A stretch of 64,000 bases of DNA from the NCBI RefSeq assembly GCF_038630985.1, contig NZ_CP152049.1, positions 252,001 through 316,000 on the forward strand, written 5' to 3'. Below are positions 1-64,000 of the stretch, one piece after another. Under the pieces are notes generated by a model. It ran no database searches. It was not told where the DNA came from and saw only the letters and a program-made list of their open reading frames with translations. The position numbers and the translations under genes are program-made. This DNA comes from Paenibacillus sp. FSL H8-0548 (GTDB taxonomy: Bacteria > Bacillota > Bacilli > Paenibacillales > Paenibacillaceae). Position 1 is the stretch's first letter. Each line of letters starts with the position of its first letter.

Positions 1-2
1 TT

Positions 3-221
3 ACTAACGATACGAATTGGGTTGTATATGAATCAGTACAATCAGATATATTTGATCATATTTTTGCCGTTGCTCCTTCATTTGGACTTCGTGTGTTCCA
101 AAATCCAACGGGATATGATATTGCTCATGGTATTGAACGCACTGCAATAGAGTCATTAGATGAATCTAATCAAAAACGGCAGACAGCTGATGAGGGTGAA
201 TATGAGTATTCTCATAAATAG
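3..221 (+). CDS. Mechanosensitive ion channel (MscS/YbdG-like), C-terminal end only
   Basis: The start lies outside the window; the last 72 codons are read in frame 3 up to TAG. The segment around [19 protein letters not shown] resembles, from memory, the C-terminal cytoplasmic end of YbdG/MscM-like members of the MscS family, which usually end with an FDH-x-(L/I)-(L/A)-x-x-x-P-x-FGLRVxQ-x-P stretch. The last 25 residues are charged and probably disordered. Such channels sit in the inner membrane and release solutes on hypo-osmotic shock. A strong terminator follows 23 bases after the stop. Identification rests on a short tail only. Confidence 0.6.
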
Positions 222-244
222 ACTCCATCTCTAGTGGTACCATG

Positions 245-274
245 AAAAACCCGACCTCGTGAGGTCGGGTTTTT
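245..274 (+). terminator. Rho-independent terminator of the channel gene
   Basis: A perfect inverted repeat, AAAAACCCGACCTC paired with its complement across a 2-base loop, runs into a T tract. Confidence 0.9.
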
Positions 275-579
275 GCTATTTATTTTAAGCTTTATTTTAA
301 TCTACAAATGATTAGCTTTCTATAGTGAAAACGATCTGACCGTCTCAAAGTACAAATGCTAGTCTAAACGTGTGTACCGTTCCAGAGATGGTTGAACTAG
401 AACAAGATTATTAACGGAATAATAGGATGTGAGAGTGAAATCTAGGGCAACGCCGACACCCATAACTAGCAGAACATTCAGTGTATTTTCAGTTAGCATT
501 AAGCTTTAAATAAGTTATGTTTATGATCAGTAATATATACTAGTCATATATAAAACCTATTGAAAGGAAGTGATCTAGT
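275..579. other. Intergenic stretch without recognisable gene
   Basis: AT-rich spacer between a terminator and the SLH surface-protein gene. No reading frame with a ribosome binding site was seen. The promoter of the downstream gene must lie here, but no -35/-10 pair stands out clearly. Confidence 0.5.
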
Positions 580-2790
580 ATGCTGAAACGTACAATGGCT
601 CTTATGCTTGTGTTAATCTTGACAATGACTAGTGTGATGGGTATTGCTTCTGCTAGTACAACTACGAAGGAAACGGTTATTAATCTTTCTGATACAGCAG
701 TAACCGTTGATGGACAAAAGGCGTCAACGAGTTCATCGGCAGCGGTATATGTAGGAGCTAGCATTATATATTATGAGGACGGACATGACAGTAGCTATGG
801 AGAAGGTACAGATTCAGATGCGCACAGTGCGGAGGAAGCAGCTGAGCATAGAGTTGTGACCATTACGAAGCCTGGAATTTATCGTGTATCAGGCAAGTTA
901 TCGAAAGGACAGCTTGCAATTGATTTGGGAGACGATGCAGCTTCTGACCCTACAGCGGTCGTGACACTTATTTTAGACGGAGTAAATATTACGAATACAG
1001 TTGCTCCCGCAGTTATTTTCTACAATGTGTATGAGCAATACTCAATAAAAGAAGATACAAAAGGAATTATTGATCTTAGTCAAGCAGGGGCACAGGTTCT
1101 ATTAGCCGATGATTCTGTGAACATTGTGAATGGCTCTTATGTCGCACGAATTTATAAAGAGGGTTCAACGAAAAAGCTGCATAAATATGATGGAGCCTTC
1201 TATTCTAAAATGTCTATGAACATTTCTGGAGAAGCTAAGGGAACAGGAGAGCTGCATATTACTGCTGCTAATGAAGGGCTCGATTCTGAGCTGCACTTAG
1301 CTCTCAACGGCGGGAAGATCTATATTGAGGCTCAGGATGATGGAATCAATACGAATGAGGATGGAATTTCGGTTACAAGTATCAATGGTGGGTATCTTTA
1401 TGTAAATGCAGGTCTAGGAGCCGAGGGTGATGGAATTGACTCCAATGGGTACTTAACGATTAATGGAGGAACTATTGTTACTATGGCTAACGAACGTAGT
1501 CCTGACGGTGGTATTGATGCCGATAGTGATATTATCATTAATGGTGGTACAGTCATTGCACTAGGAACACGTAATGATGCGTCGTCTTCTACTTCCAAGC
1601 AGCCGTTTATGGAGCTATCTTTTGCTACGACACAAGCGGCGGGAAGTATAATCAAATTAACAGACACGGAAGGTAATGAACTTCTAAACCATATAGCGGA
1701 AAAGAATTTTCAAAGCGTAACATTTTCATCTGCTGACCTTAAACTCAATACTGAATATCATCTGTACGTTAATGGTGTACAGCAACAGTATACAGGAAAT
1801 TCTTTTGGCATGATGGGTGGCGGCTTTGGTGGAAATCGTCCTAGCGGTGATAACGGACAATTTGGTCAAGGTACTCCTCCAACAGGAGAGCGTCCAGAAA
1901 TGCCAGATGGCATGCAGGGAATGCCAGAAGGTGGATTTAATCCAGATGGACAAGTTAACACGGAGGTAAGCAGTGAAGGCTCTACAGCATTCAAAATAAC
2001 GGAATCTGTTCATAGCTTTTCAGGTGTTTCCGAGGCAACTGACAATAGCGGTAAAACGAAAGTTACTTTTACGGTTAATGACGGTGCTGGCATCCAAAGT
2101 GTAGCTTCTGGTAAAAGTATTGTATTTGAGGGAGTTAAAGCAAGTACAGCTGTTCCTGAAAGTGATATTCAGCTAACCGTAACAGATGTGCCTTCAGAGA
2201 ACTATTCTGAAACGTATCTTCTTTCTGAGTTGAAAGGTGATTTATCCAAAATTATGCCCGAAGAGGATGGCCAATACCGTCTTACCATTGCGGTAGTGTC
2301 CTCTAATGAAACATACACTGGGGTATCACAATGGCAATTTGCAATTGGTGTGTTACCCTTCACGGATGTGAAATCAAACGACGCTTCTTATAATGCAATT
2401 AAGGCTTTGTATGAAAAGGGAATAATGATTGGAACGAGTTCGACTCAATTTTCACCAAATTTACCAGTAACACGCGCAAATGCGATTACAACTCTTGGTA
2501 GGCTTCTTAAAATAGAGCAAACTGAATCCAGCGCCTTCAATGATGTTGTGAAAAATAGCTGGTATAGTGGATATGTTGGCTGGGCAGTGGAGAATGGACT
2601 TGTTATTGGCGATGGAAAAGGGAACTTCATGCCAAATGCTAGTCTGACTGCAGAGCAGATGAAGCTTGTTATATCGAGATATGTAGAATTGAGCGGATTA
2701 AATATTTCGTTAGACGATCTCTTCCCAAATACTCTTACTGGTTCAATGACTCGCGCAGAGCTTGCAACTCTATTAAGTAAGCTACTATAA
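580..2790 (+). CDS. Secreted beta-helix carbohydrate-binding domain protein with SLH repeats
   Basis: 736 residues. Residues 1 to 26 form a signal peptide ending ASA. The next 380 residues resemble the Cthe_2159-like (DUF4353) carbohydrate-binding domain: VTITKPGIYRVSGKLSKGQL, then repeated short blocks such as GGKIYIEAQDDGINTNEDG, INGGYLYVNAG and INGGTVIALGTRNDA that fit a right-handed beta-helix. Residues about 410 to 460 are a Gly/Met/Pro linker (GMMGGGFGGN, GMQGMPEGG). The C-terminus carries two S-layer-homology-like modules starting at FTDVKSNDASYN (about 595) and FNDVVKNSWYSG (about 650), which would hold the protein on the cell wall; a third module looks shortened. GGAAGTGA lies just before the ATG. 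It stands alone, with a terminator behind it. The domain assignment is from memory; the ligand is unknown. Confidence 0.8.
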   Translation: MLKRTMALMLVLILTMTSVMGIASASTTTKETVINLSDTAVTVDGQKASTSSSAAVYVGASIIYYEDGHDSSYGEGTDSDAHSAEEAAEHRVVTITKPGIYRVSGKLSKGQLAIDLGDDAASDPTAVVTLILDGVNITNTVAPAVIFYNVYEQYSIKEDTKGIIDLSQAGAQVLLADDSVNIVNGSYVARIYKEGSTKKLHKYDGAFYSKMSMNISGEAKGTGELHITAANEGLDSELHLALNGGKIYIEAQDDGINTNEDGISVTSINGGYLYVNAGLGAEGDGIDSNGYLTINGGTIVTMANERSPDGGIDADSDIIINGGTVIALGTRNDASSSTSKQPFMELSFATTQAAGSIIKLTDTEGNELLNHIAEKNFQSVTFSSADLKLNTEYHLYVNGVQQQYTGNSFGMMGGGFGGNRPSGDNGQFGQGTPPTGERPEMPDGMQGMPEGGFNPDGQVNTEVSSEGSTAFKITESVHSFSGVSEATDNSGKTKVTFTVNDGAGIQSVASGKSIVFEGVKASTAVPESDIQLTVTDVPSENYSETYLLSELKGDLSKIMPEEDGQYRLTIAVVSSNETYTGVSQWQFAIGVLPFTDVKSNDASYNAIKALYEKGIMIGTSSTQFSPNLPVTRANAITTLGRLLKIEQTESSAFNDVVKNSWYSGYVGWAVENGLVIGDGKGNFMPNASLTAEQMKLVISRYVELSGLNISLDDLFPNTLTGSMTRAELATLLSKLL

Positions 2791-2805
2791 TCCCCGCGTC
2801 TCATC

Positions 2806-2836
2806 AAAAACACCATTCGCATGAGGATGGTGTTTT
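2806..2836 (+). terminator. Terminator after the SLH protein gene
   Basis: AAAACACCAT and ATGGTGTTTT pair across a 9-base loop and end in a T run, 16 bases after the stop codon. Confidence 0.85.
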
Positions 2837-3044
2837 TGTTATGTGTAATGATTTCTAGGAATTTGATTTATGTAGGAGTTCTGCTATTTCCATTTATCTG
2901 AAATGTTATTTAATATGTGTTTTATTAAGAGATCTCTTTTAGTGAGTTAATATAGTAGCGGTGAATATCAAAGCTTATATTTATAATACATTAATTTTAA
3001 AATACCCATAGAAGGTACATCAAAATAGAGAGAGATAGCATTTA

Positions 3045-3113
3045 GGGACTACACCAGTAGAAGCCTGTGTGGCGTGATCTTCGGACAGGGTTCAAATCCC
3101 CGCACCTCCACCA
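3045..3113 (+). pseudogene. ssrA: Degenerate 3' end of tmRNA (ssrA), left copy
   Basis: The stretch GGGACTACACCAGTAGAAGC followed by GTGTGGCGTGATCTTCGGAC and a T-arm GGGTTCAAATCCCC, ending CCTCCACCA, matches the tRNA-like 3' end of a Firmicute tmRNA, including the encoded CCA. The 5' half, the tag-peptide frame and the pseudoknots are absent. One base is missing from the T-stem. The right relative lies about 2 kb away at 5042. Such partial copies are what site-specific integration into ssrA leaves behind. This is not a functional tmRNA. Confidence 0.75.
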
Positions 3114-3308
3114 AACCATGAGAAAGAACTGTAGTGGTACTCTTTTTTCTTTTTTAATAGGAGTGATATAATGTTGTTGAATAATGAATAACGTCGTATC
3201 GCAGTCCCGTAAGGGTCTTTACCTCATTTCAAAATTTGGCTATTGCCTGGACTCCTGTGCGACTAGCTAATATAGTGGTAGATAATTAAAGAAAGCAGGG
3301 TGATTGGC

Positions 3309-5012
3309 ATGAAACTGAACCAGATTGAGATTAGGATAGAACCATTTATTCTTGAGCGTGGAGAAGTATATCGAGAAAACGGTCATATCCTTTCTATTAA
3401 TGAAATCAAGCCACGGGTTTATCATGCTGAAGTTGTGGGGAGTGAGCTCTACGATGTGGAGATTCAGCTTGATTCACATGGCGAAGTGACTTCTACATTG
3501 TGTGAATGTCCTTACGATAAAGGTCCAATATGTAAGCATGCAGCAGCTGTTCTTTTGGAAATCAGAGACGAATTTTCCAGTAAAGAGAAGGTCCAGTCTT
3601 CCCCTGAAAACAAGCCTGCTCCTAAAAAGAATATCGCTTACCAATTGTCTAAGCTCAGTAAGGATGAGTTAATTACGCTGCTAATCAATTTTTCTAATGA
3701 AATCGAGGAAGTAGAGCAGGCACTTTCCTTGAAATTTATAGATATCGATAATAAAGAGGGTTTAAATCAATATAAAAAAATAATTCGTTCTTCTATTAAG
3801 CAAAATTCCGATCGTCATGGCTTTGTTGCTTATCGTAATGTTTCCTCTGCTATAGCTGGTGCTAACAAAATAATGGAGAAAGCAGAGGAAGTATTGGAAA
3901 GTGGACATTATCTTCGTGCCGTTGAAATTAGTTTTTGTATTATGCATGAGATGGGAGATTTATTGCAGTCGTGTGATGATTCTGACGGATATGTAGGCGG
4001 TTTAATTGAGGAATGCTTGAACGTTGTACATAGTACAGCTAGCCAATTTGAATATTGCTCCGTGAAGGATAGACCAGTTCTATTTCAGATGCTTCTAAAA
4101 GAAGTGCTTCACCCAAGTTTAGAGGGGTGGAATGAGTGGCAGTTGTCCCTCATGGAAAGTGCTATTTATTTCATAACGAACGTTTCGGAAAAAGATTTGT
4201 GGAGTGAATTGATCGAAAGATTGGAAATTCATGAAAGGAATAATTCATCATACAGTTCCTATTTTACTGAAGAAGCAGCTAAGCTTCGGTTTCAAGTCAT
4301 TGAAAGGCTTGAAGGCGACAGCCAAGCACTGATGTTTTTACAAGATCGTCTCGACATTACAGCCTTTCGCGAAATGGCAATTGAAAACGCGATAAAGAAT
4401 CTTCAATTCGACAAAGCGCTGGAGCTGGTCGAGCAAGGAGAACAAAAAGATGCTAGTAAGGGTTATCCTGGTCTCGTTGATAAATGGAAAAAGTGCCGTT
4501 ATGAAATTTATGAGCGCACTCATCAAGTGAAGCATCAATTAGATCTCGCAAAGGAATTTGCATTATCCGGTGATTATAGTTATTACTTGAAATTAAAAGA
4601 ATTGTATAGCAAGGATGAATGGGAAGCAGCGTACGAGGGTTTTTTAGACGAGATTGAAATTAATAGCGATAGGAATTGGAATACAGCATCCTTGTACACC
4701 CGAGTACTTGTTGAGGAAAAGGAGACGCTGAGAATTCTGAAATATGTTCATGAGCACAAACATACCTTAATGAACTACTACCCTCATCTCATAAGTGAGC
4801 ATGCAGAGGAAGTTTTTCTGTTGTTTACGCAGGTCATATCAGAGGAAACTGCCCAGTCTTCGAATCGAAGTCAGTATCGGAGAGTATGTGAAATTATTCG
4901 TCATCTCATCAAGGCAGGCGGGGGAGTCCATGCGAAAAGAATTATTGAGCAGTTGTGCCTCACTTATCCGAATAGACCTGCTCTCATGGACGAGTTAAAA
5001 AAATTAAACTAA
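3309..5012 (+). CDS. SWIM zinc-finger domain protein
   Basis: 567 residues. The start chosen is the ATG at 3309, preceded by GCAGGGTGAT; a GTG at 3300 lies inside that ribosome binding site and is less likely. The N-terminus carries a SWIM zinc-binding motif, C65-x-C67 then C75-K-H77 (CECPYDKGPICKH). The rest is predicted almost wholly helical, with repeated two-helix units typical of the long C-terminal part of stand-alone SWIM proteins. SWIM domains bind nucleic acid or protein partners; the precise role of this family is not known. The gene is the only cargo between the two tmRNA 3' end remnants, so it may have arrived with an integrated element. Confidence 0.8.
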   Translation: MKLNQIEIRIEPFILERGEVYRENGHILSINEIKPRVYHAEVVGSELYDVEIQLDSHGEVTSTLCECPYDKGPICKHAAAVLLEIRDEFSSKEKVQSSPENKPAPKKNIAYQLSKLSKDELITLLINFSNEIEEVEQALSLKFIDIDNKEGLNQYKKIIRSSIKQNSDRHGFVAYRNVSSAIAGANKIMEKAEEVLESGHYLRAVEISFCIMHEMGDLLQSCDDSDGYVGGLIEECLNVVHSTASQFEYCSVKDRPVLFQMLLKEVLHPSLEGWNEWQLSLMESAIYFITNVSEKDLWSELIERLEIHERNNSSYSSYFTEEAAKLRFQVIERLEGDSQALMFLQDRLDITAFREMAIENAIKNLQFDKALELVEQGEQKDASKGYPGLVDKWKKCRYEIYERTHQVKHQLDLAKEFALSGDYSYYLKLKELYSKDEWEAAYEGFLDEIEINSDRNWNTASLYTRVLVEEKETLRILKYVHEHKHTLMNYYPHLISEHAEEVFLLFTQVISEETAQSSNRSQYRRVCEIIRHLIKAGGGVHAKRIIEQLCLTYPNRPALMDELKKLN

Positions 5013-5041
5013 GCTGAAGCTTTGGGTAATATTAAAACTTT

Positions 5042-5109
5042 GACTACACCCGTAGAAGCCTGTGCGGCGTGTTCTTAGGACAGGGGATCAAATCCGCGCA
5101 CCTTCTCCA
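5042..5109 (+). pseudogene. ssrA: Degenerate 3' end of tmRNA (ssrA), right copy
   Basis: GACTACACCCGTAGAAGCCT followed by GTGCGGCGTGTTCTTAGGAC and a decayed T-arm ending CTTCTCCA. It is clearly homologous to the copy at 3045 but more worn, with the T-stem and acceptor end mutated. Like the left copy it lies just ahead of a run of Ts; here the following hairpin is a good terminator. Confidence 0.7.
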
Positions 5110-5119
5110 ATATCATGAG

Positions 5120-5146
5120 AAAAGACACCATATCAGGTGTCTTTTT
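5120..5146 (+). terminator. Terminator behind the right tmRNA remnant
   Basis: AAAAGACACC and GGTGTCTTTT pair across a 6-base loop, followed by TT. It probably is the old ssrA terminator carried along with the 3' end. Confidence 0.8.
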
Positions 5147-5235
5147 TGTTGTAAAGGAAACTATGCATTCTCCGGGCATGTAGGGTACAAATAGAGGCCC
5201 GTGTTTCTGTAAGGGTGATTTTGTTCCTTCTCTTC

Positions 5236-5643
5236 TTATACTTCAGATATATTTACGCAGTGTATTTGAATAACGGAAGCTAATTTTTGAAATTCGTATT
5301 CATGATTAACCATATCCACCGTAAAATCTTCTGCTTTCTTGGTATTCATTTTAAAGTGTAAACCATTGTAGCGTAGAAATATGAGAAGTGCTGTAAAAGC
5401 TGTGCGCTTATTTGCATTGTGAAAAGGATGGTTTTGACCTAGTGACTCAAACAAAGCGGCTGCTTTTTCGAAAACGCTTGGGTAAGCGTCATCACCAAAT
5501 GCTGAAGATTGCGGTCGAAGCACTGCGGATTCGAGCAGCCCTGAGTCCTTTACCCCAAGTTGTTCACCTGGGCTATAACGTTGAATCATTGCAAGATTGA
5601 TGGCTATAACTTCTTGAACGGATAAATAACGTATAAGTATCAT
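5236..5643 (-). CDS. doc: Doc-type toxin (Fic/Doc fold)
   Basis: 135 residues, the normal length of Doc proteins. It starts LIRYLSVQEVIAIN and carries the Fic-type active-site motif HPFHNANKRTA around residue 75, where the loop is the Doc variant. Doc toxins phosphorylate elongation factor Tu and so stop translation. The ATG overlaps the stop codon of the upstream antitoxin gene by four bases (ATGA), so the pair is translationally coupled. No mutation breaking the motif is seen, so the toxin may be active. Confidence 0.9.
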   Translation of the reverse strand: MILIRYLSVQEVIAINLAMIQRYSPGEQLGVKDSGLLESAVLRPQSSAFGDDAYPSVFEKAAALFESLGQNHPFHNANKRTAFTALLIFLRYNGLHFKMNTKKAEDFTVDMVNHEYEFQKLASVIQIHCVNISEV

Positions 5644-5903
5644 CTGTCTTTGAGACCCTGTAATGTTTGATCGTATTCATCGATTACATCTGCCAAAGCA
5701 TCCATGAAATCCTCACTTAGTCCATTAGGTAATGACACTTTTTTTGATTTTCTAATAATGATTTCTCCAGTGGACTGGTTTACATCAATACTTACAGAAT
5801 CTCCTAGATCCAATCCAATCTGTTTAAGTGCATCAGTCATTGTCAAACCTAAACTGTTGCCGAACTTCGTTACTTTTCGTTCCATTTCAATCACCCTATT
5901 CAT
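5640..5903 (-). CDS. AbrB/MazE-type antitoxin of the Doc pair
   Basis: 87 residues. The ATG at 5903 is preceded by GGGAGG at 7 bases; an upstream ATG at 5930 would place that site inside the coding region. The N-terminal 45 residues (ERKVTKFGNSLGLTMTDALK) are a swapped-hairpin AbrB/SpoVT-type DNA-binding domain. The C-terminal tail SEDFMDALADVIDEYDQTL is acidic and helical and would cover the toxin. Doc partners are usually of the Phd fold, but AbrB-type partners also occur in Firmicutes. The pair probably represses its own promoter; the AT-rich region upstream (5930 to 5980) is the likely operator site. Confidence 0.85.
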   Translation of the reverse strand: MNRVIEMERKVTKFGNSLGLTMTDALKQIGLDLGDSVSIDVNQSTGEIIIRKSKKVSLPNGLSEDFMDALADVIDEYDQTLQGLKDR

Positions 5904-6085
5904 TGAATTCCCTCCCAATATTATATTCAATTGTTATAACAATTATACACTTATAAGTGCGATATTCAATGTTAATGTTTTTGTATCTATCATCTATGAT
6001 AGCAGTAAATTTCGTGGTTAATTTGAATAGTGAGCAGCAATATGAGTAATTGAATTATTATGTTTAACAACACTAGTGATTTAAA

Positions 6086-6283
6086 TTATAAAGCGTACTC
6101 AGAATTCTTTTCTGGATAGTACCAATTACAGCCGTTATAGCCTTGAGCAAAGTAAGGTTGGACATTATCAGTATCAATTCTATGAAATGCTTTAATTTCT
6201 TCAATTCTACAGCGTGACTCTACCTTAGTAGTTTTGTGAACATCCTTTGTATTCGTATTGACTATATAGTCGCCATAGTACAC
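6086..6283 (-). CDS. Small hypothetical protein of a YVxNTNTKxxH family
   Basis: 65 residues. The only in-frame start is a GTG at 6283 that sits almost on top of a purine-rich AAGGAAG, an unusual arrangement. The sequence YIVNTNTKDVHK, then CRIEEIKAFHRI, then AQGYNGCNWYYPE resembles, from memory, small proteins of Firmicutes and archaea with a pattern of a conserved His, a Cys, another His and a GYxxCxxC-like end, similar to an Ada-type zinc-binding module. Here the last Cys is replaced (CNWY), so metal binding may be lost. Function unknown. Confidence 0.5.
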   Translation of the reverse strand: MYYGDYIVNTNTKDVHKTTKVESRCRIEEIKAFHRIDTDNVQPYFAQGYNGCNWYYPEKNSEYAL

Positions 6284-6438
6284 CTTCCTTCAAATAAATA
6301 TAAAAAATAAGAACATTCGTTCTTGGTTTTTATTGTTACCATGCTATATATAATAATTAGCTACCTGTCACTGTTCGTTGTTTTAAATCTAGCAAATAGG
6401 AAATACTATTATTGTAGATTTAAAAGGGGGGATAGGGA

Positions 6439-6840
6439 ATGGGAGTTTGTCGTATATCAATGGTAAAGATGGATACAGTGGGAAAGCATTTTCCGAAGAA
6501 AAGAGAAACGATGTCCGAATATGAAGCACTGGAAAATGCCTATCTTGATGGAATGAGAGAAATACTGAGTGAGATTGCTGCTAGAAGATATCTTGAAATA
6601 GGAGGAATGCGTTCTAACAATCCTCATATCAGGAAGGCTAGCGAAGAGTCATCTTATGCAATTCAACGCCTACACAGTAGTTTGAACGAGACTCAACATA
6701 AATTGTATGGACGTATGGAGGAGGCTATGAACACAGAACAGGGACTTGAAGAAGAGGAGGCTTTTGTGGTTGGATTTTTAGAAGGATACCGCTTTATAAA
6801 AGAACTCCAGAGATCGGGCGGAGGTCTGACTTTGGTTTAG
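6439..6840 (+). CDS. Hypothetical helical protein, DUF6809-like
   Basis: 133 residues, with AGGGGGGA ahead of the ATG. No signal peptide or membrane segment. The sequence is charged and helical, with an acidic stretch MNTEQGLEEEEAFVVGFLEG that recalls the C-terminal EEAFxxGFxxG signature of small DUF6809 proteins of Firmicutes. No catalytic motif is visible. It stands alone between decayed regions; the assignment is weak and no function is proposed. Confidence 0.55.
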   Translation: MGVCRISMVKMDTVGKHFPKKRETMSEYEALENAYLDGMREILSEIAARRYLEIGGMRSNNPHIRKASEESSYAIQRLHSSLNETQHKLYGRMEEAMNTEQGLEEEEAFVVGFLEGYRFIKELQRSGGGLTLV

Positions 6841-6898
6841 AAGAGCTATAATAACAGTAATTATTTAACCGGAAGTGTCCAAGATGCGATGGGATGAA

Positions 6899-6943
6899 GT
6901 TTAGAATGGGTCGTTCTTGAGGGGAGCGAGGCCTATTCTAAAC
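6899..6943. repeat. Inverted repeat
   Basis: GTTTAGAAT and ATTCTAAAC pair across a 27-base loop without a T run. It may be an operator or the foot of a lost element; its role is not known. Confidence 0.3.
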
Positions 6944-7005
6944 AACTTTAAATGAGGAGGGCATCGTGTATAACTAAGTTAAAAGCTGAATGAGGTGGTA
7001 AGGCT

Positions 7006-7259
7006 ATGAGTTCAAACCCCTTTGATATCTTAATTAAAAATGGTAATGGTAATATAGCCATCATTGAAGTGGAAAATTGCAAAATTTAAATACAGAGGAT
7101 GCTAAGAAGATAAGAAGAAATATTATGGTACACCACAGCTTACAATCAAAATACAATGAAGGTTATAGTTTTACAACAGAAACAGAAAAAAAACTATTAG
7201 AAGGCGGCTTTATTGAAACTATCCATGGTGCTACTGTTCTTTCAGAGGTGCGTACATGA
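7006..7259 (+). pseudogene. Broken partner gene of a PIN-type module
   Basis: GAGGTGG precedes an ATG at 7006. The frame reads SSNPFDILIKNGNGNIAIIE and stops after 27 codons. One base later in another frame it goes on as LQNLNTEDAKKIRRNIMVHH to 7259. Together they resemble a protein of the type (P)DILIK(N/D)GNGxxIAVIEVKNLQNLTxExAxKxRRN, so a single frameshift near 7080 has split it. The end overlaps the next broken gene by ATGA, showing that the two once formed an operon. Function unknown; the layout is that of a toxin-antitoxin pair. Confidence 0.55.
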
Positions 7260-7469
7260 TTATATACGTAGAATCTAACTTTATTCTTGAGTGTTCTTGC
7301 ACAAGAAGAGTCAAACTCCGCAGAGCAGATCCTTTATCTTGCTGAACAAAATCGAATAAATTTAGTGTTTCCATCTTTCTCTATAATGGAACCATTTCTG
7401 CTGATTTTGCCTGCTTGTCTCCTGCACAATGACCTCTGTCCAAATTACGGGCAGAAACTGAGCAAGTAG
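7256..7469 (+). pseudogene. Broken PIN-domain protein
   Basis: The frame opens with MIIYVESNFILE, a typical PIN-domain start with the first acidic metal ligand, shifts near 7288, and goes on as VLAQEESNSAEQILYLAEQN and INLVFPSFSIMEPF before further frame changes. PIN domains are Mg-dependent ribonucleases, often toxins. The remainder, up to about 7565, has scraps of frame (ending VVDKPRMPKVK) but no intact gene. No full-length product can be made. Confidence 0.6.
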
Positions 7470-7607
7470 AACATATAGCATGTACCATGGCTATATACTG
7501 CTATTCGAATTGAGTCAGGAGGCTTTGAAGTAGTCGATAAACCCAGGATGCCAAAAGTTAAATGATCGACGTAGTTGAGCATCTCCTTTGTTATATTTCT
7601 GAAACAG

Positions 7608-7648
7608 AAATGATCACCTCCAATTTACAGCTTGGGAGGTGATCATTT
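7608..7648 (-). terminator. Terminator of the pdxA-like operon
   Basis: AAATGATCACCTCC pairs with GGAGGTGATCATTT across a 13-base loop, with T-rich ends on both strands, 7 bases beyond the stop of the minus-strand operon. Confidence 0.8.
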
Positions 7649-7654
7649 TCTAAT

Positions 7655-8653
7655 TTACTTATGTTTAGGAGCCAATTCAATAGCTGAACGGATCGCAGCC
7701 AGCATGCTCTTATCTTCAGCAATATTTTTGCCAGCGATATCAAATGCAGTTCCATGGTCAACTGATGTTCGAATGATTCCGCCTTTTAGACCGACCGTAA
7801 TATTAACGCCTTCTTCGATACCCATTACTTTTACAGGAGCGTGGCCTTGGTCATGATAACAAGCAACAACGATGTCAAAGTCTCCTCTGCCTGCTCTAAA
7901 AAATAGTGTATCTGCAGGTAATGGGCCGACTACATTAATGCCTTCTGCTTGTGCGCGTTCAATACCCGGCATTAATTTTTCTTCTTCCTCGCCGTTTCCG
8001 AATAGACCATTTTCACCTGCATGAGGGTTAATCCCACAAACAGCCACTCTTGGTTTTTCAAATCCGGCCTTTTTCAAAGTATCATGGGCCAGCTTTACAA
8101 CTGTGTATGTTCTTTCAGGATTGATGCTTGCAATCGCATCGATAAGCCCCATATGAGTCGTTAAATGAATGACACGCAAATTAGGTGTCGTTAGCATCAT
8201 AGAGAAATCTTCTGTTTCTGTTAGATCAGCGAGAATTTCAGTATGACCTGGATAAAGATGTCCACCTAAATGCAGCGCTTCTTTATTTAGAGGGGCTGTA
8301 CAGATGGAATCGATTTGTTGTTTTTTAGCTAAATCGATCGCTTTGGCTAAAAATTGAAATGCTGCATCGCCTGCGACTGCAGAAACTTGACCAAATGGCA
8401 GATCAGCTGGAACCAAATCAAGATGAATGACATCAATCGTACCATGCTGGTATACAGCCTCAGATGGTTCTTGAATCGCATGGATTTGTAAAGAAGATCC
8501 TACAATAGGTAAAATTCTTTCCAAAATTTTCGCATCACCAATAACTAAAGGTCTGCAGCTCAGGTAAAGTTCCTCATGCTCTAATGCTTTGACGATAATT
8601 TCTGGTCCGATGCCAGCAGCATCTCCCATTGTAATCCCAATAATTGGTTTCAT
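7655..8653 (-). CDS. pdxA2: PdxA-type 4-phospho-D-threonate/erythronate dehydrogenase
   Basis: 332 residues, full length for PdxA. It opens KPIIGITMGDAAGIGPEIIV, the family start, and shows the metal-binding histidines in PLNKEALHLGGHLYPGHTE and LRVIHLTTHMGL and the C-terminal YHDQGHAPVKV motif. True PdxA acts in vitamin B6 synthesis; PdxA2 paralogues next to a DUF1537 kinase oxidise 4-phospho-D-threonate or -erythronate and decarboxylate it to dihydroxyacetone phosphate. The ATG overlaps the stop of the kinase gene by four bases and a permease precedes, so the catabolic role is much more likely than the B6 role. Confidence 0.88.
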   Translation of the reverse strand: MKPIIGITMGDAAGIGPEIIVKALEHEELYLSCRPLVIGDAKILERILPIVGSSLQIHAIQEPSEAVYQHGTIDVIHLDLVPADLPFGQVSAVAGDAAFQFLAKAIDLAKKQQIDSICTAPLNKEALHLGGHLYPGHTEILADLTETEDFSMMLTTPNLRVIHLTTHMGLIDAIASINPERTYTVVKLAHDTLKKAGFEKPRVAVCGINPHAGENGLFGNGEEEEKLMPGIERAQAEGINVVGPLPADTLFFRAGRGDFDIVVACYHDQGHAPVKVMGIEEGVNITVGLKGGIIRTSVDHGTAFDIAGKNIAEDKSMLAAIRSAIELAPKHK

Positions 8654-9945
8654 GATGTATGAACCCCTTTTAGTTTATTTATGGCATTAATAAATACTTC
8701 TGGAGAGCCAAATCCACCTGCTTTGGTAATCACATGTAGATTTTCCATTCCTATAAACGTTGAGATAGGAACGCCAATTTCTAATTCATCCCGTAATTCA
8801 AAGCCTTTGATGTCCCACAGCATACAGATTTGCTTCGCAGTATCCCCACCTGTCATGGAAACTCCCTTGAAATAGCCATTTTCCAAAAGTTTGGAACAAA
8901 CGGTACCTATGGCTTTTACAATTTCATTGCTTATAACGGTATGACTGAGGCCCCTAGCTTCTCCCGTTGCCCATGCTTGTTCGATATCCTGTTGTTCGGC
9001 GGTAGAATAAATGACAACGTCTGTGCCTTCCAATGCTTTTGCTTCTGCTTCTTCAAATACCCGGTCGATCTCATCATTGCGTACAGAATCTTCAGAAACA
9101 GCCTTGTAGGAATGAAAGGCAATGCCATGAACATTCGTTTGTTCCAGCAACAGCTTTAATTGAGCTCTAGAGTTTATGTTAACACTGCCTACAACGGTAA
9201 GAATAGGACCCTGATTAGGGGCGATACTTAATTGTGTCGCTCTTTCGGGTAATTCATAGTAAGTAGGCAGATAGTTGGCAATTCCAGCAGAACCAACCCA
9301 AGTAAACTTATAGTCTATTCCTTTTGTTAAATTAAGAATTTGTTCCAGGTGAATTTCTTCAGTAGAATCTATAATAATATAAGGAATATGGTTTTTCTTG
9401 TATTCTTTAAATTTGGTTTCTATATGCTGTTTTCCTTGCGCGAGATCAACCAACGTAATGGTTCCAATCGCGTTATCTGTTTGTTCCTTAAGAAGATCAG
9501 GAAGATACGAGATCGAAACGGGTGTCTTAGGGTCTTTAGCGATTTCTGTTTCTGCGAGTGGAACACCATTTAAGAAATGTGTAGATTGCAAAATGGTACG
9601 GTTATTTTTAGGATAGCCAGGTGCAATCATTATAAAATCTGGCTTTACTACATCGTAAAGTGCATCGATTTCAGCACCGATATTGCCTCGCATTGTAGAA
9701 TCGATTTTTTTAAAGATATTTGTAAATCCAGCATTCAGCAAGAAATGAGCCGCACGGCTTACTTGATGATAAGCATCTTGCCGAGTTATTGAGCGGCTAT
9801 CGGTGTCAAAGACTACAGCTTCATATTTATTTATATTTGCTTCATCCATATCAAACAAAACGGTTGTTTTTAAACCATGACGAGCTAATTGAACGCCACT
9901 ATCATTGGCTCCTGTTAAATCATCAGCAATAATTGCTATTTTCAT
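8650..9945 (-). CDS. Four-carbon acid sugar kinase (DUF1537 family)
   Basis: 431 residues from the ATG at 9945, preceded by GGAGG at 8 bases; a TTG at 9960 overlaps that site. The N-terminal domain starts MKIAIIADDLTGANDSGVQL, the family hallmark (ADDLTGA), followed by DTDSRS and KKIDSTMRGNIGAE. The C-terminal nucleotide-binding domain has VGSVNINSRAQL and GVSMTGGDTAKQI, and ends KAGGFGSPEVF. Members phosphorylate D-threonate, D-erythronate or 3-oxo-tetronates at O4. With a PdxA-like partner and no aldolase or isomerase nearby, D-threonate or D-erythronate kinase is the best guess. Confidence 0.88.
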   Translation of the reverse strand: MKIAIIADDLTGANDSGVQLARHGLKTTVLFDMDEANINKYEAVVFDTDSRSITRQDAYHQVSRAAHFLLNAGFTNIFKKIDSTMRGNIGAEIDALYDVVKPDFIMIAPGYPKNNRTILQSTHFLNGVPLAETEIAKDPKTPVSISYLPDLLKEQTDNAIGTITLVDLAQGKQHIETKFKEYKKNHIPYIIIDSTEEIHLEQILNLTKGIDYKFTWVGSAGIANYLPTYYELPERATQLSIAPNQGPILTVVGSVNINSRAQLKLLLEQTNVHGIAFHSYKAVSEDSVRNDEIDRVFEEAEAKALEGTDVVIYSTAEQQDIEQAWATGEARGLSHTVISNEIVKAIGTVCSKLLENGYFKGVSMTGGDTAKQICMLWDIKGFELRDELEIGVPISTFIGMENLHVITKAGGFGSPEVFINAINKLKGVHTS

Positions 9946-9994
9946 TCCTGTTTCCTCCAAACTCTCCAGTGAAACCTTGGAAAGAAGAGAGTAG

Positions 9995-10987
9995 CTACTC
10001 TCTTCTTTCTTTAGGTTGGTTGTATTTAGCTACTCCACCCGACTTTTCTAATCGCTTTGATAAGAAGCCGATAAAGACAGGAAGGAGAATAGCGGTTGTA
10101 ACGACACTGGCGGCAACTTGAACAGTTGCTAGCTCAGCGATAGGGGCGAATGAGGCGTTGGCAGCTACAATTGCAACAGGTGTACCAACGGCATTACCAG
10201 CAGTAGACCCCTCTGAAGCACCAACAATAGGATTCCAGCCTATCGCTTTAAAAATGATATATCCAATACCGCCGGTTAGAAGAACAGTCAGTACTCCAAG
10301 TAAAATTCCGCTTAATCCACCTTTAATAATCGCACTAAAGTTAATTCCCATGCCTAAAGCGAAAGCAAAGAATGGTACTAGCTTGTCACTGCCTTTATTC
10401 AACCAGGCACCCATGTCATGATCCAAGTTGCCGATAATGACCCCAACAATAAGTGGAAGCAGAACAGCGACGAAGGACATAGGGGAGAACATTCCGTTTG
10501 CAAAACCCATAGCACCGAAGATAGAAAGAGCGACCATGGTTAGGAAAGGCCCATCGCTTAGTGCTAAGAAGGGATAAGCAGCTTTGTCATCTTCTTTACC
10601 GTATTGACCCGCTAATGCGATATAAAGTCCGCCATTTGAGTTTGTCATTGCGGCAATAATAGCTAGCGGTGCCAAGCCTAGAAATAATCCATTAGAGTCA
10701 GCGAGTAAGATGGCGATTAAGCCCAACCCTGCACCTAGTACCCATTTGAAAACGAGTAACGTTACACCTTTGCCTACAGATGATCCTGCAGTTTTGAAAT
10801 TAATTTGTGTGCCGGCAATCAATAAGAATAGTGCAATCAGGGCACTAGCGCTATTCACGAATAAGGCTTCAGTGAATCCGCCAATTCTTAGTGCATTTGG
10901 AAAGAAGGTGTTTATACATGCTCCTAATAGTAAAGGAACGACCATCATTCCACCAGGAATACGATCTAATGTCGCTTTAATTTTCAT
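9995..10987 (-). CDS. kdgT: 2-keto-3-deoxygluconate permease family transporter
   Basis: 330 residues, about ten membrane segments, with the KdgT-type start MKIKATLDRIPGGMMVVPLLLGA and internal conserved stretches AAMTNSNGGLYIALAGQYG and SEGSTAGNAVGTPVAIVAAN. The family are proton symporters for sugar acids. It is the first gene of the operon, 49 bases ahead of the kinase, so the substrate is probably the four-carbon sugar acid handled downstream and not ketodeoxygluconate itself. Confidence 0.88.
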   Translation of the reverse strand: MKIKATLDRIPGGMMVVPLLLGACINTFFPNALRIGGFTEALFVNSASALIALFLLIAGTQINFKTAGSSVGKGVTLLVFKWVLGAGLGLIAILLADSNGLFLGLAPLAIIAAMTNSNGGLYIALAGQYGKEDDKAAYPFLALSDGPFLTMVALSIFGAMGFANGMFSPMSFVAVLLPLIVGVIIGNLDHDMGAWLNKGSDKLVPFFAFALGMGINFSAIIKGGLSGILLGVLTVLLTGGIGYIIFKAIGWNPIVGASEGSTAGNAVGTPVAIVAANASFAPIAELATVQVAASVVTTAILLPVFIGFLSKRLEKSGGVAKYNQPKERRE

Positions 10988-11021
10988 AATATTGGCTCCT
11001 TTGTTGAAAAGTGAATTAAGA

Positions 11022-11036
11022 TATAAAGCGTTTGCA
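11022..11036 (-). promoter_or_regulatory. cre-like site upstream of the permease operon
   Basis: TATAAAGCGTTTGCA fits the Firmicute catabolite-responsive element WTGNAANCGNWNNCW at 13 of 15 positions and lies 35 bases upstream of the permease ATG. The same intergenic region has two related boxes, AGCAACAGTTATT near 11068 and TGCAACAATTATA near 11119, spaced about 50 bases, which could be regulator sites. Confidence 0.4.
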
Positions 11037-11156
11037 TGAGTTATACTAAAGTAAAATGTTTATAAAAGCAACAGTTATTTTTTGAGAAATTCAAAAACAA
11101 TTTTAAGTGTTTAAAAATGCAACAATTATAGGGAGAGAAAAGCGTAAACCTAAAGA

Positions 11157-12842
11157 CTAATCTTTAAGTTTACGCCATAAAGTAGCTCTATTGATTCCCA
11201 GACGCTCAGCTGCTCTTGATTGGTTATTATTCTCCTCCTTAAGCACTAAATTTATAACTTCTTTTTCAATTTCCTTTAAGGTACCATTTAAGGATATAGT
11301 ATCCATGGGTTTTTGCTGTTCATTCAGCATAGTGCTTAAGGTTTCGAGGGATATGACATATTCTCTTTCGTTCAGCGCGGCTTGCTTCATTAGTGCTTTC
11401 AAATGACTAACAGTCATAGATGGAGCTTGATTCTCAATCAGCTTTAATGCATCGTCTTTGATTTTGACAGCGGTAGTTCCGTATTTATGGTAATAATCGG
11501 TTAGAAAATATTGAATGAAGATCGGAATATCTTCAATTCGTTCGGATAGCGGAGGGACAATAATGGTATTCAGCTTTAGACTTTGCAAATTCTGCTTATC
11601 AAGTGCTTGCTCACTAAGAACAAATACAGCTATTTGCAGTGAAAGGCATGTCTCGATGAATAGCTGCAACATGTGACGATCTGCTGCTTGCTCAGCATAC
11701 GTGATTTCAATAGTACTTACTTTAACCAGTGGAATTTCGCTTAATTGCTCAGGGTTGAATTGTGCCAAATCCACCTTTAACAATAGGCCTCGAGCTGCAA
11801 AATGCTGATGAATGTAGCTGACAATAAAGGATTTTCCACTACCTAAAGCTCCCTGTAAATGAATAGCTTCGTTATGCTTATAGAGTGCTTCAATATGATT
11901 TAAGGCAATTCGCATTGAATGTGACGCAGCAGCAATCGGCTCAGAAACAATGTCAGAACACGCTGTCATTCCCCGTTGAGAAAACAGGTACGGCTCCCCT
12001 TTTTCTAGCAGATATACTCTGAATTTTTTATTTCCAAAATCCGTCTCATAGGCGGTAACGGAAAGCTGGTATTCATCCACGATGAAACTGTTAGTGATTA
12101 CCGTTTTATTAAACGACAGGTTTGTGTTCATAAGATGGATGTGCTCTTCAGATAATGGGCTGTGATGGAAATGGGTTAAGTGTTCGAAAATAACTGCGTT
12201 TTGTTCATTTAAAACAACAATATTAGGGTGCTCCGTCAAGGCAAGGTGGTTGAAAATACTAGATATAATCTCTTTTTTTGTTAGATAACCGTGTACTAGC
12301 TGAGCGTCCTCAAGAGATTTAATGATCGATTCCTTGCCCGATTGAATTAAAAATCCATTCAAGCCATAAGTGTTGGCTGTGTTGAAGGTGATGACATCAC
12401 CAACGATATGTCGATATCCCGCAGCTTTAAGCTCTAACAGCAGCGGGGCGACCGCATCTGAATGATCTATCGTATAAACCTTTAAAGGCAAATCCATTAA
12501 ATCAATAATGGACTGTGCACCAGATGTAATATTCGAAAAACCGACAATCGCAGTTTTTTCATTGGAGTGGCTAGCTAAAGTTAGAGAACGTATCATATCA
12601 TAGCCTGAAAGCTGCATATCAATGACTGGAATCGTGACTGCTTTTTTAATTAATCGAGCTGTACCGCCTCGACTAATGATGACGTCTGCTCCATCCCTTT
12701 CAGCCGTATGGGCAATTTCGGCTCCTTTGACTAAATCCCCTACAGAATAATGGATATCTGAGTTGGGGAATAGTGGAATGCATTCTTGAATAATGGGAAC
12801 CATTGCTTCATAAGGAGCAATGATATGCACTTGTATACGCAT
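11157..12842 (-). CDS. PrpR-type regulator with AAA-like domain and Fis-type HTH
   Basis: 561 residues from the ATG at 12842, which follows GCAGGAAAG and begins right at the PrpR N-terminal domain (RIQVHIIAPYEAM); an ATG at 12911 would add 23 residues with no family support. Residues about 40 to 170 contain the PrpR signature ISRGGTARLIKKAVTIPVID. A middle PAS-like part follows, then an AAA-like domain with a Walker A GALGSGKS but no GAFTGA loop. The C-terminus ends in a Fis-type helix-turn-helix (SRAAERLGINRATLWRKLKD). Without GAFTGA it should not contact sigma-54 in the normal way, and no -24/-12 promoter was found upstream of the permease gene. It lies 169 bases upstream of the operon on the same strand and most likely controls it. 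Confidence 0.8.
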   Translation of the reverse strand: MRIQVHIIAPYEAMVPIIQECIPLFPNSDIHYSVGDLVKGAEIAHTAERDGADVIISRGGTARLIKKAVTIPVIDMQLSGYDMIRSLTLASHSNEKTAIVGFSNITSGAQSIIDLMDLPLKVYTIDHSDAVAPLLLELKAAGYRHIVGDVITFNTANTYGLNGFLIQSGKESIIKSLEDAQLVHGYLTKKEIISSIFNHLALTEHPNIVVLNEQNAVIFEHLTHFHHSPLSEEHIHLMNTNLSFNKTVITNSFIVDEYQLSVTAYETDFGNKKFRVYLLEKGEPYLFSQRGMTACSDIVSEPIAAASHSMRIALNHIEALYKHNEAIHLQGALGSGKSFIVSYIHQHFAARGLLLKVDLAQFNPEQLSEIPLVKVSTIEITYAEQAADRHMLQLFIETCLSLQIAVFVLSEQALDKQNLQSLKLNTIIVPPLSERIEDIPIFIQYFLTDYYHKYGTTAVKIKDDALKLIENQAPSMTVSHLKALMKQAALNEREYVISLETLSTMLNEQQKPMDTISLNGTLKEIEKEVINLVLKEENNNQSRAAERLGINRATLWRKLKD

Positions 12843-13075
12843 AACTTTCCTGCTTTCAACGATAAAATGGGTCAGTAAACGTATATTACTGAGTGATGAG
12901 ATTAAGTCCATTATAACTCAACTTAGAGCGGAATCGTATCTCTGGCTTCGAGCAATCGACCTGGCGTTCAGGTGCCTAATATTGATATCGCACAAGTACT
13001 TGACTTGGAGTTAACTCTAAGAGGTAAAGTAAAATGGAAGGAAACCATATCGATTCGAAAGTGGGGAACTATGAA

Positions 13076-14065
13076 ATGGAATATGTGAAACTCGGAAATA
13101 CAGGTTTGGATGTATCTCGGCTTTGTCTTGGCTGTATGAGCTTTGGTGTAGCGGAGCGTTGGACTCATCCTTGGGTACTTGATGAAGAGCATAGTCTCCC
13201 AATTATAAAAAAAGCTCTGGAGCTTGGTATCAATTTTTTTGATACGGCGAATATCTATTCAGACGGAACAAGCGAAGAAATTGTTGGTCGAGCTTTAAAG
13301 GAATATGCCAATCGAGATGAAATTGTCCTCGCGACTAAGGTTCATTTCCGTATGCATGAAGGTCCCAATGGTGCTGGGCTTTCCCGCAAGGCAATCATGA
13401 GTGAAATTGATAAGAGTCTAAAGAGGCTGGGAACCGATTATGTAGACCTTTATCAAATCCATCGCTGGGATTACAATACCCCCATTGAAGAAACGATGGA
13501 AGCTCTGCATGATGTTGTGAAGGCTGGGAAGGCAAGATACATTGGTGCTTCTGCCATGTTCGCATGGCAGTTCCAAAAGGCATTGCATGTAGCAGAGAGA
13601 AATGGATGGACAAAGTTTGTATCTATGCAGAATCATTTAAACCTCATATACCGTGAAGAGGAAAGGGAGATGCTACCGCTCTGTAAGGAAGAAAAAATCG
13701 GCGTGATTCCATATAGCCCGCTGGCTTCAGGAAGATTGGCGCGTGATTGGTCGGAAACAACACATCGTTCGGAAACCGACCAAGCTCAAAAATCCAAATA
13801 CGATGCGACTGCAAATACGGACCGATTGATTGTGGAGCGGGTTGCAGCAATCGCAGAAAAACATGGCGTTCCCCGCGCTCAAATTGCACTTGCGTGGTTG
13901 TTGCAGAAAGAACCAGTAACAGCCCCGATTTTTGGTGCTACCCAAATATCTCATCTGGAAGATGCTGTAGCGGCTCTATCAATTACATTAACACCAGAAG
14001 AAATTGCATCGCTGGAAGAGACGTATGTTCCTCATCCGGTAGTTGGTGCTATTGCAATGCGATGA
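13076..14065 (+). CDS. Aldo/keto reductase
   Basis: 329 residues from the ATG at 13076 (GTGGGGA upstream), where family homology begins (EYVKLGNTGLDVSRLCLGCM); a start at 13034 is possible but adds 14 unrelated residues. The TIM-barrel catalytic tetrad is intact: Asp and Tyr in FDTANIYSDGTSE, Lys in LATKVHF and His in LYQIHRWD. The C-terminal part carries the NADPH-binding IAEKHGVPRAQIALAWLLQK. Such enzymes reduce aldehydes and ketones; the substrate cannot be read from the sequence. A MerR-type remnant follows, in the same frame after the stop. Confidence 0.88.
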   Translation: MEYVKLGNTGLDVSRLCLGCMSFGVAERWTHPWVLDEEHSLPIIKKALELGINFFDTANIYSDGTSEEIVGRALKEYANRDEIVLATKVHFRMHEGPNGAGLSRKAIMSEIDKSLKRLGTDYVDLYQIHRWDYNTPIEETMEALHDVVKAGKARYIGASAMFAWQFQKALHVAERNGWTKFVSMQNHLNLIYREEEREMLPLCKEEKIGVIPYSPLASGRLARDWSETTHRSETDQAQKSKYDATANTDRLIVERVAAIAEKHGVPRAQIALAWLLQKEPVTAPIFGATQISHLEDAVAALSITLTPEEIASLEETYVPHPVVGAIAMR

Positions 14066-14077
14066 TCGTATGTTGGG

Positions 14078-14194
14078 TTGTTTCAACAGGGTGATGAAAC
14101 GATTGAGGCTAGAAAAGAAATCCTAATCGAGCAGCGTAAGCAACTGGAGAGCAGAACGGAAGAGATGAAGAAAGTGTTTGAACGCATGAAATGA
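14078..14194 (+). pseudogene. 3' remnant of a MerR-family regulator gene
   Basis: The frame reads LFQQGDETIEARKEILIEQR and then KQLESRTEEMKKVFERMK before TGA. This matches the end of the effector region and the dimer coiled coil of MerR-type regulators. The helix-turn-helix part is gone and no start codon is present. MerR regulators often sit beside aldo/keto reductase genes, so this is probably the lost regulator of the preceding gene, joined to its 3' end by a deletion. Confidence 0.6.
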
Positions 14195-14274
14195 TAAAAT
14201 TACAAGATATGAACAAACGATACTTAAAAAGAAAACAACTCTAAATAGGCCTGAAATCGTGTAGAACATTTCAT

Positions 14275-14328
14275 CAACAAAAAACCAACTATAACGCGGA
14301 TCAAACGCGTTTGTTGGTTTTTTTGTTG
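14275..14328 (+). terminator. Strong terminator hairpin
   Basis: CAACAAAAAACCAAC and its complement GTTGGTTTTTTTGTTG close a hairpin that also holds an inner ACGCG pair. It ends the aldo/keto reductase region. The remaining bases to 14498 must hold the promoter of the Crp-type gene. Confidence 0.85.
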
Positions 14329-14498
14329 AAAAAGCCGTTACTCAGAATTTTTTTTACTAATCTTCATACACTAAAATTATTAATGCTATACTGAAAGATA
14401 GACTTGTTGCTTTAATAGCCCGCAAAAATTACATTTACATAAATAGCAAGCAATGTTGTAATGATTGTAATTTCATTGATACTGGAGGAGCTCTGAAG

Positions 14499-15188
14499 AT
14501 GAACCCACAGGTATTACGAGATTTTCCGTTCTTTGAGCATCTTGACGAGGAACATTTAGCTGAAATTTCCAAGTTATGTACCAAGCGTTTATATAAAAAA
14601 GGCGAGTCTATCTTTTTTGAAGGGGAAGAAGGAGATGAGCTCTATCTGGTTATATCTGGAGTAATTCAAATCTACCAAGATAACCAATCGAGGGATGTGG
14701 TCTTTTCTATTTTTAGAGAAGGTGATTTCTTTGGAGAGATGGCTTTATTGCAAAATGAAAGAGTACGTTCGGCCTCTGCAAGGACAATTGAGAAGTCTGT
14801 CTTATGTATTTTGAAAAAACGCGATTTTCTACCCTTGATAAAAAGCAAGCCTGAAATACTGATCGGCATTTTCGAAACAACCTTGGATCGTCTACGTGAT
14901 GCCAATAAATTAATAACGGATTTAACCATACTCGACGTGCGCACACGTATTGCTCGCATGCTGCTGCGCTTGACAGAACAGCATGGAGTGCCCACTGCTG
15001 AAGGTGTTCTAATCGATTTGAAACTAACGCATCAGCACTTGGCAGATATGACGGGAACGGCGCGCGAGACCGTGACAAAATCATTAATTGAATTACAAAA
15101 TGAACAATTGATACGGATTGATCAGAAAAAAATACTCGTGTGTAACGTTGATACACTTAGAAGCATACTCGATTCAGTTAGAGCATAA
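14499..15188 (+). CDS. Crp/Fnr-family transcription regulator
   Basis: 229 residues; CTGGAGGAG lies ahead of the ATG. Residues 1 to 120 form a cyclic-nucleotide-binding-type beta barrel (KGESIFFEGEEGDELYLVIS, FREGDFFGEMALL). The phosphate-binding cassette is only partly like that of Crp. Residues 150 to 225 carry a winged helix with recognition helix GTARETVTKSLIELQ. The N-terminal cysteine cluster of Fnr is missing, so oxygen sensing by an iron-sulphur cluster is unlikely. It stands alone between two hairpins; its targets are unknown. Confidence 0.85.
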   Translation: MNPQVLRDFPFFEHLDEEHLAEISKLCTKRLYKKGESIFFEGEEGDELYLVISGVIQIYQDNQSRDVVFSIFREGDFFGEMALLQNERVRSASARTIEKSVLCILKKRDFLPLIKSKPEILIGIFETTLDRLRDANKLITDLTILDVRTRIARMLLRLTEQHGVPTAEGVLIDLKLTHQHLADMTGTARETVTKSLIELQNEQLIRIDQKKILVCNVDTLRSILDSVRA

Positions 15189-15252
15189 TGTCATTAGCTT
15201 GGTTATAGCTAGCTGAGTCTTTAAAGGCCTCATGATAGTAGGGCTGATGTCA

Positions 15253-15302
15253 GCAAGAGGCTTGAAGTATTGGTCTGATGACTAATGCTTCAAGCCTCTT
15301 GT
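15253..15302 (+). terminator. Long hairpin downstream of the Crp-type gene
   Basis: CAAGAGGCTTGAAG pairs perfectly with CTTCAAGCCTCTTG, 14 base pairs, with a loop of about 20 bases. There is no T run, so it may be a processing or attenuation structure and not a classic terminator. Confidence 0.6.
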
Positions 15303-15466
15303 AATGTGTCAGACGGAAAGCGTTTCAATATTGTGACCACACTGTAGAAGCTTAATAACATTTTTTAGCACATTGACCGTATTAGCTTAAAGTGCTGTTT
15401 ACTTGAGCATTATGGTATAATGAGGATCTTATACTTATGATTAGAAGTGAGGCTGGGGTGAAGAAG

Positions 15467-16192
15467 ATGTTTGAACAAATGGATAAGAAGAAAAGTTTGC
15501 TCGATCAAAAAAGGCCTCTGCCGGTCCATACGCTCAGAAGTATAAGAGAGCACTTAATCGTCAATTGGACATATCATTCCAACGCTATTGAAGGAAATAC
15601 ACTGACTTTATCAGAAACAAAAGTAGCTCTTGAAGGTATCACAGTGGGTGGTAAAACGATAAAAGAGCATTTGGAAGTTATTAACCATAAAGATGCAATA
15701 TTATACGTCGAAGAAATTGTTAAGAATCAAGAGAGTTTATCGGAATGGCAAATCAAGAGTATTCATCGACTCATATTAAAAGGAATTGAAGATGAACATG
15801 CTGGAGTGTATCGTAAAGAAAATGTTATCATTAGCGGTGCACAACATATCCCTCCTGATACTGTACAGGTTCAGTCTTTGATGGAACGATTCATTAACTG
15901 GTATCAGCATGAAGGTCAGCGATTGCATCCTATTGAAAGGGCAGCGATCATTCATATTGATTTTGTTGGTATCCATCCTTTTATTGATGGTAATGGTAGA
16001 ACGGCACGATTGTTGTTGAATTTTGAGTTAATGAAAAATGGTTACCCTCCCATTGTCATTCAAAAAGAAAACCGAAGTGAATACTATACGGCGTTGGATC
16101 ATGCTCATACGAGTGGAGATAATACGATGTTCGTCTCATTGGTTACTGAAATGCTGGATCAAACGTTCGATTTTTATTTGAAACTAATATAG
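15467..16192 (+). CDS. Fic-domain protein (likely AMP transferase)
   Basis: 241 residues from the ATG at 15467 (GGGGTGA upstream); an ATG at 15437 has no ribosome binding site. The Fic motif HPFIDGNGRTAR is intact, with catalytic His and the Arg for phosphate contact. Near the N-terminus, SNAIEGN fits the inhibitory (S/T)xxxE(G/N) motif of class II Fic proteins, whose glutamate blocks ATP binding. The protein is thus probably self-inhibited. Class II Fic proteins add AMP to hydroxyl groups on target proteins or on themselves. No antitoxin-like partner gene lies beside it. Confidence 0.88.
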   Translation: MFEQMDKKKSLLDQKRPLPVHTLRSIREHLIVNWTYHSNAIEGNTLTLSETKVALEGITVGGKTIKEHLEVINHKDAILYVEEIVKNQESLSEWQIKSIHRLILKGIEDEHAGVYRKENVIISGAQHIPPDTVQVQSLMERFINWYQHEGQRLHPIERAAIIHIDFVGIHPFIDGNGRTARLLLNFELMKNGYPPIVIQKENRSEYYTALDHAHTSGDNTMFVSLVTEMLDQTFDFYLKLI

Positions 16193-16402
16193 ATAATAGG
16201 CTGAGGGGTTCTCCTAACTCACGCTGCATACATTACAGGGATTTATACGGGTGGCAGCAAAAGGGCGACTACAAAAAGAGAGCTTGGTTTCAAACACAAA
16301 CATGTAAGATTTTGAGAATTTCTTTGAGAATTGTAGGTGGAGTAAACTCCTTGTATGCTACTGACAAGGGCATTATTTGTAGCCAATTCATAATAACAGT
16401 CA
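16193..16402. other. Intergenic stretch without recognisable gene
   Basis: Several frames are open for 20 to 30 codons but none has a ribosome binding site or recognisable sequence. Confidence 0.4.
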
Positions 16403-16449
16403 AGCAACCTTATGTAATGAGCTGATGCTCGCCGCATAAGGTTGTTTTT
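16403..16449 (+). terminator. Terminator hairpin
   Basis: CAACCTTATG and CATAAGGTTG pair and are followed by TTTTTC. It lies more than 200 bases after the Fic gene and before the decayed sigma factor gene. Confidence 0.7.
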
Positions 16450-16570
16450 CTTATAATTCTATAATGATGATAAAATAACTAATTTTAATAAAATAAGAAT
16501 AAATTCCCACTTATCGCCTGAAAACGAAATCGAAATAATGAGAGTAATATATATAATTACTTTTCAATAA

Positions 16571-16855
16571 GAACAGAAGGTAGAAGGAACTATTGAATAT
16601 GAATCTCTCTATACTGCTATCCAGCAGCTTGATGAACATAATCGCATACCAGTTATTTTGAAATATATGCATGATATGAAGGATCTGGAAATTGCAGCTG
16701 TATTACAGGAAAATGTGAATACGATTAAATCACGGTTATATAAGGCTCGCATGAAGCTGAAAAACTTGTTACAGCATGAATCTGGAGGTGCAGTGCTTAG
16801 TAAGGAGACAAACATGAAAAAGACAAAAAAAAGGGTAATAAATGGATTCGAGTGA
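16571..16855 (+). pseudogene. N-terminally truncated ECF sigma factor
   Basis: The frame after a stop at 16570 reads EQKVEGTIEYESLYTAIQQL, then VILKYMHDMKDLEIAAVLQE and NVNTIKSRLYKARMKLKNLL. This is region 4 of an extracytoplasmic-function sigma factor, with its helix-turn-helix. Region 2, which binds the -10 element and core polymerase, is missing and no good start codon exists. It is followed by the matching anti-sigma gene, which is also broken. Confidence 0.7.
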
Positions 16856-17440
16856 CGACACTTGTTGCAGCAGCGAGTATCGTCGGTGTGATGGTGACGA
16901 CGAATACGGGTCAAGCTTTTGTTAATCAATTAAAGCAATATTTTGAACCTGAGAAAAAGGTTATTGAGGAATACGAGGGTATGCCAGAAGAGAAGGATAT
17001 TGTATTGCAGGATACAGAATCGGGTTATGTGATTTATATCGACGAAGAAAGATATAAGCTAGTTCAAGAAGAGAATCAAGATGTGATCGTCCCGAAGGTG
17101 CCATTGGAAGATCCGATATCCTGAGGTTTCAATGAGCATTAAGCAGCTGAAAGGGATTTTGCCTGAGCAGGCTTTTACGGAGCAACAGCAGCTTTTGGCA
17201 GAGAAATATGCGAAAGTTGAAGCTCCGGTAAAGGTTGCGGAGCCTCTAGAAGCAATGCTCATATCTGCGAAGGACGGGCAAAGCTGGGATAGCCCGGTTG
17301 TGAAAGTATACGTGCTTTCTAATGGTCACGGGGGAAGCTTTGTCATTACGGGAAAATGCTTTCTTGAGGCAGCAGAAGATCATGGAGCAAGATTTTACTA
17401 CATGCTAGAGCAATTTACGCTTGTAGATATGTTTCTGTAG
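16814..17440 (+). pseudogene. Frameshifted membrane anti-sigma factor (DUF4179-like)
   Basis: From the ATG at 16814 the frame reads MKKTKKR and runs into a stop at 16853. If the run of eight As at 16825 to 16832 had nine, it would read MKKTKKKGNKWIRVTTLVAA and go on through a membrane segment (LVAAASIVGVMVTTNTG) to 17124. A second shift near 17115 leads into YPEVSMSIKQLKGILPEQAF and on to 17440. The order cytosolic N-terminus, one membrane helix, outer domain fits an anti-sigma factor paired with the sigma remnant just upstream. Confidence 0.65.
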
Positions 17441-17582
17441 ATGAGTCATGTGGAAGCTGTAGTATCCTTGGTGTATAAAGGCTCAGAGTGAGAGGCTAGG
17501 GAGTTTGGGACGTAATTCATTTTTTGAAATTCCATAGTCAGCCCTTTTCAACTTCTATATTTTGGGGGAACAATCCGAAAAA

Positions 17583-17636
17583 ATGTGCATTTTGCACATA
17601 TTTTTTGTTATACTGTATTATGTGCAATATGCACAT
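17583..17636 (+). promoter_or_regulatory. Promoter with two perfect palindromic operators
   Basis: ATGTGCA-TTT-TGCACAT (17583 to 17599) and ATGTGCA-ATA-TGCACAT (17620 to 17636) have the same arms and spacer and lie 37 bases apart. TTGCAC (17592) and TATTAT (17616), 18 bases apart, form a plausible promoter, so operator 1 overlaps the -35 box and operator 2 overlaps the end of the -10 box. The MarR-type regulator encoded two genes downstream is the natural ligand. Confidence 0.75.
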
Positions 17637-17665
17637 AATCTTAAGTGATAGAGGGTGCTCTAACT

Positions 17666-18619
17666 ATGAAGGCAGCAATTGTGAAGGAGAAGGGGGCAAT
17701 TCCCGTAATGGGTCATTTTGATTCTCCCGTTGCGACAGAGGGCCAAGTTTTAATTAACGTAAAGGCTGCAGCTTTAAGTCGAGTTAGTAAGTTTCGTTCA
17801 ATGGGTATGCACTACTCATCTGAGGTAAGCTTTCCAATTATAGCCGGTATTGACGGTGTTGGGACTTTAGTGGATGGGTCCCGTGTTTACTTTGCACTAC
17901 CAACTGCGCCGTATGGCAGTTTGGCTGAGCAAACCATTGTCGACGAAAAGCTAACAGTCCCTTTACCGGATGGTGTTGATGATTTCACTGCTGCCGCGAT
18001 CGCCAACCCAGCTATGTCGTCATGGGCTGCATTGGTATTTCGAGCTGGCTTCAAATCCGGCCAAACGGTGTTGATTAATGGCGCTACTGGTGGATCCGGC
18101 AGTTTGGCCGTACAGATTGCCAAGGGCCTGGGGGCCAAGAAGATCATTGTAACGGGGCGTAACGAATTGAAGTTACAAGCACTTGGAGCCGATGAGGCCG
18201 TTGCATTTGATATGACAGTCGACAACGGACAACAAAGGTTTGAAAAAGCTCTAATGCCAGTTATTGCTGAAGGTGTTGATGTGATATTGGATTACCTATG
18301 GGGCGATAGCGCATTCGCCATCATGTCAGCTCTTGCTAAGACAAATACGGATCGCGCAACCCGCTACGTTAGCATTGGAACTTCATCTGGACAAGAAAAC
18401 ATTCATTTACCTTCGACAATATTACGTTCATCAACTATTGAACTGGTAGGTAGCGGAGATAAGAGTGTCTCTAAAGCTGATATGCTATCCTCTGTTAAGG
18501 GCGTTTTTGAGATGGCCGCCGAGAGAAAGATAAAAATTGCCACAAAAGAGTATGCGCTAGAAGAGATAGAAGAAGCATGGCACGCGCCATTGACGCCCCG
18601 CCCTGTCGTTAAGGTATAA
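17666..18619 (+). CDS. Zinc-free quinone oxidoreductase-like dehydrogenase (MDR family)
   Basis: 317 residues from the ATG at 17666, where homology begins (MKAAIVKEKGAIPVMGHFDS); a GTG at 17645 is an alternative. The medium-chain dehydrogenase fold is shown by the N-terminal GroES-like part and the NADPH-binding loop LINGATGGSGSLAVQIAKGL near residue 140, followed by IIVTGRNELKLQALGADEAV. The zinc ligands of alcohol dehydrogenases are missing, as in quinone oxidoreductases. It forms an operon with the MarR regulator 7 bases behind and is under the double operator upstream. A role in removing an electrophilic or quinone-like stress compound is inferred. Confidence 0.85.
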   Translation: MKAAIVKEKGAIPVMGHFDSPVATEGQVLINVKAAALSRVSKFRSMGMHYSSEVSFPIIAGIDGVGTLVDGSRVYFALPTAPYGSLAEQTIVDEKLTVPLPDGVDDFTAAAIANPAMSSWAALVFRAGFKSGQTVLINGATGGSGSLAVQIAKGLGAKKIIVTGRNELKLQALGADEAVAFDMTVDNGQQRFEKALMPVIAEGVDVILDYLWGDSAFAIMSALAKTNTDRATRYVSIGTSSGQENIHLPSTILRSSTIELVGSGDKSVSKADMLSSVKGVFEMAAERKIKIATKEYALEEIEEAWHAPLTPRPVVKV

Positions 18620-18626
18620 TAAAAAC

Positions 18627-19061
18627 ATGGAAAAAGAAATTTTTAAAGCGCTGATTGAATTAGTCTCCATTATGAATAGGCCAGACCGCGATAAAAAAAT
18701 GATTACGAATGCTGGCGTTAATTTAGAGGCGGCAACCTTTCGCGTCTTAGTTGGGATCGCGCATCTCCAATCAACTAGTGTTGGTGATTTGGCTGCCATG
18801 ATGGGAAAAAACTATTCGAGTGTTAGTCGACAAATCGATAAGCTAGAGATCGCCGGGTTGGTAAATACTTATCCATCAAGTTCAGATTCTCGGATTCGTG
18901 TGTCTGAATTGACGAAATACGGGGAGGAAATTAATGCAATGATTAGTCTCGCCCGTGAGCGTGTTATGCGTGAAGCTTTGGCTGATTGGACTTTAGAGGA
19001 AAAAAACGGATTATTGAATAATTTAAGACGTTTATTCGAATCACTGCAAAGGTTCGACTAG
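18627..19061 (+). CDS. MarR-family regulator
   Basis: 144 residues. The winged helix lies at about residues 45 to 100 (STSVGDLAAMMGKNYSSVSR, QIDKLEIAGLVNTYPSSSDS), with dimer helices at both ends. The gene starts 7 bases after the dehydrogenase stop. MarR proteins bind short palindromes and let go when they meet a small phenolic or oxidising compound. The pair of TGCA palindromes at the head of the operon makes autorepression likely. Confidence 0.88.
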   Translation: MEKEIFKALIELVSIMNRPDRDKKMITNAGVNLEAATFRVLVGIAHLQSTSVGDLAAMMGKNYSSVSRQIDKLEIAGLVNTYPSSSDSRIRVSELTKYGEEINAMISLARERVMREALADWTLEEKNGLLNNLRRLFESLQRFD

Positions 19062-19115
19062 TACCCAATTACAAGGTGTCTGAATAAAGCATCCAAAGAC
19101 GATCTTTACCTAGTA

Positions 19116-19142
19116 GGAAAGCGCAGATTTTCTGCGCTTTCC
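19116..19142 (+). terminator. Hairpin after the MarR gene
   Basis: GGAAAGCGCAGA pairs perfectly with TCTGCGCTTTCC across three bases; the T-rich tail is interrupted by Cs. Confidence 0.65.
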
Positions 19143-19274
19143 TCTCCCTTTGTATAGGTTGACTCTGCCTGCTCGACACATGTGGAGTGCCAAATATGGA
19201 TGGTTCGTAATGAATAAATGAGATATGACAGTATTCGCTCGAAAATAGCAAGGATACGATGTTTTTGGGTGCTT

Positions 19275-19328
19275 TTAGTGCGAGTCTTAACTCAACTGGG
19301 AGAGCGCATCGATGGCAGCGAAGAACTA
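19275..19328 (+). pseudogene. Possible remnant of a tRNA 5' half (Ala-like)
   Basis: CTTAACTCAACTGGGAGAGC followed by GCATCGATGGCAGCGAAG has the D-arm pattern (A-CTCA-n-TGGGAGAGC) and an ATGGCA that could be an Ala GGC anticodon loop. The anticodon stem does not pair, and variable and T arms are missing. A hairpin with a T run follows 6 bases later. It may be debris from an integration at a tRNA gene, or chance similarity. Confidence 0.35.
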
Positions 19329-19334
19329 TATATG

Positions 19335-19370
19335 AAAAATCCGCAACCAATAAGGTTTACGGATTTTTTT
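19335..19370 (+). terminator. Terminator hairpin
   Basis: AAAAATCCG and CGGATTTTT pair, with an inner AACC/GGTT, and run into eight Ts. The T tract serves the plus strand; the converging methyltransferase gene ends 34 bases further. Confidence 0.75.
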
Positions 19371-19404
19371 TGTTATGACCTTGCGCTTAGAGTATCCTTA
19401 CGTA

Positions 19405-19983
19405 TTAGTCTGAAAGAGCAATTTCAATCCGTGGTGGGATCTGCAGCGCTTTTCGTGCTTCCCGTAACGGTTTTACGGCTTTCAATTCGGCGACCATTTC
19501 CTTTACTACGTTCCTATACTTCATGGTGTCATACATGACCTCGTCTATCGATTTATCGCCATATTTCTTGCGATCGACATAAAGGGTGATTTTTTCAGTT
19601 AGCCAGTCGCCCCGGTATCCATAATCCGCGCGCCAATAATAAGGTTGGGAGAAATATCCGAATGATTGCAAAAAATATTGCCTTACATGCGTTGGATCTT
19701 CGTAAGCATCGTCACTTGATCCGTACGGAAGTCGGAAAACTGCGGTTGCTCCGGGTTTAGCGATCCGGTGAAGCTCCTGCATCAGGGGAAGCGGATAGCT
19801 GATGTGCTCAAGCAGATGACTGGCAAGGAAATAATCAAAACTGTCTTCATCGAACGGCAACGGTGTAGTCGCACACTCATCCAGATTGGCAATGACGTCC
19901 ACCCCGGGCATGGCAACTAGATCCAGATTGACCCAGCCGGGTAAAATCGTTCTGCCGCAGCCTAAATGAAGTTTTTTATCCAA
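19405..19983 (-). CDS. Class I SAM-dependent methyltransferase
   Basis: 192 residues from a TTG preceded by GGGAG. Motif I is KLHLGCGRTILPGWVNLDL, the acidic loop ending motif II is the Asp of NLDL, and the post-motif FDYFLASHLLEHI gives the usual H-LEH sequence of small-molecule or sugar methyltransferases. The second half has DPTHVRQYFLQSFGYF, also seen in methyltransferases of cell-surface glycan clusters. No neighbours hint at the substrate. Confidence 0.82.
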   Translation of the reverse strand: MDKKLHLGCGRTILPGWVNLDLVAMPGVDVIANLDECATTPLPFDEDSFDYFLASHLLEHISYPLPLMQELHRIAKPGATAVFRLPYGSSDDAYEDPTHVRQYFLQSFGYFSQPYYWRADYGYRGDWLTEKITLYVDRKKYGDKSIDEVMYDTMKYRNVVKEMVAELKAVKPLREARKALQIPPRIEIALSD

Positions 19984-20360
19984 TTCTCAAATCTCCCTTC
20001 GTAACCATCATGTCCACAATGATACCCTGTCGACCTTCATGAATATTTTCCAAGCATCATATGCGTCAGAGAAAGCAAGGGTGAGTGATGCTGATAAATA
20101 GATTACAGAAGAGCTTGATACAGAGTTTCATTAATTAATAATGAAGGGCTCTTCGCACTACTGGATGGGTAACGTTGCATAAATTAGGTTCATAGTCACA
20201 CTGTTTTCAGGAGATTCTTAAAGAAATGGTAGAAAGGGAAAAGAGGAAGGCGTTAAATTTGATCATACGATTGTGGATTGTTTGAAATTCAGACATATGG
20301 AAATATAGGGGGGTGCAAAGTGTGCGGTGAGGAGGTTAAAAATGGAAGCTAAAGCTGAAG
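19984..20360. other. Intergenic stretch without recognisable gene
   Basis: No coding frame of note. A perfect ribosome binding site GAGGAGG at 20329 precedes a 14-codon frame (MEAKAEVKPLKLPL) that runs into the end of the converging nucleotidase gene; GAGGTT and AACCTC around it could pair as a hairpin. Confidence 0.4.
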
Positions 20361-20990
20361 TTAAACCTCTAAAGCTTCCTTTGTAATCTTTTGGATGTCA
20401 ACGGGGCAATTGGAGCTTTCCTTAACGATGTCAGGTAAAATATGCTTTAAGAAATAATCTACGCAATGCAGCTTGATTTTTTTGATTTTGATGAGCGCTT
20501 CGCGGTACATAACCACAAATTCTTTCTCCGTATTGCCTCTTTGCAATTCAGTAAGCGCCTCATAAACTTGATCAAGCTTATCGGCCACTTCAAGAATAAG
20601 ACCCTCGACGGAATCGTCCTTGCCTTCGCGCAGCTGTCTGCGGAAAATAGGCTTAAACTCCTCTGGGATATTGTCCTCTATAAAAAGAGCAATCATTCCC
20701 TCCTCTACCTGCTGCAGCATGCCGCGCAGTTCTAGGGAGTAATGCTTAACGGGTGTTTTAATGTCTCCAATAAATATTTCACCATAATCATGGCTGCTAG
20801 TAATCTCGTAAAGCTTCTTCCAATCGATCGTGACGCCATTGCTTTCCTCAATATCTGCCAACGTTTTTGCGTATTGTACAACCTTCCATGAATGAGCGGA
20901 TACGCTGTGCTCTTCAAATTTGAATTTGCCAGGACAACGAATAATACGTTCGAGATCGTTAAGTGATTGAAAGTACGTATGAATTCCCAT
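20361..20990 (-). CDS. HD-domain 5'-deoxynucleotidase (YfbR-like)
   Basis: 209 residues from the ATG at 20990, ten bases behind AAAGGA; a TTG at 20999 is too close to that site. The HD metal site is visible as the His of EEHSVSAHSWKV, the pair in EITSSHDYGEIFIGDIKTPV and the Asp of LEVADKLDQVYEAL. YfbR-like enzymes remove phosphate from deoxynucleoside 5'-monophosphates and help keep nucleotide pools balanced. It stands alone, divergent from selO. Confidence 0.85.
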   Translation of the reverse strand: MGIHTYFQSLNDLERIIRCPGKFKFEEHSVSAHSWKVVQYAKTLADIEESNGVTIDWKKLYEITSSHDYGEIFIGDIKTPVKHYSLELRGMLQQVEEGMIALFIEDNIPEEFKPIFRRQLREGKDDSVEGLILEVADKLDQVYEALTELQRGNTEKEFVVMYREALIKIKKIKLHCVDYFLKHILPDIVKESSNCPVDIQKITKEALEV

Positions 20991-21187
20991 AGCATACAAT
21001 TCCTTTCTCTAATTTAATGTAAAATGTGAAGCGTTACAATTAGTATAAAGCTTATTTGTTAATGGATGATTAAATAAAATAGGTAATATATGGTGACAAA
21101 CAGCTAATTCACAGAAACTTACTGTCGGTGTGTGGAAAGGGTATAATTAAAAGGAAGAGGCAAACAATAAAGCCAAAAGGAGATACA

Positions 21188-22669
21188 ATGACAGATAACA
21201 TTAGCAATTCGATGATAGAAACAGGCTGGAACTTTGACAACAGTTATGCACGACTTCCGGACTCTCTTTTTGCAAAACAGAACCCAACCCCAGTGCGCTC
21301 ACCGAAGCTGATTATATTCAATGATTCGCTGGCGAAAGCTTTGGGATTGAGCTCTCAAGCGCTGCAAAGCAATGATGGCGCGGAGGTGATGGCAGGCAAC
21401 CGAATTCCTGAAGGTGCGCTGCCGCTAGCACAAGCTTATGCAGGACATCAATTTGGGCATTTAAATAAGTTGGGGGATGGACGCGCCGTTCTGCTTGGCG
21501 AACAGATTACACCTACTGGGGAGCGAGTTGACATTCAGCTCAAAGGTGCAGGCAGAACCCCATACTCCCGCAGTGGCGATGGGCGAGCAGCACTTGGACC
21601 GATGATGCGCGAATACATTATCAGCGAGGCGATGCATGCGCTTGGCATTGCTACGACCCGCAGCTTAGCAGTCGTGGAGACTGGTGAGTCATTAATTCGT
21701 GAAACAAAGCTGCCTGGCGCAATTTTGACCCGAGTAGCTGCTAGCCATCTGCGCGTTGGTACGTATCAATATGCTTCAAACGTGGACAAGGGGCAGGGTC
21801 TGCGGGCTCTTGCTGATTATACCTTGCAAAGACATTTTCCAGAGGTTGACACAGATGAGAACCGCTATATTACGCTGCTTAAGGAAGTCATTAAACGTCA
21901 GGCTGATCTCATTGCCAAATGGCAGCTCGTGGGCTTTATTCACGGGGTAATGAATACCGACAATATGGCCATTAGCGGGGAGACCATTGATTATGGTCCT
22001 TGCGCCTTCATGGATGCTTATGACCCAGCAACAGTATTCAGCTCGATTGATACTCATGGTCGTTATGCCTATGGCAATCAGCCGCATATTGCTGTGTGGA
22101 ATCTCGCGAGATTTGCTGAATCTCTGCTTTCGCTGCTGCATACCGACGAGGCCGAGGCTATTCAAATGGCTGAAGACGCGCTTTCGGAATTTTCTGAGCT
22201 GTATCACCGTAATTTCCTAGCTGGAATGAGGGCAAAGCTGGGACTCTTTAATGAAGAACAGCAGGATGAATCGCTTATCGAAGGTCTTCTGAGCATAATG
22301 CAGAAACATGGTGCGGACTATACGAATACATTTCGGGCGTTAACCTTTGATAAAACGGAGGAAATGGTCCTGTTTGAGACTGAGGAATTTACTCAGTGGC
22401 AGGATCTGTGGCAGGCGAGATTAGGAAGGCAGAAGGAGTCCCACGCCTCCGTGCAACAGCTGATGCGAAGCAGCAATCCAGCAATAATCCCGCGCAACCA
22501 TCGGGTAGAGGAAGCGATTCAAGCAGCAGTGAAAGAAGGAGACTACAGCGTGATGGAGCGATTGCTTGATGTACTTTCAAGCCCCTACGCGCACTCTCCC
22601 GAACAGGCTGCGTATGCTGCACTGCCTGCGGAATCCGCGTATCCATACCAAACCTTTTGCGGAACCTGA
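21188..22669 (+). CDS. selO: SelO-type protein adenylyltransferase (YdiU)
   Basis: 493 residues from the ATG at 21188, with AAGGAGATACA just ahead; upstream in-frame codons lack support. The pseudokinase fold is clear: [20 protein letters not shown], the [12 protein letters not shown] loop, [17 protein letters not shown] and the metal site [20 protein letters not shown]. The C-terminus is the classic YQTFCGT, with Cys at the place of selenocysteine in eukaryotic SelO. SelO binds ATP upside down and transfers AMP to proteins during oxidative stress. A terminator follows. Confidence 0.93.
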
Positions 22670-22706
22670 TGTGGCTAAGCCATTATGAATAAAAAAACGT
22701 CTACAG

Positions 22707-22732
22707 AAAAGGGCATTTAATGGCCCTTTTTC
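22707..22732 (+). terminator. Terminator after selO
   Basis: AAAAGGGC and GCCCTTTT pair across an 8-base loop and end in Ts; it can serve both converging genes. Confidence 0.8.
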
Positions 22733-22782
22733 TATTTTTACAAGTGATCCTGCTGCTGATTGTCTAGCTTCATAATTATTAG

Positions 22783-23334
22783 TTAAATCAGATTTTGCGT
22801 ATGTTCAGCTTCAGTGTAAACGGTTATCAGTACAGTTGCTGGCTCCTCTCCAATGTTTTTTACCATATGGGGTGTGCAAGCGTTCCAGCTAAAGGAATCA
22901 CCCTCTTCAAATTCTGCGGCATCCTCCCCCTGCTCGGCATAGATTTTCCCTTTGATGACAACATGTACTTCTTCTCCCTCATGCGCATGTGGGGCTTTAC
23001 CTGTAGAAGCGCCAGGCGGCAGCTCGACGATCATCATCCGTACTTTTTTTGTTGAGCTCAGATGCTCTACCTTTAAATTTTCACTGCCGCTTTTTGTGAT
23101 CATGCGGTTTTCTTTACGCACGATATTCATGCGGTCCTCATTTTTTAGAAGCAAATAAGCTAATGGCACCTTCAACGTATTGGCTATACTTTCTAAGGTT
23201 GATATGGAGGGTGATGTTTTATTTGTTTCAACCTGGCTCATAAAGCCTTGAGATAAGCCTGTTTCTTCACAGATTTGAGCGATGGTCATATTTTTCCGTT
23301 TCCGAATTGCTCGTATGGTAGACCCGATGTCCAT
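22783..23334 (-). CDS. XRE-family regulator with cupin domain
   Basis: 183 residues, with GAGGAG 9 bases ahead of the ATG. Residues 5 to 62 are a lambda-repressor-type helix-turn-helix (IRAIRKRKNMTIAQICEETG, LSQGFMSQVETNKTSPSIST). Residues 105 to 178 form a cupin barrel (PPGASTGKAPHAHEGEEVHV, then EFEEGDSFSWNACTPHMVKN) with the His/Glu metal-ligand pattern. Such proteins sense a small ligand and often control polyamine, amino acid or phosphonate genes. The gene is divergent from doxX-like, with a long hairpin element between them. Confidence 0.87.
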   Translation of the reverse strand: MDIGSTIRAIRKRKNMTIAQICEETGLSQGFMSQVETNKTSPSISTLESIANTLKVPLAYLLLKNEDRMNIVRKENRMITKSGSENLKVEHLSSTKKVRMMIVELPPGASTGKAPHAHEGEEVHVVIKGKIYAEQGEDAAEFEEGDSFSWNACTPHMVKNIGEEPATVLITVYTEAEHTQNLI

Positions 23335-23543
23335 TCGTGTTCACTCCTCAAAATATTTGTAATACAGATTATAAATTAATAATAACAATTATTTTATTGA
23401 CAAGCTACTTTGATGTGCGTTAAATTTACTATACAAATTTTATATTTCTATTGGTTATATTAATAGGCGGAGAGAGGCCGAATTATAAATATTTCCATGA
23501 CTGAAATGTAAAAAATAAAATGAAAAAAGGGCTCCAAACCGAA

Positions 23544-23730
23544 ATCAGTGCTTGACCTGGGGAAGCTGAACTACCGCTGCGAGCAAGAGGGGGCTTCCGA
23601 TCGCTGTTGTTCCCAGATATTCTGTATTCACCCACCTAAGGGGTGATATCTGGGAACAAAGGCAAACGCTCCGCTTCTTCAGCCCCCTCTTACTCTCCTC
23701 TCAATCTACTTTAGGCTGTCAAGCACTGAT
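23544..23730. repeat. 187-base nested inverted-repeat (hairpin) element
   Basis: The ends ATCAGTGCTTGAC and GTCAAGCACTGAT are perfect 13-base inverted repeats. Further in, AAGAGGGGGCT faces AGCCCCCTCTT, and near the centre TGTTCCCAGATAT faces ATATCTGGGAACA, with TCACCC/GGGGTGA closing the loop. The element could fold almost end to end with several bulges. It contains no reading frame. It lies between the XRE-cupin gene and doxX-like, ending 7 bases before the first possible codon of the latter. Confidence 0.8.
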
Positions 23731-23767
23731 TATTAGGTTGACCCGAAAAAAGGTGGAGAAAGAAAAG

Positions 23768-24172
23768 ATGACGAAAATAGCAGCAGTATCGACATTAATG
23801 CGCGTAGTCTTGGGAATATTATTTTTAGCTCATGGAATTAGTAAATTGCAAATGGGACTAGGGAATGTTGAAGCTTGGTTTAGCTCGATGGGAGTTGCAG
23901 GATTTTTAGCTTATGTCGTAGCACTGCTTGAGCTGCTCGGTGGTTTCCTGCTTATTATTGGTCTATTTACACGTATTGTTTCAGCTATCTTCACGATTAT
24001 GCTCGCTGGCGCGATTGTTACCATGAAGCTTTCTGTGGGATTGCTTGGAAGTGCAGAAATGGCGGGGTACGAGCTGGATTTAGCTTTCATGTTGGTGTCT
24101 ATTTATTTAATTGTTTCAGAAACAACCCCATTATCGGTCGATCAAATACTTTTCAAAAAACGCAGCGCATAA
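23768..24172 (+). CDS. DoxX-family membrane protein
   Basis: 134 residues from the ATG at 23768 (GGTGGAGAAAG upstream); a TTG at 23738 would start right behind the hairpin element. Four membrane helices with DoxX hallmarks: RVVLGILFLAHGISKLQMGL, FLAYVVALLELLGGFLLIIG and RIVSAIFTIMLAGAIVTMKL. DoxX-like proteins take part in redox balance, often with a thiol or quinone partner. It appears monocistronic. The hairpin ahead of it would be in its leader if transcription starts upstream. Confidence 0.85.
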   Translation: MTKIAAVSTLMRVVLGILFLAHGISKLQMGLGNVEAWFSSMGVAGFLAYVVALLELLGGFLLIIGLFTRIVSAIFTIMLAGAIVTMKLSVGLLGSAEMAGYELDLAFMLVSIYLIVSETTPLSVDQILFKKRSA

Positions 24173-24328
24173 GTGGATTCATTGGATTCTACTGTGAATA
24201 GCCCCATTGTGTTATTGCCTGGTGATTTTACATTATGGCTCGCTAGCAGTCACTATATAGACAATATCTAATAGAGAATATAAAATAAGATCTAGAAAAT
24301 ATTGTTTGTTTACAAGGGGGTCGACTTA

Positions 24329-24721
24329 GTGGGAGATACCTATACAAATCATGGACAAGTTGGTGCTATGGGAAAAAAGGCTCGTGCCTCTAAAATTATT
24401 TTTAATCAAGGAAATACCGAGGCATTGAATAATATGAATGAGCAGCAGTTATTGCTGCTGAAAGATTTTATGAACAAGATTATTTCGGCAAATGCGACGG
24501 AGATAAAGACGGCTGAAGCCCTTACAGGTGCAGCGCATTTAGAAGAATTTATTGAAGCGTCCGAGTCAAAGGAAACCGAGAAGCAGGAAAACGCTTTGAG
24601 CAAATGGCATTCCTGGCTAGCCAGCCTGAAAGAGCCCTCTTTGAAGTTTTTAGCGATTACTGCTGATGTGGTTACGCTGAGTCTACCGTTATTAAAACTG
24701 CTAGGCCTATCTACGTTATAA
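24329..24721 (+). CDS. Small unrecognised protein with Gly-rich GQVGAMGK motif
   Basis: 130 residues from a GTG at 24329, with AGGGGG 8 bases before it; a TTG at 24302 has no such site. The N-terminus is GDTYTNHGQVGAMGKKARAS followed by KIIFNQ, a short Gly/Asn/Ala motif. A charged helical stretch follows (residues 35 to 100) with KWHSWLASLKEP, and the last 25 residues (LAITADVVTLSLPLLKLLGL) are hydrophobic and could enter the membrane. The next gene encodes a large protein whose C-terminal quarter has the same motif and the same helix pattern. I do not recognise the family. A signalling or defence-type pair is one possible reading, based only on the shared motif. Confidence 0.7.
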   Translation: MGDTYTNHGQVGAMGKKARASKIIFNQGNTEALNNMNEQQLLLLKDFMNKIISANATEIKTAEALTGAAHLEEFIEASESKETEKQENALSKWHSWLASLKEPSLKFLAITADVVTLSLPLLKLLGLSTL

Positions 24722-24723
24722 GC

Positions 24724-24753
24724 TTGAAAGTAATATCCAATACTAGATATAAT
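24724..24753 (+). promoter_or_regulatory. Sigma-A promoter of the large unrecognised gene
   Basis: TTGAAA and TATAAT, 18 bases apart, sit just behind the stop of the small gene. Between the promoter and the large gene, AAAGGAGG at 24798 is followed 7 bases later by a TTG and eight codons ending in TAG, which could be a leader peptide. Confidence 0.7.
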
Positions 24754-24870
24754 AGAAGTGACTATTCGTCGTTGACCGCTTACACCGTTGATAGGTGAAA
24801 GGAGGATAAGGTTTGTCCTGTCCTGATCAAGATGAATAGTTTTTTCTATTTGTAGAGGGGTAGATAAAAA

Positions 24871-26592
24871 GTGGCGCGTTCCGTCTATATCGTTCAATCG
24901 CAAATGATTTCGTTGGGTGAAGAACCCTTTAATAGCAGTGGTCGTCTCAGGAAGGCGTTTCAGCCCATGTATACAAGCCAGACTTGTTATAAAGATATGC
25001 GACTAGCGATATACGATTACTATCGTGTAAATGGCAGTCCATATACACAGGTGAAAAGGGAACGATACCCAGTTACCAACGCTCCTTTTATACGTCATAT
25101 GGGTCAGGTATGCTTTAATACAAAAAGAGCCTTTTACATTGATTCAGCCTATGATCGTGAAGATTTAGCATTATTAGTATCGAATAAAACAGATTACTGG
25201 AATCCATATGATCATTCTGACAATGTAGATGCCGCATCCTTACGTGATATTCCGTTTTTTGGCTACAATCCAGAGCTTGAAGATCAACGAATGAATTATT
25301 TATATTTTGAGCTGAGACCGTCTATGCCGATAGAGATGTTCCATAATGATAACTCTGTAGCCAAGGGTAAGCTATTCATTCATTTTTATCCAAGCGGATA
25401 CATTGGACTTCATCTGGCTACTGCTTTGAAAGGAACAGAGGCAAGGAGTGCGCGTGACATTCATGATTTAGTTAAAGAGACCCGCCCTGGACGGAAAGGA
25501 AATACTTGGGTATGGAAAAGTAAGCTTGGCGAATTAAAGTTAAATGAACTAATGAAACAAATCACAGCTAACATTGCGGTTTCTCTGTTTGAGGATGGTA
25601 CACAACTTAAAACGAATGATAAAGAGTGGAGCAGCTCTGTTTCTGTTGTTAGTGATGATAACATGGATGAGCTGACAGCCAGCATGTTTCATAGCTCCCC
25701 AACTATTCTAAATATGAATAGTAGGATTGGGGAAACGATCGTCAAAGAACAGCTGCTCGCTTCCCCACAAGGAAATTTATATTTATATAGCCCGCAGCGT
25801 AAACGGCAATCTGTGCTCCATTCTTTTTGGAGAATTTTGCATATTCATGAATTGGTGTTGCTAAAAAAACGGATTTATGAAGATTATTATGTCGTAACGA
25901 AAAGGCATAAGGAGCATTTAGCAGATATGAGCTTGGTTAAGCCTGAGGCAGGGGCACCTAAGGGTACCGCCTATAACCCTTTAGTCAAACGTTTTTTATC
26001 AGAGATGGATCACGTTGTTCAAACGGCCGAACCTTTTTATAAAGCTGCATACTCGGTTATTTGTAAAGGAATTGGATTTGATAGCCGCCGAGAACGACTT
26101 ATGAATAGCATCAAAGAGTGGGAGCAGGAGCTCCATAAAATAAATGACAGAGAGCGTTATGAAGAGCTTGCTCAATTGAGGAGTACTATCATACAAGGGG
26201 ATAGTTATACTAATTTCGGACAGGTAGGCGCTATGGGGAAAGAGGCTGTGGCAAGCGGCAATGTATTTAAGGTTTATCCTGATGATCATACGGTAGTCGA
26301 ATGGCAATCGGAATATGTTGAGCTGCTTGAAGAAGTGATCAAAGTAATTGGCAATAGGCCTGAAGAGCGGTATACAGATTGGCCGCAGGTTGTCATGAAT
26401 ATTCAAAATATCGTTGATGCCGCGAAAAAAGGGGATGAAGCTGCTCGGACGCTTGCAATTGATCATTGGAAAAAATGGCTTCAGTCCGAATGGAAGGATC
26501 AGAGGAAGGAATATGCCAAAGGTATTAGTCCAATTGTGGGTTCATCGGCCCTGCAAAAACTATTACATATTCATAAGAAAATTAAGTTTTGA
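24871..26592 (+). CDS. Large unrecognised protein with internal GQVGAMGK motif
   Basis: 573 residues from a GTG with GAGGGG about 10 bases upstream. No signal peptide or clear membrane helix. Residues 1 to 440 are mixed alpha/beta with no motif I recognise; aromatic residues are many (PFFGYNPELEDQRMNYLYFE, GKLFIHFYPSGYIGLHLATA). Near residue 445 the motif GDSYTNFGQVGAMGKEAVAS appears, matching the N-terminus of the small protein encoded upstream. Behind it comes a helical part with HWKKWLQSEWKDQ, comparable to KWHSWLASLKEP of the small protein. So its C-terminal 130 residues look like a second copy of that whole protein. No nuclease, kinase or NTPase signature was found. Confidence 0.75.
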   Translation: MARSVYIVQSQMISLGEEPFNSSGRLRKAFQPMYTSQTCYKDMRLAIYDYYRVNGSPYTQVKRERYPVTNAPFIRHMGQVCFNTKRAFYIDSAYDREDLALLVSNKTDYWNPYDHSDNVDAASLRDIPFFGYNPELEDQRMNYLYFELRPSMPIEMFHNDNSVAKGKLFIHFYPSGYIGLHLATALKGTEARSARDIHDLVKETRPGRKGNTWVWKSKLGELKLNELMKQITANIAVSLFEDGTQLKTNDKEWSSSVSVVSDDNMDELTASMFHSSPTILNMNSRIGETIVKEQLLASPQGNLYLYSPQRKRQSVLHSFWRILHIHELVLLKKRIYEDYYVVTKRHKEHLADMSLVKPEAGAPKGTAYNPLVKRFLSEMDHVVQTAEPFYKAAYSVICKGIGFDSRRERLMNSIKEWEQELHKINDRERYEELAQLRSTIIQGDSYTNFGQVGAMGKEAVASGNVFKVYPDDHTVVEWQSEYVELLEEVIKVIGNRPEERYTDWPQVVMNIQNIVDAAKKGDEAARTLAIDHWKKWLQSEWKDQRKEYAKGISPIVGSSALQKLLHIHKKIKF

Positions 26593-26645
26593 GAACATGA
26601 TTAATTGGGATTATGATGTGCCTATATGTAGTGTTTCGAAGCGCA

Positions 26646-26680
26646 ATAAATCCACGGCCGCATAGGGTTGTGGATTTTTT
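26646..26680 (+). terminator. Terminator after the two-gene locus
   Basis: AAATCCAC and GTGGATTT pair across 14 bases and run into Ts. Confidence 0.8.
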
Positions 26681-26728
26681 GGTGTGGATATACTTATACA
26701 GCATGGATAGATGCTAGCTTGAAGCTGA

Positions 26729-26863
26729 CTAGCGCTTTTTTTTCATTTTGTTCAATTTCATGAAAGTAAGGATAACAGCAACCATCATGACCAGAAAATA
26801 GGCAACAGCAAATATGAGCAATGGTCTGGCATATGTGGAGAAGGAAAAGAACAGCTCACTTGA
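26729..26863 (-). pseudogene. Possible 3' remnant of a membrane protein gene
   Basis: On the minus strand an open frame of 44 codons without start reads ELFFSFSTYARPLLIFAVAY, then LVMMVAVILTFMKLNKMKKK and a stop. One long hydrophobic helix followed by a run of lysines is typical for the end of a membrane protein. No upstream part is present. It may also be chance. Confidence 0.35.
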
Positions 26864-26895
26864 CTAAAAGCTAGAATGGGAATAAACTAATATTA

Positions 26896-26913
26896 GTTAA
26901 GAGATCTTAACTA
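26896..26913. promoter_or_regulatory. 18-base palindrome upstream of the MarR gene
   Basis: AGTTAAGAGATCTTAACT is its own reverse complement apart from none of its bases, and lies about 54 bases ahead of the MarR start. As MarR proteins bind 16 to 20 base palindromes and repress themselves, it is a good operator candidate. Confidence 0.55.
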
Positions 26914-26966
26914 TTAATATAACAACTAAATCTAATGCACTTAATTGCTAGCGATCGAGGTGTGAA

Positions 26967-27413
26967 ATGCTGGACAAGCAAAACCAATTGTCCAATTTGG
27001 TTAGCCATCATATGCTGGCGATAGTGGGCAATTTCTCCAAAATTCGTGATAGTGACTTACCGGCACCTCAATTTTATATTCTTCAGACGTTAGCTAAGCA
27101 AGACATGTTAACCAGCTCGTATTTTGCAAACATCATGGACGTGACGCTCTCTGCCATTACCAATTTAAGCAATAAGCTGGTACGGAAGGGCTACATTGAA
27201 CGTGTGGTTTCGGAGACGGACAGACGGCAGACTTATTTGAAAATAACGGAGCAGGGACGCGAGGTTGAGCAGCGCATGCTGGAGAGATATCGGTATCTGA
27301 CGGATGATTTATGGTCTGATTTTACGGATGAGGAGCTGGACCTGCTTATTGTTTCTTATGAAAAAATGATTGCGAAGATGGAGAGCAAGAGCAACGAGCA
27401 AAAATCAGAGTGA
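26967..27413 (+). CDS. MarR-family regulator
   Basis: 148 residues. The winged helix is at about residues 45 to 105 (SYFANIMDVTLSAITNLSNK, GYIERVVSETDRRQTYLKIT), the DRR wing being typical for MarR. The gene starts with GATCGAGGTG ahead of the ATG, lies 21 bases before a short-chain dehydrogenase gene and probably controls that operon. The region 26870 to 26940 holds the AT-rich AGTTAAGAGATCTTAACT, a perfect 18-base palindrome that could be its operator. Confidence 0.87.
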   Translation: MLDKQNQLSNLVSHHMLAIVGNFSKIRDSDLPAPQFYILQTLAKQDMLTSSYFANIMDVTLSAITNLSNKLVRKGYIERVVSETDRRQTYLKITEQGREVEQRMLERYRYLTDDLWSDFTDEELDLLIVSYEKMIAKMESKSNEQKSE

Positions 27414-27434
27414 AATTCATAGGAGGTTTTTCGC

Positions 27435-28187
27435 GTGGGAAGATTAGATAATAAAGTAGCTATTGTAACTGGCGCAGCAGGCGGTATGGGAAAAGCTGAT
27501 GCGCTCCTATTTGCCAAAGAAGGCGCGAAGGTCGTCATTACGGATCTGCAGGAAGAAAAATTGCAGGAGGTTGTGCGTGAGATCGAGGATATGGGCGGCG
27601 AGGCTCTCGGCATTAAGCATAATGTAGAGTCCGAAGAGGACTGGGTTCAAGTCGTAGAGCAAACGATCAGCAAATTTGGCCAAATTAATATCCTTGTGAA
27701 CAATGCCGGCATTTCTGATCCAACGCCATTCATGGACCAGACGGTTGAGCGCTGGGAAAAAACGATGTCGATTAACGTAACAAGCATTTTTCTTGGGCAA
27801 AAATACGTTATACCTCATATGATTACAGCTGGCGGCGGTTCTATTATAAACATCTCCTCTATTGCCGGTTTGACTGGAGGCAGCGGCGCAGGCCCGTACA
27901 CGGCGAGCAAAGGTGCTGTTCGAATGCTTACTAAGGCGACGGCTGTTGATTTTGCAAAGCATAACATTCGGGCTAATTCTATACACCCAGGCTATATCGA
28001 GACCCCAATGACTGTAGATCTTATGAAAGACGAGAAAATGAAGCAGTGGTTTCTTGCTCAAACACCGCTTCCGCGCCTTGGCAAAGCCGAGGACATCGCT
28101 AACGGTGTCTTGTTCCTAGCCTCGGATGAATCGTCTTATATTACAGGTATTGAACTGCCGATTGATGGCGGATATTACGCTAAATAA
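27435..28187 (+). CDS. Short-chain dehydrogenase/reductase (FabG-like)
   Basis: 250 residues from a GTG with AGGAGG 8 bases ahead. The NAD(P) loop TGAAGGMGK, NNAG (LVNNAGISDPTPF), the catalytic Ser in NISSIAGLTGG and the YTASKG pair are all present. The C-terminus ends with ITGIELPIDGGYYAK, the usual classical-SDR end. An Asp at the end of the second strand (VVITDLQ) favours NAD over NADP. It is co-transcribed with the MarR gene. The substrate is unknown; cyclopentanol-dehydrogenase-like enzymes are close in pattern. Confidence 0.9.
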   Translation: MGRLDNKVAIVTGAAGGMGKADALLFAKEGAKVVITDLQEEKLQEVVREIEDMGGEALGIKHNVESEEDWVQVVEQTISKFGQINILVNNAGISDPTPFMDQTVERWEKTMSINVTSIFLGQKYVIPHMITAGGGSIINISSIAGLTGGSGAGPYTASKGAVRMLTKATAVDFAKHNIRANSIHPGYIETPMTVDLMKDEKMKQWFLAQTPLPRLGKAEDIANGVLFLASDESSYITGIELPIDGGYYAK

Positions 28188-28200
28188 TGCTGTTAAAATT

Positions 28201-28245
28201 AAAGCTAGGGACGCCGGCCATAGGCCGGAATCCTTAGCTTTTTAT
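28201..28245 (+). terminator. Terminator after the dehydrogenase gene
   Basis: AAAGCTAGGGA-CGCCGGCC faces GGCCGGAATCCTTAGCTTT and runs into Ts. A second hairpin, AATCCACAA/TTGTGGATT, follows at 28267 to 28297. Confidence 0.85.
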
Positions 28246-28436
28246 TATGGGCATGACCACCATTTTAATCCACAATCGTCCGCGGTTGTGGATTTTTGCA
28301 TTTTATTGACTACAAGTGTCCCAAAAGACCAAATTGATATTCATTTTATTGATTCAACTGCCGATGAACCCTTTGTTACAACTATGCTATACGATTTCCA
28401 ATACCGATAATTAGAGCGTATAGATCTATTAGCACT

Positions 28437-30908
28437 ATGAACCAAAAAACAGCTATGACTAGGAGTATGATAACTGACATGAGAGATTTAACATCTACGA
28501 TATCATCGATTGAAAAGTCATCTATTATTTTATTAGCCGATGAAAAAGGAACGATTACATATGCGAATAATCAGTTTTTAGCATTGTCTCGGTATGAAAA
28601 AAATGAATTAATCGGATATAACTATAAAAAAATCAGTTCAGAAAGCTATTCTCATTCATACTTTGACCAATTGCTTCAAATTGTGGGTCAAGGGAACGTT
28701 TGGGAAGGTAAAATCATGAGCCAGTCGAAGGACGGAAACGATTATTGGCTGGACATCACTATTATTCCTTTAAAGGATGAACAAAACCGTATTTTTCAAT
28801 ATATCATAATTGGAACGGAAATGACGAGTGGCCAGGTGTCCGACGATTCGTTCACAAAAACAATAAAGGATTTGCATGATATTACAAATGCACTCGATGA
28901 ATCCTCCATTGTGGCAATTACGGACGAGAAGGGGACCATTTCTTACGTTAACGACAAGTTTTGCAAAATTTCTAAGTATTCTCGTGAGGAGCTAGTTGGA
29001 AGGACGCATCGAGTTATTAACTCCGGTTATCATTCGAAATCCTTCTTCAAGTCGATGTGGGAGACGATCAAGCAGGGAGAGGTTTGGAAGGGCGAGGTGA
29101 AAAACCGCGCAAAGGATGGCAGCGAATATTGGATGAATACAACGATTGTACCGTATCTCGATGATCGTGGTATTCCTTATCAATATGTATCCATTCGCAC
29201 GGATATTACGGATCGGATCAAGGCAGAGACTGCTCTTGCAGAAGCACTGCAGAGTGATTTTCGCAGAACCGTTCAAAATCTGCAAAATTGTATTTTTAAA
29301 ATGGAAACGGATGATAACAATAGATTCACGTATACATTAAGTGAAGGCAAGCTGGCTGAAGAGCTGGGCTTGACGATGGACAAGGTTTTGAATAAAACAC
29401 CGCATGAGATTTTCAACGATCATGTTGCAGAGCTAATGGAGCTTAATCTGGGCAATGCATTGGCTGGAATGGTTGTAAATTTTGAGATGGAGTATTTGGA
29501 TAGGCATTTTTATATGACCTTGTCTCCTATTCAGGAAAATGAAAAAATAGTTGAAGTTGTAGGGTCTATGATTGATATTACCGAAAGAAAAAAAGCGGAG
29601 GATACCATTCATTATATGGCTCACTATGACGCGTTGACGCATTTACCTAATCGTACGTTGTTCAATCATGAATTAATGAATGCGCTCGCTCATGCGAGAG
29701 AAAAATCAGAACAAATTGGCATCATATTTATTGACTTGGATCGATTTAAAACGATTAATGATACACTCGGACACTCTATGGGCGATCATTTGTTAAAGGC
29801 CGTTTCGAAACGGATATCGGAATGCTTGCGAAGCTGCGATTTTCTCTCTCGGCAAGGAGGGGATGAGTTTACCTTGTTCCTTCCTAATATTACTCGGACA
29901 GAAATTGAAGTGATTGCAAAACGGATCATTGATCGGATGTCTGAGGCATTTTATATCGAGCACCTGGAAATATACAGCACGCCGAGCATTGGAATTAGTA
30001 TGTTTCCAGACGATGGAGATGATATTGAAATTTTACTTAAAAATGCAGATGCAGCGATGTATTTAGCTAAGGAAAAACGAAGGAATAACTATCAATTTTT
30101 CACTAAGGAATTGCATAAAGCGATAGCTAACAAGCTAAAGCTGGAGAGTGATCTGCGCAGAGCTCTTGATCAGAACCAGTTTATTTTGTATTACCAACCG
30201 AAGGTTGAAATTAATACTGGTGAAATTATAGGTATGGAAGCTTTAATCCGTTGGATGCATCCTGAGCTGGGCCTTGTACCACCTATGGAATTTATCTCGA
30301 TTGCAGAGGAGACAGGCTTGATCATTCCAATCGGAGAATGGGTAATGCGAACGGCGTGTCGACGAGTGAAGCAATGGCATCAAGCGGGGTATGAGCAGCT
30401 GACGGTTGCAGTCAATATTTCATTGCGTCAGTTTATGCAAAATGATTTTCATGAGATCATTAAAGAGATTTTAGAAGAGAACGATTTATTGCCGGAATTT
30501 CTGGAGCTTGAGATTACCGAAAGTATTGCGCATGATGCCAAACAAACCATTCGGGTATTAAATCGCATTAAAAGCTTGGGAGTGAAAATTAGCATTGATG
30601 ATTTTGGCACAGGATATAGTTCGTTAAGCTATTTAAGTCAGTTTCCGATCGATCGGCTAAAAATAGATCAGTCGTTCGTTCGTCATTTGAGTGTGAGCAA
30701 TCAAGCGATTATTAAAACCATTATTGATATGGCACACAATATGGGGATAGCCGTTATTGCTGAGGGTGTGGAGACGAAGGAGCATGTTGATTTCCTGAAG
30801 CAACAACAGTGCAAGGAAGTACAGGGGTATTATTATAGCAAGCCTCTTGCGGATACCGAAGCTAATACATTTCTACGGGATCACAGAAAAGGGATGCGCT
30901 TTCACTAG
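28437..30908 (+). CDS. PAS-PAS-PAS-GGDEF-EAL cyclic-di-GMP enzyme
   Basis: 823 residues with a weak ribosome binding site, so the start may be up to 15 codons later. Two PAS domains with PAC ends (residues about 28 to 140 and 150 to 265: ADEKGTITYANNQFLALSRY, TDEKGTISYVNDKFCKISKY) are followed by a third, more divergent one (270 to 390). GGDEF begins at HYDALTHLPNRTLF (about 396) and has an intact GGDEF near 473. EAL follows with EALIRW (about 600), ELEITES, IDDFGTGYSS (about 720) and AEGVET, so both halves look catalytically complete. Such hybrids make or break cyclic di-GMP under control of the PAS sensors. No membrane segment is seen. Confidence 0.92.
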   Translation: MNQKTAMTRSMITDMRDLTSTISSIEKSSIILLADEKGTITYANNQFLALSRYEKNELIGYNYKKISSESYSHSYFDQLLQIVGQGNVWEGKIMSQSKDGNDYWLDITIIPLKDEQNRIFQYIIIGTEMTSGQVSDDSFTKTIKDLHDITNALDESSIVAITDEKGTISYVNDKFCKISKYSREELVGRTHRVINSGYHSKSFFKSMWETIKQGEVWKGEVKNRAKDGSEYWMNTTIVPYLDDRGIPYQYVSIRTDITDRIKAETALAEALQSDFRRTVQNLQNCIFKMETDDNNRFTYTLSEGKLAEELGLTMDKVLNKTPHEIFNDHVAELMELNLGNALAGMVVNFEMEYLDRHFYMTLSPIQENEKIVEVVGSMIDITERKKAEDTIHYMAHYDALTHLPNRTLFNHELMNALAHAREKSEQIGIIFIDLDRFKTINDTLGHSMGDHLLKAVSKRISECLRSCDFLSRQGGDEFTLFLPNITRTEIEVIAKRIIDRMSEAFYIEHLEIYSTPSIGISMFPDDGDDIEILLKNADAAMYLAKEKRRNNYQFFTKELHKAIANKLKLESDLRRALDQNQFILYYQPKVEINTGEIIGMEALIRWMHPELGLVPPMEFISIAEETGLIIPIGEWVMRTACRRVKQWHQAGYEQLTVAVNISLRQFMQNDFHEIIKEILEENDLLPEFLELEITESIAHDAKQTIRVLNRIKSLGVKISIDDFGTGYSSLSYLSQFPIDRLKIDQSFVRHLSVSNQAIIKTIIDMAHNMGIAVIAEGVETKEHVDFLKQQQCKEVQGYYYSKPLADTEANTFLRDHRKGMRFH

Positions 30909-30957
30909 GAAGAGTGATAGTATAGTAGAAAAATAAAGACAAGAGGGTGTAGTAGCG

Positions 30958-32001
30958 ATGTCAACAATGAAAGCAGCTGTGTTGGAAAGCCAAGGGAGCA
31001 TCGAAGTAAAACAAGTACCGATTCCTTCAGTAAAAGCAGATGAAGCGTTAGTTGAAGTGAAATGCATCGGCATATGCGGCTCAGATGTTCATTATTATGA
31101 GCATGGAAAGATTGGTCGCTATGAAGTGAAGCAGCCCCTCATACTTGGACATGAGCTTGCTGGTGTAGTCGTCGAGGTAGGTGAGAATGTACAGCATATT
31201 AAAGTAGGAGATCGTGTCGCTGTTGAACCGGGAGTGACCTGTGGCCGCTGTGAAAATTGTAAAAGCGGCCGCTACAATTTATGCCCGGATGTTGTTTTTA
31301 TGGCTACGCCCCCAGTTGATGGAGCTTGGGCAGAATACGTAGCCGTCCGTGCAGATTTTTTATTTCCTATGCCGGACGAAATGAGTTTTGAAGAAGGAGC
31401 TCTCCTTGAACCGCTATCCGTTGGTTTCCATGCGATGAAACGTGCTCAGGTTCAGCCTGAAGATCGAGTGCTGGTCACTGGTTTAGGCCCGATTGGACAA
31501 CTCGCAGTCGCTGCAGCACGCTTATTCGGTGTATCAGAGATCTATGGAAGCGATGTAGTCGAGTATCGCAGAGAGCTTGCCAAAACGATGGGTGTTACCG
31601 ATGTCTGTGATCCGATGACAGAGTCGCTTCAAGACAAAGTAAACGAGTGGTCGCATGGCAAGGGTGTAGATGTCATTATTGAAACATCAGGAAATGCTGG
31701 AGCGATCGCAGCTTCAACGGCTCATGTAAAGCGGGGAGGAAAGATTGTACTAGTAGGACTTCCCGCTGCCGCTAGCATTGGTATAAATGTTAATGAACTT
31801 ATAGATGGAGAGATTGATGTACTGGGTGTGTTCCGGTATGCGAATACTTACCCTGCGGCGATACGAGCGCTGCAGTCGGGCAAGATACAGCTTGAAAAAA
31901 CAATTACACACAAGTTTAAACTTGATGATATTCAAGAGGCGCTAGATATGGCCATACATCAGAAGAATAGCAGCATGAAAATTATGATTTACCCAAAATA
32001 A
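30958..32001 (+). CDS. Zinc-dependent sorbitol/xylitol-type dehydrogenase
   Basis: 347 residues; AAGAGGGTG precedes the ATG. The catalytic zinc site is given by CGSDVHYY and GHELAGVV, the structural zinc by four cysteines in CGRCENCKSGRYNLC, and NAD binding by GLGPIGQLAVAAARLFG. The order and sizes fit polyol dehydrogenases that oxidise sorbitol, xylitol or L-arabinitol to the ketose. It stands between the cyclic-di-GMP gene and a sugar uptake operon, with its own terminator, so co-regulation with that operon is not shown. Confidence 0.9.
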   Translation: MSTMKAAVLESQGSIEVKQVPIPSVKADEALVEVKCIGICGSDVHYYEHGKIGRYEVKQPLILGHELAGVVVEVGENVQHIKVGDRVAVEPGVTCGRCENCKSGRYNLCPDVVFMATPPVDGAWAEYVAVRADFLFPMPDEMSFEEGALLEPLSVGFHAMKRAQVQPEDRVLVTGLGPIGQLAVAAARLFGVSEIYGSDVVEYRRELAKTMGVTDVCDPMTESLQDKVNEWSHGKGVDVIIETSGNAGAIAASTAHVKRGGKIVLVGLPAAASIGINVNELIDGEIDVLGVFRYANTYPAAIRALQSGKIQLEKTITHKFKLDDIQEALDMAIHQKNSSMKIMIYPK

Positions 32002-32031
32002 TAAAGAAATGCCCTCGCATTCACCAGCATG

Positions 32032-32060
32032 AAAGCCGACCTCATAAGGTCGGTTTTTCT
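32032..32060 (+). terminator. Terminator after the polyol dehydrogenase gene
   Basis: GCCGACCT faces AGGTCGGT across CATA and runs into TTTT. Confidence 0.85.
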
Positions 32061-32267
32061 GTGTTGCGATACGGGCGGATAGTGTCAGCCGTACCTGAGG
32101 ATAATAGTAGTTGAATCTAAGCAGCAAGTCCAAAGGCTCTTTAAATATTAAAATATTATCGGATGATTTTATAATAATTCGTGCATTACTCTTATATAAT
32201 CTTTCATTTTCAATTGGTACTATAATAACAGAGCAAAACAATAGCAGTATAAATAGGAGGGGTACAA

Positions 32268-33572
32268 ATGTTAAAATGGAAGCGTTCTCTAACGGTTTTA
32301 CTAGCAGCTGCTTTGGTTGGTACACTGGCTGCATGCGGCGGGGGAGAGAAAAATAAAGCAACAGAACCCGGAAACTCAGCATCGACATCAGAGAACCAAT
32401 CGGTAAAATTACGGATTATGTGGTGGGGTGCGCAGGAACGTCATGAAGCAACATTGGCGGCGCTTGATTTGTATACAAAAAATAATCCGAATGTTACATT
32501 CGAACCGGAGTACTCCGGTATGGATGGTTATTTGGACAAGCTGTCTACCCAAGCTGCAGCAAGCAACGCACCTGATATTATTCAATTGGATCCGGGCTGG
32601 ACACCGGATTGGGCGGCTCGCAAGCAATTGTCGGTTCTGACGCCAGAGCTTGATGTAAGCCAAATTGATCCTAAATTACTTGCTGGAGGACAATCCGGAG
32701 GCGAGCAATATGCTGTCCCGCTAGGCTCCGTCGCTTACGGCATGATTTATGACAAAGCTGCGCTGGAGAAGCTCGGCATTGCAGCGCCATCGAACGGTTG
32801 GACATGGGATGATTTCTTCGCTTTAGCGAAGGAAGCTAAGTCCAAGCTGCCAAGTGGTCAATACTTCTCTAAAGATTACGCAGGTGATTATTTTGCATAT
32901 TCAGCATTCCAGTACAGTAAAGGTAAAGGAACGATCATATCAGAGGATGGCAAATTCAACGTGGATCAGGCATCTTTCCTAGAATGGACAACAAAATTTG
33001 AAGAGCTGCGCAAGGAAGGAATCATTCCGCCTGCGGATGTCAATTCATCGGATAAAGAGTTTGATCCACAAATGGATTTGATGGTTTCTGGCAAGGTATT
33101 GCTGCGCTTGAGCTTCTCTAATAACTATGGTTCTTGGGATAGCTTGAAGAAAGGGGCATACGCACTTGTGACTATGCCGCGCTCAACAGAAGCAGGCGGC
33201 TGGCTTAAACCATCTATGTATCTAGCCGTTTCCGCAAATTCTAAAAAAACAGACGAGGCAAAAAAATTCGTCAACTGGTTCGTGAACGATCCTGAAGCAG
33301 CTAAAATATTGAAGACTGCACGCGGATTGCCAGTCAATAAGGACAATGCAACGGCTTTGCAGGAAACAATGAGCGATACAGATAAAGTAGGCTTGGAGCT
33401 TCTTCGTGCAACAGAAACCGACGGTCAAACCTGGACTGCTGGACCAGGAGGCTGGACGAACTATATTGATAAGGATTGGCCGCTTGTGCGAGATCAGCTT
33501 AGCTTTAATAAAATAACACCTGAGCAAGCTTACGAACAACTGGCAGACGCAGCTAAGGCTTACGAAAAATAA
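32268..33572 (+). CDS. ABC transporter sugar-binding lipoprotein
   Basis: 434 residues; AGGAGGGG precedes the ATG, and a TATAAT box lies at about 32221. The N-terminus is a lipoprotein signal with lipobox LAAC (Cys near residue 23). The fold is of the extracellular solute-binding protein family 1 (RIMWWGAQERHEATLAALDL, APDIIQLDPGWTPDWAARKQ, the hinge DKAALEKLGIAAPSNGWTWD). It heads the alpha-glucuronidase locus. A hairpin right behind it probably raises its expression over the membrane parts. Its ligand is likely an oligosaccharide released from xylan. Confidence 0.9.
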   Translation: MLKWKRSLTVLLAAALVGTLAACGGGEKNKATEPGNSASTSENQSVKLRIMWWGAQERHEATLAALDLYTKNNPNVTFEPEYSGMDGYLDKLSTQAAASNAPDIIQLDPGWTPDWAARKQLSVLTPELDVSQIDPKLLAGGQSGGEQYAVPLGSVAYGMIYDKAALEKLGIAAPSNGWTWDDFFALAKEAKSKLPSGQYFSKDYAGDYFAYSAFQYSKGKGTIISEDGKFNVDQASFLEWTTKFEELRKEGIIPPADVNSSDKEFDPQMDLMVSGKVLLRLSFSNNYGSWDSLKKGAYALVTMPRSTEAGGWLKPSMYLAVSANSKKTDEAKKFVNWFVNDPEAAKILKTARGLPVNKDNATALQETMSDTDKVGLELLRATETDGQTWTAGPGGWTNYIDKDWPLVRDQLSFNKITPEQAYEQLADAAKAYEK

Positions 33573-33585
33573 AGTATAGCTCGAC

Positions 33586-33610
33586 GCCCGGAACGTTTTT
33601 TGTTCCGGGC
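33586..33610 (+). terminator. Intercistronic hairpin after the binding-protein gene
   Basis: GCCCGGAAC and GTTCCGGGC pair perfectly across seven bases, without a clean T run. It fits a partial terminator or an mRNA 3' stabiliser between a highly expressed binding protein and the rest of its operon. Confidence 0.65.
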
Positions 33611-33640
33611 ATTGCGTGTTTTATTCAAAGGAGTGGGGAT

Positions 33641-34435
33641 ATGGCAATTTTCATTCAGGATGTGATAGACAAATTAGAATCGCCGGTTGCTCGGCTGGAG
33701 CATACGGTAGACAAGCTGGAATCAGGGGATGCCTCTTCAGAAGTAACGGGAATTGTGGTTACGTTTATGGCGACACAATATGTTATTGAACAAGCCATTG
33801 CACGGGGAGCAAATTTAATAATTGCTCATGAGGGCTCTTTTTACAGTCACACAGGCAATAAGGAATGGTTGCAATACGATCCAGTCTATCAACAGAAGCA
33901 GAGGCTTATTGAAGAGAATGGCATAGCCATCTACAGGTTTCATGATTATTACCATCGTTACGAGCCTGACGGCATTATGACAGGGCTGCTCCAGGAGCTG
34001 GGCTGGGAATCAGCCGTAAGCGAATATGAACCGGCAGCAGCAATTGTGACTATCCCCGCTATGACCGTGTATGACGTAGCTGAGTATGTGAAACAGAAGC
34101 TGGGGATTTCATTTGTCCGGGCAATTGGAGATTTGACGGCGCCCTGTACACGTATTGGACTGCTGGTAGGGTATAGGGGCGGCGGTGCCAATGCTATTCC
34201 TTTTTTTGAGAAAGCAGGTATGGATTTAATCATTGCGGGAGAAGGACCCGAATGGGAAACCCCAGAATATGTTAGGGATGCCGCGCAGCAGGGGAGACAG
34301 AAAGCTTTAATCATGCTTGGTCATGCGCATAGTGAAGAGCCTGGGATGAGATATTTGGCAAAATGGATGGAAGCGCGTTTTTCCCTCATTCCGGTTCAAT
34401 TTGTATCTGGGGAGCATTCCTTTCAATTGATCTAG
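33641..34435 (+). CDS. Nif3-like dinuclear-metal protein
   Basis: 264 residues; AAAGGAGTGGGG precedes the ATG. The family's metal site is seen as ANLIIAHEGSFYSH (residues about 60 to 73, where other Nif3 proteins have HHPLxF), and a second half-site as IMLGHAHSEEPGMRYLAKWM near the end. PCTRIGLLVGYRGGGANAIP gives the middle strand. Nif3/YqfO proteins form ring-shaped hexamers; their reaction is unsettled, a hydrolase is suspected. It lies between the binding protein and the alpha-glucuronidase, so a role with sugar acids or in handling side-products is inferred only from position. Confidence 0.85.
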   Translation: MAIFIQDVIDKLESPVARLEHTVDKLESGDASSEVTGIVVTFMATQYVIEQAIARGANLIIAHEGSFYSHTGNKEWLQYDPVYQQKQRLIEENGIAIYRFHDYYHRYEPDGIMTGLLQELGWESAVSEYEPAAAIVTIPAMTVYDVAEYVKQKLGISFVRAIGDLTAPCTRIGLLVGYRGGGANAIPFFEKAGMDLIIAGEGPEWETPEYVRDAAQQGRQKALIMLGHAHSEEPGMRYLAKWMEARFSLIPVQFVSGEHSFQLI

Positions 34436-34483
34436 CGGGCAAGGCACAACAAACAATAAGAGGCGAAAATGGGAGGTTTATTC

Positions 34484-36556
34484 ATGAGTCAATCTACATT
34501 ATTCCAATCTGGCGATGGGAGTCAGGCCTGGCTAGGCTATCAACCAATGGCTAAAGGTGAGCGTTGTGATCAGTATGCGTTATATAGCAACATTGCAGTG
34601 ACGAAGTCAGATGACATTATTCAGACAGCTATAAATGAGCTGTCTCAAGGGATTGAGGGTTTACTTGGTCAGCCGGCTATCGTATCGGAATACGCTGAGG
34701 GCACTTCTGGCATTTTACTTGGCATTTTTGATCAAAACGGCATCATTGATGAATGCTTCGCTCCAGAAGTCCGTTCAGCCGTAGGTGGAGAAGGCTATGC
34801 CATTAAAACGGACAGCTCAAATGGCCGAATAACGATCGGCGCGTCTTCCTCCGTCGGTATTTTATATGGAGCATTCCATCTGCTGCGCCTTTTCAGCACA
34901 GGCTGTGCCGTAGATGCTTTAAATATTGTAGAGAATCCGATTAATCAGCTTCGCATGATTAATCAATGGGATAATATAGACGGCAGCGTAGAGCGGGGCT
35001 ATGCTGGGAAATCTATTTTTTATTCAGACAACAAAGTGACCGACAATGTAGAGCGTATTCGTCATTATGCGAGACTGCTCGCTTCAGCGGGTATAAATGC
35101 CATTTCCATCAATAATGTTAATGTCCATCGAGTCGAGAGCATGCTGGTTACACAGCCGTATCTATCTGACGTAGCGAGGCTCGCTGCCATTTTTCGAGTG
35201 TACGGCATCAAGCTGTTTCTGAGCGCCAATTACGCCAGCCCGCTTGAAATAGGCGGACTCTCTACAGCAGATCCGCTTGATCCGGGCGTCCGGCAATGGT
35301 GGCATGACAAGGCAGCCGAGGTGTTCACCGCCATTCCTGATTTTGGCGGCTTCCTCGTTAAGGCCGATTCGGAGAACCGGCCAGGGCCGTTTACCTATGG
35401 AAGGGACCACGCAGAAGGAGCCAATATGCTGGCAGAGGCGCTAGAGCCTTTTGGAGGGATCGTGATTTGGCGCTGCTTTGTGTATAACTGCAAGCAGGAT
35501 TGGCGGGATCGATCGACGGACCGGGCACGGGCGGCCTTCGATCATTTTAAGCCGCTGGATGGAAAGTTTATGGATAATGTAATTTTGCAGGTGAAAAATG
35601 GGCCGATCGACTTTCAAGTGAGGGAGCCGGTATCACCGCTTCTAGGAGCAATGCCTTCAACGAACCAAGTGCTTGAGCTTCAGATTACGCAGGAGTATAC
35701 CGGCCAGCAGCGCCATCTATGCTATTTGGTTCCGCAGTGGAAAGAGATTCTTGAATTCGATACCCTTATTAAGGGGGAAGGCTCTACCGTGAAACGCATT
35801 GCGGATGGCTCGCTTCACGGCAACCGATACAGCGGCTTTGCCGCCGTCTCCAATATCGGCGACGATACGAATTGGACGGGACATTTGCTGGCTCAGGCGA
35901 ATCTCTATGGCTATGGTCGGCTAGCTTGGAACCCAGAGCTTTCCTCTGAACAAATTGCTGAGGAATGGGTAAGGCTGACCTTTGGAGGAGAGGAGCAGCT
36001 GGTGCATACGATTCAAAAGATGCTGATGGATTCTTGGGAGATCTACGAGTCGTATACCGCTCCGCTTGGCGTAGGCTTTATGGTTAATCCTGACCATCAT
36101 TACGGCCCGAACGTTGAGGGCTATGAATATTCGATGTGGGGGACTTATCATTTTGCGGATTGTTATGGCATAGGCGTGGATCGAACAATAGCATCAGGCA
36201 CCGGCTATGTTAATCAATATGTTGGCGCTAACGTCAATAAGTATGAGTCGCTTGAAAGCTGTCCGGACGAGCTGCTGCTGTTCTTCCATCATGTGCCGTA
36301 TAAGCATGTGCTGCATTCTGGAAAAACGGTTATACAGCACATCTACGATACTCACTTCGAAGGAGTGGAGCGGGCGATTGCATTGTCAGACAAGTGGCAG
36401 CTTCTTAGCGGGAGTATGGATGAGCGGATGCATAAGCAAGCAGCGGAGCGTCTGGCGGAGCAGGCGGAGCATGCCAAGGAATGGCGCGACAGAATAAACA
36501 CCTATTTTTATCGTAAGAGCGGCATTGCTGATGAGCAGGGAAGAGAAATTTATTAA
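34484..36556 (+). CDS. aguA: GH67 alpha-glucuronidase
   Basis: 690 residues from the ATG at 34484, with GGGAGG just ahead; an ATG at 34469 sits before that site. The N-terminal domain is followed by the TIM barrel with family stretches [59 protein letters not shown], and [20 protein letters not shown]. Catalytic carboxylates of GH67 lie in the KADSE region and further along the barrel. No signal peptide, so it acts inside the cell, removing 4-O-methyl-glucuronic acid from the non-reducing end of imported xylo-oligosaccharides (aldouronates). A strong terminator follows. Confidence 0.93.
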
Positions 36557-36572
36557 AGCGTACTTGTTAAGG

Positions 36573-36608
36573 GAAGAGGCGGCGAACGATCCGCCTCTTC
36601 TTTTTTTT
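36573..36608 (+). terminator. Terminator after aguA
   Basis: GAAGAGGCGG and CCGCCTCTTC pair across eight bases and are followed by eight Ts. Confidence 0.92.
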
Positions 36609-36651
36609 CGTTAAATAGTGAAAGAATTCGATGATTCCCCTCCTTTAGCGA

Positions 36652-36666
36652 AGGGAAGCGCTTCAT
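36652..36666 (+). promoter_or_regulatory. cre-like site upstream of the permease genes
   Basis: AGGGAAGCGCTTCAT matches the catabolite-responsive consensus at 13 of 15 positions, with a fully symmetric core GAAGCGCTTC. It lies about 42 bases ahead of the permease ATG, next to a possible -10 box TATAAA near 36677. Confidence 0.4.
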
Positions 36667-36707
36667 TATACTTAAGATATAAAATTGACTACAAGAGGTG
36701 ACTACAC

Positions 36708-37670
36708 ATGAAACGTTCCACAGCCGTTACTGCAAATCCCGCTGTGAAGCTAAAGAAGCCCAATTCCTTTCTAAGCAGATGGAACGCACCTATTGCAGGT
36801 TACCTGTTTATTTCGCCGTGGCTGATTGGCTTCCTTGGCCTTACCGCTTATCCGCTGCTGTTATCGTTATACTATTCTTTTACGGATTATACGTTGATGG
36901 AGCCTATTAGCTGGGTCGGTACACGCAATTATGAGCAGATACTTACAGCAGATCCCAAATTTCTACAATCCGTGAAAGTAACCTTTATGTATGTCATTGC
37001 TTCTGTACCGCTGAAGCTGGCAGCTGCTTTGCTTGTGGCTATATTGCTCAACAAGGCTGTAAAAGGGATTTCTCTTTATCGTACGGCGATTTATTTTCCT
37101 TCATTAATAGGGGGAAGCATTGCGGTGTCATTGCTTTGGAGAAACCTGTTCGGAGTGGATGGCATTTTCAACAAAATTATTGCGGTATTCGGCATTGAAG
37201 GAAAGGGTTGGATCACGAATCCAGATACAGCGCTTGGTACGCTTGTATTGCTGACGGTATGGCAATTCGGATCATCCATGGTTATTTTCCTTGCTGGACT
37301 CAAGCAAATTCCGAGCGATCTGTACGAAGCATCGTCGGTGGATGGAGCCAATCGCTTTATTCAGTTTTTCAAAATTACGCTGCCGATGCTCTCGCCGATA
37401 TTATATTTTAATCTCATCATGGGCGTCATCAATGCCTTTCAAATGTTCACCTCCGCTTTTGTTATTACGAATGGCGGACCGATGAATTCCACTTATGTGT
37501 ATGCTCTTTATTTGTACGAGCGTGCATTCAGCAGATATCAACTAGGTTATTCTTCATCTTTGGCTTGGATTATGCTCATTATGATCGTGCTCGCGACAGT
37601 TATCATTGCTGGTACCTCGAAATATTGGGTATTCTATGAAACAGACACAGGAGGGAAAAAACGCAAATGA
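36708..37670 (+). CDS. Sugar ABC transporter permease (MalF/LacF type)
   Basis: 320 residues, six membrane helices, the first at PIAGYLFISPWLIGFLGLTA. The loop that contacts the ATPase is present as YEASSVDGANRFIQFFKITL (EAA-type motif). The start has AAGAGGTGAC ahead. It overlaps the second permease gene by four bases. Together with the binding protein at 32268 it forms an importer; the ATPase is not encoded here and is probably a shared MsmX-type protein. Confidence 0.9.
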   Translation: MKRSTAVTANPAVKLKKPNSFLSRWNAPIAGYLFISPWLIGFLGLTAYPLLLSLYYSFTDYTLMEPISWVGTRNYEQILTADPKFLQSVKVTFMYVIASVPLKLAAALLVAILLNKAVKGISLYRTAIYFPSLIGGSIAVSLLWRNLFGVDGIFNKIIAVFGIEGKGWITNPDTALGTLVLLTVWQFGSSMVIFLAGLKQIPSDLYEASSVDGANRFIQFFKITLPMLSPILYFNLIMGVINAFQMFTSAFVITNGGPMNSTYVYALYLYERAFSRYQLGYSSSLAWIMLIMIVLATVIIAGTSKYWVFYETDTGGKKRK

Positions 37671-38509
37671 CAAAACAGTGGAAGCTGGCGATAAGGCATA
37701 TTTTCCTCCTCGGCTTTAGTTTTTTAATGGTTTATCCTGTTCTCTGGTGGATTGGCGCATCGTTAAAGCAAAATCATGAATTAAGCTCACCTAATATTTT
37801 TCCAGCTGTACCGCAGTGGAGCAACTTTGTGAAAGGCTGGAATTCGGTTCCGGGCCATTCCTTTACGGACTTTTATCTCAATACCTTTGGGCTCGAGATT
37901 GCCGTTCTGATCGCTACACTTATCTCGAGCACATTAGTCGCATTTGGCTTCGGAAGACTGGACTTTCCGCTTAAAAACTTTTGGTTTGCTCTGCTTATGC
38001 TGACATTGATGATGCCTGGGCAGGTGCTCATCATTCCACAGTATGCCTTGTTTCATCAGCTTGGCTGGGTAAATACGTATCTTCCGTTTATTGTCCCTCA
38101 CCTGCTTGCAAGCGGGGCAGGCGGTACGTTTTTTGTTTTCCTGCTCATTCAGTTTGTAAGGGGGATTCCGAAGGAGCTCGATGAATCTGCAAAAATAGAT
38201 GGCTGCTCCTGGTTCGGTATTTTTTGGAGAGTGGTTATGCCGCTTACGAAGCCAGCTATTGTTACCGTCATGATCTTTTGCTTCTTATGGAACTGGGATG
38301 ATTTTCTAGGCCATCTGCTATATATCAATTCGGTAGACAAGTATACCGTTGGTCTAGGGCTGCGAATGATTAATGATTCACAATCTGCTCAGGAATGGGG
38401 ACAATTGCTCGCGATGTCGCTGTTATCGATCGTTCCGGCCACGCTCGTCTTTATGTTCTTACAGAAGTATTTTGTCGACGGGATTGCAACAACTGGAATA
38501 AAAGGATAA
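37667..38509 (+). CDS. Sugar ABC transporter permease (MalG type)
   Basis: 280 residues, six membrane helices, beginning LAIRHIFLLGFSFLMVYPVL. The EAA-type loop is ELDESAKIDGCSWFGIFWRV. The start overlaps the stop of the first permease by ATGA, so both are made in equal amounts. A hairpin terminator follows before the histidine kinase gene. Confidence 0.9.
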   Translation: MTKQWKLAIRHIFLLGFSFLMVYPVLWWIGASLKQNHELSSPNIFPAVPQWSNFVKGWNSVPGHSFTDFYLNTFGLEIAVLIATLISSTLVAFGFGRLDFPLKNFWFALLMLTLMMPGQVLIIPQYALFHQLGWVNTYLPFIVPHLLASGAGGTFFVFLLIQFVRGIPKELDESAKIDGCSWFGIFWRVVMPLTKPAIVTVMIFCFLWNWDDFLGHLLYINSVDKYTVGLGLRMINDSQSAQEWGQLLAMSLLSIVPATLVFMFLQKYFVDGIATTGIKG

Positions 38510-38533
38510 CATGAAAAAAATGATAGCTCCCGG

Positions 38534-38575
38534 AACGGTAAAGCCACGATTTTCTTTCGCAGCTTTACCGTTTCT
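38534..38575 (+). terminator. Hairpin between permease and kinase genes
   Basis: AACGGTAAAGC and GCTTTACCGTTT pair and are followed by CTTT; a moderate terminator, so the two-component genes may be partly read through. Confidence 0.65.
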
Positions 38576-38609
38576 TTCGCATAAACCGGGATGAAGGAAG
38601 TGCAGCTGC

Positions 38610-40346
38610 ATGATCAACCCTTTTAAAAGGTTTAGAATCGATCGCTTGTTTTTCTTGAGCTTTTCCGTGCTTATTGTCGTTTTGATCTCTTTTATCGCTT
38701 GGATGAGCTACAGCATCTCGTCGAAGGCACTCGTGCAGACGACGTCCCACTATCAGCAGCAGCTGCTGGATGAGCTGAATAATGAAATTACGACAAGGCT
38801 CGTCACGATTGAGCAAATTTCATTATCGACCTCACGGGACAATGAGCTGATTACTTTTTTAATAAACAGACAGGATGCCTTTGATCGTTATCGGAGATAC
38901 GTGGGTGTGGAACGAGCGCTAGCTAATTTAACCTATGCTATTCCGCTTATCCAAGGGATTGATTTGTATATGGAGGCTCCTTTTCAAGGTGATGCCAAAA
39001 GCTATATCCAATTTCGGGATATCAAGGATCTGAACAAGCAGAACTGGTCTCATTATCTCGCTCAGAATGATTTTGCTTGGTCTAGCGAGCATGATATTCC
39101 CAGCTTTCAAGGAGACGTACCCGTACTTAGCTTGGCAAGAAAGATTATGTATGAAGATACGTATTTGGGCGTTCTTGTTGTTCATGTGAAGGCTGAGGAA
39201 ATTCGGAAGCTGCTAAAGGGCAAATCGTCCGAATCAAATCGTATGATGACTAATGCCGAGGGAGAGCAATTTCTAAAGACGGGACAGTCCTTGAGTCAAA
39301 ATGAGCTTTCCTTGTGGGTTGACGTTAAAACCGAGAAGTCGGGGTATGTGCATATACGCGGAGATAAGAAGATAGATGATTCCCTTCTTGTTTATTCGAA
39401 GCTGGATACTTCAAATTGGACACTGGTTGAAATCACCTCATGGAATCAGATTACGATGAGCAGCTTCAAGCTAGCCGAGGTTATTATCATTATTGGAGTT
39501 GCGGTTATGCTGCTCCTGCTGCTTCTCACGCACTTTTTAAGCAAACAATTCACTAAGCCGATTAAGAAGCTGGTAGCTGCGATGGGGATGTATTCAGTGG
39601 GCGGTGACAATGCAGAGCTTCCAGCCGATTATGAAAATGAGTTTGGGTATTTATTTGCCGGCTATCGCAAGCAAAATGAACGCATTGAGGAATTATATTA
39701 TTCGCTTCAACGCCGATATGAACAGCAGCGCAAGGCTGAAATAGAAGCGCTGCAAGCCAATATCAACCCGCATTTTTTATATAATATGCTGGATCAGCTC
39801 AATTGGATGGCTATCGAAGCCGGGCAGGACGAGCTTAGCCGAATTTTGGAGCTAATGGGACGCATGTTCCGTATCGGCTTGTCGAACGGTGACAGCTTCA
39901 TCACCATCAAAGAGGAGCTTGAGCATACTATATGTTATCTTGAAATTCAGCAGCTGCGCTGGGGAAGCGGGCTGGACTATACGATTGAGGTATCGCCGGA
40001 AATCGAGCAACGATACATTCCGAAGCTTACGCTTCAGCCATTTGTAGAAAATTCAATCGTTCATGGCTTTAATACTAGGACAGCAGGCCATATTAGCATT
40101 CAGTTAGTTAATAAATGCAATGCTTTGCAAATTATTATTGATGATGATGGCAGTGGTCTTAGGAAAGGGAAGGACGTTAGGCAAAAACGTCATACGGGAG
40201 GATATGGAATCCGGAACGTGAGAGAGCGAATCTCGGGTTATTTTGGGGAGCTCTATGGCGTGACCCTCTCTGAACGGGAAGAGGGTGGAACTAGAATCGA
40301 TATTCGGTTGCCGCTGCTTGCGGAGCCGCCTGTAAAGGAATTATAG
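38610..40346 (+). CDS. YesM-type sensor histidine kinase
   Basis: 578 residues. One membrane helix near residues 12 to 34 (FFLSFSVLIVVLISFIAWMS), an extracellular sensor domain, a second helix near 290 (VIIIIGVAVMLLLLLLTHFL), HAMP, then the phospho-accepting box NINPHFLYNMLDQLNWMAIE and an ATPase part with IIDDDGSGLRKGKD and GGYGIRNVRERISGYFG. This is the LytS/YesM family, which pairs with AraC-type response regulators; the partner is the next gene. The sensed signal is probably an extracellular sugar. Confidence 0.9.
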   Translation: MINPFKRFRIDRLFFLSFSVLIVVLISFIAWMSYSISSKALVQTTSHYQQQLLDELNNEITTRLVTIEQISLSTSRDNELITFLINRQDAFDRYRRYVGVERALANLTYAIPLIQGIDLYMEAPFQGDAKSYIQFRDIKDLNKQNWSHYLAQNDFAWSSEHDIPSFQGDVPVLSLARKIMYEDTYLGVLVVHVKAEEIRKLLKGKSSESNRMMTNAEGEQFLKTGQSLSQNELSLWVDVKTEKSGYVHIRGDKKIDDSLLVYSKLDTSNWTLVEITSWNQITMSSFKLAEVIIIIGVAVMLLLLLLTHFLSKQFTKPIKKLVAAMGMYSVGGDNAELPADYENEFGYLFAGYRKQNERIEELYYSLQRRYEQQRKAEIEALQANINPHFLYNMLDQLNWMAIEAGQDELSRILELMGRMFRIGLSNGDSFITIKEELEHTICYLEIQQLRWGSGLDYTIEVSPEIEQRYIPKLTLQPFVENSIVHGFNTRTAGHISIQLVNKCNALQIIIDDDGSGLRKGKDVRQKRHTGGYGIRNVRERISGYFGELYGVTLSEREEGGTRIDIRLPLLAEPPVKEL

Positions 40347-40418
40347 GGGGGAGCAGACAATAGTCTATTTTAACACTTGTAAGGTTGTCGTTTGTTAAGG
40401 TTTGAGGAGGTAGGTAAG

Positions 40419-42035
40419 GTGCGGAAAATTGCGATTGTTGATGATGAACGCCAGGTGCTTCAAGGCATGAAACGCGTCATTCCATGGGATGAATTGGATG
40501 CAGTATGGATTGGTGAAGCGATGAATGGCGCCGATGGACTGGACATGATTCGTGCCACCAAACCAGATATCGTCATTACGGATATTTATATGCCAGCAAT
40601 GAACGGCTTGGATATGATTGAGCAATTAAGAAAAGAAGGATTTAACGGTAAAATTATTATTTTGAGCGGGTATTCTGATTTTGAACATGCTAGACAGGCG
40701 TTAAGGTACAATGTAAGTGATTATGTTTCCAAGCCCATATCTGTGCCCACGTTAAAGTCTATTTTATGTAAGGTTATTCGGGAAATAGATGAGGATGAAG
40801 AGAAGAAAATAAAGCAGGATGAAATTGAGCAAAAGCTGATGATATACGAGCCCTTCATTGAGAAGGAATGGGTAAGATCAGCTGCTGTTGGTACATTGGA
40901 TAGCTCTTATCAGGATGGCGAGCATTTGCCGTATCCGTATCGTTACTGGTCGGAGAGCAGCCATGTCGTTATCGGTCTTGATCTTGTTCATGATGCAAGG
41001 GCAAGCGGGCTTTCCTTGTCGGATTGGAACTTGTACCGTTTTGCGATTAGTAATATTGTATGTGAAATTGCCCGCAAAATTTTCCCGGAAATAGAATATG
41101 CAGAGCTTCACAGTACAAGAGCGGTGTTGATTGTTCATCCGGAATCGAATGATCATGAGCAGGTGGAGCAAAAGCTGCAGGATTTGGGCATAAAAATGAT
41201 TGATAGCATCAAGAGCTATCTCAAGCTGGGGATGCGTGTTGGAATCGGCAGTCTGAAAGAAAGCTGGACGAAAATTCCGGAATCAACCGAGGAAGGGTTT
41301 CGAGCGATTGATTTGAGGGAGCATCGGCTGATTTCGACCTATGATTTGTATGCGTACAGCAAGAATATGAGCAATGAGCAAAAATCGGTTGTTTTATTTC
41401 CTGTTAAATTTTCATTTAAACTAGCTAGCGCCATCAAATCTGCACAGGAAGCTGAGGCGCAGCAGCTCGTTGCTGAGTATATCGGAGAACTAGAAACACA
41501 AAAGGGAATTACGAAGAATTATGTCCAGATGCTGGGGAGCGAGCTATGGGGAATTATCACGTATTGTCTTTATGAAGCGGGCTTGGTGCTTGACGATCTG
41601 TTTACGAATGATCAAATAGCCAAGGAGCTGGTTGAGCTTACGGAGCCGGAGCAATTAGCGAAGTGGCTGTCTGCGAAGATCTCGATTATTTGCTGCAGTC
41701 GTCAGTGTAAGGGAAGCAGCAAGCACAGGCAGGTGGTCGATTTTATAACTCAATACATTCATGAGCATTATGCAGATGAGGTGACGCTGGCGGATTTGTC
41801 CGATAAGGTGTTTATTTCTCGCAATCATTTGTCCATTATTTTCAAAAACATGACGGGTGAAACGTTCAATACGTATTTAACCCGGGTACGGATTGAGAAG
41901 GCGAGAGAATTGCTGCTTGAGCGGAATATGCTCGTTTATGAAGTAGCGGAGCAGGTAGGCTACAAAAATGTCCCTTATTTCAGCACTTTGTTTAAAAAAA
42001 TGACTGGCATGAATCCAACAGAGCTAATTAAATAA
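40419..42035 (+). CDS. YesN-type AraC-family response regulator
   Basis: 538 residues from a GTG at 40419, preceded by GAGGAGG; a TTG at 40392 lies before that site. The receiver domain (VRKIAIVDDERQVLQGMKRV) has the phospho-accepting Asp at residue 55 in VITDIYMPAMNG and Lys in YVSKPIS. A long middle part follows, and the last 100 residues are an AraC DNA-binding domain (ADLSDKVFISRNHLSIIFKN, MTGETFNTYL, EQVGYKNVPYFSTLFKKMTG). With the kinase just upstream it should switch on the transporter and aguA genes. Confidence 0.92.
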   Translation: MRKIAIVDDERQVLQGMKRVIPWDELDAVWIGEAMNGADGLDMIRATKPDIVITDIYMPAMNGLDMIEQLRKEGFNGKIIILSGYSDFEHARQALRYNVSDYVSKPISVPTLKSILCKVIREIDEDEEKKIKQDEIEQKLMIYEPFIEKEWVRSAAVGTLDSSYQDGEHLPYPYRYWSESSHVVIGLDLVHDARASGLSLSDWNLYRFAISNIVCEIARKIFPEIEYAELHSTRAVLIVHPESNDHEQVEQKLQDLGIKMIDSIKSYLKLGMRVGIGSLKESWTKIPESTEEGFRAIDLREHRLISTYDLYAYSKNMSNEQKSVVLFPVKFSFKLASAIKSAQEAEAQQLVAEYIGELETQKGITKNYVQMLGSELWGIITYCLYEAGLVLDDLFTNDQIAKELVELTEPEQLAKWLSAKISIICCSRQCKGSSKHRQVVDFITQYIHEHYADEVTLADLSDKVFISRNHLSIIFKNMTGETFNTYLTRVRIEKARELLLERNMLVYEVAEQVGYKNVPYFSTLFKKMTGMNPTELIK

Positions 42036-42083
42036 TGATGACCATAAGGGAGTAAGAAAAATCGCAAATGGGGGGATTTCAAG

Positions 42084-43166
42084 ATGAAAGTGAAATTCAG
42101 CATAATTGGTGGATCCGGCTTTCGTGCGCAATATTATTTAAGAATAGCTCAGGCGATGCCCGATCGTTTTCATATAAGCGGTATGGTTGTAAGGGATATA
42201 GAAAAGGGCAAAGCGATGGAGGAGCAGTGGGGTGTTACAACTTATCGGACCCTGGAACAACTGCTTAAGAGCGAAGCTCCTGATTTCATTGTTGTTTCTG
42301 TCAGTGGAGCAGCCGGAATGAATTATTTACTTCAGCTGGCGGAGATCGGCATCCCTGCACTCGCCGAGACACCGCCAGCACCTAATATGGAGGGGCTTGA
42401 GCTTCTATATGACAAATTAATCGTTCCAGGCGCACGGATACAGGTGGCGGAGCAATATCAATATCATCCGATTCAGGAGGCACGCTTGGCAGCTATTGCA
42501 TCAGGGATGCTCGGAAAAGTTACCGAAACTACTGTTTCCATCTCTCATTTGTATCATGGAGTCAGCTTAATTCGCAAAATGCTGGGCGTTGCCTTTGAAG
42601 AGGTCAAAATAAGGGCTATGCGCTTCGAATCCAATTGGGTTAGCGGGCCTACACGCAGCGGTCCCCCGACAGAAGACAAATTAATTGCCTCTCAAAGGGA
42701 TTTAGCATGGCTTGATTTCGGCGACCGTTTAGGAATTTATGATTTTACGAAGGATCAGCATCGCTCATGGATTCGTTCGAACCACCTGTCAGTACGGGGG
42801 GAGCGGGGAGAAATATTTGATAGTCGCGTCATTATTCAGCAGGAAACGACGATTCCCCTTCAGCTAGAGCTAAAGAGAATAAATAAAGGCGAATTGGAAA
42901 ATCAGGAAGGATATTTTCTTCAAGGTATTCTTTGCGGTGAACGTTGGCTTTATGAGAATCCATTCGCTCCGGCGCGGCTGTACGATGATGAAATTGCCAT
43001 TGCGAGCTGCTTGCAGAAGATGGCCGATTATGTGAATGGCGGTCCTGAGCTGTATAGCCTTGCGGATGCCTCGCAGGATCATTATCTCGGGATGATGATT
43101 GAAAAAGCGATTCAGACGGGAGAAACGATTACAGCTCCGCGGCAGCGCTGGGCACGGGATAAGTAA
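42084..43166 (+). CDS. Gfo/Idh/MocA-type oxidoreductase
   Basis: 360 residues; GGGGGGATTT precedes the ATG. The N-terminal Rossmann fold starts VKFSIIGGSGFRAQYYLRIA and leads to the AETPPAPN step, where most relatives have a catalytic EKP; here the Lys is replaced, so the usual hydride-transfer set may be altered. The C-terminal domain supplies the mixed sheet. Enzymes of this family oxidise or reduce sugars and cyclitols with NAD(P). As the last gene of the alpha-glucuronidase locus it could act on a glucuronic acid derivative. Confidence 0.82.
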   Translation: MKVKFSIIGGSGFRAQYYLRIAQAMPDRFHISGMVVRDIEKGKAMEEQWGVTTYRTLEQLLKSEAPDFIVVSVSGAAGMNYLLQLAEIGIPALAETPPAPNMEGLELLYDKLIVPGARIQVAEQYQYHPIQEARLAAIASGMLGKVTETTVSISHLYHGVSLIRKMLGVAFEEVKIRAMRFESNWVSGPTRSGPPTEDKLIASQRDLAWLDFGDRLGIYDFTKDQHRSWIRSNHLSVRGERGEIFDSRVIIQQETTIPLQLELKRINKGELENQEGYFLQGILCGERWLYENPFAPARLYDDEIAIASCLQKMADYVNGGPELYSLADASQDHYLGMMIEKAIQTGETITAPRQRWARDK

Positions 43167-43172
43167 ATCGTA

Positions 43173-43220
43173 TAAACAGGATACCTTACCTCCATTTCGA
43201 GGCAGGGGATCCTGTTTTTC
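43173..43220 (+). terminator. Terminator after the oxidoreductase gene
   Basis: AAACAGGAT faces ATCCTGTTT over a long loop that has inner pairing (CCT..AGG), ending in TTTT. Confidence 0.75.
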
Positions 43221-43270
43221 TGTGTCCCAGTATGTATTTGATCAACATAAACTCCCCCCATTCAAAGTCC

Positions 43271-43300
43271 GTGTTATATTCCCCTAAATCGTGTTATTTT
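43271..43300 (+). promoter_or_regulatory. Direct repeats upstream of the Lpl-type operon
   Basis: GTGTTATATT and GTGTTATTTT lie exactly 20 bases apart, about two helical turns. AraC-type response regulators bind such tandem half-sites, and the regulator encoded at 47072 is a candidate. A TATAAT follows at about 43328. Confidence 0.4.
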
Positions 43301-43440
43301 CAGGTACAAATGTTGAACCTCAAATTATATAATGTGAACACTAGGAAATGAAAAGGCTTACAGAACAGGTCGAATAATTACTTATCCTAAGCATGTAGTT
43401 CAGCTGATATGACTTAGTATGAAAGGGAGGCACTGGATTA

Positions 43441-44391
43441 ATGAAAGCAAACGCATCCATAGCAGAACCAATAAAAACTAAAAAAACGAGCAAGGCATGG
43501 AAAGAACTTTTAATGGATTATCAATTGTATCTGATGCTCCTGCCTGGCTTGGCGGTATTAATTATTTTTAAGTATTTCCCCATTTACGGGGCGCTCATTG
43601 CGTTTAAGGATTATAACTTGCTTGATGGAGTTATGGGGAGCAAGTGGGTAGGATTAAAGCATTTTCAGAGTTTATTTAGTTCAGATAAATTTTATAGCGT
43701 GTTTATAAATACACTGCTCATTAACCTATATAAGCTTGTATTTCAATTACCCATACCCATTATTTTAGCGTTAATGATCAATGAGGTTAGAAACACGGTA
43801 TTTAAGCGTTTTAGCCAAAGTATTACGTACATGCCGCATTTTCTATCATGGGTTGTTGTAAGCGCTATCTTCGCTAATTTATTGTCACCGACAAACGGGA
43901 TTGTGAACGTTTTTATTGGTTATTTGGGGATAGACTCTATTATGTTTATGACGGATGAGCGCTTTTTTCGAGCGGTGCTTGTCGCATCGTCTGCCTTCAG
44001 AGAAAGCGGATGGAGCTCCATTATTTATCTAGCGGCTATTATGGCTGTCGATTCGCAGTTATATGAAGCAGCACGGATGGATGGAGCGAGTAAGCTTAGG
44101 CAGATCTGGCATATTACTTTGCCGGGAATTCGAAGTGTTATCGTCTTCATCATCATGCTTCGACTTGGCGCTGCCTTAGCGAATGATCTGGAGCAGGTAT
44201 TAATGTTTTATAGCCCTATGGTATACAACGTGGGTGACGTGCTTGGAACGTATGTGTACCGAATCGGCTTGGGACAAATGAAATATAGCTTCAGTACAGC
44301 GGTGAATTTATTCCAGTCACTCATCGGCTTGGCGTTAGTCGTTATAGCCAACACGGTAAGCAAAAAGTTCGGAGAGCGTGGGCTATGGTAA
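43441..44391 (+). CDS. lplB: LplB-type ABC transporter permease
   Basis: 316 residues; AAAGGGAGG precedes the ATG. Six membrane helices, with the LplB hallmarks DYQLYLMLLPGLAVLIIFKY, FPIYGALIAFKDYN and the EAA-type loop YEAARMDGASKLRQIWHITL. Lpl/YtcB-type permeases in this genus import oligosaccharides, often uronic-acid-containing ones. It is the first gene of a second uptake locus with its own binding protein and two-component pair. Confidence 0.9.
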   Translation: MKANASIAEPIKTKKTSKAWKELLMDYQLYLMLLPGLAVLIIFKYFPIYGALIAFKDYNLLDGVMGSKWVGLKHFQSLFSSDKFYSVFINTLLINLYKLVFQLPIPIILALMINEVRNTVFKRFSQSITYMPHFLSWVVVSAIFANLLSPTNGIVNVFIGYLGIDSIMFMTDERFFRAVLVASSAFRESGWSSIIYLAAIMAVDSQLYEAARMDGASKLRQIWHITLPGIRSVIVFIIMLRLGAALANDLEQVLMFYSPMVYNVGDVLGTYVYRIGLGQMKYSFSTAVNLFQSLIGLALVVIANTVSKKFGERGLW

Positions 44392-44437
44392 TGCTCGCGG
44401 GTGCAACCAGACAATAGGACAAAGGAGCAAGAGCATA

Positions 44438-45307
44438 ATGAAGTTAAAATCGAGAGGCGAAATGGTTTTCGAAATCAGCAATTATATCCTGCTCAGTGTG
44501 ATTATGGCGGCGTGTTTATTGCCACTGCTCAATATTGCTGCAAAGTCTTTCAGTAGTGAGGCCTATGTTTTAGCTGGAGAAATCTTTATATGGCCGAAGG
44601 GCTTTACTGCTGCTGCTTATGAGATCGTTCTCGGCAGCAGGAGGTTTTGGGACTCCTTCGGAAATACGGTGTTCATTACGGTAGTCGGTACAGCGCTGAA
44701 TACCATGCTGACGATTTTTGCCGGATATGCATTATCCCGCAAGCGGCTAAGAGGTCAGAATTTGATTATGTTTATGTTTATCTTCGCGATGCTGTTCAGT
44801 GGGGGGATCATTCCAACTTATCTAATCGTCAAGGAGATTGGACTTTTGAACTCTTTGTGGGCGCTCATCATTCCTGGTATGGTAGCACCTTTCAATATGA
44901 TTATTATGAGACTGTATTTCTATAATATCCCCGATAGTATGGAGGAGTCAGCGAAGATCGATGGAGCCTCAAATTTCAAAATCTTGTTTTCAATTATGAT
45001 TCCGCTTGCGATGCCGTCCATTGCTACCATTTCATTATTCTATGCCGTGGAATATTGGAACAATTATTTTGATGCGCTGATCTATATTAACAAGCATAGT
45101 TTGTTTCCTCTGCAGGTCTATCTACGAGAAATTATTATTAATGCTTCAAGTGCCGATATAAACAATCTTGATTTGATGATGAACACCGCGCAAGAATCGG
45201 TACGAGGAGCAACGGTCGTGGCGGCTACATTGCCTATCTTGCTTGTGTATCCTTTTCTCCAGAAGCACTTTGTTAAAGGTGTTATGCTGGGGGCTGTCAA
45301 GCAATAA
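44438..45307 (+). CDS. LplC/YtcP-type ABC transporter permease
   Basis: 289 residues from the ATG at 44438 (AAAGGAG upstream); an earlier in-frame codon at 44378 lies inside the end of lplB and has no such site. Six helices; the family stretches are LPLLNIAAKSFSSEAYVLAG, FMFIFAMLFSGGIIPTYLIV and MEESAKIDGASNFKILFSIM. It pairs with the LplB-type permease upstream. Confidence 0.9.
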   Translation: MKLKSRGEMVFEISNYILLSVIMAACLLPLLNIAAKSFSSEAYVLAGEIFIWPKGFTAAAYEIVLGSRRFWDSFGNTVFITVVGTALNTMLTIFAGYALSRKRLRGQNLIMFMFIFAMLFSGGIIPTYLIVKEIGLLNSLWALIIPGMVAPFNMIIMRLYFYNIPDSMEESAKIDGASNFKILFSIMIPLAMPSIATISLFYAVEYWNNYFDALIYINKHSLFPLQVYLREIIINASSADINNLDLMMNTAQESVRGATVVAATLPILLVYPFLQKHFVKGVMLGAVKQ

Positions 45308-45416
45308 GGGGGTTTAACCGATACTGTTCAGCCATCTTATCGGAATTCAGAGTGGGGGCTAAAGCTTAACCATTCTTTATTCATAGATTAACAAAACAAA
45401 AAGGGAGGAATTACTT

Positions 45417-46964
45417 TTGAGAACTAGATGGGATAGAAGGCTTCAAGCGGTGTTAATCGCGATGCTTGTGATGATCATGATTGCGGGATGCGGGAACGGA
45501 GGCAATAATGCTTCATCGGAGGGCAAGAACAGCAACACGGGGTCAACGGAAAAGGATAAGAGCCCAACCGCCGATGGAGATAAAAAGACGAAGCTAAAGG
45601 TGTATGTTCCATCCAATGTTGAGGAATTTCCTTCTGGGACAGATTTGAATAAAAACGAAATTGTAAGCTACATTGAAGAGCAAACAAATTTTTACATTGA
45701 ATGGGAAATGCAGCCGAAGGAGAGTGTTGATCAGAAGATCAATATTATGATGGCTTCCGGAGATGCACCGGATTTAATTATTACAGGCAGCAAAGAAATT
45801 TATGCTAATTTGGCACAGCAAGGATTGCTCGCGCCGCTTGATGAAGCATTGAAAGAGGTCGGACCAAGAATTATGGAAACCGTACCTGCAGATACGTGGA
45901 AAGCGGTTACCTATAATGACAGCATCTATGCGATCGCGGTTCCTCAGAATCAGGTATCAACGATGGGAATGCTCGTAAGAACAGATATTTTGGATGAGCT
46001 CGGAATTGCAATTCCTAAGACCTTGGATGAATATACGGCTGCTTTGAAGACAATTAAAGAGAAAAAGTCTGATAGTGGGCTTATACCGCTGCTAGGCGGG
46101 GCTGCTGATGGAAATGGGAATACTTTTGGTTATATTCAGAGCTTTTCTGGCGCCTTTGGCCTGGGCTCCCAGTATGTCGTAGAGGGTGATCATGTCGTTC
46201 ATACGTATACACAACCGGCTGCCAAAGAATTCCTGGCGTATATGAACAATCTATATAAAGAAGGAATTTTGGATCGTGAGTATCCCGTCAATAAAAATCC
46301 TAATATACAAGAGAAAATGGTTAGCGGGCAAGCGGCGATGGCTACAATCGGTTGGGCGGATGCCAAGGGCATAACAGAGGCTCTTTTGGAGAAAAACCCA
46401 AATGCGAAGCTAGAGTTCATTCACCCGCCAGTAGGTGCAGACGGTAAATTCGGTTATCAGCAGAATACGCCAGTACGTGTTTATATGCTAGTGCCGAAAT
46501 CAAGCAAAAAAGTGAAGGAGGCTGTTGAATTTATCAATAGCTATATGGCAGAAGATGTACTGAACGTCGTCTCCTACGGATGGGAAGGAAATCATTATAA
46601 TACAACAGATGGTGTCATAGTCGCTACTGAAGCCGCAGAACAGATCCGTTACAGAATTTACTATCAGCTGTGGGATACTGAAAAGAACTTCTTGAATCGG
46701 GTAGCGCTGAAGGGCTTCTCACCTTATTATGAACCGCTTAAAGAATACGTGAAGTACACAGAGATCACGAACTTTGCACCTCCGATTCCTGAGGTTGAAG
46801 AAAATTCGCAATCACTGTTGGATTTAACGAATGAATATTTTATAAAAATAGTTACGGGAGCTTTGCCGATTGATGCCTTTGATGAGTATGTGAACAAATG
46901 GAACAGCCTTGGGGGTGAGGCATCACTAACAGCAATCAATGAATGGTACCAAACATTCAAGTGA
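45417..46964 (+). CDS. LplA-type extracellular binding lipoprotein
   Basis: 515 residues from a TTG with GGGAGG 8 bases before it. The lipobox is MIAGC (Cys near residue 25), followed by a Ser/Thr/Asn-rich tether. The mature protein is of the long LplA class: KLKVYVPSNVEEFPSGTDLN, GDAPDLIITGSKEIYANLAQ, and a C-terminus with NEYFIKIVTGALPIDAFDEY. These large binding proteins go with LplB/LplC permeases. Sugar ligand unknown. Confidence 0.9.
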   Translation: MRTRWDRRLQAVLIAMLVMIMIAGCGNGGNNASSEGKNSNTGSTEKDKSPTADGDKKTKLKVYVPSNVEEFPSGTDLNKNEIVSYIEEQTNFYIEWEMQPKESVDQKINIMMASGDAPDLIITGSKEIYANLAQQGLLAPLDEALKEVGPRIMETVPADTWKAVTYNDSIYAIAVPQNQVSTMGMLVRTDILDELGIAIPKTLDEYTAALKTIKEKKSDSGLIPLLGGAADGNGNTFGYIQSFSGAFGLGSQYVVEGDHVVHTYTQPAAKEFLAYMNNLYKEGILDREYPVNKNPNIQEKMVSGQAAMATIGWADAKGITEALLEKNPNAKLEFIHPPVGADGKFGYQQNTPVRVYMLVPKSSKKVKEAVEFINSYMAEDVLNVVSYGWEGNHYNTTDGVIVATEAAEQIRYRIYYQLWDTEKNFLNRVALKGFSPYYEPLKEYVKYTEITNFAPPIPEVEENSQSLLDLTNEYFIKIVTGALPIDAFDEYVNKWNSLGGEASLTAINEWYQTFK

Positions 46965-47071
46965 AACCTAGCAATCTTGCAAAATAGTCTCGATTGAGAG
47001 TGGTACAATAGGACACGAGAAGTTGATTTTATCTGCGTTGTTTTTCAAAGGCAGGTTAGGAGGAACGATTC

Positions 47072-47827
47072 GTGTTATCCATGATCATAGTAGACGATGA
47101 AGATATTATTCGTGAGGGACTGCGCGATTATATCGCTTGGTCTGAGATGGGTATTCAGATCAGTGGTGAAGCAGAAAATGGCAAGGAAGCACTTCAAAAG
47201 GTCAGGGATCTCAAGCCGGATATTTTGCTTACCGATGTGGTGATGCCGGGCATGAATGGGCTGGAGCTCATTCAAGCCATTCGGGAAGAGGGTCATCCGG
47301 TAGAGATTGTTGTTCTTAGTGCATTCGAGAATTTCCAATATATTAAATCAGCGCTCAAGTTTAATGCCGTCGACTATCTAGTTAAGCCATTCAACCAGAT
47401 TGAGCTGGAGCAGGTGATGGGCAAAGTCATCTTGCAGGTAAAGCGGGATCGAATGATCGCGGATTATATCCCGAGTCAAGTATTGACCATCGGCAGCGGT
47501 ACTCGAGATCAGCGGTTGTCCCAAGAGATTATTAAGCTAATTGAACAACGATATATGGAACGGCTTACGATTCAGGACATTGCTACTGAGGTTTGTCTAT
47601 CCATCAACCATATGGCAAGTGTCTTTAAGAAGGAGACCGGTGAGACGGTTGTCGATCATCTGACGAAGGTTCGGATGAAACACGCAAAGCGGATGCTGCG
47701 TGATCCATCCTTCAGGATCTATGAAATTGCTGGGGGTACGGGATATTCAGACGCCAACTATTTCGCTAAGGTCTTTAAGAAATATACAGGTTTTAGTCCG
47801 AAGGACTATAGAGAACAGTGGTTATGA
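47072..47827 (+). CDS. Short AraC-family response regulator
   Basis: 251 residues, about half the length of most YesN proteins: a receiver domain with Asp55 in LLTDVVMPGMNG and Lys in VDYLVKPFNQ is joined almost directly to the AraC DNA-binding domain (IQDIATEVCLSINHMASVFK, AGGTGYSDANYFAKVFKKYT). The central domain of YesN is missing, and the joint is smooth, so this seems a natural form and not a deletion. It overlaps the kinase gene by four bases and should control the lplB operon. Confidence 0.9.
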   Translation: MLSMIIVDDEDIIREGLRDYIAWSEMGIQISGEAENGKEALQKVRDLKPDILLTDVVMPGMNGLELIQAIREEGHPVEIVVLSAFENFQYIKSALKFNAVDYLVKPFNQIELEQVMGKVILQVKRDRMIADYIPSQVLTIGSGTRDQRLSQEIIKLIEQRYMERLTIQDIATEVCLSINHMASVFKKETGETVVDHLTKVRMKHAKRMLRDPSFRIYEIAGGTGYSDANYFAKVFKKYTGFSPKDYREQWL

Positions 47828-49674
47828 GGATTAGTGCAGCTGCTGTGAGGGTGCTGTCCATGCTGGGTCGAACCGTTCGAATACTCTTACCACGACGGAT
47901 CACCCTGCGGGGGAAGCTCATGCTTTCTTATTTGACATTGATTGTTTTGGCGACATTTCTGATTGGCTATTTCTCGTATATGAAGGCAACACAGATTGTG
48001 GAGGAGCAAGTCGGTGCGACATTTAAGCAAGCGCTGCATCAAGCTGCCATCAATATCACGTATAGGCTGGAGGAAGTAGAGAATGTATCAGAGCTTATTC
48101 TGACTCATTCACGGCTGCAGCCTATTCTGAAGAGGGCGCAATCAGGATACGGCGATACGACAACGGTACAACTGCTGAATGATTTTCAAGACTTGATCGG
48201 CATTATATCTAATCTAGAGAATAATCGGAATATTTACCGAATTCGGCTATTCGTTCCTGGTGATTCACTATATTCACGCGAGAACAATAACATCTTTAGA
48301 ATGCAGGATCTAGACAGTGAATTAATACAGCAAATAATGGATACGAATGGGCACATCTTGTGGAAGAGTACTTACGAGCAGGAATATTTGCCTTCGAACA
48401 AGCAAGAGGTCATTTCTTTGTTTCGTACCATTAATGACTTGCGCAATCTTAAAACGGTACTGGGCGTAGTTGCTATCGATATTCAGGAGGATGTGCTGAA
48501 CGGCGTTTTCAAGGATGTGAATTTTTCTGAAAACGGTGCCATCTTCGTCTATAACAATGGAGAGAGGATTACCTCCTTTACCTCCGCGGCGATTTCCGAT
48601 TACGCGGAAAGCGATGTAATGGATAAGATACTAAACGCGAGTCCCTCAGAGGAACTGCCTATTATTCAGCTAGGCGAGACGGACTACTTCACTATTTTCC
48701 AAGAGGTGGAGTACAGCGGCTGGGAGATCGCGGCCTTGGTTCCCGTTCAAGAAATTAGGGCCAAGAGCCAAATCATTGGAAAATTTACAGGTTTAATTGG
48801 TCTTCTTGTCATCTCCTTGGCAACGTTGTCAGCGGCTCTATTGGCTAATCAGTTGACTCGTGGTTTACGTACTCTAGTTGTGCATATGCAGGATGTTAGG
48901 CATGGGAGCTACGGTCAATTGATCCGAGTTACCGGAAACGATGAAATATCGGGATTGCAATCGCAATACAATAGTATGGTCTTAAGGATAAGAGAGCTGA
49001 TTGAGACCGTCTATCTCATGGGCGTACGAAAACAGGCAGCAGAGCTTACGGCATTGGAATCACAGATTAAGCCTCATTTTCTCTACAATACACTGGATAC
49101 CTTGAAGTGGATGGGGATGAAAATCAAGGCAGATCATATGGTTTCTCTCGTAGATTCATTGTCGAAATTTTTTCGGCTTGGCTTGAATCGTGGTCAGGAG
49201 CTGACAACTGTGGTGAATGAGCTAGGTCATGTCCAAGCCTTCATGAATATTCAGGATATTCGGTTTTCAGAAAAGCTTAGCTACTGGTATGAGGTAGACA
49301 GTGAATTGCTTAGTTGTCGAATTACGAAGTTAATTTTACAACCCATAGTGGAAAATGCGGTCTTGCATGGGATTCAGCAAAAGGAAGACCATTCTGGCAC
49401 AGTCATCGTGCGAGTATATGCGGACAATGCCCATTACGTATTCGATGTTATTGATGATGGAGTGGGCATGACCCGTAAGCAGCAAGCTATACTGCTGCAA
49501 GAGGATCGGGGCGGCGGATACGGTGCGAAAAATGTGCATCAACGGATTCGTCTGTATTACGGGGACAATTACGGAGTAGAATGCTTTAGCCGCTTGGGTA
49601 TTGGTACATGCATCCGTATTCGGCTGCCAATGGTTAAGAGTGAGCTTCATGGGAGTGGAAGGCTGCATCTTTAG
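47824..49674 (+). CDS. YesM-type sensor histidine kinase
   Basis: 616 residues from the ATG at 47824 that overlaps the regulator stop (ATGA); an ATG at 47860 with GAGGGTG before it is an alternative. Membrane helices lie at about 25 to 47 (LMLSYLTLIVLATFLIGYFS) and 320 to 342 (GLIGLLVISLATLSAALLAN), with an extracellular sensor between. Then come HAMP, the box SQIKPHFLYNTLDTLKWMGM and the ATPase loops VIDDGVGMTRKQ and GGYGAKNVHQRIRLYYG. It pairs with the short regulator. Confidence 0.9.
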   Translation: MRISAAAVRVLSMLGRTVRILLPRRITLRGKLMLSYLTLIVLATFLIGYFSYMKATQIVEEQVGATFKQALHQAAINITYRLEEVENVSELILTHSRLQPILKRAQSGYGDTTTVQLLNDFQDLIGIISNLENNRNIYRIRLFVPGDSLYSRENNNIFRMQDLDSELIQQIMDTNGHILWKSTYEQEYLPSNKQEVISLFRTINDLRNLKTVLGVVAIDIQEDVLNGVFKDVNFSENGAIFVYNNGERITSFTSAAISDYAESDVMDKILNASPSEELPIIQLGETDYFTIFQEVEYSGWEIAALVPVQEIRAKSQIIGKFTGLIGLLVISLATLSAALLANQLTRGLRTLVVHMQDVRHGSYGQLIRVTGNDEISGLQSQYNSMVLRIRELIETVYLMGVRKQAAELTALESQIKPHFLYNTLDTLKWMGMKIKADHMVSLVDSLSKFFRLGLNRGQELTTVVNELGHVQAFMNIQDIRFSEKLSYWYEVDSELLSCRITKLILQPIVENAVLHGIQQKEDHSGTVIVRVYADNAHYVFDVIDDGVGMTRKQQAILLQEDRGGGYGAKNVHQRIRLYYGDNYGVECFSRLGIGTCIRIRLPMVKSELHGSGRLHL

Positions 49675-49723
49675 TGCAAATGTAAATAATTGGCGGTATA
49701 CATTCAGAGGAGGGAATATTCAA

Positions 49724-50491
49724 ATGAATTTAAATCTAACGTATGAGCAACTGGAAAGCTACAAGCAAACGGGATATTTGGTACTGCGAAATGTGTTTAG
49801 CGAGCAAGAAGTACGCTTATGGCAAGCGGAATGCGACCGTCTTCAAAGCCTCGAAGAGTATGTGAACCCACTGAATCTTCGTGTTGCTTTTCGTCAGATA
49901 GCTAATGGAGAGAAAATGATTGAGAAGTTTGATCCTCTCCTGGACGTATCGCCGGTTTTTGCTAATCTCTTTCAGGATGAGCGGATTTTGGCACCGCTTC
50001 GAGATATTTATATGGATGAACCGCTTCTCTTCAAAGATAAATTAATCTTCAAACTACCTGGGAATGCTGGCTATACGATGCATCAGGATGCTGCTTTCTG
50101 GGATACGTTCCCGTATGAAGGACTGATCTCTGTCATGGTTGCCATTGATGGTGCCACTAAAATTAACGGCGGTTTGGAATTGTTTCCTGGGTATCATGAT
50201 AAGCTGCGTCAGAAAGAGCCGCTTCGTAATTTTGATGCGGAGGAAATTGCCGCCATTGATGCTTCTAAAGGGGTAATCTATGAGACGAATCCAGGGGATA
50301 TGATTCTATTCTCGTCCTTAACACCACATCAAAGTGGCTCAAATACATCGGATTCAAGCAGGAGACAGCTGTTTTTGACTTATTCTCCTACAAAAAATGG
50401 GCAGTTATATAAAGCGCATTATCAGCATTATATCCGCTATGCTACTCGCGGGGTTGACGCGACGACTCTAAACAAAAGCTACTTTAAGTAA
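49724..50491 (+). CDS. PhyH-type Fe(II)/2-oxoglutarate dioxygenase, copy 1
   Basis: 255 residues from the ATG at 49724 with GAGGAGGG before it; upstream in-frame codons overlap the kinase end. The jelly-roll iron site is complete: His120-x-Asp122 in YTMHQDAAFW and His202 in LTPHQSGSN, and an Arg for 2-oxoglutarate follows in SSRRQLFLTY. The family includes phytanoyl-CoA, ectoine, 2-aminoethylphosphonate and many antibiotic hydroxylases. A second copy lies at 52388, about two thirds identical. Both sit in a sugar-uptake locus, so hydroxylation or oxidative cleavage of an imported compound is inferred. Confidence 0.87.
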   Translation: MNLNLTYEQLESYKQTGYLVLRNVFSEQEVRLWQAECDRLQSLEEYVNPLNLRVAFRQIANGEKMIEKFDPLLDVSPVFANLFQDERILAPLRDIYMDEPLLFKDKLIFKLPGNAGYTMHQDAAFWDTFPYEGLISVMVAIDGATKINGGLELFPGYHDKLRQKEPLRNFDAEEIAAIDASKGVIYETNPGDMILFSSLTPHQSGSNTSDSSRRQLFLTYSPTKNGQLYKAHYQHYIRYATRGVDATTLNKSYFK

Positions 50492-50551
50492 GAGGAAGCA
50501 GAGAGCGAAGAGGCTGTATAAGCAAACTGACGAGGCAAGGAGAAATATCAA

Positions 50552-51319
50552 ATGAAGAGTGCTGCACATTCAGGTGTTAATTGGATAACAGGAGTAGATG
50601 GACTCGTTAGCTTCTGGGATTTTCAGGAGGCTTGTGGCGATGAATACGTGGCAAAGGGACCTTATCCGTACCGATTGAAGAAAATGAACGAGACAGTAGA
50701 ACAGGCGGAAAAAGGTGTTTTTGGAGCGAACTCAGTCAATTTAACGAATGGCAGCTGGCTCAGTATTCCTCGCAATGATTGCCCTGAACTAAATATTCAT
50801 GGACCGCAGGCGACTCTGACTGTCGCAGCCTGGATAAACCGTGCTGAGATCACGAGCAGCGGATGTGAGTTTATTGCCGGAATATGGAATGAAACAGCTA
50901 AAAAGCGCCAGTACGGTATGTTCATTAATCTGGAAATATGGGACAGTTCGGAACAAGTATGCGGCCATGTGTCTGCTGTTGGGGGTCCAACTCCGGGGTA
51001 TAAATACTGCATGACAAGCGCAATCGGGGCTACACCCGTCTCCAAAGGAGATTGGCATTTCATTGCCTTTACTTATGATGGTATGGAAGCAAGGGCATAT
51101 CTGGATGGACGGCTTGATCGTAGAGATAGGTATAATCCTTACGCTTACCCGGATGGACTATTTAATGGGGGAGAAGGCGGTGCAGACTTTACCGTAGGGG
51201 CGGTCAACCGTTCCGGTGAAATCGGCAACTTCTATAATGGCTTGCTCGGAGGTTTGGCTGTGTTCAATCGTGCTTTGTCAGAGAAAGAGATACTCATGAT
51301 CCATCAGCAATGGGTGTAG
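50552..51319 (+). CDS. LamG/concanavalin A-like lectin domain protein, cytosolic
   Basis: 255 residues. AAGGAGAAAT precedes the ATG. A single LamG-like fold is indicated by VSFWDFQEACGDEY, ATLTVAAWINRAEITSSGCE, KGDWHFIAFTYDGMEARAYL, DGRLDR and FNRALSEKEILMIHQQW. It has no signal peptide, which is unusual because LamG domains normally act outside the cell. It lies between the two dioxygenase copies. It may bind a sugar or support an unknown catalytic step. Confidence 0.8.
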   Translation: MKSAAHSGVNWITGVDGLVSFWDFQEACGDEYVAKGPYPYRLKKMNETVEQAEKGVFGANSVNLTNGSWLSIPRNDCPELNIHGPQATLTVAAWINRAEITSSGCEFIAGIWNETAKKRQYGMFINLEIWDSSEQVCGHVSAVGGPTPGYKYCMTSAIGATPVSKGDWHFIAFTYDGMEARAYLDGRLDRRDRYNPYAYPDGLFNGGEGGADFTVGAVNRSGEIGNFYNGLLGGLAVFNRALSEKEILMIHQQWV

Positions 51320-51373
51320 GAGTAAACCGATATAAGTCATCTCATTTATGGATCTGGATAATGGAGTTGAAAT

Positions 51374-51414
51374 AAAAGGGACTTCTGCGGCATATGGCCG
51401 TAGAAGTCCCTTTT
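51374..51414. terminator. Bidirectional terminator between LamG and AraC genes
   Basis: AAAAGGGACTTCTGCGG pairs with CCGTAGAAGTCCCTTTT (one G-T pair) and has A and T runs at both ends, serving both converging genes. Confidence 0.9.
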
Positions 51415-51443
51415 CTCAAATATAGGAAAGTATATAAGAAAGG

Positions 51444-52238
51444 TCATATTCGATACGCTTTCCGAAACGCGGAAGGGCTCATGTTACAGCTATTTGTAAA
51501 TACCCGGCTCAAATAAAAGCCGTTCTGGTAACCGCAAAGCGGGGCAATTTCTTCTAAAGTAAGTTCGCTGCTCATTAATAGACTTTGGGCCTTACGCATT
51601 CTAATCATCGTCAAATAGGTAATGGGGGATACTCTCATGGCACTTTGAAACCGTCTAGAAAATTGTGACTGGCTTAAGGATGCCTGATCTGCTAATAGCT
51701 TCAAGGACAACGGCTCATATGCATGCTTTTGGATATGAAGAACGGCCATTCGAACGATAGGATCTCTCACGGGTAAGTGAGCGGTGTGTTCTTGTTGCTC
51801 TAGCACATATAAATACAATAAATCCATTAACAGATGTTGTTTATAGAAAAATTGCTCGTTCATACTCGAGTGGGAGAGCTCTCGGATGCACGAATAGGTT
51901 GAAGAATAACGCTCCATGCGTTGAAGAGATATTTTGCCGTAAGGAAGATCTGGCCCAGGCACCAGTGGAGTCCCTTCTTCGTCACACCAGTCAAACTCAA
52001 TAAAGAGGAAGGAGAGACTGTCAACCTCCTTACGGTACAGCGTTATTCCAGGAGGGCACAAGATGATATCACCAAATTTCGCCCGGCCTTCTTCCTCGCC
52101 TATACGATAATCGAAGCTGCCCTCATCAGCTGCTAATATGACCCAGCCATCATAGGTATCCTCCGTCAGCATAAAGACTTGTTTTATTGAAGTGTTGTGC
52201 CATCGCATCAGTTTTGCTTGAAATGAATGTTTCAGCAT
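51444..52238 (-). CDS. AraC-family regulator with cupin sensor
   Basis: 264 residues from the ATG at 52238, 9 bases after GAGAGGAGG; a codon at 52268 lies before that site. The N-terminal half is a cupin-like arm (TLYRKEVDSLSFLFIEFDWC), the C-terminal half an AraC DNA-binding domain (LSLKLLADQASLSQSQFSRR, CGYQNGFYLSRVFTNSCNMS). It is divergent from dioxygenase copy 2, with 149 bases between the starts, and is the likely local regulator of that gene. Confidence 0.88.
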   Translation of the reverse strand: MLKHSFQAKLMRWHNTSIKQVFMLTEDTYDGWVILAADEGSFDYRIGEEEGRAKFGDIILCPPGITLYRKEVDSLSFLFIEFDWCDEEGTPLVPGPDLPYGKISLQRMERYSSTYSCIRELSHSSMNEQFFYKQHLLMDLLYLYVLEQQEHTAHLPVRDPIVRMAVLHIQKHAYEPLSLKLLADQASLSQSQFSRRFQSAMRVSPITYLTMIRMRKAQSLLMSSELTLEEIAPLCGYQNGFYLSRVFTNSCNMSPSAFRKAYRI

Positions 52239-52387
52239 CGCCTGGCGCCTCCTCTCAGGTTCGCACAAAAAAGGATATGAAAGTTGATAAGTTCATGCAT
52301 GTTCTGCTTGGTTTGCAAGTAGTATCATGATATCAGGAAATGACAAAAAACGATATGGATCTTAAAAAAAGAAGAGGATGTGTTAAG

Positions 52388-53161
52388 ATGAAAATCACAA
52401 AATTTCTTACTTCTGGTCAATTAAAAGATTTTAACGATAATGGCTATCTCGTACTGCGTAATGTCTTTACTGCCGCAGAGGCAGCCGTATGGCAGCAGGA
52501 ATGTATGCGCCTGCTCACTCTGGATGAGTATCTTGATCCGAATAATCTGCGCGTAAATTACCGTAATATCAATAATCGTTCGATTATTGAGAAGATTGAT
52601 CCTGTACAGGATCTTTCAGATGTATTTCATGCTCTAGAAAAGGATGAGCGCATACTGGCCCCGCTGCGTGATATCTATATGGATGAGCCTACGTTGTTTA
52701 AAGACAAACTCATCTACAAGCTTCCAGGTGTTACTGGGTATACCATGCATCAGGATGCCTCGTGGTGGCAGGGCTTCCCGTTAGAAGGATTAATTTCAGT
52801 TATGGTAGCCATCGATGGTGCGACAGAAGAAAATGGGGGTTTGGAGCTTTTTCCAGGCTATCATGATCGCTTTCGTTCAGCGAGAGGAGAATTTCGCAAT
52901 ATGAATGCGGAAGAAATTGCTGAGATTGATGCGTCCAAGGGCGAAATCGTCGAGACGGAGCCAGGCGATATTATTATCTTCCATTCCTTTACACCGCATC
53001 AAAGCGGCTCCAACACAGCTAGCACGAGCCGTCGTCAATTATACTTGACCTATTCTCCGGGGAAAAATGGTCAACTATATCATGCCCACTATCAACATTA
53101 TTGCCGATATGTAAGTAACCTTAGAGAAGAAAAAGGAAATACAGAGATGTATTTCAAATAA
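52388..53161 (+). CDS. PhyH-type Fe(II)/2-oxoglutarate dioxygenase, copy 2
   Basis: 257 residues from the ATG at 52388 (GAGGATGTG before it). The iron ligands are His121-x-Asp123 in YTMHQDASWW and His204 in FTPHQSGSN, with Arg in STSRRQLYLTY. Compared with copy 1 the core from DERILAPLRDIYMDEP to GGLELFPGYHD is nearly unchanged, while the substrate-side loop differs (AAFWDTFPYEG against ASWWQGFPLEG), so the two may act on related but different compounds. It is expressed apart from copy 1, behind a divergent AraC gene. Confidence 0.87.
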   Translation: MKITKFLTSGQLKDFNDNGYLVLRNVFTAAEAAVWQQECMRLLTLDEYLDPNNLRVNYRNINNRSIIEKIDPVQDLSDVFHALEKDERILAPLRDIYMDEPTLFKDKLIYKLPGVTGYTMHQDASWWQGFPLEGLISVMVAIDGATEENGGLELFPGYHDRFRSARGEFRNMNAEEIAEIDASKGEIVETEPGDIIIFHSFTPHQSGSNTASTSRRQLYLTYSPGKNGQLYHAHYQHYCRYVSNLREEKGNTEMYFK

Positions 53162-53232
53162 CAAAATAAGCCACACATATGAAGAAACGGCTATCTGCTA
53201 AATGAGATTTAACTTATGGAGAATTAGGAGCA

Positions 53233-53319
53233 ATGGGAAATGAAATATATTCCAGTTTAAAGCGTGTTAAGCTGGAAGAGCAAGAGAAAGAAATTGCTCA
53301 GCTCTCTATTCAAGGATAA
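53233..53319 (+). CDS. Possible small peptide
   Basis: 28 codons, MGNEIYSSLKRVKLEEQEKE, then IAQLSIQG, preceded by GGAGAATTAGGAGCA. It is highly charged and may be the remnant of a larger coiled-coil protein. The rest of the stretch from 53162 to 53505 shows nothing else. Confidence 0.25.
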   Translation: MGNEIYSSLKRVKLEEQEKEIAQLSIQG

Positions 53320-53505
53320 AATAATCGTTAGATAGCAGAAGCACTTTAAATTGCAGAGTGCACCGCAAGGAATTAGGTTAGCGATCTTTAAGGGAAATGG
53401 GAGGTTGGCGATCATGCGCAGGCAATCTTTCGTCTTCAGAAGCCGATGTAAATCATATGGATGGAAGATTTGAAATGACCGAGCTAAGCGATGGAGGAGT
53501 CTCGA

Positions 53506-54129
53506 ATGAATTTATTTTATATGGGGCTTAAGTCTAATCACTTTAATCCCATGCCGTACTTTCTGAAAGATAATTATGTAGGCTTTGATTGGCCGGGTAT
53601 AGCTGATTTGGAGCATGTCGACAAGGATGAATGGCAGGCGAAGGCTATTGAAGCATGTTTGGATGATGGACAGGCCTTACTTGATCGCTTGGCGGAGATC
53701 AGTCTATTCGTATATACGATGCAGGATGGTGATTATGTTCTCATGACGGATGGAGACCATGCTCATCTTGGCGATCTCGGTGACTATTATTACGTGGAGC
53801 GCACCAGCGAATCGGAGGATAATATCAGTCATCGGCGCGGCGTCACATGGCTAAAGAGCCTTCCACGGGAGGAATTACATGCAGAGCTGCAGCAGTTAGT
53901 CGGGAAGCAGGCGACACTAGCAGAATTTGAGCGCGAGGTTACTCATGAGCAGATGGAGCAGTGGATGGCGAAGACCGCCGAAGTGCCGCATGAAGAAGCG
54001 GGCAAGATGAGTCTTGTAGATGAGGCTACAGTCAAGGAGGCACTGGATATATTAAAGAGTGCGATGGGAAGTGAGGATGCAGAGCGGAGGGAACGGGCAG
54101 CGATAGCGATTTTGCGGTTTGCAAAATAA
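53506..54129 (+). CDS. Hypothetical protein with Mrr-N-like domain pattern
   Basis: 207 residues from the ATG at 53506, 6 bases after GGAGGAG. The first 140 residues (YMGLKSNHFNPMPYFLKDNY, LGDLGDYYYVERTSESEDNI, SHRRGVTWLKSLPREELHAE) recall the N-terminal sensing domain seen in some Mrr-type restriction enzymes and related proteins, where an H-R-R-x-V-x-W stretch is followed by R-x-E-L. No nuclease domain follows; the C-terminal third is helical and ends in EDAERRERAAIAILRFAK. The similarity is from memory and the function is unknown. Confidence 0.6.
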   Translation: MNLFYMGLKSNHFNPMPYFLKDNYVGFDWPGIADLEHVDKDEWQAKAIEACLDDGQALLDRLAEISLFVYTMQDGDYVLMTDGDHAHLGDLGDYYYVERTSESEDNISHRRGVTWLKSLPREELHAELQQLVGKQATLAEFEREVTHEQMEQWMAKTAEVPHEEAGKMSLVDEATVKEALDILKSAMGSEDAERRERAAIAILRFAK

Positions 54130-54176
54130 CGGGAGCTGGGTATTCGGCTATAAGTGGATACGCTGCTGTATAGTTG

Positions 54177-54218
54177 TGGAACAAAGAAGTACCCCAAACG
54201 AGGTGCTTCTTTGTTCCA
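54177..54218. terminator. Bidirectional terminator
   Basis: TGGAACAAAGAAGTACC faces GGTGCTTCTTTGTTCCA across eight bases, between two converging genes; the T run is short. Confidence 0.75.
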
Positions 54219-54240
54219 TGAGGCTGCATACGCGCTGTTG

Positions 54241-54876
54241 CTAAACATTTAACGACTCAGGACCGTCCAGCAAATATCGCTCGGTAAGGATCGATAGCAG
54301 CTGGATGCCGACGGCATTGTGACCACCTTCTGGAATGATCAGGTCAGCATATTTTTTGGAGGGCTCAATAAAGGCTTCGTGCATTGGTTTCACTGTATTA
54401 AGATATTGGTCATGAACAGATTGAATCGTTCTTCCGCGCTCCTCAATATCACGAAGCACCCGGCGGAGGATGCGAACATCGGGATCCGTATCAACGAACA
54501 CTTTAATATCAAGTACGTTTCTGATGCTTTCCTCAGAGAGGACATGAAGTCCTTCAAGAATGACAATATGGTTAGGCTTAAGCTCGACTGACTCATTCGA
54601 GGAGCGAGCGTGAATGGTGAAGTCATAGACCGGGGCATAGGCAGCCTTGCCTTCTCTGAGTAGAAGGAGATCGCGTGTCAGAAGCTCAATATCGAAAGCA
54701 AACGGATGATCGTAATTAATCCGCTCACGCTCGGCGAGGCTGAGATGTATGGGGTTTTTATAATAGTTATCCTGGGATACGAAGGTTACTTTGTCTGATC
54801 CAAGTCGGTCAATGACAGATCGGGCAACGGTAGTTTTGCCCGAGCCGGTGCCGCCAGCGATTCCAATAATGAGCAT
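54241..54876 (-). CDS. udk: Uridine kinase
   Basis: 211 residues, full length. The P-loop is GIAGGTGSGKTTVARSV, then VSQDNYYKNPIHLSLAERER, NYDHPFAFDIELL and VDTDPDVRILRRVLRDIEER, all typical for Udk. It phosphorylates uridine and cytidine with GTP or ATP in pyrimidine salvage in the cytosol. GGGAGG lies 14 bases ahead of the ATG, a somewhat long gap. The gene stands alone. Confidence 0.95.
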   Translation of the reverse strand: MLIIGIAGGTGSGKTTVARSVIDRLGSDKVTFVSQDNYYKNPIHLSLAERERINYDHPFAFDIELLTRDLLLLREGKAAYAPVYDFTIHARSSNESVELKPNHIVILEGLHVLSEESIRNVLDIKVFVDTDPDVRILRRVLRDIEERGRTIQSVHDQYLNTVKPMHEAFIEPSKKYADLIIPEGGHNAVGIQLLSILTERYLLDGPESLNV

Positions 54877-55080
54877 GGTGTTTCAATAAGCCTCCCTATG
54901 GTGTTTACCTTTGCAATTTTAGTATTGTAGCATAACCAGCGCCTCTTTTCATTATGGCTGCGCATTTACAGTACTGCTGATGTGAGTTCGATGATCGATC
55001 ATGAATAGAATTTCATATTTTTGAGCTGAAGGAGTAAAATGAAACAGAAGGCATGAGATGATCTGAGAGGAGTGTCGGCT

Positions 55081-56004
55081 GTGAAATATAGGAAGCTTGG
55101 AAGTACAGATCTGAATGTATCCGTGATCGGGATTGGAACCTGGCAGTTCGGAGGAGAATGGGGAAGGGAATATTCGCAGACGGAAGCGGATATGATTTTG
55201 GACAAGGGGCGGGAGCTCGGCATTAATTTAATTGATACAGCAGAATGTTACGGTGATCATCTTTCAGAGTCTCTCATCGGGGATTATATTAGCCGCCGCA
55301 ATCGTGAGGATTGGATCATCGCCACAAAGTTCGGACATCATTTTCATGAGCGTTTCACTCGCACCGACGTATTTGGCGCCGAGGGAGTTGTTGCTCAACT
55401 GGATGCTTCGCTCAAAGCACTGCAAACGGATTACATTGACTTATATCAATTCCATTCGGGTCCGGATCAAGCCTTCGACAACGACGAGCTTTGGACGGTA
55501 CTGGACAAGCAAATAGCTGTTGGGAAGATTCGTTTTCTCGGAACATCGATCGGCAGCAATGATAATCTGCATCAGACGGAGGCTTCATCGAAAGTGAACT
55601 CTCGCGTTATTCAGGTCGTTTATAATCGTCTGGATCGTGCACCAGAGGAGCGGGTATTTCCTTCTTGCGAGGAGCAGGGTCTTGGCGTGCTTGCGCGTGT
55701 GCCTCTAGCAAGCGGCTACCTGAGCGGCAAATATAGGCCAGGCGCGGTCTTTGGCGATAACGATGTACGCCACAGACATGATAAAGAGAGCACTCGGCTT
55801 AAGCTGCTCGAAGTGGAGCATATTCAGCGCGAGGAGGTTCCGCAGGGTGTAACGATGGCAAGCTGGGCACTTGCTTGGTGCTTAAAGCATCCTGCGGTTA
55901 CCGCGGTTATTCCGGGCTGCAAGGACGCTGAGCAGGTTGAAGCTAATGCCAAAGCGGTGGAGCTCGTCTCTGAGCCGCATCCGCAGGATATAAATATTAA
56001 ATAA
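55081..56004 (+). CDS. Aldo/keto reductase
   Basis: 307 residues from a GTG at 55081, 8 bases behind GAGGAG; another GTG at 55072 overlaps that site. The tetrad is complete: Asp and Tyr in LIDTAECYGDHLSES, Lys in IIATKFGHHF and His in DLYQFHSGPD. The C-terminal VTMASWALAWCLKHPAVTAV, IPGCKDAEQVEANA holds the NADPH contacts. It is of the YccK/IolS-like branch. No operon partner. Confidence 0.9.
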   Translation: MKYRKLGSTDLNVSVIGIGTWQFGGEWGREYSQTEADMILDKGRELGINLIDTAECYGDHLSESLIGDYISRRNREDWIIATKFGHHFHERFTRTDVFGAEGVVAQLDASLKALQTDYIDLYQFHSGPDQAFDNDELWTVLDKQIAVGKIRFLGTSIGSNDNLHQTEASSKVNSRVIQVVYNRLDRAPEERVFPSCEEQGLGVLARVPLASGYLSGKYRPGAVFGDNDVRHRHDKESTRLKLLEVEHIQREEVPQGVTMASWALAWCLKHPAVTAVIPGCKDAEQVEANAKAVELVSEPHPQDINIK

Positions 56005-56058
56005 TATCGCAGAATGTAGGCGACACACGAGGCAGAAAGCGTCGTTTGCTGCTATGTT

Positions 56059-56252
56059 GTTCTTAGGAGTAGCAAATCCAGGTTACTTTGACGCAATAAG
56101 AACATATGCGTGCTTAAGATGATGTTTCGAGGTAGCTCACCCGCCGAATGGGCTCATTAAGCACCTATGTGTTCTTAAGAGTAGCAAATCAAGGTTACTT
56201 TGTCGCAATAAGCACGCATGCGTGCTTAAGGTGCTGTTTCGAGGTCGCTCAC
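56059..56252. repeat. Two 82-base direct repeats with palindromic core
   Basis: Copies at 56059 to 56140 and 56171 to 56252 are the same length, 112 bases apart, and differ at about a dozen positions. Both contain GTTCTTA, AGTAGCAAATC, GGTTACTTTG, CGCAATAAG and TGTTTCGAGGT. Copy 2 holds a perfect 20-base palindrome TAAGCACGCATGCGTGCTTA (56209 to 56228); copy 1 has a worn version, and the spacer between copies has a related one (near 56159). No reading frame is present. Confidence 0.8.
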
Positions 56253-56259
56253 ATGCAGA

Positions 56260-56297
56260 AGGGTTCTCGCAAGGGATGTAACCCTCGCGAGAACCCT
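56260..56297 (-). terminator. Terminator of the sialidase-fold gene
   Basis: AGGGTTCTCGC pairs perfectly with GCGAGAACCCT across 16 bases, 10 bases beyond the minus-strand stop. The inner AGGGATGTAACCCT can pair too. Confidence 0.7.
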
Positions 56298-56307
56298 AAT
56301 CCTTCGA

Positions 56308-58353
56308 TCAACTCACCCTGACGAGTTTCCACCTTTGAGCGCCATTGCCCAGATCATCCCAAATTTGCACGTTGGTGCCGTCCACCGTGCCTGAGCCTGC
56401 TACGTCTAATGCCTTATTGCTGTTTGAGTCGATAAGTTTCATATATCCGCTACCTGTATCGACGAGCTTCCAAAGCTGATTAATGTTGCCGGTATAGTCC
56501 CAAATTTGCACGTTCGCTCCATTCGCAGTGCCCCAGCCGTTAACCTCAAGCGCTTTTCCGCTATTCGTATTAATAAGCCTGTACGCTCCACCTCCCGCAT
56601 TCGTAATTTGCCATAGCTGATTCGCTTGGCTCGCGCCTTCCGTCCAAATTTGCACATTGGCTCCGTTTGCCGTCCCCCAGCCGTCAACCTCGAGTGCTTT
56701 CCCGCTGTGCGAATTTATGATCTTATACACAGCACCGGATACCACACCGTTATAAACGTCATTCCGATAAAATTCAACCCGGTCTATATCGACCCATTGG
56801 CTTACTAGCGTGTTCGAGGCAAAAAATCCAACCGCTGCTTGTCCGTTAGTAACCGTAATATTAGTAAGGGTAACTGGCGTCCATGCCGTCGTTACCGGAC
56901 AAGTTATTTGCCGCATCGTACCGCCAAAGTCTTTGGCTTCCATGACGCATGCGCTTTGCCCGCCGCTGCTTCGCATATACGCGCGCATCGTATAATTGCC
57001 GTTATCTAGACCGCTGATGGTTTGACCGACATAAGCCGTTGCAGGACCACTTGTTCCGGTTAATCCGATAAAATGATTGCCATGCGCTGATGGAACGCCA
57101 ACGCCGTCATTTGTCCCGTGAATCTTAATTCGTACGGGATAATCATCGCCGAACGTTGTCCAGCCGCTTACATTGGCGGTTTCGAAGCTCCAATTCGTAA
57201 GCAGATTCGTGTTGGAGGGTGTGACGGCATGGCCGAAGCGAACATAAACGCCGCTGGCAGGATAGTCCGAGCTAGTTGCCGCCAGCACATGCGTAGCATC
57301 TATAGGGAGTAAGGTATTCCAATTGGAGCTGGTCGAGTCGCTTACCGGAAAAATATTGGTGCGGAACTGCCAGGTCGCCCCGTTATCGGCGCTGATCATC
57401 GTATACATGGAGGAGTAGGCATCGCCGGTATTAGTGCTGTCATTGTCGGTTTGGAAGGAAACGAGAAGACGACCGTCCCCGAGCTTCACGACAAAGGGAG
57501 CACCGGCTTTTTTGCCGGCCTTTGATGGAATATACAAGGTTTGACGGGGCACATTCCAGTTATAGCCGTCAGCTGAAATCTTATATTTGATGACGAAGGG
57601 ATGACCGGCAACGTCAGTCGCCTCGAAAACAAGCATATATCTTCCGTCCGCCATTTGGGTGATGACGGGCATGCCGTCTCTCGAACCCGCGGCAACGCCG
57701 TCGCTGACAACCGTTTCGGCGCTCCAGCCGTTTCCGGTCCAGGTTTTCATAATGAGCTTTTGAAGACCCGTTGTTCCAGCTGCCGCAGGACCGTCATCCG
57801 CATAATAAACAGCGACGGTATTGCCTAGCATTTGTAGATGCGGCTCCCATAAGCCTTTAAAGGAGTTGGCGGAAGTAGCTCCGATTTGTCCGTTTGCGAG
57901 ATCCGACCACGTATTGCCGCCGTCCGTGCTTTTTCTTGTTCTAAGATAGGTGCTGTAATTGGAGCCGGATTGCACGACAAGCCGGTAGGATAACCAAATA
58001 TCGCCGTTCGCGAGCTGAAGCATTTGTCCGTTGCCAACATCGCCGTTCGCATCAGCCGCAGCTTGTATGGCAGAAGACCAGCTATGCCCGCCGTCCTTGC
58101 TTCGGGCAATCATGATTCTTGTTTTTCCGCCGCCGGCATTTGTATCAAAGGAAGCAAGAATATCGTTATTGTTAAGCTTAAGCAAACGCGGATACCATAC
58201 CCCTCCGTTCGATGGAGCAAAAACAGTGGAGGTGTTAGAAGGCCAAGCTAAGCCTGGTGCTGCAAAAGCTTGAAAGCAGGCTAACAGGGTAGTGAGTATA
58301 AGCAGTAAGGAGGTTGAGCTTGCAGTGATACTCATTTTTTTGGCTACGGACAA
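56308..58353 (-). CDS. Secreted sialidase-fold (BNR) hydrolase with ricin-type lectin domain
   Basis: 681 residues from a TTG, about 10 bases after AAAGGAG. Signal peptide ends near LLACFQAFA. Residues 40 to 390 form a BNR-type beta-propeller, with Asp boxes SKDGGHSWS, STDGGNTWS and SADNGATWQ and with WYPRLLKLNNNDILASFDTN. A jelly-roll-like module follows (NLLTNWSFETANVSGW, TFGDDYP, about 395 to 540). The C-terminus is a ricin B-type domain of three repeats, each with SGKALEV and QIW and QLW (545 to 680). The propeller may be a GH33 or GH93-like (exo-arabinanase) enzyme; which one cannot be told from motifs alone. It is divergent from the binding-protein locus and probably feeds it. Confidence 0.8.
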   Translation of the reverse strand: MSVAKKMSITASSTSLLLILTTLLACFQAFAAPGLAWPSNTSTVFAPSNGGVWYPRLLKLNNNDILASFDTNAGGGKTRIMIARSKDGGHSWSSAIQAAADANGDVGNGQMLQLANGDIWLSYRLVVQSGSNYSTYLRTRKSTDGGNTWSDLANGQIGATSANSFKGLWEPHLQMLGNTVAVYYADDGPAAAGTTGLQKLIMKTWTGNGWSAETVVSDGVAAGSRDGMPVITQMADGRYMLVFEATDVAGHPFVIKYKISADGYNWNVPRQTLYIPSKAGKKAGAPFVVKLGDGRLLVSFQTDNDSTNTGDAYSSMYTMISADNGATWQFRTNIFPVSDSTSSNWNTLLPIDATHVLAATSSDYPASGVYVRFGHAVTPSNTNLLTNWSFETANVSGWTTFGDDYPVRIKIHGTNDGVGVPSAHGNHFIGLTGTSGPATAYVGQTISGLDNGNYTMRAYMRSSGGQSACVMEAKDFGGTMRQITCPVTTAWTPVTLTNITVTNGQAAVGFFASNTLVSQWVDIDRVEFYRNDVYNGVVSGAVYKIINSHSGKALEVDGWGTANGANVQIWTEGASQANQLWQITNAGGGAYRLINTNSGKALEVNGWGTANGANVQIWDYTGNINQLWKLVDTGSGYMKLIDSNSNKALDVAGSGTVDGTNVQIWDDLGNGAQRWKLVRVS

Positions 58354-58376
58354 GTGAAATCATCTCCTTTTACATA

Positions 58377-58391
58377 ATGTAAGCGCTTCAA
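58377..58391 (-). promoter_or_regulatory. cre-like site ahead of the sialidase-fold gene
   Basis: ATGTAAGCGCTTCAA fits the catabolite-responsive consensus at 14 of 15 positions. It lies just upstream of the ribosome binding site, close behind a TATAAT (minus strand, near 58401), where bound CcpA would block transcription. Confidence 0.6.
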
Positions 58392-58575
58392 AACGGATTA
58401 TAAGGTATGTTAGTATTTAAATATATACTGAAATTAGTATAATAAAAGCCGTTATGCTAAAAGGGACATGTGAAAATGAGGATAGAAGGGTGGACATGTA
58501 CAAAATTTCGAGGGTAAAAGATCAAAATTGAAGCATGTAGGAATGGTTGGAGAAAAATAATTTGTTTTTTATACT

Positions 58576-58638
58576 AAATACAGTATTTAAACTTATAACA
58601 ATATAAACTAGAATAAGCTCATCAAGGAAGCGCTTGCA
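58576..58638 (+). promoter_or_regulatory. Operator and cre-like sites ahead of binding-protein copy 1
   Basis: AAATACAGTATTT (58576 to 58588) is a perfect palindrome with one centre base. AGGAAGCGCTTGCA (within 58624 to 58638) is a cre-like site fitting at 14 of 15 positions. The segment TATAACAATATAA between them recurs upstream of copy 2. Confidence 0.55.
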
Positions 58639-58761
58639 AAAGCGAGTCAGGCGTCGAAAGCAACTGTAGGATGGCTCATTGCATAAAGCTTTCCATTGCA
58701 CAATCCTTGATGGCGAAACCGTGTTTAATGAAGCACTTACCAAAGGGAGGCGTCAAATGAA

Positions 58762-60138
58762 ATGAAGAGAAAACCATCAGCAAAGCTTGGACTTATTTTT
58801 CTATTATGCTTCGGGATGCTGTTGTCAGCATGCTCATCGGGCAATAATGGCAGCGGCTCGACAACGAACGGCAACGCGGGCAACAAAGAAGCAGAAACGG
58901 GAAATAAGCCGCAGGAGCAGGTGAAGATTTCGTTTATGGGCCATGGCAGCCCGCAGGAGAAGGAAATATTCATGAAACTCATTAAATCCTATGAAACGAA
59001 ATACCCGAACGTAAAGGTTGAATATACAAGCGTGCCTCCGGCGGAATACAACCAAAAGCTGTCCACGCTGGTCGCATCAGGCAAAACGCCGGATGTATTC
59101 TACGTATCGGGCCCGCAATTTTATAAATTCGCCGAGGCAGGTACGATTCAGAACCTGCAGCCGTTTCTAGAAACGACCGAGCTGTTCCAAGAGGATAATG
59201 TATGGAAGCAGGCGCTCGACCGTTACCGCTTTGACGGCACGCAGCTCGGACAAGGCGATCTGTACGGCCTGCCGAAGGATGTAGGTCCATGGGCAATGGC
59301 GTACAACAAAACGATGTTCGAGGAAGCCGGAGTGGAATTGCCGCCGGCCGAGGTTGGCAAATGGACATGGGATAACTGGCTGGACGCAGCGAAGAAGCTG
59401 ACAAAAGATGATAACGGAGACGGCAAGATCGATATTTACGGCGGGGCAAACTTTACGCTTGAAGGAGCTGTATGGGCAAGCGGGGGAGACTTCATCGACT
59501 ACGGCACAGGCAAGGTAACCATCGATACCCCTGAATTCACAAACGCGATGCAGTGGGTAGCGGATCTTCGCTTGAAGCACAACGTAACCCCGTCGCCGGA
59601 GGACGAGAAAGCACTGAATGCTTATTCTCGTTTCGTGGCAGGCAAAGTAGGCATGTTCCCGATGGGTCCGTGGGATCAACCGGGCTTCTGGGATTTGCCG
59701 TTCGAATGGGATATTGCGGCATGGCCGGTAAATCCGGCAACAGGCAAAGCGGGAACCTGGGTGGGGTCGATGGGTTACTCGGTCTCGAGCAAATCGAAGC
59801 ATGCGCAGGAAGCATTTAACCTCGCCGCATTTCTGGCACTGGACGCGGAGGGCCAGAAGCAAAACTATGAGCTGGGCCAAGCGGTGCCTAACCTGATCGA
59901 TATGGCCAAAGGCGAGTTTGTGGCCTATGACAAAGCGCCGGCTAACCGAGAGGTGTTCTTGGACATTATCGAGGATTACGGGCATCCGCCAGTGGAATTC
60001 GGCTCGAAGGATACGAAATGGATCGATACGATGTGGCAAGAGGCAGGCAAGGTATGGGACGGCAGGATGACGGCAGCTGACTGGGCGAAGGAAATGCAGC
60101 CTAAGCTTCAGGAGCTGTATGACAAGGGCAACAAATAA
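58762..60138 (+). CDS. ABC transporter sugar-binding lipoprotein, copy 1
   Basis: 458 residues. GGGAGG lies 11 bases ahead; the ATG follows an overlapping two-codon frame ATGAAATGA at 58757. Lipobox LLSAC (Cys near residue 22), then a Ser/Asn/Gly-rich tether. The family 1 binding-protein fold shows KISFMGHGSPQEKEIFMKLI, KTPDVFYVSGPQFYKFAEAG and KWTWDNWLDAAKKLTKDDNG. DDNGDGKID from residue 216 looks like a calcium-binding loop. It has its own terminator and no permease gene, and its protein differs from copy 2 at residue 414 only (Gly for Ala). It may supply extra binding protein to the transporter encoded behind copy 2. Confidence 0.92.
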   Translation: MKRKPSAKLGLIFLLCFGMLLSACSSGNNGSGSTTNGNAGNKEAETGNKPQEQVKISFMGHGSPQEKEIFMKLIKSYETKYPNVKVEYTSVPPAEYNQKLSTLVASGKTPDVFYVSGPQFYKFAEAGTIQNLQPFLETTELFQEDNVWKQALDRYRFDGTQLGQGDLYGLPKDVGPWAMAYNKTMFEEAGVELPPAEVGKWTWDNWLDAAKKLTKDDNGDGKIDIYGGANFTLEGAVWASGGDFIDYGTGKVTIDTPEFTNAMQWVADLRLKHNVTPSPEDEKALNAYSRFVAGKVGMFPMGPWDQPGFWDLPFEWDIAAWPVNPATGKAGTWVGSMGYSVSSKSKHAQEAFNLAAFLALDAEGQKQNYELGQAVPNLIDMAKGEFVAYDKAPANREVFLDIIEDYGHPPVEFGSKDTKWIDTMWQEAGKVWDGRMTAADWAKEMQPKLQELYDKGNK

Positions 60139-60160
60139 TTGGAATAAGAAAGATTAAATG

Positions 60161-60200
60161 CTGTGCCTTCGGGTTGTTAACCTCGGAGGCACAGTTTTTT
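60161..60200 (+). terminator. Terminator after binding-protein copy 1
   Basis: CTGTGCCT faces AGGCACAG, with inner GGGTT/AACCT pairing, and is followed by seven Ts. Confidence 0.88.
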
Positions 60201-60263
60201 TATAAAGACAAATCACAATCAATTTAGTATACTTGATATATTAATATAAAAAGAGGGTGCGAT

Positions 60264-61322
60264 GTGAAAAATTATCCCTTATATAAACAAATCCAAGCTG
60301 ATATTTTAGGACAAATTCAAACAGGCAAGCTGCGTCCCGGAGATCGTGTCCCCTCAGAGAAAGAGCTGGCAGAGCACTATAGGGTCAGCCAAATTACGAG
60401 CAAGAATGCTTTGATCGGGCTTGCGGATGAAGGCGTACTCGTTCGTGTGCAGGGCAAAGGGACGTTTGTGAGGCAGGATGGCGAATCCACTGTAGAAGCT
60501 GTTGCATCCAGCCATGCGAGAGACGTGATTGGACTCATTTTGCCGTGTATGAAGACCAAGGTGGATCAGAAGATCCTTGATTCCATTGAGAAATACGTGA
60601 CGGCTGGCGGATACAGCTTGCAGGTCCGTATTACGCGGGAGTCTCAAATTGAAGAGAGTGCGGCAATTGAATCGATGGTCGCTTCCGGCGTAAGGGGACT
60701 CATTGTGTTTCCAACGGAAGAGGAACGCTACAATGATAGTATTTTGCGATTGTCGCTCGATAAATTTCCCCATGTACTGATCGACCGATTCCTAAAAGAA
60801 ATCCGAACGTACAGCGTTAGTTCGGACAATGTGAACGGCACGGAGCAGGCGATTACGCATTTGCTGGAGAGCGGTCACGAGCATATTGCGCTTATTACTC
60901 CGGAGATTACGAATACGGCGACCGAGGAGCGGTTGAGCGGTTTCGAGAAAGCCTATATGGCCAAGAAGCTTCCGATTGATAAGGATTTGTGGTGCATATT
61001 AAAAATCGAGGATATATCAAGCGGCAAGGCGCAGCCTATTATAGAAGCCTTCATGAACGAAAGGCCTGCGGTTTCTGCTGCTTTCGTAGTAAATGTGGAG
61101 TTGACCAACTATACTTACTATGCTGCCAAACGGTTGAAAAAATCAGTGCCGGACGACATCGAACTTGTCTGCTTCGACCAGCCGGATTTTCAGGATGTAT
61201 CCTATTTGCAGCAAAATGAAGATGAAATCTGCAGGGTTACGGTTGATTTGCTGCATGCGCAGCTGCAAGGCGAATATACGCCGCAGCGGATCGTCGTACC
61301 CGTGAAGTTTTGTAAAAAATAA
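60264..61322 (+). CDS. GntR-type regulator with LacI-like sensor domain
   Basis: 352 residues from a GTG with AGAGGG ahead. Residues 1 to 72 are a GntR winged helix (YPLYKQIQADILGQIQTGKL, PSEKELAEHYRVSQITSKNA, GKGTFVRQ). Residues 88 to 345 are a periplasmic-binding-type sensor as in LacI (VIGLILPCMKTKVDQKILDS, VRGLIVFPTEEERYNDSILR, ELVCFDQPDF). This is the AraR-like architecture, in which a sugar releases the repressor. It lies between the two binding-protein copies. TTTAGTATA boxes before it, before both copies and before the sialidase-fold gene suggest a common operator. Confidence 0.9.
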   Translation: MKNYPLYKQIQADILGQIQTGKLRPGDRVPSEKELAEHYRVSQITSKNALIGLADEGVLVRVQGKGTFVRQDGESTVEAVASSHARDVIGLILPCMKTKVDQKILDSIEKYVTAGGYSLQVRITRESQIEESAAIESMVASGVRGLIVFPTEEERYNDSILRLSLDKFPHVLIDRFLKEIRTYSVSSDNVNGTEQAITHLLESGHEHIALITPEITNTATEERLSGFEKAYMAKKLPIDKDLWCILKIEDISSGKAQPIIEAFMNERPAVSAAFVVNVELTNYTYYAAKRLKKSVPDDIELVCFDQPDFQDVSYLQQNEDEICRVTVDLLHAQLQGEYTPQRIVVPVKFCKK

Positions 61323-61338
61323 GCTTTAGCCTATAAGG

Positions 61339-61376
61339 AGCATCTTCGCACAGCTTTTGTGCAGAGGTGCTTTTTT
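61339..61376 (+). terminator. Terminator after the regulator gene
   Basis: AGCATCTTCGCACA and TGTGCAGAGGTGCT pair imperfectly and end in TTTTTT. Confidence 0.8.
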
Positions 61377-61384
61377 ATATTGTA

Positions 61385-61445
61385 TTTAGTATATAAACAT
61401 ATAACAATATAATTTATAATTAGTTTATTGATTTAAGCGCTTACA
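61385..61445 (+). promoter_or_regulatory. Operator and cre-like sites ahead of binding-protein copy 2
   Basis: TTTAGTATATAAAC (from 61385) resembles the box before copy 1 and before the regulator gene; TATAACAATATAA follows as in copy 1. ATTTAAGCGCTTACA (61431 to 61445) is a cre-like site fitting at 14 of 15 positions, 45 bases before the ATG. Confidence 0.6.
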
Positions 61446-61489
61446 TCTTGCGCCAAGCATGTTTAAATTACGAGGGAGGGTCAATTGAA

Positions 61490-62866
61490 ATGAAGAGAAA
61501 ACCATCGGCAAAGCTTGGACTTATTTTTCTATTATGCTTCGGGATGCTGTTGTCAGCATGCTCATCGGGCAATAATGGCAGCGGCTCGACAACGAACGGC
61601 AACGCGGGCAACAAAGAAGCAGAAACGGGAAATAAGCCGCAGGAGCAGGTGAAGATTTCGTTTATGGGCCATGGCAGCCCGCAGGAGAAGGAAATATTCA
61701 TGAAACTCATTAAATCCTATGAAACGAAATACCCGAACGTAAAGGTTGAATATACAAGCGTGCCTCCGGCGGAATACAACCAAAAGCTGTCCACGCTGGT
61801 CGCATCAGGCAAAACGCCGGATGTATTCTACGTATCGGGTCCGCAATTTTATAAATTCGCTGAGGCAGGTACGATTCAGAACCTGCAGCCGTTTCTAGAA
61901 ACGACCGAGCTGTTCCAAGAGGATAATGTATGGAAGCAGGCGCTCGACCGTTACCGCTTTGACGGCACGCAGCTCGGACAAGGCGATCTGTACGGCCTGC
62001 CGAAGGATGTAGGTCCATGGGCAATGGCGTACAACAAAACGATGTTCGAGGAAGCCGGAGTGGAATTGCCGCCGGCCGAGGTTGGCAAATGGACATGGGA
62101 TAACTGGCTGGACGCAGCGAAGAAGCTGACAAAAGATGATAACGGAGACGGCAAGATCGATATTTACGGCGGGGCAAACTTTACGCTTGAAGGAGCTGTA
62201 TGGGCAAGCGGGGGAGACTTCATCGACTACGGCACAGGCAAGGTAACCATCGATACCCCTGAATTCACAAACGCGATGCAGTGGGTAGCGGATCTTCGCT
62301 TGAAGCACAACGTAACCCCGTCGCCGGAGGACGAGAAAGCGCTGAATGCTTATTCTCGTTTCGTGGCAGGCAAAGTAGGCATGTTCCCGATGGGTCCGTG
62401 GGATCAACCGGGCTTCTGGGATTTGCCGTTCGAATGGGATATTGCGGCATGGCCGGTAAATCCAGCAACAGGAAAAGCGGGAACATGGGTGGGGTCGATG
62501 GGCTACTCGGTCTCGAGCAAATCGAAGCATGCGCAGGAAGCGTTTAACCTCGCTGCATTCCTGGCACTGGACGCGGAGGGCCAGAAGCAAAACTATGAGC
62601 TGGGCCAAGCGGTGCCTAACCTGATCGATATGGCCAAAGGTGAGTTTGTGGCTTATGACAAAGCGCCGGCTAACCGCGAGGTGTTCTTGGACATTATCGA
62701 GGATTACGGGCATCCGCCGGTGGAATTCGCCTCGAAGGATACGAAATGGATCGATACGATGTGGCAAGAGGCAGGCAAGGTATGGGACGGCAGGATGACG
62801 GCAGCCGACTGGGCGAAGGAAATGCAGCCTAAGCTTCAGGAGCTGTATGACAAGGGCAATAAATAA
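61490..62866 (+). CDS. ABC transporter sugar-binding lipoprotein, copy 2
   Basis: 458 residues from the ATG at 61490 with GAGGGAGGG before it; in-frame codons further upstream lack support because they precede that site. Signal, lipobox, fold and length are those of copy 1; by eye about 18 bases of 1377 differ and one residue (Ala414). No terminator follows: the permease gene comes 63 bases later, so this is the copy that belongs to the transporter operon. Confidence 0.93.
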   Translation: MKRKPSAKLGLIFLLCFGMLLSACSSGNNGSGSTTNGNAGNKEAETGNKPQEQVKISFMGHGSPQEKEIFMKLIKSYETKYPNVKVEYTSVPPAEYNQKLSTLVASGKTPDVFYVSGPQFYKFAEAGTIQNLQPFLETTELFQEDNVWKQALDRYRFDGTQLGQGDLYGLPKDVGPWAMAYNKTMFEEAGVELPPAEVGKWTWDNWLDAAKKLTKDDNGDGKIDIYGGANFTLEGAVWASGGDFIDYGTGKVTIDTPEFTNAMQWVADLRLKHNVTPSPEDEKALNAYSRFVAGKVGMFPMGPWDQPGFWDLPFEWDIAAWPVNPATGKAGTWVGSMGYSVSSKSKHAQEAFNLAAFLALDAEGQKQNYELGQAVPNLIDMAKGEFVAYDKAPANREVFLDIIEDYGHPPVEFASKDTKWIDTMWQEAGKVWDGRMTAADWAKEMQPKLQELYDKGNK

Positions 62867-62929
62867 TTTAAAAAATCAGGTTCATTTTAAAACTTAAATA
62901 ACGAATAGCTAGTGCGAGGATGTGTACGC

Positions 62930-63823
62930 ATGAAAAAAAGAAAACCTAGTTATATCCGCAAAGAATACATTTGGGCCTATCTATTTGTGGCAGCGCCGGT
63001 ACTTGGCTTTCTCATCTTTGGAGTCGCGCCGCTTCTCTACTCGGCCTGGCTGAGCTTCACCTCTTGGGATCTCGTTACACCGCCTGAATTTGTTGGCTTT
63101 GAGAATTATGTGGAGGTTTTCCACGACGAGAAGGTGTACAAATCTCTCTATAACACGGTGTTTATGATGCTTGGCATTCCGATTGGGATGGTAGTCGCGC
63201 TGCTACTGGCGATTATGATGAACCGGCCGCTCAAGGGCATATCCTATCTTCGGACGATTTATTATTTGCCGGTTATTTCCCCGATCATTGCCGTTTCGCT
63301 GCTGTGGCAGTGGATTTTGAATCAAGATTTTGGACTGCTCAATCAAACGATGTGGAGCTGGTTTGGCATCGAAGGACCTAACTGGCTCGGTGATGCGAGC
63401 TGGATTAAACCTTCCATGATTCTTATGGGCGTATGGGGCGGCGTTGGCGGTACGATGGTGCTTTACTTGGCTGGATTACAGTCCATCTCATCTACGTATT
63501 ACGAAGCTGCTGAAGTAGACGGCGCAAATGCGTTCCAGAAGCTGTGGTTGATTACGATTCCGCTGCTCACGAATATTCATTTCTTCGTAATCGTTATGGG
63601 CGTCATCGGCGCATTCCAGTCGTTTAGCCAGATCTACGTCTTGGCAGGCGACGGAGGTCCGGAGTACAGTGCGGCGACCGTAGTATTTTATATTTTTGAA
63701 AATGCGTTCAAGTACTTCAATATGGGCTATGCCAGCGCAGTTGCTTGGGTTCTTGGCGTTATTATTTTCATCGTTACACTCATTCAGTTCCGACTGTCGA
63801 AGAAATGGGTGTACAATGATTGA
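62930..63823 (+). CDS. Sugar ABC transporter permease (MalF type)
   Basis: 297 residues from the ATG at 62930, ten bases after GAGG; a GTG at 62912 precedes that site. Six helices starting EYIWAYLFVAAPVLGFLIFG; the EAA-type loop is YEAAEVDGANAFQKLWLITI. It is the second gene of the operon headed by binding-protein copy 2. Confidence 0.92.
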   Translation: MKKRKPSYIRKEYIWAYLFVAAPVLGFLIFGVAPLLYSAWLSFTSWDLVTPPEFVGFENYVEVFHDEKVYKSLYNTVFMMLGIPIGMVVALLLAIMMNRPLKGISYLRTIYYLPVISPIIAVSLLWQWILNQDFGLLNQTMWSWFGIEGPNWLGDASWIKPSMILMGVWGGVGGTMVLYLAGLQSISSTYYEAAEVDGANAFQKLWLITIPLLTNIHFFVIVMGVIGAFQSFSQIYVLAGDGGPEYSAATVVFYIFENAFKYFNMGYASAVAWVLGVIIFIVTLIQFRLSKKWVYND

Positions 63824-63863
63824 TCGTTTACCGTCACAGTTTGCGAGGGGAGTTTGATTTCAC

Positions 63864-64000
63864 ATGCTGCAAAAAAGAATGACAAACCTTTGGGTGGCAT
63901 TAATCCTCTGTATCGGCTCGGTTGTCATGCTGGCACCGTTCGTATGGACGATTTCCACTTCATTAAAAGATCAACGAAACGTGTTCGAAATTCCGCCAAA
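63864..64000 (+). CDS. Sugar ABC transporter permease (MalG type), 5' part
   Basis: The first 45 codons are in the window: MLQKRMTNLWVALILCIGSV, then VMLAPFVWTISTSLKDQRNV and FEIPP. A membrane helix followed by PFxWxxxxSLK is typical for MalG-like permeases. GAGGGGAG lies upstream. It is the partner of the MalF-type gene 40 bases before. Confidence 0.85.
   Translation, partial: MLQKRMTNLWVALILCIGSVVMLAPFVWTISTSLKDQRNVFEIPP

Follow-up and report, generated by a model that had tools for sequence, protein, structure and literature searches.

A two-gene locus in Paenibacillus sp. FSL H8-0548 whose proteins share a Gly/Asn/Ala motif and a helical tail: a candidate homotypic signalling pair

We analyzed a stretch of 64,000 nucleotides (hereafter the window), which represents bases 252001-316000 of the 7.35-Mb, single-contig genome of Paenibacillus sp. 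FSL H8-0548, and found that two adjacent genes on the forward strand encode proteins with homologous tails. These proteins carry the only two copies of a short Gly/Asn/Ala motif that stand above background in the genome, and selection has acted on this motif at the protein level. The motif pair is real and lies in two uncharacterized proteins. Judged by its sequences, the locus is not any of the systems described in PADLOC-DB 2.0.0, and a relative of amyloid signalling that is independent of NLR proteins is a plausible reading of it.

The two genes and their shared motif

Both open reading frames were located where the initial annotation had placed them. The small gene extends from a GTG codon at 24329 to 24721 on the forward strand, its open 130-codon frame being preceded by AAGGGGG, and the 130-aa product is composed of the motif, a helical part and a hydrophobic C-terminus. 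The motif occupies residues 2-27 (24332..24409) and starts at residue 2 with GDTYTNHGQVGAMGKKARASKIIFNQ. The hydrophobic stretch covers residues 103-130 (24635..24718) on the Kyte-Doolittle scale, with a best 19-residue mean of 1.83 from residue 107. The large gene, on the same strand, runs from 24871 (GTG) to 26592 and encodes 573 aa; its GTG start agrees with the M-L-R-S-V/L-Y beginning of its relatives. Its product consists of a core that belongs to a rare uncharacterized family (residues 1-442, 24871..26196; alignment of 13 members), the motif (residues 443-466, 26197..26268), which starts at residue 443 with GDSYTNFGQVGAMGKEAVASGNVF, and a tail that is helical in the structure model (residues 475-573, 26293..26589).

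Promoter-like sites were found on the forward strand by consensus scan 5' of both the small gene (TAGACA-17-TAAAAT, 24258..24286, 10 of 12 bases) and the large gene (TTGAAA-18-TATAAT, 24724..24753, 11 of 12 bases), and both are weak because the region contains 10 such sites compared with 8.9 +/- 2.9 in shuffles. A terminator-like hairpin with a 12-pair stem and a subsequent T-rich stretch lies 3' of the large gene (26648..26677, forward strand). Between the two genes, at 24800-24839, an AGGAGG resembling a strong ribosome-binding site precedes a short frame (TTG start, eight codons, then a stop), which possibly represents a leader peptide or chance.

Sequence comparison revealed that the C-terminal 131 residues of the large protein are the part to which the small one is related; the local score of 112 was reached by none of 500 shuffles (33.7 +/- 5.4), so that the similarity goes beyond chance. 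The comparison with residues 1-440 of the large protein was no better than chance (score 32, reached by 276 of 500 shuffles). The previous suggestion that the small protein is a stand-alone copy of the C-terminal quarter of its neighbour is therefore supported by the alignment, in the sense of a stand-alone relative. When either protein was used as query within the genome, a single second match appeared, namely its neighbour (E 1.3e-6 at a limit of 0.001, and 3.8e-7 at a limit of 1). A profile search with the motif, which had been proposed as a check, separated the two adjacent genes far from everything else: across the 7.35 Mb, the motif-only profile, built from six sequences, had two strong hits (E 5.5e-18 in the large and 6.1e-16 in the small protein), the next matches being at E 0.40 and 2.3. 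The W-x-x-WL pair claimed for both proteins was also recovered (KWHSWL and HWKKWL), whereas the A-x-A-x4-F-x-Q ending that had been described for the motif was complete in the small protein only, the large one reading F-K-V. Without the motif, the helical part of the small protein was marginally similar to the large protein's tail (3 of 500 shuffles reached the score), and it was more similar to the tails of three relatives of the large protein, P0002-P0004 (none of 500 shuffles each).

The similarity was very unevenly distributed along the aligned tails, as 15 of 19 motif residues were identical compared with 18 of the remaining 107 (Fisher 2e-7). Codon counts between the two genes gave a pS of 0.77 and a pN of 0.14 for the first 19 residues of the motif, where pS is saturated and rests on 13 synonymous sites only, and a pS of 0.67 and a pN of 0.59 for the tail outside it. 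Since the motif combines saturated pS with low pN, its identity should be old and maintained on the protein, and it appears that selection at the protein level has kept the motif while the rest of the common tail drifted. The saturated synonymous sites ruled out that the motif identity stems from recent gene conversion or duplication.

The small protein also followed its neighbour in the details of the motif. It matched the large protein at 15 of 19 motif residues, and P0002-P0004 did so at 11 of 20 each, these three relatives keeping 49-52 of the 111 tail residues outside the motif. At the sites where the large protein differs from the residue fixed in P0002-P0004, which are close to one another and hence not independent, the small protein had the large protein's residue at all four motif sites and at two of 28 sites outside the motif (Fisher 4e-4). 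Matched motifs would be expected to behave in this way. Alternatively, the large protein may simply have kept ancestral residues; at the four motif sites a more distant relative, P0005, had the large protein's residue at two, that of P0002-P0004 at one and neither at one.

Core family, fold and distribution of the motif and tail

A protein search with the large protein, in which 7995 candidates sharing most words were scored and a second, profile-based round added none, returned 11 sequences, one of them the large protein itself and one a close relative annotated as Paenibacillus frigoriresistens. Two further members, from Anaerocolumna and an uncultured Lachnospiraceae bacterium, came from a genome scan, giving 13 distinct members with the window's included. 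Their core alignment contained 28 invariant columns, and by inference a ligand or catalytic site would most likely lie at D138-Q139-R140-M141-N142 and H171. The family is rare: one genome was hit in each of three sets, namely 394 from the window's family, 398 from its class and 397 from the Anaerocolumna genome's family, each time a genome already known and with only a few first-look candidates scored per genome.

The motif and helical tail were present in four of the 13 core members (the window's and P0002-P0004). P0005, from Bacillus cereus, carried a related motif, GDQYNNHGNVAAFGKNASAG, close to its C-terminus and lacked the helical tail, and eight members, six of them on contigs of 1.5-2.7 kb, had neither motif nor tail and terminated with a short stretch of amphipathic or hydrophobic character. 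Two Lachnospiraceae core genes (L003 and L004) ended at stop codons, and about 10 kb to each side of them revealed no motif or partner (best motif E 0.16). Thus, the motif/tail module is an add-on, because the core exists without both in eight of 13 members.

The structure model of the large protein was confident over most of the core (residues 1-442). In the motif region (residues 435-478) pLDDT was under 50, and at this low model confidence the motif looks as expected for a flexible stretch. The tail was modelled as helices at 475-494, 504-519, 523-556 and 559-569, with a pLDDT of about 64-79 up to about residue 540 and under 50 at 545-573. The core fold weakly recalls the cytoplasmic domain of CorA, without the channel; this fold was favoured by the first model and was not confirmed by the second. 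CorA membership by sequence was rejected, as PF01544 had no match in the 13 core members at E 1 and did match three CorA genes elsewhere in the same genome, against which hhalign gave the core a probability of 0.04. The large protein showed no C-terminal transmembrane pair, its highest 19-residue Kyte-Doolittle mean (1.08) being at residue 168.

Neither protein matched a Pfam, NCBIfam or PADLOC family above cut-off, which agrees with the initial annotation of the locus as unrecognized, and PADLOC-DB 2.0.0 gave no match to either at E 1. Weak matches were scattered and included SspC of PADLOC in one of 13 core members (E 0.0053), Zn_ribbon_IFT122 in two of 13 (0.0034), and, in the tails, TipAS in two of five (0.0073) and TCAD2 in one of five (0.019); the term TCAD is absent from PMC7159879. 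Sequence searches of the PDB returned nothing for the large protein, its family profile or P0013 (a plasmid protein described below), and the tail profile yielded only weak matches there, the best being a designed helical protein (E 0.019). Foldseek found nothing among viral models at E 0.001. Nothing recognized as this pair was retrieved from full-text literature, whose coverage left out most subscription papers, supplements and preprints.

A search of 393 further genomes from the same family detected neither gene, the tail profile hit only its own genome among 394, and the protein search gave no relative of the small protein. Among 299 genomes of the phylum (own included), the motif profile matched 14 others at E 0.02-0.09, which we took as background. 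Searches of plasmids, phages and viral contigs with the large protein gave no match, nor did a tblastn search of plasmids with the small one at E 10, and no hit of the tail profile in viral contigs was confirmed. A degenerate DNA pattern of the motif had one match in viral contigs, opposite a 633-aa frame, and this was judged to be chance.

The same layout of motif and helical tail was found on an unrelated protein. A probe with a consensus of motifs of this kind hit one plasmid gene at E 0.03 (0.01 with a variant probe), which encodes P0013 (WP_264694593.1, 425 aa) on a plasmid of Hymenobacter sp. YIM 151858-1. This protein has another N-terminal domain, then DQYNVNQAGAVGPNAQVHNSTFNQ (QAGAVGPNA motif), and then a helical-looking tail with a hydrophobic end. 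Its order of domain, motif (QAGAVGPNAQVHNSTFNQ) and helical tail is that of the large protein; its N-terminal part is by eye unrelated to the large core and appears TIR-like, with no Pfam match. Motif plus tail of the small protein aligned with P0013 at a score of 73, compared with 28.8 +/- 4.8 in shuffles (0 of 1000 reached it). The similarity was marginal for the part after the motif alone (37 of 1000), weak for the tail of the large protein (score 41, 20 of 1000) and at chance level for the tails of P0002-P0004 (109-320 of 1000). When 279 frames of the window were searched with the Hymenobacter tail by phmmer, the small protein ranked first (E 6e-5), the large one having E 2.1. In the reverse direction, P0013 was scored at E 3.9 by the window's motif profile and 7.6 by its tail profile, hhalign was negative, and the window's motif found nothing in plasmids at E 10 (tblastn). 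Neither the QAGAVGPNA pattern nor the Hymenobacter tail was found in viral contigs, nor the motif of the probe in phages. The Hymenobacter tail also matched (E 3e-3, 31%) a frame without annotation that adjoins transposase genes on plasmid AZO_p3 of Azospirillum lipoferum 4B (L054:2923-3252), in which the Hymenobacter-like tail is preceded by a different short Gly/Asn/Gln stretch. No second copy of the module was found on either plasmid. On these alignments, the evidence that motif and helical tail form a travelling module is moderate at best.

The locus lies between a DoxX-like and a MarR-like gene, and the 16 kb around it appeared by eye to be occupied by ordinary metabolic and regulatory genes, not by a defence island (alcohol dehydrogenase, MarR, methyltransferase, HD, SelO-like, XRE-cupin, SDR, PAS-GGDEF-EAL and sugar uptake). 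GC and GC3 of both genes were close to the range of their neighbours (GC3 of the large gene 0.37, compared with 0.38-0.55 in 13 neighbours). No tRNA or tandem repeat was found, and Rfam had no match in 23000-28000. A relative, G349, kept the downstream MarR (57%) and SDR (86%) genes (L034:6870-8092) and had different genes upstream; the 14 kb read there showed none of the remaining 13 of 15 queried genes, among them the small and large ones. Because only downstream genes are kept, the locus is at a variable junction. Elsewhere in the window, two near-identical open frames (58732-60135 and 61424-62863, 446 shared 7-residue words) are a recent local duplication, by eye lipoprotein-like and probably sugar-binding, and two further frames (49580-50488 and 52331-53158, 33 shared words) are related and by eye phytanoyl-CoA-dioxygenase-like.

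A tentative sensor-and-partner scheme and its alternatives

Since the genome encodes two motif-bearing proteins, the simplest scheme is a sensor with its partner. The core (residues 1-442) would sense or integrate a cue, or would itself be the switch, and the large protein would display the motif on a flexible stretch behind this core, with the helical tail after it. When large proteins cluster, their motifs may align, most likely as a stacked beta-arch or an amyloid-type template, and the aligned motifs could recruit the small protein, which has motif and tail without a core, through its matching motif. The small protein, with its hydrophobic C-terminus, might then oligomerize and act, probably at the membrane. 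Physical contact, an amyloid nature, the direction of the signal, action at the membrane and a purpose in defence or cell death are what we infer. The two strong motif hits in adjacent genes, the conserved motif and its closeness to that of the neighbour, its low-confidence model, the add-on nature of the module, the layout of P0013 and the hydrophobic end of the small protein all speak for such a homotypic signalling pair. Against it speak the detection of both genes in one genome only, the absence of relatives of the small protein from the protein search, the failure of the window's own profiles to find the Hymenobacter protein, the 13 synonymous sites behind the motif's pS, and the N-terminal position of the motif in the small protein, which differs from that in the effectors of published pairs. 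On balance, we give the whole scheme a little under an even chance. A more specific version, in which a new class of receptor with a channel-less, possibly CorA-like core seeds a stand-alone executor made of motif and helix without any other domain, as an NLR-independent amyloid signalosome in a Bacillota bacterium, seems rather unlikely; if true, a motif and a hydrophobic tail would suffice for signalling and execution.

The best-surviving alternative, itself unlikely, is that the small protein is a regulator that caps or poisons the assembly of the large one through the motif, in an antitoxin-like or dominant-negative manner, the large protein being the active component. It agrees with the fact that the module is the small protein's only domain, and the core may act alone, given that the eight relatives without motif or tail have a short end stretch of their own; however, its hydrophobic end suggests that the small protein is active in its own right. 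Motif-to-motif contact in some form is common to this alternative and to the sensor-and-partner scheme. Next in order, and also improbable, motif and tail could form an ordinary folded, non-amyloid complex that joins the two proteins, the motif serving for capping or docking, and the process would have nothing to do with defence or cell death. The medium confidence of the tail helices and the metabolic and regulatory appearance of the surrounding genes favour this explanation, yet it is the motif, modelled without confidence, and not the helices that is conserved between both proteins. Finally, it is very unlikely that the small gene is a functionless, decaying copy of the large gene's tail, despite its lack of relatives found, the 18/107 identity outside the motif and a pN there (0.59) close to pS (0.67), because in a dead copy the motif, whose pN stayed at 0.14 with saturated synonymous sites, would be expected to have decayed as well, and because the 130-codon frame is still open behind its AAGGGGG.

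Comparison with known systems

Dyrka et al. (2020) reportedly described pairs of NLR and Bell genes that carry bacterial amyloid signalling sequences (BASS1-10). The sensor-and-partner scheme has several parallels with such pairs, as the genes are adjacent, one short Gly/Asn/Gln/Ala-rich motif is common to both, and the partner has a helical part. However, no NLR signature (NB-ARC/NACHT plus repeats) was matched by Pfam in the large protein or the 13 members at E 1. In the published pairs, the effector bears the motif at its C-terminus, after the Bell domain (PMC8086366, PMC7889193, PMC9815663 and PMC12261475), whereas the motif of the small protein is N-terminal with no domain before it, no Bell domain was found by sequence search, and, unlike in those pairs, the motif of the large protein is C-terminal or central. 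The window's motif also showed no resemblance to the one BASS3 peptide printed in PMC8086366.

A second principle is that of the EADs, homotypic adaptor domains expected to recruit by homotypic contact (Kaur et al. 2021, PMC8195603). As with the EADs, a small, mostly helical module occurs here in more than one protein of one genome; in contrast to them, no NTPase core component was found, and one copy of the module stands alone rather than being fused to an effector domain. The large protein matched no NTPase family, and no third copy of the motif better than E 0.40 was found in the genome, so that the EAD principle is matched in part. As for the core, the fold it weakly recalls is that of the cytoplasmic domain of CorA magnesium channels, and CorA is also an effector of type III CRISPR (PMC10600005).

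The locus provides a concrete two-gene candidate with a natural control set, since some relatives of the core carry the motif and others lack it. Templating by the motif, if it occurs, would widen the range of known architectures and establish that a protein of nothing but motif and tail can be a partner. By analogy, the pair may work like the NLR/Bell amyloid pairs, as a plausible relative of them and not a member as defined.
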